Positions 1 to 64,000 of a stretch of 64,000 nt of DNA are shown piece after piece (positions within the stretch are counted from its first letter, which is position 1; every line of letters begins with the position of its first letter). The stretch covers positions 372,001 through 436,000 of the forward strand of contig JAHLTZ010000007.1 of assembly GCA_025786725.1 (NCBI GenBank), given 5' to 3'. The translations under genes were made by a program, and so were the position numbers. The DNA comes from Syncephalis fuscata (lineage: Eukaryota > Zoopagomycota > Zoopagomycetes > Zoopagales > Piptocephalidaceae). The notes beneath the pieces are model-generated. The model was not told the DNA's origin. It was given only the letters and a program-made list of their open reading frames with translations, and ran no database searches.

Positions 1-83
1 TAATAATTATATTTTATGACACACTTTTAAAAAGCTGTACAGTATGAATATTATTTATATATAATTAAATAGTGATCCACCAA

Positions 84-593
84 GAGAGAAAGAAGGATGG
101 CGTCCAGCAAGATTACAAACAGCTGACAAAATGCCACTTATTGTATTCGGCGATGCAGTGTTTGACAAGCAGAACAATGTATACAAGGGCCATCGATCTG
201 CTGTTGTCAACAAGTGCTGGCAAATGTTGAAACAATGAGAGCGTCGTGGAGATCTTGTTGCCATTAAAATTAATGAATATCTTTCTTCTCAGGTAAGTAT
301 TTAATGTAATCATTATTTTATTTAACAATGTAACAATTTAATAGATTTGGCATGTCTGTAAGGAAAAAAGTCTAATAGAAAAGATTGTTGTAAATGGTCA
401 TACCCACCACACCACCTTAGTTTACCAAAGCTGCCAGGTAGTGTGGAATCGGGATGTCATGGCAAGCAAAAATCTTTTTATATCATCGAATCAATCTGGG
501 ATGGAAATGGCAGACCAGCTGAGTTTGCCAGACCATCTCAGGGCAGTACAATTATCGCAGAGAACGCGGGTTCGTCTCAATGAGACTTTTTAG
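84..593 (+). pseudogene. Fanzor-like (eukaryotic TnpB homologue) relic 1, C-terminal part
   Basis: The plus strand encodes the C-terminal half of a Fanzor/TnpB-type RNA-guided nuclease. A segment beginning MPLIVFGDAVF (from 131) is followed by a KG motif and then INEYLSSQ. A 52-nt intron (293-344, GTAAGT...TAG) comes next, then a zinc-ribbon remnant and the RuvC-III block WNRDVMASKN. It is decayed. There is an in-frame TGA at 236-238, the first zinc-ribbon CxxC reads WHVC, and one of the second pair of cysteines is missing (SCQVVWNRD). The N-terminal half would lie left of the window edge or is lost. The family is recognised from motif order (FGDA, KG, (D/N)EY.(T/S)S, Cys pairs, NRD). Loss of cysteines and the stop make activity very unlikely. 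Confidence 0.75.
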
Positions 594-639
594 ATATTGA
601 AAGTAAGTTTTATTAAAATGTTTAAAATAGCAACTACTA

Positions 640-850
640 ATACAATGTTCTATTACATTTAATTGTATTTTATGCAAATGATAATGTTATTACATTATAC
701 TAATGTTTATTGTGAATGATGATATTACATTAATGTTTATTATGAATGATGATATTACATTAATATTTATTGTAAATGATCATTTAAACACAAATTAATT
801 AATCAAATCACTACAATTGATTGCGTAAAATGATTTGCTGCTTTGAGAAT
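640..850. repeat. AT-rich repeat shared with 15720-15860
   Basis: This segment and 15720-15860 share an ordered set of words in the same orientation: a TATTTTATG(C/G)AAATGATAATG start, several ATTACATTAATRTTTATT blocks, and an end reading CTACAATTGATTGCGTAAAA. Inside this copy the block TGATGATATTACATTAATGTT is itself tandemly repeated. Both copies sit next to a Fanzor relic, so this is probably a subterminal piece of the same transposon family. However, the Fanzor reading frame has the opposite orientation relative to the repeat at the two loci. I see nothing else in this stretch. Confidence 0.6.
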
Positions 851-1008
851 TAGTGTAAATAGCCTAGTAGAAATGATTGTTTGATTATTTGCCGACAACA
901 CCCGACTCGTAGTTCATCCTTTTTATTCTTTTGTTGATCTTTAAATTGACTAGCTGTCTTGCTGGTACCACTGCTACTACTACTGCTGTCGTCGTTGTTA
1001 CCGCCACT

Positions 1009-1312
1009 ATGGTTCTTCCACGGGTATTCTCTACTTTCAACGTCGCCGGATTCTCATCGGCTCGCACTCCTCAGTGGTAAGATGACTACAAGTACTTGGA
1101 TTCAATAGAATAACCGCGTTTCTTTTACTTTTACATTATTGCATCTTATATCATTTATATAATATAGGTTCCCAGTACTTGCTCGCTATGGTATAGCAGC
1201 CGGTGTTGGCTTGACCTTCTTCATTACTGACGTGCCTATTGTACGTCGCGATGTCTTTGCTCATCTTCCCGTCGTACGTGATATTTATCCTGTGCCCAAG
1301 GAAGAAGAGTAA
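1009..1312 (+). CDS. QCR10: Cytochrome b-c1 complex subunit 10-like protein (QCR10)
   Basis: Two exons, 1009-1076 and 1168-1312, with a 91-nt intron (GTAAGA...TAG), give a 70-residue protein. It has a short matrix-side start (MVLPRVFSTF), an SSARTPQWF segment, and one hydrophobic span (GIAAGVGLTFFI). After the span come DVPIVRRDVFAHLPVVRDIYP and an acidic end. The size, the single membrane span and the VP.VR.DV..(L/I)PV motif after it match fungal QCR10, a small accessory subunit of respiratory complex III in the mitochondrial inner membrane. The start is the first ATG that keeps the frame into exon 2. The protein is tiny, so the family call rests on the VP.VR.D block, but no better candidate is apparent. 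Confidence 0.72.
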
Positions 1313-1451
1313 TATAGATAGCCGATACTCATCTCGTTATCAATAAACTCTGACGCTATTCCAGATGAACATAAACTAATTAATAATACAGTATAATACA
1401 ATACAATACAATATACACATATAGTAGATAATCATTGCTTTATTGCTGCAA

Positions 1452-3145
1452 CTACCACGCATCTTCTCCTACTTCAATGTGGATGCCAGCTCGACGCAAA
1501 CGATCCACCAATGGTGTGCCAAATGCAGAGGCTGGTGTCAATACACCGCCATTATGGCCTGGTAGTTTATGACGATTCTCTATCATGGCCAGTGCAGCCT
1601 CAGAGATCATTTTAACTGATCCGTTAAAGCGTGGATCAATTCGATCCGATAAAATAGCCTTGACGGTCTTGGGAATCTTCTCCTTATCACTGCTCTATAT
1701 GAACTGTATTAGTATTATTTATAGCGCTACTATAGAGTGTACCTACTCTTTCATAGGCTACACGGCCTACAAACTTCATGGTCCAGCTGCCGCCTTCAAG
1801 TTTCTTTGGTGCAGGTTGACCGGCCCATCGTGGCCAGACCAATCGCATAAACCAGCGGAAGGGTGGAAATAGAAGGCACGAGCTGAATCCTACTTCGGTG
1901 GCCGTGTAATAAAAGGCCGTAAAACGATTGGAGTAGGTGCGAGTTTCACTAATGTAATAAAAGTTAAAATGGTTTTTGCGTGGTGGTGCTTTGGTAATAA
2001 TATGTCCATCATACTTACGTATAAGTGAATTTCTCACCGTATTTGTATTCTTTTATTTGATTACTACGCCGGACAATTTGCTCGTTATTCGAAGAGCCGA
2101 GATAATAGCCTTGGGCTCCTTCAAAGTCGTTGTCATAGTAGATAGGCAAGAAGAAGTCGCGTATATTGGCTGGGCGTGGACCTGTAGTGTGGACGTCAAT
2201 AGCTGTACTACTTATAATAGTGGCAACTTACCATGACCGGTGGATAAATAGTATGGATCAAGCATTTGGCGAAGTGTAGCAAAGAATGACTTGGCAGCAT
2301 GTAGAATTGAATAGACTGAACCGCGCGATAATAACTCTTTTTTAGTAAATACCGTTCCCTTGATACGTTTTGTTTCTCGATGATACTTGTGACGTATATG
2401 TTTGGTAAGTCTATCGTTACAAGAATAAGCGCTACAGACAGGGTATATGGCTATGACTTACAAATAGGCACCCAGGTCGGCTGGCATCGAATAGAAACCG
2501 CAAGCTGGTACGATCATTGTATTGTTTTCGCGAGCTTTTGCATGGAATGCATCAATAATTTTACGTGTAAATACATTCTCGCTTGATAGATCGACATAAT
2601 CGGTCTTTTCGTTAACACATGCCTTGACCATATCAATGCCCAGTTGGCCATAAGGACCAGTGGCATTGATAATAAGGCGAGTCTTTCCAGCAAGTGTGCT
2701 TAGAGTGTTAAAGTGACGAGTATCGGCCACAATAACACCAATGGCCTATTATACTCAGTGATTAGTATCCATGTGTTTAAAATGCATGTCTATTACCTTA
2801 AATAGAGGCTCAATTGCCAAGATTTCGTCGCGTATACGAACTAGTTTGTCGGAATTACGACCGGCAATAGCCCATCTAATTGCCTATGCAAGTTAATAAA
2901 TAGTGCAATATTATAGCTGTTGACTTACCTTTGGCGCATTGTTTGCCAAATAAATACAAATCATATGACCCATATAGCCCGAGGCACCAAATACTAATAG
3001 AAGTATAAGTACAGTGTAGTGTATTGCTGGTAAGCCTACCTATAAGATCGAATTCACGGTCATCATGATTACGGCGCGCAATAGCGTCGTCAACATCGTT
3101 GACAATCGAGGAGAAAAGAGAGCGTTCACCGCTATCGTTGGTCAT
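1452..3145 (-). CDS. Saccharopine dehydrogenase-like oxidoreductase (SCCPDH family)
   Basis: This minus-strand gene begins at ATG 3145 (MTNDSGERSLFSS) and has several short introns. After about 35 residues comes a Rossmann dinucleotide site split by an intron (DLI | VFGASGYMG). Next are AIAGRNSDKL, then VIVADTRHFNTLSTLAGKTRLIINATGPYGQLG, and DYVDLSSENVFTRKI. The combination GASGYMG, AGR, (N/C)..GPY...G and DY.DL is characteristic of the SCCPDH/YNR trans-acting enoyl-reductase-like branch and not of true lysine-biosynthetic saccharopine dehydrogenase. The gene ends at a TAG after HIEVGEDAW (1452-1454). These proteins usually associate with membranes or lipid droplets, and substrates are largely unknown. 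Exon junctions in the C-terminal third were not all resolved. Confidence 0.8.
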
Positions 3146-3919
3146 GGTTACTGGTTGCTGCCTACAATCAAGAGTAAAATAAAGGAAAGTGAGAAATGGA
3201 TAGACACAATGGCGGCGATGACGATACAATAATAGCGCTTTAATTTATTGCCATAAATGTTTACGTCATTCTATGTAGTTATGATTGGCTCGAATTTGCT
3301 TGTACATAAATATATATATATACGTTTGTTCGTTTATATACTTATAAAGTATCTAATTATAAATAAAGCTTTATTGCCATGTAATAATTTTGTTATAAAG
3401 CTATTTAATTTTGAAATATACTTGTTTAAAGTGCCATTTGCTTCGATAAGTAAACAAAAGCTATTTATTATAACAAAGTTTTAACTAATTTAAGCGGAGC
3501 TAATAATTGGTTTAGCTTTGTAACATATTTTGCAATTCAGCGAATGGGATGCTATTCAAGTAATCATCGGCAATAAAGATCCCTTTTTTCGCTCTAAACT
3601 AATTATCGGGAATGGAAAAATGGAATTAAAAATAATGGGTCCATGTAGCCAAAGGCCAATGGACCCACGATGCAACGAACTAGGTTGTTAAACGGATATA
3701 GCGGTATAAAAATGCCGAAACAGGTTATAGTTAGTAGCTCAAATAAATAAATAAGTAAAGTTCTTATTGGAATGGCTGTAATTTAAATGTATAAATACAG
3801 CTTCATTAAAATAAATTGGGAATATTGAATTATTCTCACCACTTCTAATCAGTACCTGATCTTGCTTTTACTGTTTTATCAAGATTATTTGTCCAACTGA
3901 TAGTATTATCAAGTCAGCT
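3146..3919. other. Intergenic region between divergent promoters
   Basis: AT-rich spacer between the divergently transcribed SCCPDH-like gene (-) and the epoxide hydrolase (+). I see no convincing coding frame; the small open frames are low-complexity AT translation. It presumably holds both promoters, but I cannot name individual sites. Confidence 0.5.
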
Positions 3920-5431
3920 ATGAGTTCTTCATCAGCACCAGTTGTCGATCCTGCTCCCGAGGAGTTCAACCACTGTTTTGCAACTTTAAACGGTGTTAAA
4001 CACCGTAAGTCGACCTGATATTCAATACATGTAATTGATTCTTAGCTGCCAATAGACTACATTGATGAAGGTAGCGCCAATGCCACACCACTTATTCTAT
4101 TCCATGGCTTCCCTGATGTAAGCTCTAATAAAACCACAAATGCATTTATTAATACTATATATCAACACTAGTTATGGTACGGATGGAGACATCAAATTAA
4201 GTTTTTGAAAAGCCATGGATATCGTGTTATTGTACCGTCAGCGCGTGGTTATAACCAGACAGTAAGCTAGATAGTTGAATATACATGCGCTATTATAACA
4301 AGCAGTAGGACCCAGGCACTAAATTAGAAGATTTCAGTTTGCGCAAAGTTGGCAGCGACGGTATGGATCTGTTGACGCATCTAGGCATCCAGCGTGCTAT
4401 TGTTCTTGGACACGACTGGCAAGTGGACTAAATACCTAAAAATGAGCTTATTAACTGGTTTATAGGGGTGGTGCGGTAGCCTGGAGAGTCGTCAAACATC
4501 ATCCGGAACGTGTGATGGCTGTGGCATCTGTTTGCACGCCTTATATGCCACCGTCCTCCGAGTTTGTTGACCTTGAAGGCATTGTAAAAAAACTACCCAA
4601 TTTCCACTATCAAGTAAGTTTGGTATACTGCTATGTAAAAAGCATTACTGATGGCTTGCACTCTGCAGCTTTATTTGAATGATGAGAAATGCATTGCCGA
4701 ATTAGATGCCGAAGTAAGTGTATTTATCTATTGGTGTAACGCCTATTCACTTATACGCCCATCCATAATCTAGCCTGAGCGATTTCTCCGTACTCTCTAC
4801 CGTCGATGGAACGAGTCAGGTGGTGGCTTTAAAGCCTGGTGGGATAAAAAAGAGCTTCCTCCCGCAACACTGATGTCAGAAGAGGTAGATACTAATTATT
4901 CATGTATTTATCGATATGCACTAATAATATGTTGATAGGCACTCCAATACTATGTTGATAACTTCCGTCAGTCTGGCTTCCGTGGACCTACTTCGTGGTA
5001 CCGCACGCAAAGGATTAACTATGATGAAGACCGTGGTAAGTGTATTTTAAATTGATCTACTGGCATTTTACTCATGTTTCGTGAAGGCCTAGACTTACCT
5101 ATTGCTCATCCATCATTAATGGTAAATATAGCTGCTAAAGTGGTTGAATATTAAAAACCAATTTATTAACAAAATGATACAGTTGGTTCCTACACACGAC
5201 TTTGCACTTCCACCATCGATGTCGGCTAACATGCCTGTCCTTTTCCGTGACCTTACAATGAAGGTAAGATTGGAATATCCGTTACTATGATAGTTATTAA
5301 TAGGTGTACAGAACATCGAAAATGCTGGCCATTGGGTTCTCATGGAACAAAAGGACATAGTTAACGCCGAATTGCTTGCTTTTATCCAACGAGTAGTCAG
5401 CGAGGGAGATAGCTGGCGTTCTAGAATTTAA
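3920..5431 (+). CDS. Soluble epoxide hydrolase (alpha/beta-hydrolase)
   Basis: Multi-exon gene starting at MSSSSAPVVDPAPEEF. The order of motifs is that of microsomal/soluble epoxide hydrolases: HYIDEG, then the oxyanion HGFP (LILFHGFPDLWYGWRHQI), then the nucleophile elbow GHDWGGAVAW with Asp as nucleophile. A cap region follows with Tyr-rich segments (YYVDNFRQSGFRGPTSWYR), and the catalytic His lies in NIENAGHWVLMEQ. The product hydrolyses epoxides to vicinal diols, probably in the cytosol. The first intron is best closed at CCAATAG, because that 3' site gives KHHYIDEG in frame; the earlier TTAG does not. About eight introns of 45-70 nt interrupt the frame. All catalytic residues are present and no frame break was seen. 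Confidence 0.93.
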
Positions 5432-5596
5432 TAAATAAATTATTTGCTGCACGATAACCAGTTGTAAAGGCGGCTGAGGACTATAGCTGTGTGTAACATT
5501 AGTTAAAACTCAAAGGCGTTGGTGCTGCCACATCATGACTTTTTCCGACTTATTCTTTTTAGCAAACAACATGCCGCCTACAACCGATATCAAGAT

Positions 5597-8500
5597 ATGA
5601 AGCTATTGAATGAAGCCAGCGCTAAGCTCGGCAAACTGCAAGAGTCGACTCTGGTATTCTATCTCAATGGTACACGAGTCGAGCTGCAGAGTCCAGACCC
5701 AGATATCACTTTATTGGAATATCTGCGTCATATTGGTTTGCGTGGAACTAAGCTAGGCTGTGGTGAAGGCCGCTGTGGTAAGTATTCGTGAAAGTTCAAT
5801 AAAATAGTATAGTTTATTATCATTATCGTCACCATCGTTGTATATTTAGGTGCGTGCACTGTAATGATATCGGCATATGATACCAATGTAAATACTACAA
5901 GGTTGGTAGCATCATTTAATAAATATTGTCTTTTGACACTGCGGCTAGACATATTGCTGTTAATTCCTGTTTATTACCAATTTGTGCCCTTGATGGAAAC
6001 ATGTGGTAACTGTTGAAGGTGTTGGTAGTTCCGAGCATCCCCATCCTATACAGGAACGAATGGCTCGTATGCATGCGACACAATGTGGATTCTGTACACC
6101 TGGCATGGTGCTATCGCTATATTCACTACTAAGAAATAATCCAAGTCCAAGTGAACGTGAGATTGAGGATGCATTTGATGGCAAGTGTTTTATTTGCAAG
6201 TGTTGTAAATTTTATTAGTACTGACTATAGCAAAAAGGTAATCTATGTCGTTGTACTGGATACCGTTCAATCTTGGACGCAGCCAAGACAGTAAGTGGCT
6301 TGTGTATGTATCGGTAATTTTTATTTACTCATGTAATTATAGTTTGCAGTGGTCGATAATGACGCTAAAAAGGTACAAGTATTATACCACTAGTTAGAGT
6401 ATTATTCTAAATAGCTGTTGATAGATACGTGGCTGTGGAATAGCCAATTGCTGCATGCTCCAGAATAGTGCCGATGACATTGTGGAATTAACTGGCATTG
6501 CCAAACTTGATCTGAAAGAATATAACGCCAGTCAAGAAATTATATTCCCACCGGGCCTTGTGCATCATCTAAAAGACAGCAATAATAACGGATCATTGCG
6601 TCGGTTAGAGTTTGTTGGCAAGAAAACGACATGGTATCGGCCATCATCCCTTGAAGAGTTGTTAAAGTTAAAGGTAAATGGCACAGTTAAGTTGTTAATT
6701 AATTAATTAACAAATGGCAATTATAAGACATCGCATCCTGAAGCAACACTGATTGCTGGTGGTACAAAATTGGAAGTTAAACGGCAGACTGCATTCAAAG
6801 TATACCCGATACTTATTCAAATTGATGGTATAAGCGAACTTAACCAAACTATTGACAATGGTAAATATTCATTAGTTGATTGGTTATAATAACAACAGTT
6901 TAATAATGTAATATATGATATTTAGATAATGGTGTTGAAATTGGAGCCAATAAAACACTGGCTGAGTTACAAAGCATTTTAATTAATATTAAAGCCAAGC
7001 ACTCGGTATGTAACATTTCATTAACAACACCACTACTTATATAAGGGATAATATAGCCCCAAAGCACCGAATCGTATAATGCTATTCTGGAAACATTAAA
7101 GTGGACGGCCAACAATCAAATTCGTAACGTGGGCACGATAGGTGGCAACATTGCAAACATGTCATCATCATCTAGTTTGTTACCAGTATTGGCAGCTGTT
7201 GGTGGCACAGTAACAACAATATCAGTGGATGGCAAGAAAGAAAAGGTCAATGTCATGGATATTGTTAACAGTGGCAAAGTATCGTGTTTATCAAATGACA
7301 TTATTGTATCAATTCACGTGCCATTAAGTTTGGCAGGTGAACACATACGTGTGTACCGACAAGCTCAACGAAAACAAAACTCGGGCGCAATCTTAAATGC
7401 CGTTATGGGCATGAAGGTTGATAAAGCGGATGATGGTAGTGCACGTATTTTGCAATGTACTATGATCTATGGCGACATACAATCAAAGATACTAGTTGCA
7501 AAGAATGGATCGACCGCATTGGCTAATGTTACACTTGGTAATCGAAAGTCATTTGAAAACGCCGTCAGTATATTGATGGGACAGGTAAGTGATCGTAACG
7601 TTTTATACACGGTTGCTTACACATTTACAGGATCTTAATCAATTAGAGCCTGATAATACCGATTTGTTGAAATATCAACTATCGCTGGCTAATAGTTTTG
7701 TATTTCGATTCTGGAATGATATTTGCCATCATTATGGTGTACTGCCTTTAGAAGATGAAAGCAGCGTACATGAAATTTATCGTGGTTATTCCCATGGACA
7801 GCAGCAATATGAAGATACAAGGTAAAAAAACTGATAAACGATCATAAAGTGTTGCTTACCATGCCAATAGAGAGTTTAAGAGTGTTGGCAAGCCATTTGA
7901 ACATGCCAATGCTTTAATGCACTCGACTGGTGAAGCCGTGTACATTGATGACACGCCCAGCATAAGCAACGAAGTGTTTGGTGCACCTGTTTTAACAACA
8001 GTGGCACATGGCAAAATCAAAAGGTAAGAATAACTAAATTGTTTCTATGTTTTATTAACGTGATACAGCATTGATGCATCGGAGGCTTTAGCACAACCAG
8101 GCGTTGTTGATTTCATTACAAGTAAAGATGTGCCTGGCGCCAAGGTGTGGGGTGTAATGTATCCGGAAGAAGAAATATTTGTAAGCGAGCAAGTTAATTG
8201 CATTGGCCAAATAATTGGTCTTATTATAGCTGGTGATCGTAAAGTAGCGCGCAGCGCGGCACGTCTTGTCAAGGTTGAATACGAGGAACAGCCGGCAATC
8301 ATTAGTATTGAGGTATATTATAAATGGTATGAGCTAATTGAATATTAATTAAATTTTTTAGGATGCTATTGCCAAAGAATCGTTCTTTGAACATAAACCT
8401 GAAATAGCACGAGGAGATTTGGATGCTGGATTTGCAGCGGCCGATCATATATTTGAAGGTAAATAGACACAGTAAAATACAATACATGTTAATTGAAAAC

Positions 8501-10840
8501 AACAATTAGGCGAACAATCACTTGGTGGACAGGAACATTTCTACATGGGTGTGTAAATATAATGGATCGATAATGTTTGATAATTAACTTGTCGCAGAAA
8601 CACATTCTTGTATCGCAATACCGAAGGGAGAGAATGGAGAAATGGAAATAATTGGAAGTACGCAAGGTCCAAGTGATGTCCAAAGAAATGTTAGTCAAGC
8701 ACTCAATGTGCCAAAATCACGTATTGTTGTCCGTGTAAAACGGATGGGTGGCGCATTTGGAGGAAAAGAAAGTCGTGGTATTCCTAATTGTCTAGTTACC
8801 GCCGTTGCTGCTCGCAAGTTGAAACGACCTGTTCGATTCATACTTACTCGTGAAGAGGATATGGTATTGACTGGAAAGCGGCCCAATTTCTTGTGTCGCT
8901 GGAAAGTAGGCGTAACAAAAGAAGGAAAAATTACTGCTTATCAGCTAAAGGTAAGACTGAATAGAATATTGAATAATTTATTAACATTGGTATATTATTA
9001 GATCTATGCAAATAGCGGGTGTTCTGTCGATTAGTGCTTCCAATAGTGTTTATGTTTATAACACAATGCGACAACGCTTATTACTTTCCTGCTTTTCATG
9101 CTAATGGCTTTCTTTGCAAAACAAATGTGGCAAGTAATACCGCGTAAGTAATACACGCATAGTTGCTAGCTCTTGCTAATTAAGTAGTTTTCGCGGATTC
9201 GGTGGACCTGAGGGAATGTTTACTACAGAGTCAGTAATTCACGCAATTGCTGATAGACTGGCGATGCCAGTTGAACAAATTCAGGTAAAGAATTAAAAAC
9301 AGTACAAATCGTATTATATTAATGAAATTGCTGCAGGAAATAAATTTCTACAAAGAAGGCCAGCTTACACCTTATAATCAACAAATACTTGACTGGAACG
9401 TATCGCTTATGTGGCAACGAGTAAACGACTTATTTAAGGTCGATAAGCGGCGCACTCAAATCAAGGAGTTTAACGATAAATCCCGTTGGAAGAAACGAGG
9501 AATTGCTGCAGTACCAGTCAAGTAAGTAGTGTTGACATGTCAAGTGAAGTATTTAACATCATATAGATTTGGTGTAACTATTGCTCCTATGTTTCATTGC
9601 CAAGGCAGCGCACTTATCCATATACACACAGACGGATCGGTGCTATTAACACACGGTAAATTATAAAGAACTAGCTATAAGCAATTATTAAATCTACACA
9701 TTTTATTAGGTGGAGTCGAAATGGGCCAAGGATTACATACAAAGATGATCCAAATATGTGCCGAAGGCTTAGATATTCCGACGTCATCGATTTTCATTAG
9801 CGAAACAGCTACGGATAAAATCATTAATGCTGCACCTACTGCAGGTAGTATATCAAGTGATATCCTTTGCCTAGCATTAGCAGATATATCTAGCTATCTT
9901 TAACTAATAGATACATTTGAATGGTATGGCCGTTAAAGATGCGTGTGACCAGTTGCGGGCCCGTTTACAGCCGTATCGTGAACGCCAGCCTAATGCAACG
10001 TTTGCTGAGGTTTGTAGTCATAGTTTAAATATGCAACTAATTTAACAGTTGTATGTATTAGATTGCAACAATGGCCTATTCCAAACAAGTCAACCTTAGC
10101 GCTCATGGCTTTTATAAAACGCGCGAACTCGGTTTTAATAAGGAAACTGGCTATGAGCAAAGATTCTTTTATTATACGCAGGGTGTAGGCGTTAGTGAGG
10201 TCGAAGTAGATGTACTAACTGGTGACCATGTTATTGTGCGCACGGATATTATTATGGATATTGGAGATAGTCTAAACTATGCACTCGATATTGGACAAGT
10301 GTGTTACTGATACTAACAGTAAAATAATACCTAGTACTAACTAGCGCTAAAATAGATTGAAGGCGGATTTACGCAGGGTGTTGGTAGGTAACAAGTTGTT
10401 AAATAGCAGCTATTTATTTACTTGTCTACGCGTATAGGTCTACTTACTATGGAAGAAGTTAGCTTCCGATCTGATGGCTATTTGATGACCCGTAACGCCA
10501 ATACTTACAAAGTACCAGCAGCTGGAGATATACCAAGAAATCTGCAAGTCCATATACTTAAAGATGGCGTTCACAAGCATTTGGACACAGTTTACCGAAG
10601 CAAAGGCATTGGAGAGCCACCAGTGTTTATAGGAGCTTCAGTGTTTTTTGCTATTCGAGAAGCCATTAAATCAGCCAGGTATGTGTAAAATAAATAAATA
10701 GACAAACACGTGTCGTGTTAATATACATATATATATATGTGTGCTACATTTATAGACGCGATGCTGGGCAAACAGAGCCATTTACACTAACTTCTCCAGC
10801 GACTGCGCAACGAATTCAATTGATGTGTGCTCATAAATAA
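5597..10840 (+). CDS. Xanthine dehydrogenase (molybdopterin oxidoreductase)
   Basis: Large multi-exon gene of about 1,330 residues. It opens with a plant-type 2Fe-2S domain (CGEGRCGACTVM), then the second 2Fe-2S domain ([10 protein letters not shown] ... [15 protein letters not shown]). A FAD domain follows ([26 protein letters not shown]), then the molybdenum domain with [34 protein letters not shown] and KGIGEPPVF. The Arg in FRGFGG, the Glu in GVEMGQG and the catalytic Glu in GIGEPP favour xanthine dehydrogenase over aldehyde oxidase, so it should oxidise hypoxanthine and xanthine to urate in purine breakdown. One frame break lies near 9030 (GTCGATTAG): adding one T gives SVDL and restores a perfect match through DNAYYFPAF. 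This is probably an assembly undercall. The first in-frame ATG is 5597. Confidence 0.95.
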
Positions 10841-11035
10841 GATTACACATCAAAGTGAAAGGCGCGCAGCTAAATAACGAGATGTCAAATTGATGCTACT
10901 ATGCCATGGTTATTTTTGTTACATAAATAATAAATCATAATAGCCAGAATATAATTCAACTAAACGTTTATTTTAATTCTCCACTCTCTCAATGGTATTA
11001 ATGTCAATACTATGTAGCAATATAAACAATGTTAA

Positions 11036-12109
11036 CTACTCGTCGTATCCACCTCGGCGAATGCTGCCATGGACGCGTCCTTGCAAATCCATATTCTCCT
11101 TTCCGACCAACTCTTCGTGTACCTTCTCGATAGATTTAAAGTATTTGACTGTCTTGACATGCAGCTCAGCCGTAGCGTCTTCATCGCAAACAACAACGGC
11201 GCTAGGATGTGTTTGGATGGCCGACACGGTCCACATGTGATTCACGCCCTCTTCGATACATTTGGCCAAAGCAATTGACTTGTGTTGACCTGTAATGATA
11301 ACGGCCACCTCTCGTGAGTCCATAACGGTACCCACACCGACAGTCAAGGCCAGTTTGGGCACCTTGCTGATATCGCCGCCAAAGAATCGAGCATTGGCCA
11401 GAATAGTTTCATAGGCCAATGTCTTTGGGCGGGTACGGGAGCTGAGTGAGGATCCTGGCTCGTTAAACGCAATATGTCCGTCTGGTCCAATACCTATTCG
11501 TGAGGTTGAAATAATATTAGTTAAATGATCAGTTGCCAGTAGAAGGCTGGGATGTGTCTTTGGTTTTACATACCACCAAGGAATAGCTCGATGCCACCAA
11601 CTGCTTTGATTTTCTCTTCAAATTGTTGGCATTCTTGGTTAAGGTCCTTGGCATTACCGTCGAGAATATTGACCTGGGAAGGGGGGATGTCAACATGGCG
11701 GAATAGATGGTTCCACATGAACGAATGGTAACTTTCGGGATGATCTCTAGATAAATAAAAGTGTTAACGTAAGCTAGTGCAGATTAATCCATTGTTAGCA
11801 ACTTACTGAGGTAGACCCACATACTCGTCCATGTTGAAGGTAATGACGTGCTTGAAGCTTATGGTGCCTTCTCGATGATACTCCACCAGCTTACGGTAGA
11901 CGGGCATTGGCGAGGAGCCAGTGGGCAGGCCCAGGACAAAAGGCCGTTCTGCCGTTGGATTAAACTGATTAATACGATCACGAATATAGCCCGCTATAAT
12001 ATACAGTTATAACAAAAAGTTTAATTTATAATCTACAGATGGCTTATTAGTGTTAACTACCCATATAAGCGGCTACCTGGTCGGTATCATCACGAATAAT
12101 CAAACGCAT
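11036..12109 (-). CDS. Glucosamine-6-phosphate deaminase (NagB/GNPDA type)
   Basis: Minus-strand gene starting [16 protein letters not shown]. Recognisable blocks are [73 protein letters not shown], and [26 protein letters not shown]. These are the signature segments of the hexameric GlcN-6-P deaminase, which converts glucosamine-6-phosphate to fructose-6-phosphate and ammonia. The catalytic Asp/Glu/His set is visible in NMDEY and [10 protein letters not shown]. Three short introns split the frame, and the protein ends [10 protein letters not shown]. It sits 480 nt downstream of the deacetylase gene on the same strand, forming a compact GlcNAc-catabolic pair. Confidence 0.95.
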
Positions 12110-12587
12110 GGTGTAAGCAAAACGAGAATAAGGTCACAGCAAAGTTGCCACTATCGGGGATAAGAAGGAACCTAACGCAAAGACAGCGAGGGTGCAGGGA
12201 GATGGTTCTTATTATATAGAAGATTCGAATGCTACCACTCTGCTTCTGTGTATCAACGAATAAAAAATGACACCTGTTGTGTAGCTCGAATTGCTGTTCA
12301 GGTGACATCACACTAAGGGCGCGGCCTTTCTCATAATTAGGCTATGATAGCGATAAAGATGTACGTGGTACACATTGGCAATAGGTTTTTGTTTCAAGCG
12401 AGTTAATGATAATTTGTAGATGGCAACACAAATAGTTGCCCCATTTTAGACATATACGTACACACACAGAAAGAGAGATAATGAGATGGGAAAACAAATG
12501 GATAGATAGACAAATACGTAATCTAAATACATTGACTGATTCAATTGGACAATAAAACAAAACATAGATAAGATTTTTATTGATGAT

Positions 12588-14397
12588 TTAAGAATCAATA
12601 TGATCGACGGATTCGCCGTTGATAAACACCTGCTGTATACGCATCTGGTTATCGAAGAAACATAAATCGGCATCCGCTCCGTGCATTAATGTGCCCTTTT
12701 TTGCTTCTATGCCTAGTAATTTGGCCGGGTGAAGGGTGGCCGCCTCGATGGCTTCGACGATCGAACAATTTGTGAATTTTCGAAAACGACGTACACATTC
12801 GGCCAATGAAATAGCGCTGCCGGCGAGTGTTTGTGTACCAGCTACATAGACAGCATCTTCTGTCATCTCTACTTGCATATCACCCAGCGTGTAGGCACCC
12901 TGTGGCAGCCCAAGGGCCGCCATAGAATCGGTAACAAGAACAACACCTTTAGGATGGGCACTATAGGCAATACGTACGGCACAAGGATGTGCATGAAATC
13001 CATCGGCAATAAGCCCGTAGTAAGGACGTGGTAGATCTACCGAGCCGAGCAACCCCATAATTGCTGGGTCACGATGATGAAACTAAATACAATAAAAGTA
13101 ATAATTGCATTAATTATAATAATCATAGGTCAGCTGATGCAGGTCATTGATGATCGATATGCAGTAAACTGCATTATTGTCATCATCATCCTCATCGTCA
13201 TCAGTATGAGTACCACATTACTTACTTCCCCCATTGCGTTGAATAAGTGAGTCACAAATCGCGCCTATACAATTTGATCATTGTTATCATCACAGTAAAT
13301 ATCAGAGGGGGTGTTGTCCAATAAGAAAATGCGTTGACTTACACCACTGCGGATAGCTTGTTCGGCAATGGCAATTCTTGCAGTAGTGTGCCTATTAGTA
13401 GTCATTAATAAGGAATGTGACGGTTGTTAACGATAGTCATTAGAAATTGCGGGAAGATAAGAAGAGCAATCAAGCAACAAAGAAACAAGAGCATGTTAGA
13501 CATTTACCCAAACTAACAACAATGCCACGTTGAGAAAGTTCTTTGATACAGTCAAGCATGCCAGGTAGCTCAGGTGCCACTGTAACAATACTGCCAACAC
13601 CGCCGGCGCTAATCGGTCCATAGATCTTTTCTAAATCATCACAACTCGTGACCGACGACTGCAACACTTGTGGGTCATGAGCGCCTTTTTTCTCGTGGGC
13701 AATAAATGGTCCTTCCAAATGAGCACCTGTTAGTGTAAATGTGATGTCATGATTGTATCAGTTATTACGATATGCTTGCATGAATGTATGTATAAGGTAC
13801 TTACCTAGAATGGTTGCTCCATTAGTTAGATTACCATCTTTTGGACCAAGATATTGAAGTGCCTAGCAATTGCGATGGCAACAACACGACATTGCGTGTA
13901 GGTTACTATCATGATCGTCGTTTACTATGTGTAGCATAGGCTTACTTGTGCGTACACCTCAGGTGCCGAACTGACGAGGGTAGGACAGAAGGCAGTGCAT
14001 CCTTGTCGAAGTAGACCTTGCGCAGCACGCGTAACACCACCTGCTTTCATGGCGTCGAAGTCGGCCGAAAAATCAATACCGAATGCACCTAGGATCGCCC
14101 ATTGTGATCATGATCATAATTAGTATTGCTCTAGCTATTGCTGAGGCGTCGAATAGAGCTATTGTTATGGTCATTACCGTTGATTTGCACGTCAATTAAG
14201 CCGGGCGTTACTAGCAGGCCATGAGCATTGATACGGACATCGGGCTCTAAACGTTCGGTCCAGAAGCAATGTTGCGGATCCAGTAGACGGCCATCTCGCA
14301 TCAATACATAGTCATCTTCAAAAATGCGGCCCTCTTTAAGAACACGACAATTGTAGATTTGAATCGTTTGGCCTCGGTTATTGGGTGCTTTAGCCAT
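12588..14397 (-). CDS. N-acetylglucosamine-6-phosphate deacetylase (NagA type)
   Basis: Minus-strand multi-exon gene starting MAKAPNNRGQTIQIYNCRVL. It contains the amidohydrolase signatures VTPGLIDVQING, FCPTLVSS, GAHLEGPFI, SIVTVAPELPG, GHTTARIA, VTHLFNAM, YYGLIADGFHAHP, GVVLVTDSMAALG, and the late GADADLCFFD strand. Together these identify GlcNAc-6-phosphate deacetylase, which removes acetate from GlcNAc-6-P; the neighbouring deaminase then uses the product. The metal-binding Glu (HLEGPF) and His residues and the catalytic Asp (VTDSM) are present. An upstream TTG in frame at 14415 exists, but the ATG at 14397 is preferred. At least four introns, one near 13260-13470 containing AT-rich repeats, interrupt the frame. 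Confidence 0.95.
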
Positions 14398-14770
14398 GAT
14401 AGATGGTACTAGCAATACTGATGTTATAGATGGTTGCTTGGTTGTTGATAGCTAATAGCCAAATCCCTGTAATGGCGCGTAGATTTTGTTCGTATTAAAT
14501 AAGTATAAACACTACAGCTTGATGCCAATGTTATTTCACCTACAATGTGAAGCAGAAAACGACAAAAGGCAATGCAAAAGTGAAAACCAATTCTAGCCCA
14601 TACAAATGTATCACCAAAGGCTTGTCATTATAAGTGAATGAATGACCGACTGTTTGTGTGGATGGGATAAATGACGTCTAGGCCAAAAGCAGTCCTATGA
14701 ACTCATTAGTTATCATATCTTATCTAATTAAAACATAGCTGATTTGTTTAGGAATTATTATATGGGAGCC

Positions 14771-15892
14771 ACTGTACTTTGACCCCCTAGCTTCAAACTG
14801 GGACAAAAAATTAATAACTCATATAATAAATCGTCAATCAGTTTTTACTACTGAAAAGTGGGTCATTGAAGTAGTACCATATCAACTCCGATTGAATTAA
14901 CTAGTTTTAATTAATCTGTGCTATTTCTAATGTTCGGTGTCAGTGTTAATAAATGTTAAATAGTATTTCATGATACTTACAATAAAATTCTACATTTAAT
15001 TATGATATTGATGCAACAGTGTCAGTTTGATTTCATATAATAATAGGTGGTAAGAAATTAGAGGGCTTTGGTTTACCACTGGCCATTGTACTGAATATAC
15101 TGTGCATGTTTCTGCTGGCATTAACATCACGCTGCCATGCCGTACGGCAATCATTGTTTTGACAAGCAAGTACGCTATGCATTGTGCTGTTATGTTCTTC
15201 CAGATGTAAACCTGCCATCTCCTTTTTCTTGCATTTGGAACAGACTTTTGATGTATTGTATTCATCAATATCTACAATCATCAAAAGTCCTTGTCGCTCA
15301 GCAGTTTTGAGTACCTTTCTGCAACGATTGGCCAGTCCAGTAATCTTGCCTTTCCTAAAAGTGGCAAATCGGGCAGGTCCAAAATTAATAAGTGGAATTT
15401 TATTATCAAGTGGCTGAATAGGTAGAGGCTATATACTAGTGTATATGCTAATAACTATTAATTCATATCATTGTTGCTGTAAAGTGCAAAGCATTATAAT
15501 TTGATATTTAATAGCACTCACCATCCAGTTCCATGTTTAGTAGAACAACAAATGTGTAGTTCAATCAAGTAAAAGATGTCAAATTTGATTTTTTAACACT
15601 GAATCATTTAAGTCTACTAATGAATTATTAAATAAACAAAGCTGTTGTACATTAACTTACATATTTTATTTATTTATTTCACCATTTTTTTATTACTATC
15701 TTATGGTTTTATCTCCTTTTTAGATATTCTATTTTATGGAAATGATAATGTCATTATATTACATTAATATTTATTATAAATAATAATTTAAACGCAATTT
15801 AATTTAATCAACTCGTCAACTATTTAAATTACTACAATTGATTGCGTAAAAATATTTACTACTCTCCAGGGGGGGGGGGGATCAAAGTAGAT
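14771..15892. mobile_element. Transposon remnant with terminal inverted repeats carrying a Fanzor fragment (element 2)
   Basis: The left end reads ACTGTACTTTGACCCCC (14771-14787). The same sequence in the opposite orientation, degenerate and containing a run of 12 G, closes the unit at about 15868-15892 (...ATCAAAGTAG). The left end shares 13 nt (ACTGTACTTTGAC) and the preceding GGAGCYA with the element at 23449. Between the ends lie a minus-strand Fanzor C-terminal fragment and AT-rich DNA, including the repeat shared with 640-850. At about 1.1 kb it is far too short for a full Fanzor gene, so it is an internally deleted copy. I cannot see an obvious target-site duplication. Confidence 0.65.
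15033..15413 (-). pseudogene. Fanzor-like C-terminal fragment 2
   Basis: An uninterrupted minus-strand frame of about 127 codons begins after an apparent 3' splice site (CTATTCAG). It encodes IPLINFGPARFATFRKGKI, then LLMIVDIDEYNTSKVCSKC, a second cysteine pair, and CRTAWQRDVNASRNM. This is the Fanzor/TnpB order: FG..(K)G strand, DEY.TS..C, four-Cys zinc ribbon, RuvC-III (N/Q)RD.NAS. All four zinc cysteines and the RuvC-III Asp survive, although the usual NRD reads QRD. The N-terminal wedge domains and RuvC-I/II are absent from the element, so it cannot encode a working nuclease alone. It is the best preserved of the three Fanzor pieces here. Confidence 0.8.
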
Positions 15893-18800
15893 GCCTGCTA
15901 TCTTTTCGTTTATTTCTGTCAGAGTTTTAATTTTTGTTTGACTGAAACTTCCACTACACAACCAATCAACCGGTACTAATTGACCAATTTAATAATATTC
16001 TCGTAGCTGAATTACATATCCATTTTATTGAACATAATTCTAGGTAATGGAAAATAATAATAATAAATAGTTCATAAATTATATTATTCTTTGGTGGCCA
16101 AATGACTATATTGATTATTCACATATTTAAACTACACATTCAATCTACTGAACGTAATGATGGGCGCTAAGTGACATCAATCATTAAACACTCATCATCA
16201 TAAATTTACTATTCAGTATGGATATATACAACACTGTTATCATACTAATCGCTGTGCCCATACGATAGTAGCAATAGCATCAAATCTTACTGCTATACCG
16301 ACGTTGAAGATTTGTTAAATGTGTATATTAGCAATGCGATCTGCTACTATTGCTAGTACTGTATGTGCACAATTGCCAACATGATGACTATGTTGATTAT
16401 ATTAGTTGTTGTTTTCCAACAGTAAAACACTATATAATAGTACTAGATATGTTTACTAAATACATGCATACTGGATGATAAATCTACACTGTTGGTTACT
16501 TCAAATTCCTATGCCACTCATTGTTTAGCTTCATGTTCAATAAACAAATGTTTAGTTTGATAAAATATAATATTATTTAATGTAGTAATTTGACCATTAA
16601 ATCATACTAAATTGCTAATGAATTGTAATAAAAGGCATAAATAAAATAAATCATCGCTGTTATTGTCTGAATGGATAGTGTATAAATGTATTAAATGGAA
16701 TTGTAATCTAGCTATTTAAGTATCAATAGCTTTCCAATCAAATAAATAATGACTGTTTAATCTTAAAACAAATACCAAGCATAACATTAAATAAACAACA
16801 GCAAAAGTTATTATCATAAGATGCTGTTACTTTAATAAACACGCCATATATTTCTTTATTGAAATCATTTCAGTTCAATGTAAATACATACGTCTCTTTG
16901 TTGCCACTATCACATTATTTATTTAACCAACAGACTTAACAAACATGCAATGACAATACCAATTAACACTTGACTGAAAAAATCAAATGAATATATTCAC
17001 CTCCATTTGAACAACCATGCCAAGCGATGACACCAACAACAACGTGTAATACTGCTGTTGATACTTGTGCCAATAAAGGCAATAATTGGTATTGTAAACT
17101 ACATGCAAAAATGATAAAAGGTGTTGATAAGTGCAGTCCAGATATATTTGTTGATTTGGCACAAATATTTAAATGATTATAGCAAGTATTTGTTAGTAAT
17201 AAAATACTTACATCTGTTGATTGTTGTTCGTATATAAGTTATAAAACACATTTAAAATAATTCTTTTGTTGTTTGGATATTGCTATTATCTGTTATGCAA
17301 TACTATAAATAAATGTAAAAGTTGTTAAAATGTTAAAGTTGTTAATCATGATGATCAGCTAATATAGAAACTATGCGTCCACCTGGAATACTGGCAATAC
17401 TACGGCTTGGGCGTAAGTAACAGTTGTCAGAAGCACATAGCCCTATACTAGCTTCCTATCAGGATGACAATACGGTTTATTAAACGATATGATATGCAGC
17501 AATAAACATCACTGGACTACTGGTTCACCCAATTGTAGCTAGTGTGTAAAGCTAAGCGTATAAACACCGCTGCATACTACGATTAAAAACGAATATTGCC
17601 AAATGCTGCAGCATTATTAAATGGTTACAACATAATAGCTAATCTTTACCACGCTGTAACCGACTGCAGAAATACCATTAACAATCCGCGCAGAAGTTCT
17701 AGCACAAGGTGCTCTTTCATAACACTGCGATAGCGACGCGGCATTTTATCCGATATTTGAGACTAGTATTATGTTGCACTTCATTTAATAACGCCCACAA
17801 GTAAACAGTAAACGACATGTAATCGTCTATAAAGATGATTACATATCACATCTGGCCTAGTGTGTGATGATAGTGTTCAGCAAGTCGGAAACCGCTACAC
17901 ACCTCCAGCGCGCGTTTAAAACAAGTGGGCACTAGCGTATGGCCACCCATTACAGGGCGCCGCATCGGCATGAGGTGAGTTACAACAGCGATATTTAACT
18001 TGCTAAATATCGCTGCCGAAACCCCAAAAGTTCCACATGCATCCGCACTACACTAGTATACATTCGCCTATTACAGGCAACCATACAATATTAATCTTAG
18101 TATAATGCAATAGTCTGCAATATCGCATTATACATACAATACTGCCCACAAGCAGTACACAGTATTCCATGGTCAACCAACAAGGGGACCACACACCACT
18201 GGATGTGACTACTATTCCTGATGCATACCATTAACAAACAGCTTACAGTATATTAACAACTGGAAACAGGAGAAGGCGAGGTAATGAGCAAAAGTAATTA
18301 TTGCACACCTTTATGAGTTTGGTCTAAGACATGCCTACCAATTAGAATGCATAATATTGGTAAATAGTACGTGGTAGCTGCTCATTGGCGTATTGCAACT
18401 GACTGAAACCTTCTAATGTCAGATACCATCTTATCAGTATATTGGATTATAATCCCTTCTTATTTCCATATTTGCTCACTTTTTGCCTTCCATTTGCGGT
18501 CATTTCCGCGCATAATCAGCATATCTACACTGGCTAGTTGAATCAATTGGCCAATGCAACTGAAACATAGCCAAATACAACCATTCTTAATCAGTTGTAC
18601 CACTATAATAGCGGCTCTTTCCGATGCTATCAATATTTTCAGGGTCTAGCGGGTATTTTCCTTTCCCCAAGTATTCTTGCCATTTGCACACAATTAATCA
18701 ATCGATCCACACAATTTATTACTGTATTAGTTAAATAAAAATGACTACTTTTCTTTAGAAATATGGTCTATAAAATAATTCACCGATTGAGTTTCAATGC

Positions 18801-19292
18801 TACTAAATAGAAATAAAATACACGTTGTTCATATTACATTACAAAGTCCGTTAAAGTTATGAAGTAAAAGCAGGAATAAACACGTAACCATATCGACTGC
18901 AAAGGCCAACATGAAAACCAGTATGATGTGCACATGCATGCTTAGCCAAGTGACTATGCAAATACCGATGTGTGCAATAGTTTGCTATACAGCTTAGGAC
19001 TGAGCTATAGCATCAGTAAGCAGAACATACTACAGCGGATGTAGAATTAGTGTATATGTACAATAAAGTATTATTATTTTATTACTTTCAATACTGACTG
19101 ATATTATACTATTATAAGCGTATTTAAGTCGATTCAATTTATTGTTACAATTGTCTAAAAAACAGATGGCACTATTTAACGTGGGCCAAACATATATTTT
19201 GTTTTAAGCATTGTCGCTATTGCACTTTCATCTTTTGTTTCTTTGCTTTAACAATTACTCATTTCCATTGTTTTTACTTGATATCTTACAAC
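15893..19292. other. Gene-poor intergenic region, 3.4 kb
   Basis: No coding frame with recognisable similarity on either strand. The flanks are strongly AT-rich. A block at about 17380-18650 has a visibly higher GC content and may be a decayed transposon or gene, but I could not recover a frame. Positions 16333-16389 carry a repeat shared with 22717-22774. Confidence 0.5.
16333..16389. repeat. Dispersed repeat copy A (partner 22717-22774)
   Basis: Starts GCAATGCGATCTGCTACTA and ends with the core TGCACAATTGCCAACATGATGAC. The second copy 6.4 kb away matches over about 57 nt with roughly nine differences and in the same orientation. Both are in non-coding DNA; surrounding sequence is weakly similar, so the full element may be longer. 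Confidence 0.6.
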
Positions 19293-21458
19293 ATGAATCC
19301 TTCAAACGAGCAACAAGCGGCGACTCCAGCTTCTGAGTCCACCTCCTCAAACTCACGCTCAGCCTCGCCTGTCGCGGCTCTTTCTACCGCCACATTGCCA
19401 TCAGGCCTTTTAGGCAATGGCAAAGCATTCTACGCAAAGATTCCGGTTTGCTGGGATGCTTTGACGCAAGAAGAGCGCAATAGCGCTGTAGGCTGGCTTG
19501 AAGTATATGGAGAAGAGCCTCAAGGTATGTTGGAATGATACTAAACGTATATGTATCTAAATAATAGCTGCTTAGAATTCATTTTGATGGCTAACCAAGA
19601 GTTCATTGTTGGTGCCGACCAACAGTGGTAAGTAACAATAAACTTATGTATAGTAGCAAACTAACAATATGCCAAATCTTCAATAGTGACTACCAGTTAA
19701 GTGTGGCTGATATGCCACAGGTCTGCTTTGCAGTATCGGCAGTAAGTATATCATACACTTTAATAACTAATCATTAACTATAATCATCATAGGACCATAC
19801 AACAGTCTCATGCACGGTAAGTAATAACTATTTAACATTTTTATTACTAACTAGTAAATTAGAACATGGGATTGCCGACTTTAATGAGTAAGTTTTAATA
19901 AGTAATAGAAATCAAATTATTAACGTTTAATTTAGTGAATGATCATGAGGTAGTTCAAAATGAAGTAGATCAAGATACAGATAAATGTTTCATTAAGATT
20001 CCAGGCTGCAAAAGTAAGTACCGATTGTTTAATATTATTGCTATTAACAACATTTATTGCAGCTACATTTACGGCTTATAATCTTAAACTGGCTATCAGC
20101 TCACCAGAAGAATATAATTTAAATTATATTTTAGTAAGTTTACAAATGCAATTAATAGTAAAATAACACATATATTGCTACCATAGAACGTTCATTCTTA
20201 TTATGAAATTACGAGTGATGCTCTTGGGCAGTAAGTATTTAGACCAGTAAGACAACTAGGTAGCTAACTATTTATAACAGCGGCTCCTTTGGCACGGTGC
20301 ATCTAGCATTGAATCGCAACACAGGCCAACGTGTTGCGGTTAAGGTCTCATTACACCGTAATAATGAAGACCGCATTGCAAATGAGCTTGCCGCCTTACG
20401 TAGCGTAAGAAACGACACTCATTTCGCAACGTTGCTAGATCAAATAGGCACTCCCAACAAAATGTACTTGATTCTTAAGTACATGGCCGGCGGCGATCTG
20501 GCTGGCTACGTCAGCCGCCATGGACCTCTTCCAGAGATGGAAGTAAAACATATCTTTAAGCAGCTATTCAAAGGTGCTCAGGTAAGTACTACTATAATTA
20601 ATAATTAAATACTAATCTGCATTAGATTTTACACAATCTGAATATTGCTCATGGCGGTAAGTAAACATGCATTTATATTACAATTATTAATTATGGCTAT
20701 TATTATCACATAATTAGACATCAAGGTAATTTATTTATTTAACATTATGCAGCATTGCTAACAATCAAATAGCCACGCAATATATTGTTAGCTGCAGACT
20801 GTGAGCGCCCTGAAGTCGTGTATACGGACTTTGGGGAAGCCCAGTTTATAGATTCTCATATGCCGTATGTTTATTGCGGCACCGTGCCATACATAGCACC
20901 CGAGGTGGTGTTGGCATCGAATGCGCGGCTGTATATATTAGCAGCTGCCAAAGACGAGGATAATGAGTTTCGCAACCAGCTAAGCTCGTCAACTGTCAGT
21001 GGGTATGGCACGCCCATTGACATGTGGAGCCTAGGCGTAATGCTCTACGAGTTGTTAACAGTAAGTGCAAACAAAACAAAATGTCATACTAACTATTTTA
21101 TGCTGCAATTAGGCCATTATCCTTATAATAACCAGCATGGCGTTTTTGGGTATTTAAAAAATATATTGACAACGACGCTTAATGTGGAGCAGACAAATCA
21201 GCTCAGCAATGAAGGTAAGTTGAATATTTATTTATTAATAATAACTAACATTGTGCAGCTGTTGATTTGATAACGCGGCTACTGACCATTGATAGTAGCG
21301 CGCGTTATACAGCAGAAGACGCGCTGGTTTGCCACTGGTTTGATGAGGAGGAGCAAGTGGATGCAGATGCACCACTTAATGTCGTTTCTTTAAATGAAGA
21401 AGAACCAGAAGCATCAACGCATCACCACCACCACCAACGACACCAACAACACCAATAA
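19293..21458 (+). CDS. FHA-domain-like serine/threonine protein kinase (Chk2/Cds1-like architecture)
   Basis: Multi-exon gene beginning MNPSNEQQAATPASE, with a Ser/Ala-rich N-terminus. A degenerate FHA-like region follows (WLEVYGEEPQ ... FIVGADQQCDYQLSVADMP), then a kinase domain: GSGSFGTVHLA, VAVKV, ELAALRSVRN, LKYMAGGDLAGYV, TDFGEAQF, YIAPEV, DMWSLGVMLYELLT and a final helix. The order FHA then kinase resembles checkpoint kinases, but the FHA motifs are weak. The catalytic loop reads HGDIKPRNIL, so the usual HRD Arg is Gly (a non-RD kinase). Exons are very small; the one encoding D-I-K is 8 nt (20718-20725) and others are about 24-25 nt. The frame stops inside a CAA/CAC-rich microsatellite at 21458, while a basic, Pro-rich tail continues in another frame to 21741. 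Confidence 0.85.
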
Positions 21459-21560
21459 CAACACCAATAACAACACCAATAACAACACCAATAACAACAC
21501 CATCACCACCAACGACACCAACACAACACCACCACCATCACCAACACCAATGCTATCACC
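21419..21560 (+). repeat. CAC/CAA/AAT microsatellite at the kinase C-terminus
   Basis: Imperfect trinucleotide runs with a 12-nt tandem unit (AACACCAATAAC, about four copies) at 21448-21500. In the kinase frame it gives His/Gln then a stop. In the next frame it gives Thr/Asn runs, then PPPSPTP and a basic stretch (TKKQRLAPK) that looks like a real nuclear-localisation tail. The array is therefore a likely place where one nucleotide has been lost. Confidence 0.75.
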
Positions 21561-21741
21561 ACCGCCACCAACAACAACACAAGCAGCATTTGGGCCAACA
21601 ACAAAGAAGCAGCGGCTAGCGCCTAAGCTTTTACAGCGACGCCGCCTAAAGCGCCAATGCTACTCAAAATACAAATCACAAGGTGCTGCCAAACGGTCAA
21701 TTCCCTTCCGAAAATGCCGCCTCAATAAAGGTGCATATTAG

Positions 21742-23445
21742 TTAAAGGTAAGAACTCATTACAATCAATCAAATCATAATGCTAACTATCTAATATACTT
21801 AGTTGCTTTACATCATCTATTCATTGCTTATATGTACCAATAAATATTGTGAATATTCTTTTATTTAGTATATAAATCATCGTTTCATTTTCTACAATGT
21901 AATAAAACTAACATGTTTATTTTAATGACTTTTATTCTTTTAATACATTCGCCATTATACTGAATATATGTTCTATAATAATGAGTAGTTTTGGTGTCAA
22001 ATGACTTTTATTCTTGATGCATTTATTCATTTACTATTAATCTGTTCTATGATGTATTGACATGTTGGGTAATTGACTTTTATTATTTACACTCCTTTAT
22101 TAATAAGTCAAACTCGGCTGTTTATAAATATTGACTGACTGACTCACATCTCACAATCTACGTCATCACGTTTTCTTTCTCTTTCTTTACACTTGATAAC
22201 ATGTATACATTGTATATACTTGTACACTCCATATATGCTATTTAGATAGTATCAGTAGTTGGCTGGCTACTAGTCAAGTAAATAGTGTAGAGGGTGTTTG
22301 TACTTGCATTGCTCTTTTGTAATCTACCTTTTTTATAAATCACTTTCTTCACTTCAATCATTGGTGTTAACAACTTTTATTGACACGGTAGGTGCATTCT
22401 GACTTGTTTTATGTTATCTCGAGCATATACTGTAAAATCTTGTTGTATGCTTTGTTTTATTATGGATCGCCATTGCAGATCATCTGGCAACAACTTAGCA
22501 ATCTCAACAGTGACAGTGCAATATGCTATGCCAGGGCTGTAGAAAGCTGCTGTTAGTACGATCTGTGGTAGCAATCTATAACAAACTAAAGGATACAATA
22601 AATTTTGTAGCATATAACTACCACATTGATTCTACATCAATCCTGTGCATATATAGCAATGGCAATATTGAAAGTACTGCTAGTATGGTTGTTGAACAAG
22701 TCTTCAACGCCGATACAGCAATGTAATCCGCTACTATTGCTACTACTGTGTGTGCACAATTACCAGCATAATGACCGCACTGGATATGTACTGTTATTTT
22801 TCCACCAATTGCTTTCTTTACTCATTTTTATTGTTTAAATCATTTATTCATCAGAGCTTCTTTCGTATGCGATTAGTGATGACTATATAAACCGTATTGG
22901 TCTTTTTAATATTGTGCTGTTTGCCCTGCTTTAACACCGCAGTTATTATCAAAGTTTGTGACTAGTCGTTGGCTGAGCATTCCCTAGTTATATATCAAAC
23001 CAATCTATATTTTAAATACACGTTATTTCTCAAAGCTCATGTCTGTAAATGTTATTATTGTACAATTTAATGCTTTTTTCTACGCTTTTTACTGAGTGAA
23101 ATAGCACTATTCTAGCCAGTGTTGCGGCTGCTATTTATTATAGTATGTATACACATTAAATAAATGCTTAAACATGCTTAAAACATTCATAGCTTTTGGC
23201 TTAATGTATTAACAGTTTTGTTAATTGAGCACAAATAGGTAAACATTGGTTATAATGTTTTTTATTTATTCTGTAAATGTAGCCGTTAGTTAAGATTTTA
23301 AAGACATTTATTTCATTATTTGTACTTCAAATCCTGCTGAATGGTGGTTAATAAATCATTTATTAACGTAGTAAAAATAACAGAAATAAATAGGACAATT
23401 AGCAATAAAAAATCAGTATTATTATTATTAAAATAAATAATAGGA
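21742..23445. other. Intergenic region
   Basis: AT-rich, with no recognisable gene. It contains a dispersed-repeat copy at 22717-22774 (partner at 16333) and, at about 22870-23040, a diverged copy of sequence also found in the long inverted repeat (35100-35210 and its mirror). Confidence 0.5.
22925..23036. repeat. Diverged copy of a segment in the long inverted repeat
   Basis: The words TGACTAGTCGTTGG, CCAATCTATATTTTAAATAC and CGTTATTTCTCA occur here in the same order and spacing as TGACTAGCCGTTGG, CCAACCTATATTTAAATAC and CGTCATTTCTCA at about 35130-35200. That implies a dispersed element older than the inverted duplication. No coding potential is seen. Confidence 0.6.
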
Positions 23446-23448
23446 GCT

Positions 23449-24175
23449 ACTGTACTTTGACTCCCACATTTTTTGTTTACTCCTTTCACTCCAGTTTCCT
23501 ATCGCTATCTTATTGTTTTATTCAGTAATATATTATACAATAATGTCAAATATAACAATATAAATAACATGTGTATTTGAACATTAATAAAAAACATTAT
23601 TCAATTCCTAGTCTTTATTTCTCTTATTTTACATCAACACCTGTTCAAGTAACCTCAACAGCATGCCGTATCTTCTGGCTACAACTGTCACCATAAGATC
23701 TTCCTGGTGAAGACACTCAACCTATCATTATTGCATATGGTGGAGGCCGATTTGCTTCATTAATCGGCAGCAAAGCATCTGCGCCTACCAAGTTAATATC
23801 AAGAATGCTCAAGAAATGGTGAACATCAGAAACGCTAGTCGTCCTACTTTCTTGTCACCATAAACGAGTATCTTACATTACAAATATGCCCAAAATGCAA
23901 CAATAGAATATTGGGAAATAGAAGAGACCATTCAAAGGCAAGAAACTACACTGTATGTTGCAACAACAACTGCGGAACGATATGGAATCGCAATCATATG
24001 ACTTTTATTAATATTCGAGTAATCTTTCTACGCATGGCCAACAACAATGATCGGCCTCGTGAATTTCAAAGTAGTTAAATGAACATTATAACTACGTTTG
24101 TTGTGCATAACAGCATAACTTCAATTAAAACGAATTTTGCTTTGAGGACTCTAAATGTGGGAGTCAAAGTACAGT
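23449..24175. mobile_element. Short Fanzor-bearing transposon with perfect 23-bp terminal inverted repeats (element 3)
   Basis: The left end (23449-23471) begins ACTGTACTTTGACTCCC, and 24153-24175 is its exact reverse complement over 23 nt. The 727-nt unit encloses a plus-strand Fanzor C-terminal fragment. The outer 13 nt match the left end of element 2 at 14771. No target-site duplication is obvious (left flank GGAGCT, right flank TCAACC). The perfect terminal repeats around a broken coding region suggest a non-autonomous copy mobilised in trans. Confidence 0.8.
23745..24072 (+). pseudogene. Fanzor-like C-terminal fragment 3
   Basis: The plus strand encodes GGGRFASLIGS, then in a shifted frame TINEYLTLQICPKC, a second Cys group (CCNNNCGTIWNRN), and a tail ending EFQSS. 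The sequence INEYL..QIC matches relic 1, so they belong to one family. The RuvC-III catalytic position reads NRN instead of NRD, there is an in-frame TGA after MLKKW, and the frame breaks upstream of INEYL. It is clearly inactive as a nuclease, and the N-terminal region is absent. Confidence 0.75.
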
Positions 24176-24589
24176 TCAACCAGATAATGCAATTGTAATA
24201 TAGTTATTTAAACATTAATAATTCTAGCTAAAATAAATATTCTGTATTATTTTGATTATTTAATTGTGACTTTCATAATTACAAAGTTCAATAATTAGCC
24301 AATAGTTATACTATCATTAATGCATATCATTGTCAATATTAGTTTAATGGAGAAACAGCAATAAACATCAAGACTTTCACATGTATTTTATTGCTTATGA
24401 AAGATCAACGTTGTTGATTAAAGGGAAAACACGCTGAGCTAGTTTAAGCTCCCAACGATGACCGCCTCATCTGGAAAGGACGATGAGTGGCACCTTGGTA
24501 TCGCCGTGAGGGAGGTTACGGACGCAGTAACGCATAATAAACCAAAAGTATGTCGCCGCCATTAAACAACGCATCGGACTGTACACCGT

Positions 24590-25479
24590 TTAGTACAAGC
24601 GCTTGGACTTGCCCATGGTGGACTTGATGTAGAGGGAGCGGACGTTTTGCCAGTGCTTCTTCAACAAGGAAATGAGGAAATTGACAGCAAGCATAATGTT
24701 ACCCAACAAATCTTCGCTATCCATGTTGACGTGACCGACGGCTACACCGAGGCAGAGCACCTTCTTCAATTGGAACTTGATGGTGGAGCGGATTTCGTCG
24801 ATCTTGGTAAGCAAGTTGTCGGCGTGGGAGACTGGAGTAGGGAACTTGCCGGCCTTGTGGAGACCTGGACCCAATAGACGTGGAATCTGCTTGATCAAGG
24901 CATCGGAAGCATGAAGGCATCGTACTTCTTGGCCAACTTCTTAATGAGCTTCTTGTTCTTGTTAAGCTTCTTCAAGTCATCAGCGGACATGAATGGCAAG
25001 TTGTGCTTTTGAGCTTCATCGCAGTGATGAGCATCACCCAACACGCACACGCTCATGTTTGGGCGTGGGATGGTTGGCAACCTGTAGTAGTAATACAATA
25101 TTGCTGTATTAGTGTACTATTCTTACTAGCAAGTAGATGGGGCAATACGCTAAACGCGTATCTACACGCGCATTCTACTTACTTGACGGTACCGCTGAAA
25201 CGCTTGTCACGTTGTGGATCATAGTTCTTCAAGCCGATTTGAAGTTCGACGGTTTCGACGAACTTGCGTGGCTTTTCCTGAGATTCAGCAAGCAATTGCA
25301 GGACGGTTTCCCTCACGGCTGCCACTTGGATCTTGCTGTAATGATCGCAATAGTAGTAATAAATGATGCATTAATAACCAATCCTACTGATATACATCCT
25401 CCTCTTCTATCCATATACCGCGCATCAATAGCTACATGTATATAGGGATGGATGGATGGATGGATGATGCCTACCTCAT
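24590..25479 (-). CDS. Ribosomal protein uL1 (L10a, large subunit)
   Basis: The minus-strand gene starts with a tiny first exon (ATGAG, 25475-25479) joined over an intron containing GGAT repeats to [11 protein letters not shown]. It continues with [31 protein letters not shown], a second intron, then [23 protein letters not shown]. The end is [21 protein letters not shown] and [18 protein letters not shown]. This is the cytosolic large-subunit stalk protein uL1. One frame break lies at about 24914: KYDAF is followed one nucleotide short of ASDALIKQ. In an essential, otherwise perfect ribosomal protein gene, an assembly undercall is more likely than decay. Confidence 0.95.
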
Positions 25480-25628
25480 GTTGAATAATCGTTTCTTTGA
25501 CACTGTCTGGCAAGAAATGAAGAGGTGGAAACAATTTTTAGTGTGATAATTTCGATGCCTTTTCACCACCACACATTTGCACGATTGTAGTTTCGCGAGT
25601 TATTTTTCTTTATATTGAATCTGTCACG

Positions 25629-26092
25629 ATGATGCACTTTTGCCCCACCTGCGCAAACGTACTTTTGGTGCGTACGGACCGGTCGCCGCACGAGTTTTTC
25701 TGTCAGACTTGTCCTTATAAGCACCCTATAGAAACAGCGGTATGTATAAGCGAGAGTGATATAATGCTATTTTAGATATTAATAAGTATCTAATACATGG
25801 TATTACCAGGTTGGTGATCGCACTAACTTTCAACGTAAAGAGGTCGATGATGTGCTGGGCGGTGCAAAGGCTTGGGAGAATGTTGATAGCACGCCAGGTA
25901 AGTAGTTTGTATAAGATAGAATGTCAAATAGTTTAACTAACAGCTGTATATCATACTATAGAAACTTGTCCAAAATGCGAACATACTCGCGCTTATTACA
26001 TGCAAATCCAGACGCGATCGGCCGATGAACCTATGACGACATTCTACAAGTGCTGCAACCACGCTTGTGGCTATCAATGGCGTGAAAAATAG
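25629..26092 (+). CDS. DNA-directed RNA polymerase III subunit RPC10/RPC11 (TFIIS-like)
   Basis: Three exons encode about 110 residues starting MMHFCPTCANVLLV. The N-terminal zinc ribbon (CPTC ... CQTCPY) is followed by RKEVDDVLGGAKAWENVD. The C-terminal TFIIS-like ribbon is CPKCEHTRAYYMQIQTRSADEPMTTFYKC, ending CGYQWREK. The SADEPMTTFYKC hairpin with the acidic DE pair marks the subunit that stimulates RNA cleavage and termination by Pol III. The length matches the family. The start is divergent from the uL1 gene 150 nt away, so the two share a promoter region. Confidence 0.95.
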
Positions 26093-26487
26093 TTTATTTA
26101 TTTATGTAGCGACATTTATTACTACAGTGTATTATTAAAGAATATAATGGCCATATTAGACCATTAAATGAAACTGGTTCAATGTAGATTGTGTATTTAG
26201 TTATATAGTGCGTTGTTTGCTTTACTGATAGTAAAATGTAGATATAAATTATCTGTATGTTATATTATATGATGTAGCCATTGTAGTATTTAGAAGAAAT
26301 GACACAAATGGAGATAATAGAAAGTAATTATGATTATAGTTATAAATAATTAATTAATTAATAGTATGTGTATAGTAATGATGTGATTTAAATTGGCCAG
26401 AAAGAGCGTGACGACAGTGACACGCAAACCTCAGACTTAACCATACGCACTTGCCTTCATCTCTATTATTCTACCTTATTAAACAAG

Positions 26488-27599
26488 ATGATTCTCTTGG
26501 AGACGCACAACGTAGTACTTCGCGACACGCTTACAAAGCGTTTCTCCAGGTATAGTCGACTAGCTGAATATTACGTCTAACTAATAGGTTTGTTCAATAG
26601 CGAGCAAGCCGATCCGTTGGATATTACGTTTGTAGATTTTGACAGCGTTACTTACCATCTACATACGCCTACTGAAGAATTCCACCAGCTTCAACTATCT
26701 GTTCGCTGGCGTTGTTTTCCGCAATTATTGTCTTATGGAGCACAGGAGCTGCTAAAACGAGATATGGTGCATTTCTAAGCGAGACGCCCGAGGAAGGTTG
26801 GAATGTTTCCTTTAAAATTGATCCTCGTACTATTGAAGGTAGCAAAGGTAAATAGTTTATATCAGTGTTAATGAATAATAATAATAATAATAACGATTTG
26901 ATTTAACTATTTAATTTAATATTATTATAGATGTTGTTATTCGAAAGTTTTCTTTGCTCAAGCGCAATTTGATGGCAGCAGCATTTGAGCAGGCATTTGA
27001 ATTGCAGAGAAATGGCAGTGTTGGCCAAGAAGTATTAACTGTGCCATATCGTGATGAAGAATCAATATTCATTCGACCACAATCCGATCGGGTCACAGTA
27101 ATATTCTCGACGACATTTAAAGATGAGACAGATCGTATTTTCGGCAAGATATTTCTTCAAGAATTTGTCGATGCACGTCGACTACCAGCTATTCAAAATG
27201 CACCTCAGGTTTTGTATAGCAATAAAGAGCCACCACTTGAAATTCGTCATTTGCCCAATCTGGCCTCTGGCGATACCATCGGCTATGTAACTTTTGGTAA
27301 GGCAATAAATGATGTTGATACCTATTATTAACTCCATCGTATTAATCAACCATTTAATCAACTATTTAGTGCTATTTCCACGTCATTTCGAGACCGATGA
27401 AGCGCGTGAGAAAACCATTGACCAGATCCAGATGTTTAGAGATTATTTGCATTATCATATCAAGTGCAGTAAGGCTTATATGCATACACGTATGCGAGCG
27501 CGTGTAAGCGATTTCTTAAAGGTGATCAACCGTGCCAAACCTGCTCGTGAGGCGGCTGAGCGCAAGACTATTCACGGAAGAACATTTACACCAGTATAA
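26488..27599 (+). CDS. Actin-related protein 2/3 complex subunit 2 (ARPC2, p34)
   Basis: Starts [19 protein letters not shown] and runs through [93 protein letters not shown] and [27 protein letters not shown]. These are the conserved blocks of the p34 scaffold of the Arp2/3 actin-nucleation complex. The first intron is best closed at TTCAATAG, giving KRFSSEQADP. A single frame break at about 26760 separates ELLKR from [14 protein letters not shown]; one added A would repair it. Four exons, about 300 residues, normal length. Confidence 0.95.
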
Positions 27600-28552
27600 T
27601 GAACTTGTCAATCAATAAATATTGTTTTACTTGTGAATTATGTAAAGCTTAATCTGCTTAGTAAATAGCTTGTGTTTGCTTGAAAAACACTTTAAATCCA
27701 TTTGAGTATTATTATGTATAATCTGTAGCTATAAAAGATGGAAATAGCTAATACAGCTAATATGATTGAAGTGATAAGTTGACGAATATAAATATATATA
27801 AATAAAAGCTGATTCAATTCAAGTGTTGCGTATTATAAGATATGATATTGGTAAAGTAACGAGTATAATAAAAACAAATGTCATTTATTATTACAACTTA
27901 TTATGATATAAAATGCCATTAGTAAAACAATCAACCAACATCAACGTATTATGAAGAGTAAAGCAAAAACTATTAGCTTAACTAAATACAATAGTTATTA
28001 TTATTGTTATTGTAATAAATAATAATGTTAAATTAATAAAATGTAGTAATTATTAAATATGTGTGTGTAAAATTAAAGAAAATAGTTGATTATATTTGTT
28101 AAAAAAGTCAATTGATTATATAGTTATTTTCCATCAACATAGAAAATAATGCTTAAAATAAATCTATGTATTTAAAGTTAATCGTGAGAAATATATAGAT
28201 AATTCAAATTACCATATTTAGTAATGAGCAATATTATTGAATTTCCTATATTCTTTTCTACTATCCTATTTTTATGTGTAAACAATATTAATTTCAATAA
28301 ATGCAACTGAATATTAAATCTAACAAAGCACAGAAATGCAAAGGCAAACGTATGTTACACTCTTTGTGTGCTAGCTGCTCATGCAGGCTTAGCTAGCAGG
28401 TTTTGGCCCAAGTAGTATCATTGGGGATTAAAAGCGGCATGGCCTTTTCAATTTTTATTTCTTCAAAACGTTGTCCACAATTTTATATATCCATTCGTTT
28501 GTATTCATCCACAACCTACTAGCATACTTTTCCTGCCAAACATATATAGTCC
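27600..28552. other. Intergenic region
   Basis: Very AT-rich spacer between ARPC2 and the anoctamin gene. I see no coding frame or structured element; it should contain the ARPC2 3' end and the anoctamin promoter. Confidence 0.5.
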
Positions 28553-31500
28553 ATGGAGTCGCTTCCGGCTACCGATAAACCAGACGAGAGCCCGCCAGTG
28601 CAGCAAATTCGGCGCGCTACGTCGGAGGTAGTTGTGGCTAGTCGGCCTGTAGAGACAGACGTTGTTAAGCCGGAAACTAAAGACGACGACGCGCATTCCG
28701 AAGTAGACCGCAATGAAGTGGCCAGTGCTGCCTCAGTACGCCGCTACTCAATGACAAGTGAGCGAGGCTTAAAGGAACGCCCCGGCAAACTGGCCAATAT
28801 GGATGGATATCATACGCGAGCAGTGGATGATCGACAAATTCAATTGTGGTATTGGGAAGATGTGCAGTTATTTGATCTTGTGGAGCGATTTCGCCGACAA
28901 CAGTGTGGCATAGTTAGTGCACCACTAGAGAAAATAGTGAATTATTGACCCCGAACGCGGCACGTAGTATACGGGATAATATTAGTCGTAATAGTGATGC
29001 AATTTCAGTGGCCAGTTCTATTTCTTCGTGTGACATTGACAAAAAACAAACTGCTATTCATTTTGAAGAAGCAATGAACAAATTTGGTGGGTAACAGACA
29101 TTATGTTGATGATAATATCATATTAATGTAACTGTATAATTGGCAGGTTCAAATACACGCGGTGATGCCATTGTAAAGCTGGTCTATGGTGTAAGACGCT
29201 ATGACTTTATTCTCAAGTTTCCCGATCACAATCTCGACGAGAATCAGAACATTATGCGTAAGGCCTATGAAAAGGAACTGTTACGTCGTGGTATCTATTT
29301 GGAGCACGAAGCATGGCCTGATGACAATGCAGTCTACGTCAAGTGCTTAGGTGGCTTTGATGTGCTTGCTCGTGAGGCAGAACGTATTCGTTTACGCCTT
29401 CCATTGACGGTATGTTTAAATGGCAAAATAGGCCACTATTGGCTAAATCTACCACTTAGAATGATATGACAATACCTCCACCAATGCCTGAGGGCCGCTT
29501 CTCATTTTTCCGTCGTCTTTGGTGGGCAATGTTTAGTCATAGTTTACGTGAGCGAGATTCAGACATGTTTCGAGTTGATCGATTGCATGAATTTCTTTCT
29601 ATTCATAAGCCGCGAGATATTTTAAATGGCGGCAATCGACCATCGATGGTCCAGAATTTCGAGGATGACGAAGCACTACGGGACAAAGTGCCGGTCAAAA
29701 AGGGCGGTGAACGAGATATTATGGTCAAGGATGCATCGGACCACTCAGACTCGGATAGCGACGATTCGGACGACGATAATGATAAAGTGCCGCATCTTGT
29801 TCTAGGCGTTGATGATATGGGACCACCTGACGCCTCACAAACAGCTACAGAGGCAGCAAATGATGCTATTAAGGAAAAAGAGAATGGCCAGATTCCACTT
29901 TGGCTGTTAAAAGAGCGACTTATGACTAGTGGATTGCGCAGTTTACTTGTAAGTGGCGGTCAAATCAATAACTAACTAACTGCTTGTACTAACTGTATTT
30001 ATTATAGATTCATTCTATTATTACAACTACAATAGCACATCCGCATGGTATTCGTGTTAGTAAGTGTTAAACTTTAAATATATTTTTATAGCAAACTAAT
30101 TGTTGATTGTAAATTAGGTCTTAATTATTTACTGGCACAATCTATTTATACGGCAAGCTTTCCACCTCATGATGGCGGCCTAACCGATAATGCCAAATCT
30201 GATTCAATGTTTCCAACACCCATGGCCACGCCTGCCGCGTCGGCTCTTTCTTTACAATTGGCCGATACAGAGGGTGTTGCTACTGATCTTGACATAGTAG
30301 GCGCATCAGCAGCTATTGCTGCCACCGGTGATGCTGATCCAGCAAGCGTGACGAATCTACGGGCCTATTTGTATAAAAATGGTCACGTGCAGCGTTGCTT
30401 GCTAATCAGCCGATTGAGTTGGTAAGAGCCTACTTTGGCGAAAAGATTGCTCTTTATTTTGTCTGGGTCGGTAGGTTGAAGCAAAAACAATAATGGCAGC
30501 AGTATAGAATTTAAGTTTAATATATTTATAGGATTTTACACGGTATGGCTGACTGTACCTACCATCATTGGCATTGTATTCTTTATTTACGGTATCATAT
30601 CGTTTGTGTAAGTATATATTATCTTTAGTGCAAATTGTATTGATAATCATCCTGACTATAGTACAAATAAAGAGTATGAAGGCGGAATCCAGGTAAATAA
30701 GCTTCGAGGCCTTGTCGACAATCCAACAACACTACCTTGGGCTCTTATCATTTCATTATGGGGTAAGCTAGCTATGCTAGATCGAAAACATTCCGATTAA
30801 CTAGCTTTATTAGCTGTTTTATTTTTGGAGTTTTGGAAAAGAAAGCATTCTTGCATCGCTTATGAATGGCATATTAGTGATTATGAACGAGAGGTGAATA
30901 GCATACCCAATCAGCTACAAACTATTAATGCTAATTGGTATACTCTATAGGAGCGGACTCGACCCAATTTCCGACCTACCGGTAAGTAGTAGGTTGCCTT
31001 TTCAATGAATCATATTAAACAAAAATACACACACATATATATAGCCATTCGTACCTCTCCCATTACTGGCAAGTTGGAATTATATGTTCCACCACGAGAG
31101 CGTAAAATGCGTCTTGCCTTTCGGCCATTGTCGTAGCTTTTTGGGTATGCTTAAGCTAAATGGCTGTCATAAAGTTGGTATATTAATGTTGCTATTTAGA
31201 TTGCAGCAGTTATTGCCTCGGTTTCAGTGCGAGGACCTCTTGCCGATGCAATTCGTAAAGAGCTTGATGGGAAGGTGGCATCGTTGGTTCCATCCGTTAT
31301 TGGTGCCGTCATAAATTTAATTATTATTATTGTACTCGGACAGGTAAGAGCACATTTAATAACTCACTATTTGCATTACTGACAGAAGCCATCTTATAGC
31401 TATATAACATTGTGTGCCATTGGCTGAATGATCAAGAAAACCACCGGACCTTTACACAGTTTAATGGCAAGTACAGCATATCAGCGTTGCTAACAATACA

Positions 31501-32755
31501 TTAATCATTGAAATAACCACAGATTCACAAATCATTAAGAGATATTTGTTTGACTTTTTTAATTTCTATTCTATTCTGTTTTTCTATGGTGTTATCAATG
31601 TTAGAGTAAGTTACTAGAGGCGTTTTTATTTATTGATGTTAAATATTTTCCCAGAATATCGATAATTTTTGCGGTCCAGATAATACAGACAAGAAAAAAT
31701 GCCAGCCATTACCGTTGACCGATTTAATGATTCAAATGGTTATTATTTTTGTGGGTCGTCAGGCCATCGGACAAGTGCAGGAAATTGCTATTCCGTGAGT
31801 TATTATATTACCGTGCTTAAGCGAGTTTTATTAACCGCTAATTAGATATCTGAAAAACAAGTGGTTGCAGCGTAAAGAGCTTGCTGAACGTATTATGGAA
31901 CATCATACACATAAAAAAATATCAAAGCCACGATATGTTAAGGACGATAAATTACCTGAATATGATGTTGATGAATACAACGAAATGGGTAAGTGATAAT
32001 GCTATACATGCAATCTATTGCTAACTATTGATTCCAGTCGTACAATTTGGTTTTCTTAGCTTGTTTAGTGTTGCTTTCCCTCTCGCACCACTTTGTGCAC
32101 TTATTAACAATGTCGTTGAAATTCGGTCGGATGCATTCAAGCTATTAACTATTTATCAACGACCCCTTGCTTTACGAGCACAGGACATTGGTAAGTAGTA
32201 GTATTTATATTTATATTTCTATTCAATATTATTGACACACACATACATGTACATAAAATAGGCATGTGGTCAAAGATCCTCTCTGTTCTGGCATTAATCG
32301 CTGTACCGGTCAATGCACTAATTGTAGCACTTTCCTCGCAATGGGTTCATGAAAATATCATTCTTGCTTGGGCCAAACAATGGTTTTCTCTTGAATCTGA
32401 CAGTTTTATTAAGATCACTGAAGTAAAACAGAATGGCAGTATTTGGGGAGCACGTCTAGCATTTGTGCTTATTTTTGAGGTAATTGATATAAGAAGAAAA
32501 CAGCAGCAACTGTTGTCTAACAATCTGTTGATTTAGCATTTGGTTTTATTGGTACATCTAGCAGTCATTTGGTTAGTCCCAAGTAAACCAGAAGCAGTCA
32601 CGGTGGCCAAGGAACGAGAGCGCTATCGTCGGGCCATTAAGGTGGATCCACAGCTGATGGCGGAGGACGCCTCGATGGATGACCTCGAGGAGGTTCACCA
32701 GCTGCGTCGTCGCCGTCGCCAACATGGCAACAATTCTTGCTTTTATGTGTTTTAA
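28553..32755 (+). CDS. Anoctamin (TMEM16/Ist2-like membrane protein)
   Basis: Large multi-exon gene starting [17 protein letters not shown] cytosolic N-terminal region ([16 protein letters not shown] ... [12 protein letters not shown]) is followed by an acidic insert and then by the membrane part: [49 protein letters not shown], and [36 protein letters not shown]. The FGF.SLFS.AFPLAPL..L..N..E.R.D block is the Ca2+-binding helix pair of TMEM16 channels/scramblases. The gene ends with a basic Arg-rich tail and CFYVF. Fungal members act as lipid scramblases or ER-plasma-membrane tethers. Two frame breaks, at about 28940 and 30383, each need one extra nucleotide; for example, KNGS becomes KNWS with an added T. 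Confidence 0.93.
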
Positions 32756-33116
32756 TATCATTGAATCGCATAGTTAATATAGTCTATATGATGCTAAACA
32801 ATGTCTCTATATGTCGATCAATAATGTTGAATTTTTCATCAATAAAAACTCGAATAATTCATTAAATAATCAATCGTTATATAAGCCGATTTTTTAATTT
32901 TTTATAACATTCATTAGTTTACAATAACATATTCTATAATTTATTAAAATCTGATTTCAGTTGGGTTTTGGTTGTTAGTATCATTGTTAAAATAAAGGCG
33001 TTTTACATTATAATATTATAAAATATTCTACATAGATGCGCAATTTGATTAAAACAAAAATGGCTATGTTTATTATTATTATTATAACAATAATCTATTA
33101 TGATTAGATTTTTAAA

Positions 33117-34807
33117 CTAATTCGGGTACAAAGCTAGTAATGAGTGTTGTCTCTTATTCATTAATAGCATATGGCCAAATGTAAATACGCAATATTGCAC
33201 CTTTGATATTGGAAACGTATAAATGTTTACGCTGCCTGTTGCAGCATCAATAATACAGTATTGGTTAGTGGTATAGCTATAACCGATGATCTTTGTATCG
33301 ATAATATGCTGAAATTGATGAAAAGATTTGCATAAGGCATATATATCAATGTGATGCTGAATCTTTCCATTTAATAATAAAACAATTTTTAATGACAAGC
33401 GAAATCGAGAGTAAAATACAATCAGATTATGTCTTGGAATCAAAATAATATTTGTAGTTTCAATTAATCTATAGTCACATTCTAGAATAACTCCTTTGCT
33501 TAACGATATCACTTTAATATAGCATCGCCAATCTCTTCTGATATGACCGGATAAATTCCTGAACGAAATGGCGATGTAATGAAATAATACACGATCAGAA
33601 TCGATTGAATAGAATTTTGGATTATGGAAAACGTTATCGTTGCGTCTTCCCAAACGACTAGATGCGATGGTGGTCGTTGGTGCTCTGCCGTCATCGTTAA
33701 TCATCAATCTGGCATCGGGAAATAATAGCACACGAATTGTTTCATATAAATCTGCTTGATAAGAGTATCTTAAGAATACCATTTCATTGTTGTTTATCGT
33801 ATGTATTTTAAAATATCATTGTAATTAACATTTGGCACATTAAAAAGCTGAGGTTCACATAACTGTGTCTTTAAAAAGCTGCAATGTAATATTTCGGTAG
33901 AACCAGCTGTTTGTGATCTGGAACATAACAAAGAAGTGTCTATAATTCTACCATCCCATCGGTCGCCAAAATCCATAGACTGTAGTAGTTGGCAACTATT
34001 CGGGTTCCATATTTGAAGTACATGAAGGCGCGTTGAAGATAATGAATTAAACCGATTTTCAGTTGATGCGTTTATAAGCTCTTTAGTGCACTCTAAATGT
34101 AGAATTATACGTATGCCGTCATCAGCGCCACCTGCTTGCTGTCGATATTGATAAAATGCTATATTTTCTATTGTTTTAAAAAGTCTTTTATCTAGATCTA
34201 GCGGATAGATTTTGGGCGTATCGCTTAACGATAGTTTAATCAAATCAATCCGCAAATCCAGCCGAGTTGCTAATGCGGTCCAGCCAGGATAGTTTGCAAT
34301 AATCGATTGCTCAATATTTCTTAGTTTTAATGCCCTAAATATATCAAAAGGTTTTAGATGGACCATCGATGTTGGTTTATTCTTTTGCCAATTTGATCCC
34401 ATGTTGACACGTTGATTATATCTTTGAAACCAAGTCAATCTTGATGCATCTTCGTTTTCTGCGTCAGTCACTGCTCCTACTACGTGTTGCTCTTGTCTTA
34501 ATTGCCAGTCTAACCAGTCAATATCCGTTTCAATATCACGAGGGAAGTGTTCTTGATACAGTTTGTGCCATAGACCATCGTAGGTAATAATAGAATTATA
34601 CAGCAATTTACAAGTGCGTGACAAAGCAACCGTGGTAGCTGCTTCACTAAACATTGCTATATGGTGGACTATATCGCTGATTTGCCATATCTTCGGTAGT
34701 GTGTCATTGTTCTGTGCTGACATGGCGGAAGTAAAACAAATAGACAAAGTAGTCGCTTGCAACAGGAGAGGCCTTTGAGCCAAACTGAACAATGCGATTG
34801 GCTGCAA
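33117..34807 (-). CDS. F-box-like protein, copy 1
   Basis: The minus strand encodes about 560 residues beginning MQPIALFSLAQRPLLLQ. An F-box-like motif lies at about residues 38-90 (LPKIWQISDIVHHIAMFSEAATTVALSRTCKLLYN ... LWHKLYQEHF). A long beta-rich region of short repeats follows (LHVLQIWNPNSCQLLQ, ILRYSYQADL-type segments, YCIIDAATGSVNIY), resembling a WD- or kelch-like propeller without clear repeats. The frame is broken once at about 33800 in a TTTTAAAATA run; adding one nucleotide joins NYNDIL to KIHTINNNEMVF. A role as an SCF substrate receptor is only inferred from the F-box. The first 97 residues and 1.45 kb upstream are duplicated at 45500-47278. Confidence 0.7.
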
Positions 34808-36294
34808 GTCGAATGCGTCTAGGTTGAATAATTTATGTTTGTAAATACTTGTTTTTAAACAGACTGATTTATATAATTCAATTCAATTTAATATTTACTT
34901 TTTCTAATGTGCTGAAAGCTGATATATTTTATAATATGCTACACTCTGACATAAAGTAGTTTTTATTTATTCTTGCTTATTTCCTTCCTACACTCATTAT
35001 TTTACCGGCCATTTTTAAATATCATCATGAATACAGTCCGCCGCTTGGAAATTGCATGAGTCCATATTGACTCTATTACTATCGCGTTGGTTGTTTTGAT
35101 TTAGTAGTATAACCAGCATTAGTGCCCATGACTAGCCGTTGGTTGGATTTCATGACTCTATGTTTTACCAACCTATATTTAAATACGCGTCATTTCTCAC
35201 TATTTGTATTTGAGTCTTTTATTATTTTATCAAAGTAAATAGGTGCTTTTAGACGATAAATACATTATATGAATACCCATAAGTGCTTCTATTGCTCGTT
35301 GTTTTGTGATGCTACTGGCAGCTAACAAAAGTTGCTGTTTACATAGCTGGACTGCCCTACAATTACTTTACTCTTGCCTCAAACTGTCTATTCTTTATTC
35401 AGCCGCTGCGCTTAATTCCATTCTAGCATGAATACTTAAAGCTATGCTATTAGCAGTGTTGTTGATGTTCACTCTTGTAGTTCAATTCAAATGATAAATG
35501 TCTTTAAAAAGAAATCAGCTTTACTACATGTCAACGGCATAACTAATAAACAATGCCATATTACCACTACACTCGTCTGTTTATTCTACTGTCATAATAG
35601 TGCTACTGTGTTTCTATTTGTATTACTAAAATAGTTTCAGCCTCATTTACATGCCATTGAGTGCAGTTTATCATAAGCTTATGTACCAAGCCAGTCATTA
35701 TTACTACAAAACATCACTGTTATATAATAGCTTAAAAGTATGTAATTACTTATGTTATCCGTAGCATTCTATTTGCATGTTGCATTATTTTTTAACTTTT
35801 AAATTTATCTCCAACCTATACTCATTTTACTATATACTGGCCATTTTTACTAATAAAACAATTCATTTATTACTAACTGTATTTATTATAAAATTCAATA
35901 ATTTAATTCATTAGTCTTATTCAGTCGTATAGATTATCACTTGATTATTATTAATACTCATTCATTTGCTTTTATTTGTTTATTTCATTAATTACGCTTA
36001 TTGGTAGAATCATTTATTGTTGTTGATTGTATTCTTTGTAGATTTTGATTTGCTTCACTTGATCCTACCACATCCACATACTATACTTTATCATTAATAT
36101 TCCAACACTTTATTCAGTTATTCATTTGAATTGATAATACTCTAATAGCTTGCAGCTACATTTTTATTTTAATAACAAGTAAAAGCACTAGACTGAATAC
36201 ACAATATATATCCTATGATGGCACGTGAATCTTAGCGGTATGTTAGTTTATCACACACTGTCACAATTGTATTGATGGACATGAAATAAAATCT
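34521..36294 (-). repeat. Long inverted repeat, arm 1 (mirror of 45500-47278)
   Basis: About 1.77 kb is nearly identical, in reverse complement, to 45500-47278. I see only scattered single-base differences and small indels. The arm includes the whole intergenic region upstream of F-box copy 1 and its first 97 codons. Similarity falls off abruptly on both sides: outside 36294 it is unrelated, and inside the gene it drops from near-identity to a distant paralogue at 34520. The non-coding part has no other gene. Confidence 0.93.
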
Positions 36295-36434
36295 ACTTCC
36301 CCTCTATCATGTTGATCGTTTCCGTTCCCATCTTGATCTCACTAACTCGACTTGTCCGTCATTCAGTTAACTTAAATCTTCTTACTATTATTCGTTAGTA
36401 TTGCCTTTATTTTGTTGAGCAGCAACATTTTAAA

Positions 36435-37526
36435 ATGACTGAACGAGACCGTACCACCTTGTCACCAACACAGTCAGCGTTTAGTACGCTGTCTACTGCA
36501 GAGCTGATTGCTCTGTATGGACCACCGATCGATTTGACCAACGGCTTCAGAGGAGTCGCTCCCGAACCTCATTTATGCCAGGACATTCAGTCACAAACTG
36601 TTCGTCCTGATATTTCAACATATATTCCGTTGTCAAGACGAAGCTCTCGCAGTTCATTAAATTATAATTTGCCTATCACAAATCTCACTTCTGGTAAGTG
36701 ATAATACTTTATTATCAGTTACTATTTGCCCAGTGGCTTATTTTTACAATTTATCTATTTTACTGTAACAGCCCCCCCAACAACAACAGCACCAACTACC
36801 AACACGACTGCTGCTGTCAGTCCTATTTCTTCTTTATTGCCTTCATTAAATCGTCAGAGTATACCAGCTAGTGCATTTAGTTCCAGACATGAAGACGTTA
36901 TAGTCATTGATGACGACGACGACGACACTACTGACACAAATGTTAACATAAACGCTAATTCAAGTAGACGCAGTCCACTGGCGCAGCAATCGACACAGGG
37001 TCGTAAACGAACACGTGAAGAGTTTGAAAATGACGGCGGTAACAACAGCAATAATAATAACAGTGCCCATCAAACTGTAGATAGATTGGATGAGAATACA
37101 ACTGCATTGTCTTCCCAGTCATTGTCCAATGCTGCTGACGGAACAACATCCCAACGGATATCGTCAAAAGCCAAGCGAAATGCTTATATTCGAATTAGCA
37201 ATCCGGAACAAGGAAGTAGTACGGTTACCGCCACCAGTCAGCCATCAACTACGTCCAGTGCTGACAAATCACAATCTAACCAGCAAGAAGCAGTGATACC
37301 GCATCGTTGTCGCCGCCGCCCAGTATTTAAACCATTTATTTGCAGTATTTGCTGGGAGCCGCCTAAAGACATGGGCACAACAAGCTGTGGCCATATATTC
37401 TGTCGTAAGTGTATTCTTACCGCCTTGGACGCAAAGGCGGCTTGTCCTATTTGCCGACGAAAACAAAAAGCCCATCAATTAATTTTTTTGGAATTGAAAT
37501 TACGAGTATCACCAATACTAGTATAA
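36435..37526 (+). CDS. RING-finger ubiquitin ligase with SUMO-interacting motif (STUbL-like, Slx8/RNF4 type)
   Basis: Two exons, 36435-36693 and 36772-37526, give about 337 residues. The N-terminal half is Ser/Thr/Asn-rich and disordered. At the middle lies HEDVIVIDDDDDDTTD, a textbook hydrophobic-acidic SUMO-interacting motif. The C-terminus holds a C3HC4 RING: CSICWEPP, TSCGHIFCRKCI, CPICRRK, followed by a short hydrophobic end. A SIM plus a C-terminal RING is the layout of SUMO-targeted ubiquitin ligases that act on sumoylated nuclear proteins. The intron breaks at TSG|APPTTTAP and keeps the frame. No frame break was seen. Confidence 0.85.
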
Positions 37527-37626
37527 CAGTTTTATGGGCTATTTAATTTTCGTTGTACATTAAATTTATTAATAAAATAAAATTGTTTAATTACAATAAA
37601 AAGGGAAAACAAATGTTGGGGTAGTT

Positions 37627-37657
<31 letters not shown>

Positions 37658-37693
37658 GAAATACTGAGCGATATCTAAGCATCGATAAACAAA

Positions 37694-39719
37694 TTATGCT
37701 TCACCACGCATAATTCCAATTAACATATAAATGTTAAGGCCAACGAGAAGTGCAGCGATGACACCGCCTGCGATACAAAGAGGCATTGAATTGGCAAAGT
37801 GCTTTTCAGGCTCTATCTTTTCTTGTGTAGTGGCCGATCTGGACAACGAGCCATATACTTTAGTGGCAGCTGACATAAATGACGCTTCCTTCTTTATGGT
37901 TTTTGGCGACAACGTAGACTTGCTAATAGTAATGTTGTCGCTGTTATTATCTGCGGCACAACAATCGTCCAAAGACTCGCAAACGATAGCAGTAGATTCC
38001 ATGTCTGCCGTCTTGCCATTGTCATTTCGGCTTTCTTCATGGCTTGGTCTGTCGATACGGGTGCTAGTTTGTGAGTTTGAGTCGTCTTCTAGACCAACTG
38101 GGCGCATAATTCGTTTGGAGCTGGTAAACCAGATCAATGGTATCATAGCAAATGGTAATTGGACACTTAATGCAACCTGACTGATGACCAATAGATTAGT
38201 GACACCGCTGCGTCCACCAATGATGGCCACAATCAAGGCGGGGATGATGGCGCATGATCGAGTGACGAGTCGACGCAACCATGGACGAATAGTCATACCA
38301 ACAAAGCCTTCCATTACAATTTGACCGGTTAGTGTGGCGGTCAGTGTACTTGACTGTCCAGCGATGAAAAGAGCAACAGCGTATAGAATAGCAGCAGCAG
38401 TGCCAAGATAATGGCCAATTAGGTGGTAGGCATCATACAAATCGGCCGGATCACCGTCGGAACCGTCTTTTGATAGTTTGTCATGAAAGCCGCCAGCACC
38501 AACAATAAGAATTGCAGCATTAATAAATAGAGCTAAGCATAATGCTAATACACAGTCTAGCATGGTAAACTTAATTGCAGCATTGATAGAAGTAAAGGTG
38601 GCATAACCAGGACGACGTTGGCGCTTTGCTGGATCGGAAACAATAGGTGCAGCGGTTCAGCATTGCTTGAAGTGTTCGATTTTGTCGCCTCTTCATTATT
38701 AGGCATAAAAGCACGGGCCTGTACGATCGATGAATGCAAGTAGAGATTGTGAGGCATAACAGTAGCGCCAACAATACCCATAGCTAGATAGATACGTTCA
38801 GGTTCGGTGAAGAGTGAAGCTTCAGGTAGAAAGCCTCGTAGCACTTCCATGGCCGGCGCTTGGACATAGGCCAGTTCTACTGCAAAGCAAACACCCACGG
38901 CAGTCACCATAGCAATAACAAGCCATTCAAACATACGAACAGCCGTCAGTGTACCGTTTTGACGGTAGAACATGAGCAGAATAAGCACGTCCAGTCCCAT
39001 TAGTACTACACCAGCTGGTAATGGTAAACCAAATAGCAGATCTAATGCAATGGCACTGCCGATAACTTCTGCCAAATCTGTTGCGATAATGGCAAGCTCG
39101 CAAACAATATACAACACCCAGTTAAGCCATGGTCTGAATTCTTCACGGCACATACGGGCCAGATCCATGCCAGTGACGACACCCAGCTTGACGGACATCA
39201 TTTGAAGGATGACCGCCGCAATATTAGAGAAGAAAATAACGGTAAGTAGTGAATAGCCGAATTTAGAGCCAGCTAACAATATCAATGGTTAGCACAAGTT
39301 AAATGGACTGCATAGCTGAACAGCAATACCTACCTGCTAAATCGGTCGCCCAATTGCCAGGATCCATGTAACCAACAGCAATGACTATAAATAATTAACA
39401 CAGATCTGATTAATATTTCTTTTTTTTCGACCCGAGATCCTCCGATACTTACGATAACCAGGACCAACAAACGTTAAAAATTTCTTTAGACGTTGCATGT
39501 TGCGACGCATCTGCGCTGGAATAAGCTTTCACGGCCCGTATGAATAGGCAGATCATTATCAAAATCATCTGGCTTTTCATTGAATACTGTTGAATGAGTC
39601 AACGTATGTGTCAGGGGAGAGTGCTCAGGCGTAAATAAAGATTTTGTTTCAGTTATAGAGTGTGCTGTTTTTCTGGACTGGCCAGATGTTGACGGCGGTC
39701 GTGTAGCTTGCGAGTCCAT
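37694..39719 (-). CDS. NRAMP-family divalent metal transporter, copy 1
   Basis: Minus strand, starting MDSQATRPPSTSGQ with a disordered cytosolic N-terminus. After FLTFVGPGY come two introns, then [27 protein letters not shown] with the canonical DPGN metal-binding motif. GATVMPHNLYLHSSIV follows with the second-site Met, and about ten hydrophobic helices in all. Family members import Mn2+/Fe2+ with protons, at the plasma membrane or vacuole. One frame break at about 38655 (between EP and APIVSDPAKRQRR) needs a single nucleotide. A hydrophilic loop of about 110 residues precedes the last helix. A paralogue lies at 49837-52798. Confidence 0.93.
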
Positions 39720-41450
39720 GCTGAGTTTATTGCTGTTTAGATTACTGAACTTTAGACAAACAGAGTACTGAAATTAAGGTGTATATTATTGCGCTGATAC
39801 GACAAAAATGGAATTGAATAAATAGAATTAGTTAAATGCAACTAATGGACAAGTCATAAACGCAACGCAACGGCTATATATATATGTATTTGCATATGCG
39901 TATACATATATATAGTATAAAACTTACTCACACAGTGTATCGTAGTGGAAACACAGGGGGCTTCAACTTAACAATAGCAATACAAATATAACCGATAAAT
40001 AAACGTAAAAGTTGTAATAGAGGTGTATCGTGTTTGAAAAACAGCCAATGGTCGGAAGGATTAATCCAAAATGAGTTCTCCTTTTTAAATGTTTAACTGG
40101 TTACAAGGATGTGCACTGATATTTCATCATATATTGCTGTATCCTTGTATTCTGGAGTGTTATTACTATTAAAAGTGGTATTACAATAATTAGAGGACAG
40201 TATATGATCTATAGCTGTGTGAAATATCTGAAAGCTATTTGTGAATACAGACATTCCTTGGCCAAGCTTACCTAGGAACGTGCACTTGAATCTACCCTTG
40301 CCAATCTATAATGAAACTCATTAGTGCACGACCAACTGTAAACACCGTATCATCTTTGTTACTTGGGGGCAATATAATATTTGCTCGTGAGGTCTTTTAA
40401 GCCATAGCATCAAATGCTGCCTTGAACACAACCAATCTTTCACCTTATTTGTGTCTCTGTTACCGGCCATGTCTTGTTTGATGCAGCCGTGGTGTATGTC
40501 AGTAACCTGCAATGCATGTAGCTAGCGTGGATCACCGCAATATCTTGGCAATTGAGCTTTGGGCTTTAGAAAATGCACAAATAATTATGTCTAGTATAGC
40601 AACGATCCAAAGTACTACTACCAAATATAAATTGATAAAACGAACATCTATTTATTAATGTATTTATTTTAATAACTTGAGAAAATCAATTAACGTATTA
40701 ACCATCTAAAGAAACGCGAATAGTATAGAATACAATTGTAAAATTTATGCTAATTATACTTATTCAGCAAACTTGTTAATTTTCATAGAAGTACTACATT
40801 AGAATGTTACGAGCATGTCTATACTCGATGTGCTCATGTAATACAAGCATGGAGCACTACCATACCTGGTCAAACTGAATTGCATCAATAAATACTGATA
40901 CAATAGCATGTCATTTGATAGCTGTAATGATGCGAGCGAAACAGTTTCATTTATTATTTAACGATGATTAATCATCGGCCATTTCCTAACCCATTTGGAT
41001 TTTTGAAAGCAGTGTAGCAGGATGGTTAGAGAGGAGGACCATTGTTATACAAAATTCATTTTTTAGTAATAAAACAAGTTTAAAGCACTCATCGATGTGT
41101 ATCAAATGGCTTGCTGCAAATCAAGCACTTGCCAGCTATAACCTCACGTTGTCGTTGTTGTTAGTTCATAACCGAATATTCGGAGAATACCAACAGCCAA
41201 ACAGTTCTCTACTCAGCTACGTGATAGATGATGGTTGACTTTTTGGGCGGTGGCGGTATTTTAACCTGGCCAGTACATGCTTACGATTGGCTCGTAGATC
41301 CGCGGAGAATCGACCAACCATTGAGGCAAGGCCTAAAATGCACTACTATTTCCGGCCACACCAGCATAGATTGACCATGCGAATAGAGAAAGAGAGAACG
41401 AGAAAGTGTGAGTGAGTGAGTGGAGTGAACAAACGACACCACACTCGCTC
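39720..41450. other. Intergenic region between NRAMP copy 1 and the Ras transcript
   Basis: No supported gene. It includes a short AT palindrome-rich block (about 39875-39925) and GA-rich DNA (41386-41425). It should carry the NRAMP promoter (leftward) and the Ras promoter (rightward). Confidence 0.45.
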
Positions 41451-41988
41451 ATGCTCTTGATAACAGGAATATTTTCGCAAACAGTTTCCTCATTTTGTCG
41501 TTCATCGTTTTCTCGTCATTGTGTTTGCGTTATTGCTGGTTAGTTGTATCTCGCGTGCTTCTCGTTCGTTCACGCAGCCGCTGTCCCCTTTTCTACTTGC
41601 ACCACTAAACGGTAGTTGAGCTTCTTTGGACGCCTTCTATTATTATTATTACTATTACTGCTTCTATACTACTATTACTACTATTACTATTACACTATTA
41701 TTGTTTCTACTTAGTCTCTTTATTATCGGTGTCTCTCCACCTTACACATCTCCACTACTAGTACAGTGATTGTTGCAGCAATACGTGTTGGCCTTTAATT
41801 CCAGTGATTAGTTTTGTCCATTATATGTATGTAATCCACGTCATATAGATGAAACTGGCGTCCTAAACACTTGCCAAACAACATAACTAGCCTCTTTTGC
41901 TATAGCTAACTCAATTACGTATTCTTCTATTTGTTGCTTAGTTCTAGTTTATTCTTAGAATATTCTTGCTGTTACTTTTTGTTTCAAG

Positions 41989-43751
41989 GTAAGTAGTCTA
42001 GTCTGGATAGCGCGTGTACATTATTTATGCAAACATTTGTACATTGTGATGATTATTATGGTGCTTATTTGTGCTCGTACTTGTACTATTACGATCGTTT
42101 GTATTATGGTTGTTTGTATTATCATATCATTGTATCATTATTACGCGCTGTATTTATTTGATATGGTGGGGCAACGAGGGACTATAACTCAATTAATAGC
42201 CCATAAAGCAGTTGTATTGCGGTTCAGGCATGTTCTGATGAAATTGGCTGTGTTCCACGTGACATGCTGAAGAATATGTGCCGTTTTTCTTTAATATGGA
42301 GAAGACACGAAGGATTTCCTATCCAAAAACGTTTCAAATGCACATCTTAGCATGGCGGATTGGCCTATTTCATGGTTTGAACAAAAAACTGAGGTTTATT
42401 CCATTATCATCTATTCTGAATACAACGACAACGACACTCTGGTTTACTGATTTTATTCTCTCTCGGTCTCTCGTGCGCTTTCTCTCTCTCTCTCTCTTGC
42501 TTGATTTATTCATTTCTGCATAAGTAGCTAGGTATAGCTTGTTAGTTTCTAATTGATAAGTAGGTAATATTACAATGTGTTGTCTTGTTGATTCGACCGG
42601 TTTAATATAGATACGGTCATGTATCATTGTTTGTATATACATCGCACATACGTGTGTGTAGCCGATACTGTACACCTCGGCATGGCTACGCTGTAGTGCT
42701 ATTGTCCCCTGCAATGAGAATGCGCGACAGGTTTGTTTAAACAACAAAACAACAAATAGCTATGAGGTCAGTCGCTGAAACGACGTTGCCTGATGTTGTA
42801 AACATGTCTGCTGCTAGTTTCGTTATGTTTCCAGCCAAACTGGCAAACAACCTATTGTAAACCACCACTCTTTACTATTCATATCATCTATTCATAGCTA
42901 TAATTTACTCCACATCTTCGACATGGTCTTTATGACTTTTATATCTCGAATAGAGTTATCATGGGTATTGTCTAATGGGATCCTCCTTTTCCAGCTAATC
43001 GTTTTCACTCTATCAATTTTCAACTTCTTCCCCTTATCCCTTTCTTAAATCGTTCTTTCACACTACACCCACTTGTCTATTTTCCTGTAACTTTGTCGGT
43101 GAACCCAATCAGCCAACCAACAGCTGTCGTGGTTTTCTTTTGTCCTAGTAGTAGGCGTGTGTTTGTCTCTTTTTCTCTCTTTATTGCTTTTCTACAATTG
43201 ACTACTCTAACTACTTACACTTCTTTTGCGCATCTGACGCCTATCGTCTCATCTATTTACTTTCACACACACAAACACACACAAAATATCGCTTATTACA
43301 AGGCACTGCCATCCATTTATTACATCTTTGTTCCGGGAACAGCGATTCTGTTAAAGAACTATCATTACTAGCGTATAGTTTGTAAACCTTGCTCTTTATC
43401 AATTACTTTCAATTTATCGCTATTACACAGGTGGGATCTAGTTGGTGAACTGCGACGGTTATGCTACAGTGTGTAGATTTGTTTTATGTCATCTTACATA
43501 GACGTGCATATACTACACATCACACTGTTTATGATATTTCTGCGGTGTTCTTTATTACTTGATAAATACACGCGGCCACAATACAAATAGTATTGCTACA
43601 CAAATATTATTAAAACGTCATCAATACCTTGAATTGCTATTAATATGCAAATAACTCATTTTATTACTTGTAATGCGTGGAGCTACTAATATAATATACT
43701 AACGTTATTTTTTAATACTATATTAGATTATTTCCTATTGATTTCTCCTAG
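41989..43751 (+). other. Probable 5'UTR intron of the Ras gene
   Basis: A strong 5' site (CAAG|GTAAGT at 41988/41989) and a pyrimidine-rich 3' site (TTTCTCCTAG at 43742-43751) sit 2 nt before the Ras ATG. The interval has no coding frame and many CT-rich tracts. If real, the intron is 1.76 kb, roughly twenty times longer than the other introns here. Upstream, 41450-41988 looks like a pyrimidine-rich leader with ATT/ACT triplet runs (41636-41705). Confidence 0.6.
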
Positions 43752-43753
43752 TC

Positions 43754-44797
43754 ATGGCCTCTAAAGCTCAATTTCTCAGAGAATACAAGCTCGTTGTTGT
43801 TGGCGGAGGTGGTAAGTAAGCGATGAGCTATCGGCAAATCTATTTGGCAATATCCGTGGTCAAATGGCTGCGGATGAAGCATTGCCGTCTATACCATTCT
43901 ATGCATACACTATGCACGCATATCCTGCATCCTTATTAATCATGCCATTTTGTCACATATTGTCTTTGTCGATCATTATAGGTGTGGGTAAATCTGCTCT
44001 GACCATTCAATTTATTCAGTCGCACTTTGTTGATGAATATGATCCAACCATTGAAGGTAAGCTAAAACAAAATTGTGTAAACTAGCAAGTTTAAATATAT
44101 TGACTCATTGGGCTATGTTAATTCAGATTCGTATCGTAAACAATGCGTAATTGATGATGAAGTTGCATTGCTGGATGTACTCGATACTGCCGGCCAGGAA
44201 GAATACAGGTGAGAAAATCGGGACAGTGCAATAAATAGTGGCGTGTTACTGTTGTTTATTATAGAGCGAATAAACTAACCTATTATTGTTGTATAGCGCA
44301 ATGCGTGAGCAATATATGCGTTCTGGCGAAGGCTTTTTGTTAGTATATAGCATTACTGCCCGCGATTCTTACGAGGAAATTGCTACCTTCCATCAGCAGA
44401 TTTTGCGTGTCAAAGACAAGGACTTTTTCCCAATGATTGTTGTTGGTAACAAGTGTGATCTTGAAGCCGAACGTCAAGTTTCTAATCAAGGTAGGATAAA
44501 GTTTTATTAATGGCTATTAGCAATTATATTTATATTCGATAAAAAAATGACTAATTATAATTATGATAATTGCTATTAATAGAGGGACGCGAACTTGCCA
44601 AACATTGGAAATGCCGATTTATCGAGACTTCTGCCAAACAAAAGATTAACGTTGACGAAGCATTTTATTTCTTGGTACGTGAAATCAGACAGTTTACCGC
44701 TGCATCCTCCCCTAATGGCGGCGGTGCTGCCGACGGTTCACGTCCAGATGGCCACAACGAGGACAATGACGGCTGTGGCTGCTGTATCGTGATGTAA
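43754..44797 (+). CDS. Ras GTPase
   Basis: Five exons encode a full Ras: [30 protein letters not shown] (P-loop), the effector loop [46 protein letters not shown] (switch II), VGNKCDLE and IETSAK (guanine recognition). The hypervariable tail is rich in Gly/Ser/Asn and ends CGCCIVM, that is, a CIVM CAAX box for farnesylation preceded by cysteines available for palmitoylation. The residues matching human Gly12, Gly13 and Gln61 are wild type. Introns fall after GG, after PTIE, inside S of EEYS, and after SNQ. It is a plasma-membrane signalling switch. Confidence 0.97.
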
Positions 44798-45499
44798 GCC
44801 GGTGCATGCACATCACGAATACGCTTAGACTAGCTGAATACTTGCTGTGTGATTATATCACTTGTTCGCCCTATATGTGACTGCCTTACGCACAGGTGGC
44901 AGTTGATTCAAATTCTATACCGCGCAATGTCTTTTATGTACCAATGCGCGTCTTTCCTATATTCTCGTCTTTTGTTTGTTGATCATCGCTGTTTGCTGAA
45001 ATATGGTGTTTCCCCACCACTATCCGGCAGTTATTATTGCGCGCGTATTCTGTGGGGCATGATTAATATACCGTGTGATATGGTGCTCGTAATCATTGCT
45101 GCTACTGCAACCTCTCTAGTGCTATAGTTGTCATTTCTATTGTCGTTAGTTATTACAAATTTCAACAGTTTTACAGAAATGTCTATTTTATCACAATATA
45201 TTGTCTGGACAGTTAAATTAGTATATGAACAATTACTGTTTTTGTTTAAAACAAAGTAAAATAGCATAAATGCAAACAATATAACGCTTATAACACATTC
45301 TTCTGAACACTGCAGTAGATGTGCCAGTAAACGCTGATTTATCATCAAAGAAAATTGACAATGCAATTGTACTCGTTCATAAAAGTCATAATGAATGATT
45401 AAATTATTCTACTTTATTAATAATGGCATGATGCACGGATAAGAAGAAAAGCACTTTTAAAGTCATAGCTTAGAATTATATACTAATATAAATAGGAAG

Positions 45500-47278
45500 A
45501 GTAGATTTTATTTCATGTCCATCAATACAATTGTGACAGTGTGTGATAAACTAACATACCGCTAAGATTCACGTGCCATCATAGGATATATATTGTGTAT
45601 TCAGTCTAGTGCTTTTACTTGTTATTAAAATAAAAATGTAGCTGCAAGCTATTAGAGTATTATCAATTCAAATGAATAACTGAATAAAGTGTTGGAATAT
45701 TAATGATAAAGTATAGTATGTGGATGTGGTAGGATCAAGTGAAGCAAATCAAAATCTACAAAGAATACAATCAACAACAATAAATGATTCTACCAATAAG
45801 CGTAATTAATGAAATAAACAAATAAAAGCAAATGAATGAGTATTAATAATAATCAAGTGATAATCTATACGACTGAATAAGACTAATGAATTAAAATTAA
45901 TTGAATTTTATAATAAATACAGTTAGTAATAAATGAATTGTTTTATTAGTAAAAATGGCCAGTATATAGTAAAATGAGTATAGGTTGGAGATAAATTTAA
46001 AAGTTAAAAAATAATGCAACATGCAAATAGAATGCTACGGATAACATAAGTAATTACATACTTTTAAGCTATTATATAACAGTGATGTTTTGTAGTAATA
46101 ATGACTGGCTTGGTACATAAGCTTATGATAAACTGCACTCAATGGCATGTAAATGAGGCTGAAACTATTTTAGTAATACAAATAGAAACACAGTAGCACT
46201 ATTATGACAGTAGAATAAACAGACGAGTGTAGTGGTAATATGGCATTGTTTATTAGTTATGCCGTTGACATGTAGTAAAGCTGATTTCTTTTTAAAGACA
46301 TTTATCATTTGAATTGAACTACAAGAGTGAACATCAACAACACTGCTAATAGCATAGCTTTAAGTATTCATGCTAGAATGGAATTAAGCGCAGTGGCTGA
46401 ATAAAGAATAGACAGTTTGAGGCAAGAGTAAAGTAATTGTAGGGCAGTCCAGCTATGTAAACAGCAACTTTTGTTAGCTGCCAGTAGCATCACAAAACAA
46501 CGAGCAATAGAAGCACTCATGGGTATTCATATAATGTATTTATCGTCTAAAAGCACCTATTTACTTTGATAAAATAATAAAAGACTCAAATACAAATAGT
46601 GAGAAATGACGCGTATTTAAATATAGGTTGGTAAAACATAGAGTCATGAAATCCAACCAACGGCTAGTCATGGGCACTGATGCTGGTTATACTACTAAAT
46701 CAAAACAACCAACGCGATAGTAATAGAGTCAATATGGACTCATGCAATTTCCAAGCGGCGGACTGTATTCATGATGATATTTAAAAATGGCCGGTAAAAT
46801 AACGAGTGTAGGAAGGAAATAAGCAAGAATAAATAAAAACTACTTTATGTCAGAGTGTAGCATATTATAAAATATATTAGCTTTCAGCACATTAGAAAAA
46901 GTAAATATTAAATTGAATTGAATTATATAAATCAGTCTGTTTAAAAACAAGTATTTACAAACATAAATTATTCAACCTAGACGCATTCGACTTGCAGCCA
47001 ATCGCATTGTTCAGTTTGGCTCAAAGGCCTCTCCTGTTGCAAGCGACTACTTTGTCTATTTGTTTTACTTCCGCCATGTCAGCACAGAACAATGACACAC
47101 TGCCGAAGATATGGCAAATCAGCGATATAGTCCACCATATAGCAATGTTTAGTGAAGCAGCTACCACGGTTGCTTTGTCACGCACTTGTAAATTGTTGTA
47201 TAATTCTATTATTACCTACAATGGTCTATGGCACAAACTGTATCAAGAACACTTCCCTCGTGATATTGAAACGGATAT
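45500..47278 (+). repeat. Long inverted repeat, arm 2 (mirror of 34521-36294)
   Basis: Reverse complement of arm 1 with very few differences, for example CTCATGGG here against CTTATGGG in the corresponding sense. It contains 1.49 kb of non-coding DNA and the first 96-97 codons of the second F-box copy, then ends within GATATTGAAACGGATAT. The arms enclose 9.2 kb holding the RING, NRAMP copy 1 and Ras genes. Confidence 0.93.
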
Positions 47279-48770
47279 CGATTGATTACAGTGGCAGCCA
47301 GAACAAGAGCGAAGAGCGCCAAAGGAAATAACTGACGTTGAAAGTAAACTTTTACCAAAGCTTACTTGGTTTCGACGCTACAAGCAGCGTATTAAAATGG
47401 GCATAAATTGCCAAAAAACAAGTCAGCATCAACAACCCATCTAACTCCTGCTATGGTAGATGAATTGACAAATATAAGTTTTTGTGGCAATGCAATCGTT
47501 GCAATATATTCTGATTGGATTGCAATAACAGATAATTATAACACAATGGTTGTATTGCTTAAACTCTCAACGAAGAATACAGTTGAATTGCAGTCATTAA
47601 ATTGGGGCAAAGATTATTTTAGTAAAATAGAAAGCATAGCATTTTATCAATGCCAACAACAGGCAGATGACATTGATGAAAATATGCATTTAATTATTTG
47701 TTTGAAATATTATAAAAACTATTTGATACACTTCAAATATGGGACGCAATAGTTGCAAACTATTACGTTTTATTGACCTTGATGGTCATTGGAACGGTAG
47801 AATTATAGGTACATTTTTGTTGGTCTCCAACTCACAGCATAGTAATTCGCCCAATAATTCACAACTGTCCCATTATGATCGGCTAGTCTATAATATTGGT
47901 TCAACAGTACAACCATGTGAACCTCAATCCATCATCCTTCCAAACGCCGGCAATTTACATAGCCACAGAATACATACAAAAATAATAGCAAAACAATACT
48001 CACACAATACTACAATAGCGAATACAAACTCAACTATCAAATAATTCGCGTGCTATTGGCACCTGATACAGATTCTGAAATGGTTGATGATGATACAAAG
48101 CAGATGACTACAATTGCATCAGGCCATATAACGCTTCCCAATTTTACAAAACACTGGACTCTAGGATTTTATTTAATTGATTGCAATCGCATATTAATTC
48201 ATTACAATAATCGCCTAATCAATGAGACATTGAGTAATAACACAAAAAATCACCAACGCTACATTAGAGTAATATCTTTAAGCAAAGGTACCATTTTGAG
48301 TGCAACTATTCAGCGAACGGATTTGAAGAATTAGTTTAATCTTAACACATAATTTGGTTTTATTTTGCTTGTGCAAATATTCATTGTTGGTTGTTGTTTC
48401 ATTATTGAATGGGGAGATTCTGCATGAAATTAATATAATGGAGTTTATGAATGGATTTTGTAATTTTCAGCATCTTATTGCCACAAAAATTGTCAGTTAT
48501 AAGTATTCCAACGATTATTATTGTATTATTGATGCTGTAACAGGTAGCGTGGACATTCATAAATTTACAATATCAAAGGTACAGCATCGTACATTTGCAT
48601 TCGGCCGTATGCTATTGATGAATGAAGAGACAACGCTTATTACAAGTTTATACCTGGAATTAGTTAAATTGATTAGACAATCGGAACTATTTTACTTTGA
48701 CTTCCACGTTTTGAGCTCAAAGCAAAATTCGTTCCAATCAAAGTCGCACAGTTATACGCAACAAACATGA
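46992..48770 (+). pseudogene. F-box-like protein, copy 2 (broken)
   Basis: The first 97 residues are identical to copy 1 except D to N (ITYNGLWHKL). Then the frame meets TGA directly after DIETDID, six bases past the end of the near-identical tract. Further homology to copy 1 continues in pieces through 48770 (NKSASTTHLTPAMVDEL; CKLLRFIDLDGHWNGRIIGTFLL; YCIIDAVTGSVDIH; LLMNEETTLI) at only moderate identity and in changing frames. Some breaks could be assembly undercalls, but the TGA replaces a Trp codon by substitution and is not a length error. The sharp identity drop marks a conversion or duplication junction inside the gene. Confidence 0.8.
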
Positions 48771-49836
48771 TTATATTGCTTTCTATTAAAATATTGCTAA
48801 TAAATTAATTTAAATAAACAATGTAACATACTATTTGATTTTATTGAAACATTTGAGGTTGATCATTGTTGTTGTTGGCCATGTGTAAAAAGATTGATCG
48901 AATATTAATAGAAGCCATATGATTGCGATTTCATGTCATTCCGCATTTGTTGTTATTGCATCTGAATAGTTTCTTTTATTTTCTAATATTCTACTATTCC
49001 ATTTTGGGTATATCTGTGATGTAAAATCAAAATTAATATAATTATTATAAAGGTTGTTTATTAAACAGCCATTTCCACTATAGCTAATTTAACTAAATAA
49101 ATAGCATTTGAACAATAATATCATAGATGACAATATATATACTAAAACAATAATAAAAATGATTAGCTAATTAAATTATTATACTGATAATTACACATGA
49201 ATCAATTAATGTTGAATGTAATATCATACATGTTATAATGATGAATGAGTGTTTAATTGTGTCTAAAAATATTAAGAATATGAAGTAAAATGAGCAAATA
49301 AAAAATGCGAAATCAAAAAATAGTAGCTCCATCCCCTTTAAACAGATATCGCATAGATTAACTGGCGCGATTGTTATGTTTACAATAAGACCTGCGTCTC
49401 CCTTTGGTAAACACCCCCTTTCTGGTACGGCCCCTTTGTTGTTTAATTATTAGATTTAAGGGGAAATGAAGTATACCAGTAAATTTGATGGAAAGCTCAT
49501 TTAGCACTGACATTTCATGCAAAGCTGCTAGATCGATGTACCTATGCATTGAAAGGAATGCGTTTTTGAAGACCCAGACAATGATGCTTTAGGCATACTC
49601 GTCTAATGGACTACTCCTTCTTTCTGTACTATTTCCACAAATATTATTGAGTATAGTTTTGAAATATTGACAATAACCATTTATTTTATATCTAGTTATT
49701 GATTGATCCAAGATATTGTTTTTATTTTAGCAAAGTGTATAATAACTTTAAAACAAACTTTAAAATTAGTTATATATACTATTGGTATTATAGCTATAAT
49801 CATAGTTATTGGTAAAGGGAGTGTGCTGTAGGCGAA
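48771..49836. other. Intergenic region
   Basis: AT-rich with one more GC-balanced block at 49320-49620. I found no recognisable reading frame. The sequence should contain the promoter of NRAMP copy 2. Confidence 0.5.
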
Positions 49837-52798
49837 ATGCTTTCGCAAAAAGATCAAGATGAGTCAATGCCTCGTCACGAGCATAGAACGCCTAGTCAAT
49901 TAGAAATAGCAGCAGCACCATCTCCATCTAATAATACTATACTAAGACCGGGTATGCTAACCTCTGGTACATTTGGACCAATGACCGAAGTTGCACCTAT
50001 GTCGCATTTAATATCGGCCGAAAATGTTGCTAATATAGCTGCTGCCAACGTGGCTTTTTCTGTCGTACGTTCGGATTCAAATGGCTCCACCAGGATATCA
50101 GTTGATTCAGCTACTCGCGATGCATCCTATAGATCGCGTAAATTGCCTGGTAAATCTACCACGCCCCGAAAATTATTTAATAATAAGCAGGTCGGTTTGG
50201 CTCCTTCACCATCGCCCAGTGATATAGGACTAGGTATTACATATTCGGCACCTTCCAGTCCCACCGTATCCACGATGGCTGAGTCTCCAGCGCCAACCAG
50301 CGATTTCACCACTAGTCCTACTTACAACGTAGTACAGACACGGTGTTTATCAAGTCGTTTTCCTAAACATCAAATATCATTAGACAATAGTGCAGCTGTA
50401 GTTCAGGTTGAAGCCATACAGGCATTTACAAACGTTAGAACGCCCGAATCTGCTACTATTGCAACCGACAGATTGAACCGTAGTATAGCAACAAAGCAAA
50501 GCCAAACTTTTTACGACGGCAATTTGGCAATCAAACTAATAACAATAATAATAGTAATAATAATAATAGTAGTAGTGGTAATAGTGGTAATAGTAGTGAT
50601 TCATCCTACGAAAGCCAGGCCCGTGAACTTTCAGGTTGGAGTAGAACTTGCCAAAGTGTACACAGCAGCCAAGTGAATAGTATTTATAATTCACGAGGTG
50701 CTACCAATACTCATCACGCAACCAAGAAACAGTCACGTTTTTTAGCTTTAACTTCCAAAATTGGTGGTTCATTACGACGATTTTTGGCGTTTGTAGGACC
50801 AGGATTTAGTAAGTGGCTAAAATAATTTACAAGCTATACTAAGCAATATTATAATAAATTTTACACAGTGGTAGCCATTGGTTATTTAGATTCTGGTCAC
50901 TGGGCATCAGATTTGGCTGGTAAGTCAATGATATATACAAATTAATATTACTAAATTTATAATTAGCTGGTTCACGTTTTGGATATTCTTTATTATTCAT
51001 TTTGCTAATTTCCAATTTGGCTGCCTGTCTTTTTCAATCGATGGCGGCCCGTTTAGGAGTAGTTACCGGGCGTGACTTGGCGGAAATGTGTCGTATTGAA
51101 TTTCCAAAATGGATATATTGGCCATTATATGTCATAAATGAGCTTGGCATCTTTGCCATCGAATTAACAGAGGTAATAGGCAGTGCAGTTGCCATCGAGC
51201 TACTTTTTGGTGTACCATTACCGATAGGAATATGTATTACTTCATTGGATGTATTTGTTCTACTGTTGGCTTATCGACCACAACGTAGCCTTTGGTCGGT
51301 ACGATTTATTGAATGTCTGGCCATTGCCATGATCATTGGCGTTGGTGCGTGTCTTGTGGCACTATTAAAGCATGCACAACCAGTATTCAGCAAGGTTGCA
51401 TCAGGTTTACTTCCCGATAGTGCAGTGATGCAGATAGAACAAGGTCGATTATTTGTGGCCATGGCGCTCATCGGAGCCACAGTTATGCCACATAATTTAT
51501 TTTTGCACTCTCATGCAGTAAAAGCACGAGTCTACGAATCAAAATCCTCGCCAGAAATATTTGATAATGATTCTCTGGATTCTAAGCGTAATTCTATATT
51601 GTATTGTAGTCCAGTGCAACCATCGGAGCTTCAGAAAAAACCAAAATATAGAACACCAAAAAATCTTCGTCGCGCTATCTGCTACTCAATCATCGACTCA
51701 AGTTTGGCATTGACTATCGCTCTATTAATCAACATGTCCGTTCTAATTTTGGCTGGCACTACATTCTATGACCAAAGTAGTGAAATTGCACACTCACTTA
51801 AAGGTGGTGACTCAAATAACAGTAAAAGTATAGAAATAGTAGATTTGTATGATGCCCATAGATTAATAGGTAGACAATTGGGCAAAGGTGCCGCAACATT
51901 GTTTGCCGTGGCATTGTTAGTTGCAGGACAGTGCGGTGCAGTGATTAGCACTATTGCAGGCCAATCTATTATGGAAGGCTTTATTCGCTGGCGATGCTCA
52001 CCTATTTTACGACGTTTAATAACTCGTATATGTGCGATGATACCTGCAATGATCATTGCGTCAACAGCAGGAAGAGACGGGATTATGCGATTGTTGGTGT
52101 TTAGCCATGTAGTACTGGGTATACAGGTACCATTTGCAATTATCCCGCTTGTTTGGTTCACCGGAAAGGCAAGAATTATGCGATCGACACACCAAGAATT
52201 GCCACCTAGTAACACCAACATATCGCCTACTGTCATTGTATCGTCGCCGGAAATGGGACATACTCCTTACTCTAACAAAGTACCTCATTTACCGCAGTTC
52301 AGCAAAGCAGTTTTAGATGGAAGCGGAAACTTTTATGATCAACGTAATGTTTCTGGACCTGCTCGAATTCCATTATCATATGCCATAACAAAAGAAATTC
52401 TATTTGATAGAGATGATGAAATGCAGCAGCTTAACTTAGGCAACGAACTAACTACACCCATCATTCCTATGGCGGAGAATTCGGCACGCCGCAGTAGTCA
52501 GCTTATGCATCCATACGATGTATATACGGATAGTCAAAATGAAACTACATCTGCACATCTATCGTTGGACAACACCACGCTAGCAACTACAGATATTAAT
52601 AGGAAGTTACAGCACAATTGCTTTGATTATTCCTATGATAATTTACACAACGGCTATAATACAAAAGATGTTTCAACTGAAGAAAATACATCAGTGGAGA
52701 GTTATAAAGCCGCGCTATGGCAGCAAGTGCTTGGTTGGTTAGTTGGTGGAGGTATAGCAGCAATTGCTATTGCACTTATTATTATTATTATTATTTAG
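49837..52798 (+). CDS. NRAMP-family transporter, copy 2, with noncanonical DSGH motif
   Basis: Starts MLSQKDQDESMPRHEHRTP. A disordered N-terminus of about 300 residues includes an Asn/Ser run (about 50540-50600) and ends RRFLAFVGPGF. After an intron comes MVAIGYLDSGHWASDLA, where all normal NRAMPs have DPGN(W/L). The rest follows the family: SRFGYSLLFILLISNLAA, ELTEVIGSAVAIELLFG, IGATVMPHNLFLHSHAV with the Met retained. A long cytosolic loop then precedes the last helix (LGWLVGGGIAAIAIALIII). The change of Pro to Ser and Asn to His in the first metal-binding turn implies altered ion selectivity or a sensor role. A frame break at about 50525 (AATTTGGC) needs one T to reach the Asn/Ser run. 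Confidence 0.92.
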
Positions 52799-53075
52799 TT
52801 TATTCAACAACTGCTTGGTTTATTTCAACAATTTAAAATAATAGCTATACAAAGCAGAATATCAGCTATTTTATATATAAAGCAACTTAAGTAATTAAAC
52901 AGGATTAAATACAGCACATCATTTGTAATTTACAACTATTGTTCAAGTGATCTATTAAAATGTACTAATTATGCACCACTTTTCAAATTAATTCAAATGA
53001 GTGTTTATTTAATTCAATCATGATCATAATTAAAAGCAGTTTATTGCAAATTACACAATAATTGCCCGATATACT

Positions 53076-56000
53076 CTATTCTTTCTTAGAATCAATAAGT
53101 TTCTTTTTGCTTTTAGCTTCCTCCATAGCACCTCGAATAAGCAGTAAAAATACTTCTTCTAACGTCGTCTGCGAAACACCCCATGACCGAATAAGTTGGT
53201 TATTGCGAGACTCCAAGTGGCGTAAAAGCTCCGGCATGCGAGACATCTCTTGGGGCGAGCATTGATAAATAAGCGCACCAGCCGAATTGTCAGTCAATGT
53301 GGCACCTGGTATACGTCGTTGTATATCCATGTGAACAGTCTCAGAGTCTTCCGGCTCGACCATTAGCGTGATACGATAGCCAGTGCCGTGATGGTTCTTC
53401 AAGTGAATGGATGAACCCAATGCACTGATAATAATAAAAAGATTAATAAACGTTGCAACATATAAACATTACGTACCGTAGTTTACCCAAGGCCATAATA
53501 GCAATTTGATCGCCAAGTACATCGGCCTCTTCCATAGAGTGCGTGGTCTATTGATAACGTTAACACAATCAACCATAATTATATAATACCTACCAAAACA
53601 ATGACTCGCCCTTGCTTGAATGATTCAAGGAAGGCCCAAATATGACGTCGATTAACAGGATCCATACCTAGATAAAGTAGATAGGTATAAAATGCTGTTA
53701 TTATTATATACAATAACTTACCAGTTGTAGGCTCATCCATAAAAATAACCTTAGGATCACCTAGAGTGGATATGATAACGCTAAGACGACGCTTCATACC
53801 ACCGCTGTATGTACGGGTAGGTCTGTGGCGTATGTCCCACAGTCGTACAGCGCCAAGACGTTCTTCAGCCAGTGCACGCATTTCAGTGTCTGGTACACCT
53901 TTGAGTCCGGCATAGAGTGAGATATGCTCCATGGCTGACAAATCGTTAAATAACAAATCATGCTATTTTGTATTGTTTTAGTGACAGTTCCAATGGCCCT
54001 TGTTTATATACTAACCTGTGGACAAACACCAAGAATACGACGGATTTCGGACATTTGGTCTCGTACACTGAAGCCAAAAATGTAGGCATCACCTCGAGTT
54101 GCCGGTGTTAAACCTATCAACTAAATGTTAGATTCATGCTTTAATGTTTGATGTAAATCAATTACCTGAAAGAATATTCATAGTGGTACTTTTACCAGCA
54201 CCATTTTGACCCAATAAAGCAAATCTAGCACAACATAATAAGGAATAAGTACATATGAACTAATAGTACTTACAGTTCACCTTCACGTAAGCCTATAGTT
54301 AGATTGTGTACAGCCATCTTGTCAACTGCTGTTCGTTTAAACCAGCTATTTCGATAAAGTTTATTTAGTCCCAGTACACGTATGGCAACATCCAGTGCTA
54401 ATCCATTTCAAAATGAAATTAGCTGTTTATGACAATAATTATCAAACCACTTACACATGTCTGTTGCTCTCGTTCTCTCTTGTTGCACATCTTCATCTTC
54501 GCCCTATAAACATACCAAATGATTAGTGCTAATTGATAAATAAATACTAAATCGACTTACCGGAATAGATACTTGAGCCTGGTTTAATAAATCAGAACTA
54601 ACAGGTTTCTTAGAACTGGAGTTGAATCCCCAATACGAAGAAGTTAAGAAAAACCATGGTTTTTTATATTGGCCGAATTCACTGGGAATCACCTTATCAA
54701 AGTACCTGATAATTAATCGATTGTTATGAGCAACATACTATTAATCTGTAAGCTACAAACCATGTCAGCAGTAAATAAAATCCAATATTGGCAATAAGCA
54801 GATACCACGAAACAATAGGTCGTGGCACTCGCTCGGATAGTATAGCACTTGATGTGACGTCTGTAGATAGATCCTCGTATAGTCTTGACCAAGGGAATCC
54901 TATACGTTCATGATCGGAATATTCAATTAATTAAATATACAAAAAACAATAACTTACCTAATCCTTTGGTATACTCTCCCGTTACTACACTATATTTGCC
55001 AGCTGTGTAGCGAGAAATATCCAGGTAGAGTTTACCAAAGTTGAAAAAGGGAATAAACATTAGGACTAAACATAACGATTAGTGTTTGTATAATCTAATA
55101 TCTAACTCAAAAACACATACCAATCCAGCCTGCCGAGTCGGTAGTAGGAGCCCACCATATATAACCAACGAATATGTTGGAAAAGACCATTGACTCAAAT
55201 AATAAGCCTATTAAGAATAGAAATATACCGCAGATCAGTGTAGCAATGTTAAGGTTATAATATGCATCATTATTTTGTTTCTTTGTAGAGAAAAAGGATA
55301 TCTGCCACGCGGGTTCGTCGTATAAACGTAGAAATGAAAAAGGCCATGCTTACCATAGCCATACCAAATAAAAAAAATGTAATGAGCATAACCTAACAGG
55401 ATATAAGTATTAGTTTTTAGTGAAGATGCAAGCGTTAAATAATTATTACCGCAAAGTTACTGTATACGAATGGCTCAAAGCGAAATGCAAGTCCCAGTAA
55501 GCAAGTAACAAGAGCACAGACCAATACCGGTACTAAATTAGTTATCCACCAGCTTAACCAGTAGATTTCATCCTATTGTTGTATCATTGCGTTTAATTAT
55601 ACGTTAATAGCATCATTGCGATCCACTTACACTCAGTCCCATCATTGCCATACTTTCACGTAGCTTTTGTTCTTTCTCCGAAACAATCATATTAATCACG
55701 GCAATAAAAATGATCATTTCTGTACAGTATGAAAACATAGCACCAAACCCTGTTACCAGTGAATCTTCTTGAGATGCTATTGCCAGTTTAGGCCATGGCT
55801 TGACATCTACTGTAATATCGGCAGCTTGTCCATTACTAACTGTGCTACTGTTTGCATCCATATCATATATATATAGTTTGTTAGTTGTTTTTACTACACA
55901 TATTAGGCAAGTTACCAATGGCTTCATCAATACCACGTATAAGTCGGTGTATTTGTGGGTTGTAGTTATCTCCAAGCTCGCTGTAAAGGCTATTGTTGTA

Positions 56001-56860
56001 CCATACTTGGTAGCGATAATTGGCTGGCGGTCCGGTTATAATGTTAAACTCAATACCTAAATCATTTCATTAGTTGATATCGTAATTTTTTTGCAACAAC
56101 AAAAACAGGCAATATTTACCGAATGCAGTGGTATTAGGATTGGTCAGTGTGTAATCGTAAATAAACGCGGCATTCTTTACTGGTACCATGCCCATAACAC
56201 GAGATGGAACCTGGTTTAATTCTGATAATGACAACAATAGCAGTAGTAAAGTTAGTGCATCTGTTTGGTGATTAATTCTGATTCATTATTACCAATGGAA
56301 CCTGGTTCCAACGGCATAGAACGGCCTGTTCGCTCTTTATTCTTTACGTCAAACTGACTAAGAATTCGACGTGTCACTTCATTATCTGGCGTGTAAAGCA
56401 GATTGATGCATGGCAAACTTGGAAATCTGCCCTGGCATCCAACAAGACCACCTAGCGATGATGCATCTGGATGGAGATTTCCTTGGCTTTTTAAATAGTG
56501 GTCTCCTTTTTGAAGAATAAATAGCAATAGCTGCAACATTAACGGTGCCACTAGTACTTGTAACAAAGTGGATTTACGATAGCGTAACTAATATCAATTA
56601 TTACAATAAGTATATTATACAACAATTAACTAAGCAATGATATTTGCTATTTACCATTAAAGTAAAATTGCGCCTTAACATAATAACTAGCTGTCTTGGT
56701 AGACTGGCCCCTTCATAGGGGGTGCCACCTATTTTTTTGGCAACAGCCTCGGAAGCAATATCTGATGAATTAGCATTGTGTCTTTGTCTTAACGTAGATA
56801 ATTCCTAGTGTATGGGGTTAGATATAGTATACGTGGTTTAGTTATTTGTTAAAATACCAT
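53076..56860 (-). CDS. Half-size ABCA-type ABC transporter
   Basis: Minus strand with many short introns and about 900 residues. The likely first exon is just the ATG (56858-56860), spliced to ELSTLRQRHNANSSD, then GASLPRQLVIMLRRNFTLMLRYRKSTLLQVLVAPLMLQLLLFIL (first helix). A large lumenal loop, an ABC2-type membrane block (MMGLS..., ISFFSTK), and one nucleotide-binding domain follow. The domain has LLGQNGAGKSTTMNIL (Walker A), [42 protein letters not shown] (signature and Walker B), and TTHSMEEADVLGDQIAIM (H-loop). The end is an ABCA-like regulatory tail (TLEEVFLLLI). Only one NBD is present, so it should dimerise. ABCA proteins move lipids or sterols. Confidence 0.92.
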
Positions 56861-59417
56861 GTTGTAATAAATTCGAATGACGGCAATAAAGAAATGACTG
56901 AAAATATCGTTTACAAGAAATCGACTTATTCCGGCTATTTAAAAAATAGCGCCAAGATTTGGCTAGACTTGTTTTACAAAAATGTAGTAACATATTAAAA
57001 ATACCAGCCAATAGACGTGATGCTAACGTACCCCTGTTTCACTTGTAAATTTTACCTACTGAGGGCATCTATATTTTTGTTTTATAAAACTTTATTGAAG
57101 CTGTTTTATTATTGCCGAGTATTAATAGTCACTACCGCACCTCATCAATAGCTAATGAATACCTGACTTTTGTCTAAAAAGGCGATATTTTCTTGGCAAA
57201 TTATTGAAAATTTTAATCATAATGATGTGTCCGTTTGATTTTTTTAAATTTTTTTAATACCAGACACAATTAAATTAATTAATTAAATAAAACTCATTTG
57301 ATTAAAACTAAATACAATAGATAAATATCTACTTACTTTTATTTTTATCGTAGTTATATGGGCTAAACAAGCACTTATTGCTACCGTTTATCATACCAAA
57401 TAAAGGTTATTGTCCTAGTATAGATATTGGTCAGGAAAATGCTGTTCGGAAATGTATATCGCTTATTATGGAAGAATCGTAGCATAATTTATAGTTATTC
57501 AGATATAATGGTCAAGTATAGACATATTAGATGTGTAATTTAATTGTTATTACTACAATATGTCGTTTAGTAACTATAACTTTATCACTATTATTGCTTT
57601 ATTTAACTGCAGTAAAATAGCAATATAGTAGAATTGTTTATATAATACGGCAATTTTTGAGTATATGTATTCCATTAATTTCCATATTATTGCTAATTTT
57701 CAACGCGTTAGTATCTTCTACATTAAGTAATTGTATTAGTGATCGTTTAGTTTAATTCGCACTTTTCAGCTTTGGAGTATTAAGTGAAATCATAAGCAAT
57801 GTTCTATTATTGAAGTAATGTGCAGTTTCAATTTTTTGTCAAACAAACATTTAGGGACTTTATACTAATTGGCTTAGCTGGTGTCTGTGTAGGCGTGGGT
57901 GCACTTAGAAATCTACAGCAGACTTTTACACGCTTGTTGGTACAAATTATTAAAATTATAAGTTATAGTGCCAATAAAATATTTAGTAGTCAGCATTCAT
58001 CAATTTAATTTTATAAATTAGTTACATTATTATATAAATGCTTTCACAGCTTTATTAAACACTATTTACAATTCTTTGTTTTCTTTGCGTTGGCTTAGTT
58101 TAATGTTGTGTTGTTCCGGTCGCATCAGCAACAGCCAACTTTTGATAAACGCAGTTCAGCATAGCATAACTACAATGATTTGCTATAGGTTAAGCCAGTA
58201 AGCCTTTGAGCTGCTAATTGTTTTTTCATTGATTTCTGCTTTAATTTTTTCTTCTATATTTCATCTTGCTTGACTTGTTATGATTGGTTTCAGAAATGTG
58301 GATATAACTTAGGCCTTGAATGATTATCAATTGATATGCAATCCATTGACATTATGCACTCGAAATTGCTAGTATTTGACTAGTATTTTCTATTGTGTCT
58401 AGTCCAGTGTCTGCATATTTTATTGCGTGTAATTTAACCAATGCAATTTAGCCTACAGCAGAAGACTAATGACGAAAATGACTTGTTGGAATGTTCCATT
58501 GTTGAAAACGTCACGATGAATTATACTACGAACAGTACTTATTGTATAGTCGATTTCAGGTAATTTGGATCAGCCGTCATTTGAGTGATGGCAGTTGCAC
58601 AGCATGTAGCATGATATGCCTGGATGTGATACATTGTGAATTCAAAGCAATGATTGCCCCCATAAAAATGAGCATAATGTCGAATGAAATGCATACATGT
58701 ACCAATCAATACATTTTATAATTTAAGCAATTATAAGTGGCTTATGTATGGCAGTAAAAACCTGTATAAAATACCAGTTTGATACATTAAACTTGTTTTT
58801 GCGTCAATGTTGTACGCTATTTGTATGTATGCAGATATTGGGACCCGAGTCATTTAGTGGAAACAACAGCAAAGACATCATTATCGTTTTTATAAAACCA
58901 AATAATGTACTTGTTCTCACCAATAGTTAGATCGTGTAATAGAAAATACAGGCTAACATGCTATTTTTATAACATATGTACTGGATTATTATCATTGTCA
59001 CAGTACTCGTGCGAATAACTGCCAGATTGAAGTAAAGACCGGACAGGTTATGCGCTATTTTGTATGTATGTAGATATTGGGACCCGAGTCATTTAGTGGA
59101 AGTGACAGTAAAGACATCATTATCGTTCTGCAAAACCAAATAATATACTTGTTCTCACCAAATAGTTGGCCCGTGTAACAAAAAATACAGGATAATGTAC
59201 ATGTCTCTATCGCATATGTACTGCTCATTGGAATTGCCGCGTTATTTGTGTAAATGCCGAGAAGACAATCAAAGGCTGAGAGCATGCTGTTATACTATGA
59301 ATCTATTGGTACACTCGCACCTCAAACCATTATTTGGATTGTTTTATTGGTCCATACTACACATTAATGGTATATCTCGTATACTGCAGTATACTAGCAT
59401 TTCAGCATAATCATAAG
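56861..59417. other. Intergenic region with a 170-nt direct repeat
   Basis: AT-rich DNA without a supportable gene. Small open frames at 57820 and 59195 have no recognisable content. The notable feature is the direct repeat 58811-58983 / 59050-59223, just upstream of the secreted-protein gene. Confidence 0.5.
58811..59223. repeat. Direct repeat pair (58811-58983 and 59050-59223)
   Basis: Two copies of about 170 nt, offset by 239 nt, share blocks such as GATATTGGGACCCGAGTCAT, AAAGACATCATTATCGTT and TACTTGTTCTCACCAA, at roughly 85 % identity. They lie 200-600 nt upstream of the TATA box of the micro-exon gene and may be duplicated regulatory DNA or a small dispersed element. Confidence 0.8.
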
Positions 59418-59426
59418 TATAAATAG
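59418..59426 (+). promoter_or_regulatory. Candidate TATA box of the micro-exon gene
   Basis: TATAAATAG lies 136 nt before the ATG at 59562. No ATG occurs between the expected transcript start (about 30 nt downstream) and 59562, so that ATG would be the first one met by a scanning ribosome. Confidence 0.5.
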
Positions 59427-59561
59427 TCCACAAAATATACACAACCAACTGCGATATCATCACCACACTCTACTCTCTGCTATACACACACTACTCTCCA
59501 TTCTATACCAACCACACTCTACTATTTCTTTTATTTGTTTGTTTTAACAAATCAGTATTAC

Positions 59562-62500
59562 ATGAAGCTTTCCATGCCGTCGTTTTCACCATTGTCGTTG
59601 TGACTATTGTGGCCAGTACAACTATGGTGGATGCTAAACCAGCCTTAGTTCGTCGTGGTATGTTGCAGTGGCAATAAATATGTCATATAATTTTGTCTAC
59701 TAACAATATTTCTAAATAATAATTATATTAGATGGTAAGTCGTATTGTATATTAACTGATTATGCGCTAATTATATACCACACACTGTGTATATTAACAA
59801 CTTAATATTAATAGCATGTAAGTTATATTGTATATTAATTGAACATTGGCTAATCGTATATTATGTCTCATGTGCATCAATGACTTAATACTAATAGGTC
59901 GTAAGTAGCATTGTATGTGCTTACTTATAAATTAATTATATACAATGCGTGATGTATATCAATAACTTAATGCCATAGATGGTAAGGTGTATTGTGTATT
60001 AAATGACTATGTGCTAATCTTATACTATGCACCGTGTATATTAATAACTTAATACCAATAGATTGTAAGTTATATTATATATTAGCTGAGTATTGGCTAA
60101 CTATAGTATGTATTGTGTGTATCAATAACTTAATAACAATAGGCGGCAAGTAGTATTGTGTATTGATTGACTATGCATTAATTATATGTAATGCGCTGTG
60201 TATTAACGACTTAATATAATAGAACGTAAGTCGTATTGTATATTATTTTTATTTTGAAAAGCTTGTGAACCCCCGCTGCACATAATTAAAGAATTTGCGC
60301 TGCTTCCCACTATATTTGGACTTTTCCAAATTAACGGGTGGACTGCCGCGTTTTTGCGCAAACCTAGTCCATATAGATTTTACACGGGGGCCATCTTCTT
60401 TTGAATGATGCTACACAGCACTATTCCCCTGAAGTTGGTTCCAATTGTTTTTCCTTGGCTATTCTGGCCAAGGTTTTGTTTCCGGACCTACTTATTGGAT
60501 TCTGGTTTGCAATTTGTTTACTAGAGAAAACTGGGGGGGGGGAATTTTCCACTTAAGGATTGGTTCAAACCTCAGTTTGAACCCAAAGCCTTCAGCTTGG
60601 AAGACGCGTAATATTATATATTAATTGATTATGCACTAATTGTATATTATGTACTGTGCGCATCAATAACTTGGTGGAATAGTTAGTAAGTAACACGGTA
60701 TATTAACTGAATATGCGCTAACTATATACCATGCACCATGTATATCAATGACTTAATATTAATAGAGTGTAGGTTATATTGTACATTAATTGAGCGTTGT
60801 CTAATTACATGTTCTGCATCATGTGTATCAATAACTTAATATTAATAGGCCGTAAGTTGTATTGTATATTAATTGGTTATGCATTAATTATGTGTCATGC
60901 ACTGTGTGGCAACGACTTAATATATTAGTGAGTAAGTAGTGTTGTGTATTAGCTGACTATACATTAACTATGCTATTTACTAATTGTAATTATTACTTAA
61001 TATTAATAGAAGGTAAGTGGTATTGTATATTAATTGAATATACATTGACTGCTATTTACTGATGGTACTAATTATTTAATATTAATAGATAGTAAGTAGT
61101 ATTGTATACTATTTGAATATATATTTACTATGCTACTTACTAATTGTACTAATTATTTACTATAATAGATGGTAAGTGATATTGGATATTATTTGACTAT
61201 ACATCGATTGCTATTTACTAATTATGCTAATTATTTATTATTAATAGGTCGTAAGTAACACTATATATTAATTGACTATACATTAACTATGCTATTTACT
61301 AACTGTACCAATTATTTAATATTAATAGAATGTAAGCTATATTGTATATTAACTGATCATATGTTAATTATGCTATTTACTGCTTATACTAATTATTTAA
61401 TATTAATAGTGGTAAGTGATATTGTATATCAATTAACTATACATTGACTATAATATTTACTAATTGTGCCAATTATTTAATATTAATAGCTGGTAAGTGA
61501 TATTGTATATTATTTGATTATACATTAACCATGCTATTTACTGATGGTATTAATTATTTAATATTAATAGACCGTAGGTGATATTATATATTGTTTGACT
61601 ATACATTAACTATGCTATTTACTGATTGTGCCAACTATTTAATATTAATAGCCGGTAAGTGGTATTTTATATTATTTGATTATACATTAACCATGCTATT
61701 TACTGATTGTACCGATTATTTAATATTAACAGGCCGTAAGTGGTATTTTATATTAATTGACTATATACTAATTATGCTATTTACTGATTATACCTATTAC
61801 TTAATACTAATAGTGCGTAAGTAACATTGTATATTAACTGACTATACATTAATCATGCTATTTACTGATTGTACCGATTATTTAATATTAATAGTTTGTA
61901 AGTTGTGTTATATATTAATAATTATACATTAATTATGCTTTTTACTGATTGTACCAATTTTTTAATATTAATAGGGTGTAAGTGGTATTGTATATTAATT
62001 GACTATACATTAACTATGTATTTACTGATTGTACCTATTATTTAATATTGATAGGTCGTAAGTGTTATTATATATTAACTGACTATATACTAATTATGCT
62101 ATTTACTGATGGTATTGCTTATTTAATATTAATAGACCGTAAGTGGTATTGTATATTAACTTACTATATACTAACTATGCTATTTACTGATTGTGCCAAC
62201 TATGTAATATTAATAGACCGTAAGTGATATTGTATATTAACTGCCTATACATTAATTATACTATTTAATGATGATGTTAATTATTTAATATTAATAGAAT
62301 GTATGTTAAATTTTGGATTAATTGAATATGCACTAATCACATGCTATTTATTGTATGCATCAACAAATTAATATTAATAGGCTGTAAGTAGTATTATGTA
62401 TTAACTAACTATGCACTAATTTTATACCATGTACTGTGTTCATCAACAACTTAATATAATAGACCGTAGGTTGTATTATGTGTTAATTAAATACTTACTA

Positions 62501-63452
62501 ATTATATATTATGTATTGTATTCATTAACAACCTAATATCATAGTTCGTATGTTGTATTGCTTATTAAATGGCTACTCACTAATTATGTATCATATATTG
62601 TATCCATCAACAACTTAATACTAATAGAATGTAAGTCATATCGTATATTAATTGGTCATTGGCTAATTATATACCATGTATTGTAATATCAATAACTTAA
62701 TATTAGCCAAATGTAATTTGTGTTGTATATCAATTAAGCATTAGCTAATTATATATCACGTATTGCGTGTATTAATGACTTAATATTAATAGGCTGTAAG
62801 TAGTATTGTATGTTAACTGACTATACATTAATTATATAACATATAATATATTTATTTGTAAATACAGGATAATCGATGGCTTCAAGACATCAGCATTGGT
62901 AGTGCAATTGAACCACTATTCCAATACACTTTAGGTATATATTCGGTGAAAAGCAAGATCATTTGACAACTAAGCCGTCCAGTCTATTTATATATCAAGT
63001 TTTGGCCAATGCTCCGGTTTATCCAGTCTTTAACCAATGGAATCATTATTTTATCAACAAACTTGCATCTAGTTGTTTCTATTCAACTATGCAAGCTTAT
63101 AGTAATAAACCTATGGTTCCATCTTAACTATGTACAATCAAATTGCTATATCTATAATCATTTTCTATTTGCATTTACTATTAAAAAGTTTAATTGGCAC
63201 ATGTCATACCACCGGCTCATTTTTCATTTATAAATAATACAGATTGTATATAACAAAGTTGGAAACGGCGTTTTGATACTATTTACTATGGCTTTGTATA
63301 CTGATATGAAACAATCACTACAGCAGTAAGTATAATAATATTTATTAAACAATGTACGTTCTAATTTCTATGCTGTTCAATATAGTGATATTCAGTTGGA
63401 ACAATTAACAAATTATACATTAAATAGGCTGAGCGTATGCAATAGTCAATAA
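59562..63452 (+). CDS. Secreted protein gene split by about 38 introns, with 34 consecutive micro-exons of mostly one codon
   Basis: Exon 1 (59562-59657) encodes a signal peptide (hydrophobic AVVFTIVVVTIVAS, then VDA-KPALVRR) and ends in phase 1. The ATG joins this frame only if one T is restored in CTTTCC (59568-59573), giving MKLFHAVVF. Intron 1 (59658-59731) has GTATGT and a perfect CTACTAAC branch site. Then follow 34 micro-exons (59732-62795), 32 of 3 nt, one of 2 nt (TG, 61410-61411) and one of 6 nt (62707-62712), each between TAG and GTAAGT-type sites. Spliced, they give 35 open codons: DACHDCELKCLKDNGQL, then LTPACFGVTTNATFNPNA. Normal exons follow: 62868-62934 (DNRWLQDISIGSAIEPLF...), about 63000-63101, about 63259-63325 and 63386-63452 (ends RLSVCNSQ). 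The product is about 167 residues, Cys-containing, of unknown family. Confidence 0.8.
59735..62867 (+). repeat. Tandem array of about 34 homologous intron units (76-80 nt each)
   Basis: Each unit starts GTAAGT (rarely GTAGGT, GTATGT, GTAAGG, GTAATT, or GCAAGT at 60146). It continues with TATTGTATATTAATTGACTA and TTAACTATGCTATTTACTGA and ends TTTAATATTAATAG. Units are clearly homologous throughout, most strongly between 61000 and 62300. They are separated by a 3-nt slot that differs between units (ATG, CAT, GTC, GCG, AAC, TTA, AGT, GCC, CTG, CCG, TGC, TTT, GGT and others). Conserved splice ends around a hypervariable codon-sized slot are what a string of micro-exons predicts. A plain satellite would not protect splice signals while varying the slot. 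Confidence 0.85.
60247..60603. mobile_element. About 350-nt structured, GC-richer insertion within the intron array
   Basis: This block interrupts the array about 20 nt into one unit and has no resemblance to the units. It is much less AT-rich and holds several hairpins: TTGGA/TCCAA at 60327-60340, TGGACT...AGTCCA at about 60340-60372, CCTTGGC/GCCAAGG at about 60454-60474, and GGTTCAAAC/GTTTGAACC at about 60561-60582. It also has a run of 10 G. No reading frame or terminal repeats are evident. The neighbouring micro-exons AAC and TTA join to a Leu codon if the block is spliced out with the intron, so the protein frame is not disturbed. Confidence 0.65.
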
Positions 63453-64000
63453 TAATGTCAGAGATAAACAGAAAGCGTCATGAGATAGAATAGAATGAAT
63501 GAATGAATAATAAAATAGCATGGTTGAGAGTGAACGGTGAATGTCATTGTGATAGATGGATAGCGTGAAGATAATTGGCACTCATCATTATGCCATAGTT
63601 TTTTCATGTTTTAATATGCTCACATTGGAGATTTTATTCAATATAAATTACGTGTTTATTTAATATATATTTGGTTCTATCTTTCTATTGATACTGAATA
63701 TGTAAATGTAGACTAAAAGTATAAGATATTATTACGCTTAAGACAAATCATAATAATGAAATTGTTTCATACGATTGATAATTATTAATTCATCTTATAA
63801 AAATATATCCCACTTGCCCCACCATACTATCTGATTTAAAAGCGGCAATGCTTAAGGAAACGCTGCAATGTAAGATTTTAATATAACAAAGTTAGCCGAT
63901 TTGTGCTACATGCGCACATTGATGTCATGAACCAAGCTTGGCTGTATTCAACGTGATCATGCTACACTTTGTTTGACACTATACCTCCTGTACTATTGCC
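63453..64000. other. Intergenic tail of the window
   Basis: AT-rich 3' flank of the micro-exon gene. I see no further gene before the window ends. Confidence 0.5.

Follow-up and report, generated by a model that had tools for sequence, protein, structure and literature searches.

A Syncephalis fuscata gene family predicted to encode its mature peptides one codon per exon

Micro-exon genes (MEGs) have been defined operationally as genes with at least seven exons, half or more of which are micro-exons – under 70 nt long, with a length divisible by 3 – and at least four of these in a run (PMC7653826). In the flatworm MEGs described, runs of small symmetric exons with lengths in multiples of three encode secreted proteins at the parasite-host interface, and exon skipping has been reported (PMC7653826, PMC4350168). 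The bicycle genes of aphids, as described in PMC9168663, encode putative effectors and have about 17 exons on average; many of these are internal and small, codon position 2 is the starting point of nearly all of them, and the protein diverges faster than the gene structure. Smaller exons have been described singly: an exon of 1 nt in Fusarium CYP621A, for which an intronless relative gave support (PMC12940212), microexons of 1–15 nt in plants (PMC8831610), and 3-nt exons in mouse and rat Ncam and in Drosophila TnT (PMC8042270). In these accounts such exons are far below exon-definition size, are missed by annotation, and are isolated in ordinary genes. At the ratchet points of recursive splicing, an acceptor and a donor are juxtaposed within an apparent long intron (PMC8605326).

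The locus described here is from Syncephalis fuscata, a fungus of a genus called mycoparasitic in one source (PMC10386755). The sequence analysed, referred to as the window, is 64,000 nucleotides of contig JAHLTZ010000007.1 (positions 372,001–436,000, forward strand); coordinates count from its first letter, and all features of the locus are on the + strand. The array it contains is very probably, judging from sequence comparison, a frame-broken member of a large S. fuscata family in which the mature peptide is split into exons of one codon each. The family shares with flatworm MEGs the runs of symmetric exons, but its host genome is fungal, its internal exons are nearly all exactly one codon with up to 42 in a row, its product is only predicted to be secreted, and selection points to consecutive joining rather than skipping. 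The aphid bicycle genes, which it resembles in its many small internal exons of one phase and its fast-diverging protein, are insect genes with larger exons and cysteine-tyrosine-cysteine motifs. Unlike single ultra-small exons, the arrays make up the whole mature protein; unlike at ratchet points, a codon sits between acceptor and donor and is apparently retained in the product. No description of an array of one-codon exons was found among the titles and abstract openings listed by searches of open-access literature. The family looks like a convergent, extreme variant of the micro-exon gene, at the limit where each exon of the mature protein is a single codon. Dozens of introns 3 nt apart would make it a test of intron definition without a usable exon, and of the order of intron removal.

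The array in the window

A TATA-like box (TATAAATA, 59418–59425), apparently part of the family promoter, precedes exon 1, and sibling loci are similar in sequence there. Up to about 1 kb of this upstream sequence is common to many sibling loci, and two diverged copies of a segment (GCAGATATTGGGACCCGAGTCATTTAGTGGAA...) lie about 240 bp apart within 58830–59300. No Rfam family matched 58500–64000 at gathering scores. Exon 1 (59562–59657), delimited by a scored parse and by comparison with siblings, encodes a signal-peptide-like leader followed by LVRR; in the siblings it ends in phase 1, with CGTCGT G followed by GTATGTT of the intron. Intron 1 (59658–59731) is 74 nt long and contains a TACTAAC motif resembling a branch point.

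The array (59732–62795) consists of tandem units of about 81 bp with splice signals at every junction. A pattern search and the scored parse both identified 34 slots separated by GTAAGT...TAG introns. Of these, 32 measure 3 nt, in agreement with the initial annotation; one of the others is 2 nt (TG, 61410–61411) and one 6 nt (CCAAAT, 62707–62712). The micro-exons start at 59732 (ATG), 59815 (CAT), 59898 (GTC), 59979 (ATG), 60062 (ATT), 60143 (GCG), 60223 (AAC), 60683 (TTA), 60766 (AGT), 60849 (GCC), 60929 (TGA), 61010 (AAG), 61089 (ATA), 61169 (ATG), 61248 (GTC), 61329 (AAT), 61410 (TG), 61490 (CTG), 61571 (ACC), 61652 (CCG), 61733 (GCC), 61814 (TGC), 61895 (TTT), 61975 (GGT), 62055 (GTC), 62136 (ACC), 62217 (ACC), 62298 (AAT), 62381 (GCT), 62463 (ACC), 62545 (TTC), 62628 (AAT), 62707 (CCAAAT) and 62793 (GCT).

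One array intron contains an insert of about 360 nt (60245–60610, ends approximate). It has 42 matches in the genome, including itself and one 48-nt fragment, the rest at 84–92% identity, and several are inside or beside sibling arrays (local matches in L010, L011, L012, L017, L027 and L042–L044). The insert may be a short mobile element favouring array introns, or a functional part of the intron.

The last intron (62796–62867) is 72 nt, the length also seen in most of the siblings whose last exon was parsed. The last exon (62868–63125), supported by homology to siblings and retrocopies, has a phase-1 TAA at 62870–62872 followed by a 3' UTR with AATAAA at 63104–63109; its probable far end, 63125, is the point where homology to the retrocopies stops. 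A phase-0 reading through this exon to 63450 was considered and rejected – in unbroken siblings, as in the intronless relatives, the stop is in phase 1. The initial annotation had extended coding exons to 63450 and had proposed that the 2-nt slot works as a switch into phase 0. Neither proposal held up: exons to 63450 are unlikely because homology to the retrocopies ends near 63125, just past AATAAA, and no support was found for coding beyond 62872; unbroken siblings remain in phase 1 throughout, and the 2-nt slot, which breaks the frame of the window copy, is not common to them. In addition, the ATG frame of exon 1 runs into a TGA inside the exon, a disruption seen in only one sibling, L012. 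Before the break, the window copy reads DACHDCELKCLKDNGQ from the exon-1 junction, which is the family pattern. As assembled, the window copy is frame-broken, through pseudogenization or an assembly error.

Sibling arrays and the coding capacity of the joined slots

A DNA search of the S. fuscata genome gave at least 269 matches (best 40 of 328 candidates scored). 27 sibling loci were parsed, 20 fetched first and 7 later, for a total of 28 arrays with that of the window. The micro-exon array design is present in all 27, with up to 42 consecutive micro-exons of 3 nt, or rarely 6 nt; two arrays, L045 and L022, the latter cut by a contig end, have only 6 slots. Predicted models of unbroken siblings fall within the operational MEG rule, among them L026 and L019, whose internal exons, each 3 or 6 nt long, number 35 and 42. 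The seven later loci were all in the results of a leader-exon search, and all have slots (6 to 41 each), though three (L039–L041) were already known to hold boundary patterns. In that search, at least about 75 places had a leader exon followed by a stop within 43 codons in an intron-like manner (hand tally of the best 150 of 313 candidates).

Most array introns are 74–80 nt long, and their GTAAGT donors and TAG acceptors lie close to consensus. In 638 parsed units there are 637 AG acceptors, 622 GT and 14 GC donors, and 547 instances of GTAAGT, sites which the parser favours. A boundary pattern in which 23 bases are specified was matched 622 times genome-wide, versus 0 for the reversed pattern. 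Since this pattern catches only 134 of the 638 parsed units, the genome would hold roughly 3,000 micro-exons in total, if the fetched loci are typical.

Among the 826 slots of the 28 arrays, 781 are 3 nt, 36 are 6 nt and nine break the frame, so that 817 have a length that is a multiple of three. The nine frame-breaking slots, eight of which are short, are found in 8 of the 28 arrays; many copies may thus be pseudogenes or contain assembly indels, and both decay and assembly deletions could be responsible. Among individual arrays, L021 is frame-broken, L013 has one in-frame stop, and the parse of L011 is doubtful.

When exon 1 is followed by the slots in phase 1, 15 arrays together have a single stop in 453 codons, versus a mean of 27.6 and a minimum of 15 in 5000 trials in which slots were shuffled within arrays. 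The same arrays encode 81 cysteines, versus a shuffled mean of 39.8. This set leaves out the window array, L011, L012, L021 and L025, which are frame-broken or doubtful, and L018, a near copy of L016. The stops depend on which slots are joined. In 21 arrays, joining neighbouring slots (lag 1) creates a stop at 1 of 614 junctions, while skipping one, two or three slots (lags 2–4) creates 39/593, 41/573 and 44/552. Seven arrays outside the parser training have 0/181 junction stops at lag 1 and 13/174, 17/167, 14/160 and 8/153 at lags 2–5; all 28 arrays together have 1/795. Related copies are not independent (L040 resembles L024, and L018 is nearly identical to L016), though many of the decoded middles differ strongly. 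In 12 of the 16 complete arrays without a broken slot, the reading ends with the codon that spans the last junction or with the one after it, where intronless siblings also stop; in L014, L024, L028 and L043 the stop comes within nine codons of the last exon, and L013 also has its earlier stop.

Much of what the initial annotation proposed for the array is borne out by these siblings. Predicted codon-by-codon micro-exons in a fungus recur at every sibling locus parsed, and the phase 1 that it took to be set by the leader exon is kept as the single phase at every junction of unbroken arrays. The cysteine pattern it had noticed, in the form C-x2-C-x2-4-C, is found in 17 of the 28 arrays (shuffled mean 0.68, maximum 5). 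It is absent from L011, L012 and L042, which are broken, from the cut L022, from the six-slot L045, and from L013, L023, L039, L040, L041 and L043. Homologues do correspond to the predicted codons; a lack of such correspondence had been named as refuting.

Intronless relatives and alternative explanations

The public S. fuscata proteins P0121 and P0124 have the same type of leader and a six-cysteine framework, and P0122 has eight cysteines; the genes for all three are continuous ORFs. In such intronless siblings, exon 1 runs directly into codons and a TAA, followed by the same 3' sequence as the last exon of the arrays. The decoded peptide of L026 aligns to the P0124 ORF with a score of 109 over 35 residues. 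None of 300 slot shuffles scored as high (mean 27.9, s.d. 5.2, maximum 45). Read in its two alternative phases, L026 scored 18 and 16. In 4 of 13 arrays (L026, L010, L016 and L024) the match to an ORF beat all 300 shuffles. The 12 arrays other than L026 have a weaker best match, and L013 falls below its shuffled mean. The 13 arrays do not include the window array, L011, L012, L021, L025, L018 or the incomplete L022 and L023.

Some of the intronless copies have features of retrocopies. L036 is homologous to the arrays from about 58 nt before the ATG to just past AATAAA. Next come six A, of which arrays also have the first two, and then a 14-base stretch that matches the 5' flank at 12 of 14 positions. 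A match this good has a frequency of 0.002 in composition shuffles and 0.016 in random windows, and is likely a target duplication. An A-run is also present in both C212 copies (L033 and L037, which overlap). From these features, L036, L033 and L037 look like copies of fully spliced, polyadenylated RNA. The intronless copies are not all simple retrocopies, because L030–L032 and array genes have about 0.7–1 kb of upstream and more than 1 kb of downstream sequence in common, and L038, despite its A-run, shares about 1 kb of upstream sequence with arrays. By their flanks, these four may have arisen by replacement in place or may represent an older form. Beside L033, L036 and L037 (C212, C104) is a second small leader ORF that starts MQLYIGVAFVV...MPALIRR, is lysine-rich and perhaps represents another peptide family.

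One public protein model follows an array in part. P0125 is reproduced exactly when exon 1 of L026 is joined to CCA, AAG, ATC and the intron sequence that comes next. The model has two 3-nt exons in a row, with borders as predicted, then reads through into intron 3, which could reflect incomplete splicing. P0127 looks alike. This class of peptide genes has been overlooked by annotation, and the one array model that was traced enters an intron after two micro-exons.

In the favoured explanation, exon 1, with its hydrophobic leader ending in LVRR, leaves phase 1, the micro-exons would be joined in order, and the last exon supplies the stop, usually immediately. All array introns would be removed constitutively and by intron definition, the exons all being too short to be recognised. 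It is highly improbable that 59658–62867 is instead a noncoding intronic minisatellite excised as one intron, perhaps by recursive splicing, with the slots mere variable bases. The tandem units of about 81 bp with splice signals at their junctions are what such a sequence would have, and recursive splice sites are described as juxtaposed acceptors and donors (PMC8605326), but phase-1 junctions are nearly stop-free at lag 1 only, slot lengths are multiples of three in almost every case, the decoded L026 peptide is homologous to a continuous ORF, and one-step removal would yield a leader followed by almost nothing. The stop and homology tests thus largely contradict the minisatellite reading.

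Alternative skipping of micro-exons, by which one gene would yield many peptide variants as in flatworm MEGs, accepts the slots as coding and is unlikely, if less so. Exons of 3 and 6 nt are symmetric and could be skipped without loss of frame, and the 14 GC donors and some weak donors might permit it. Skipping a single exon, though, brings stops back to about the shuffled rate (the 39/593 versus 1/614 above), an indirect sign that selection has acted on consecutive joining, and the intronless siblings carry full-length frameworks. It is also quite unlikely that the working, ancestral form of the family is intronless, with the arrays as later, mostly dead derivatives. The flanks that L030–L032 and L038 share with arrays, by which they are not simple retrocopies, and the 8 of 28 arrays that are frame-broken are consistent with this order of events; in-place replacement by cDNA could also explain L030–L032, and the A-runs of L036, L033 and L037, with the likely target duplication in L036, are as expected of copies of spliced RNA. 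Independent intron gains would not give one phase at all junctions of the unbroken arrays, and codon-level constraint is still visible in the arrays.

Decoded peptides and possible turnover of the slots

Under the one-codon-per-exon reading, unbroken siblings decode to MKLSIAVVCTIVVALIA..VDANPALVRR or slight variants of it, after which comes a hypervariable peptide. In an alignment of decoded peptides, the N-terminus (MKLSIAVVCTIVVALIA...) is hydrophobic and conserved and is followed by LVRR, presumably a Kex2-type protease processing site at which the leader would be cleaved. The joined slots of long unbroken arrays give about 30–50 residues, usually with six cysteines in a framework of about C-x2-C-x3-C-xn-C-x3-5-C-x3-5-C. 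The decoded peptide is probably secreted, with effector-like variation; the peptides would act extracellularly, perhaps as effectors of the mycoparasite S. fuscata. Two other public proteins, P0129 and P0130, have the same leader with tails that are repetitive or differently spaced, so the leader may serve several types of mature peptide.

With a profile of 12 decoded peptides, 11 of 218 candidates were hits at E<=10, and every one of them was from Syncephalis fuscata. There was no flatworm MEG or aphid bicycle protein among these 11 in a search that needs shared 5-residue words and could miss distant relatives. Sequence searches of Pfam and PDB assigned no family to the decoded peptides: the single Pfam hit (E 0.053) was to one of the 12, and the best hit of the PDB profile search was Grindelwald (E 4.2).

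In two pairs of arrays, slots have diverged more than introns. Between L019 and the frame-broken L021, 71 of 125 slot sites differ versus 543 of 3361 intron sites, and between L027 and L028, 23 of 117 versus 293 of 3229. In the close pair L016/L018, no slot site differs (0/102) versus 78 of 3473 intron sites. Within arrays, about half of the slot sites differ in the 29 unit pairs whose introns are 2–8% apart; between arrays 0–5% apart in introns (62 unit pairs), there is no excess of slot change. The contrast between slots and introns could arise in part from non-corresponding units or from gene conversion confined to introns.

A unit-level alignment of L027 and L028 has conserved ends, with units gained or lost in the middle. 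Positional homology of introns by best match gave a mixed result, with 95 of 202 N-terminal units and 38 of 116 C-terminal units within one place. The slot differences and the unit-level alignment can be read to mean that array ends are conserved, middles diversify and one-codon cassettes turn over, with the turnover seen at the level of units only, since the base-level L027/L028 alignment has no clean 81-base gaps.

The balance tips slightly towards a codon-cassette system, in which each intron-flanked unit of about 81 bp carries one residue, and recombination adds, removes and swaps single amino acids. Gain or loss of a cassette would make the peptide one residue longer or shorter with the frame intact, because the micro-exons are symmetric, and selection would diversify the codons. 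If so, recombination between near-identical introns would never shift the frame, providing a natural route by which a peptide is lengthened and reshuffled residue by residue. About 3,000 one-codon exons would be spliced constitutively without any exon definition, and the usual pattern would be reversed – introns conserved, codons hypervariable.

Elsewhere in the window, the ORF at 51002–52798 is an NRAMP transporter that matches an S. fuscata protein at 100% over 66% of the query. The ORFs at 37694–39285 resemble this transporter by eye only, and the ORF at 36726–37526 encodes a RING finger.
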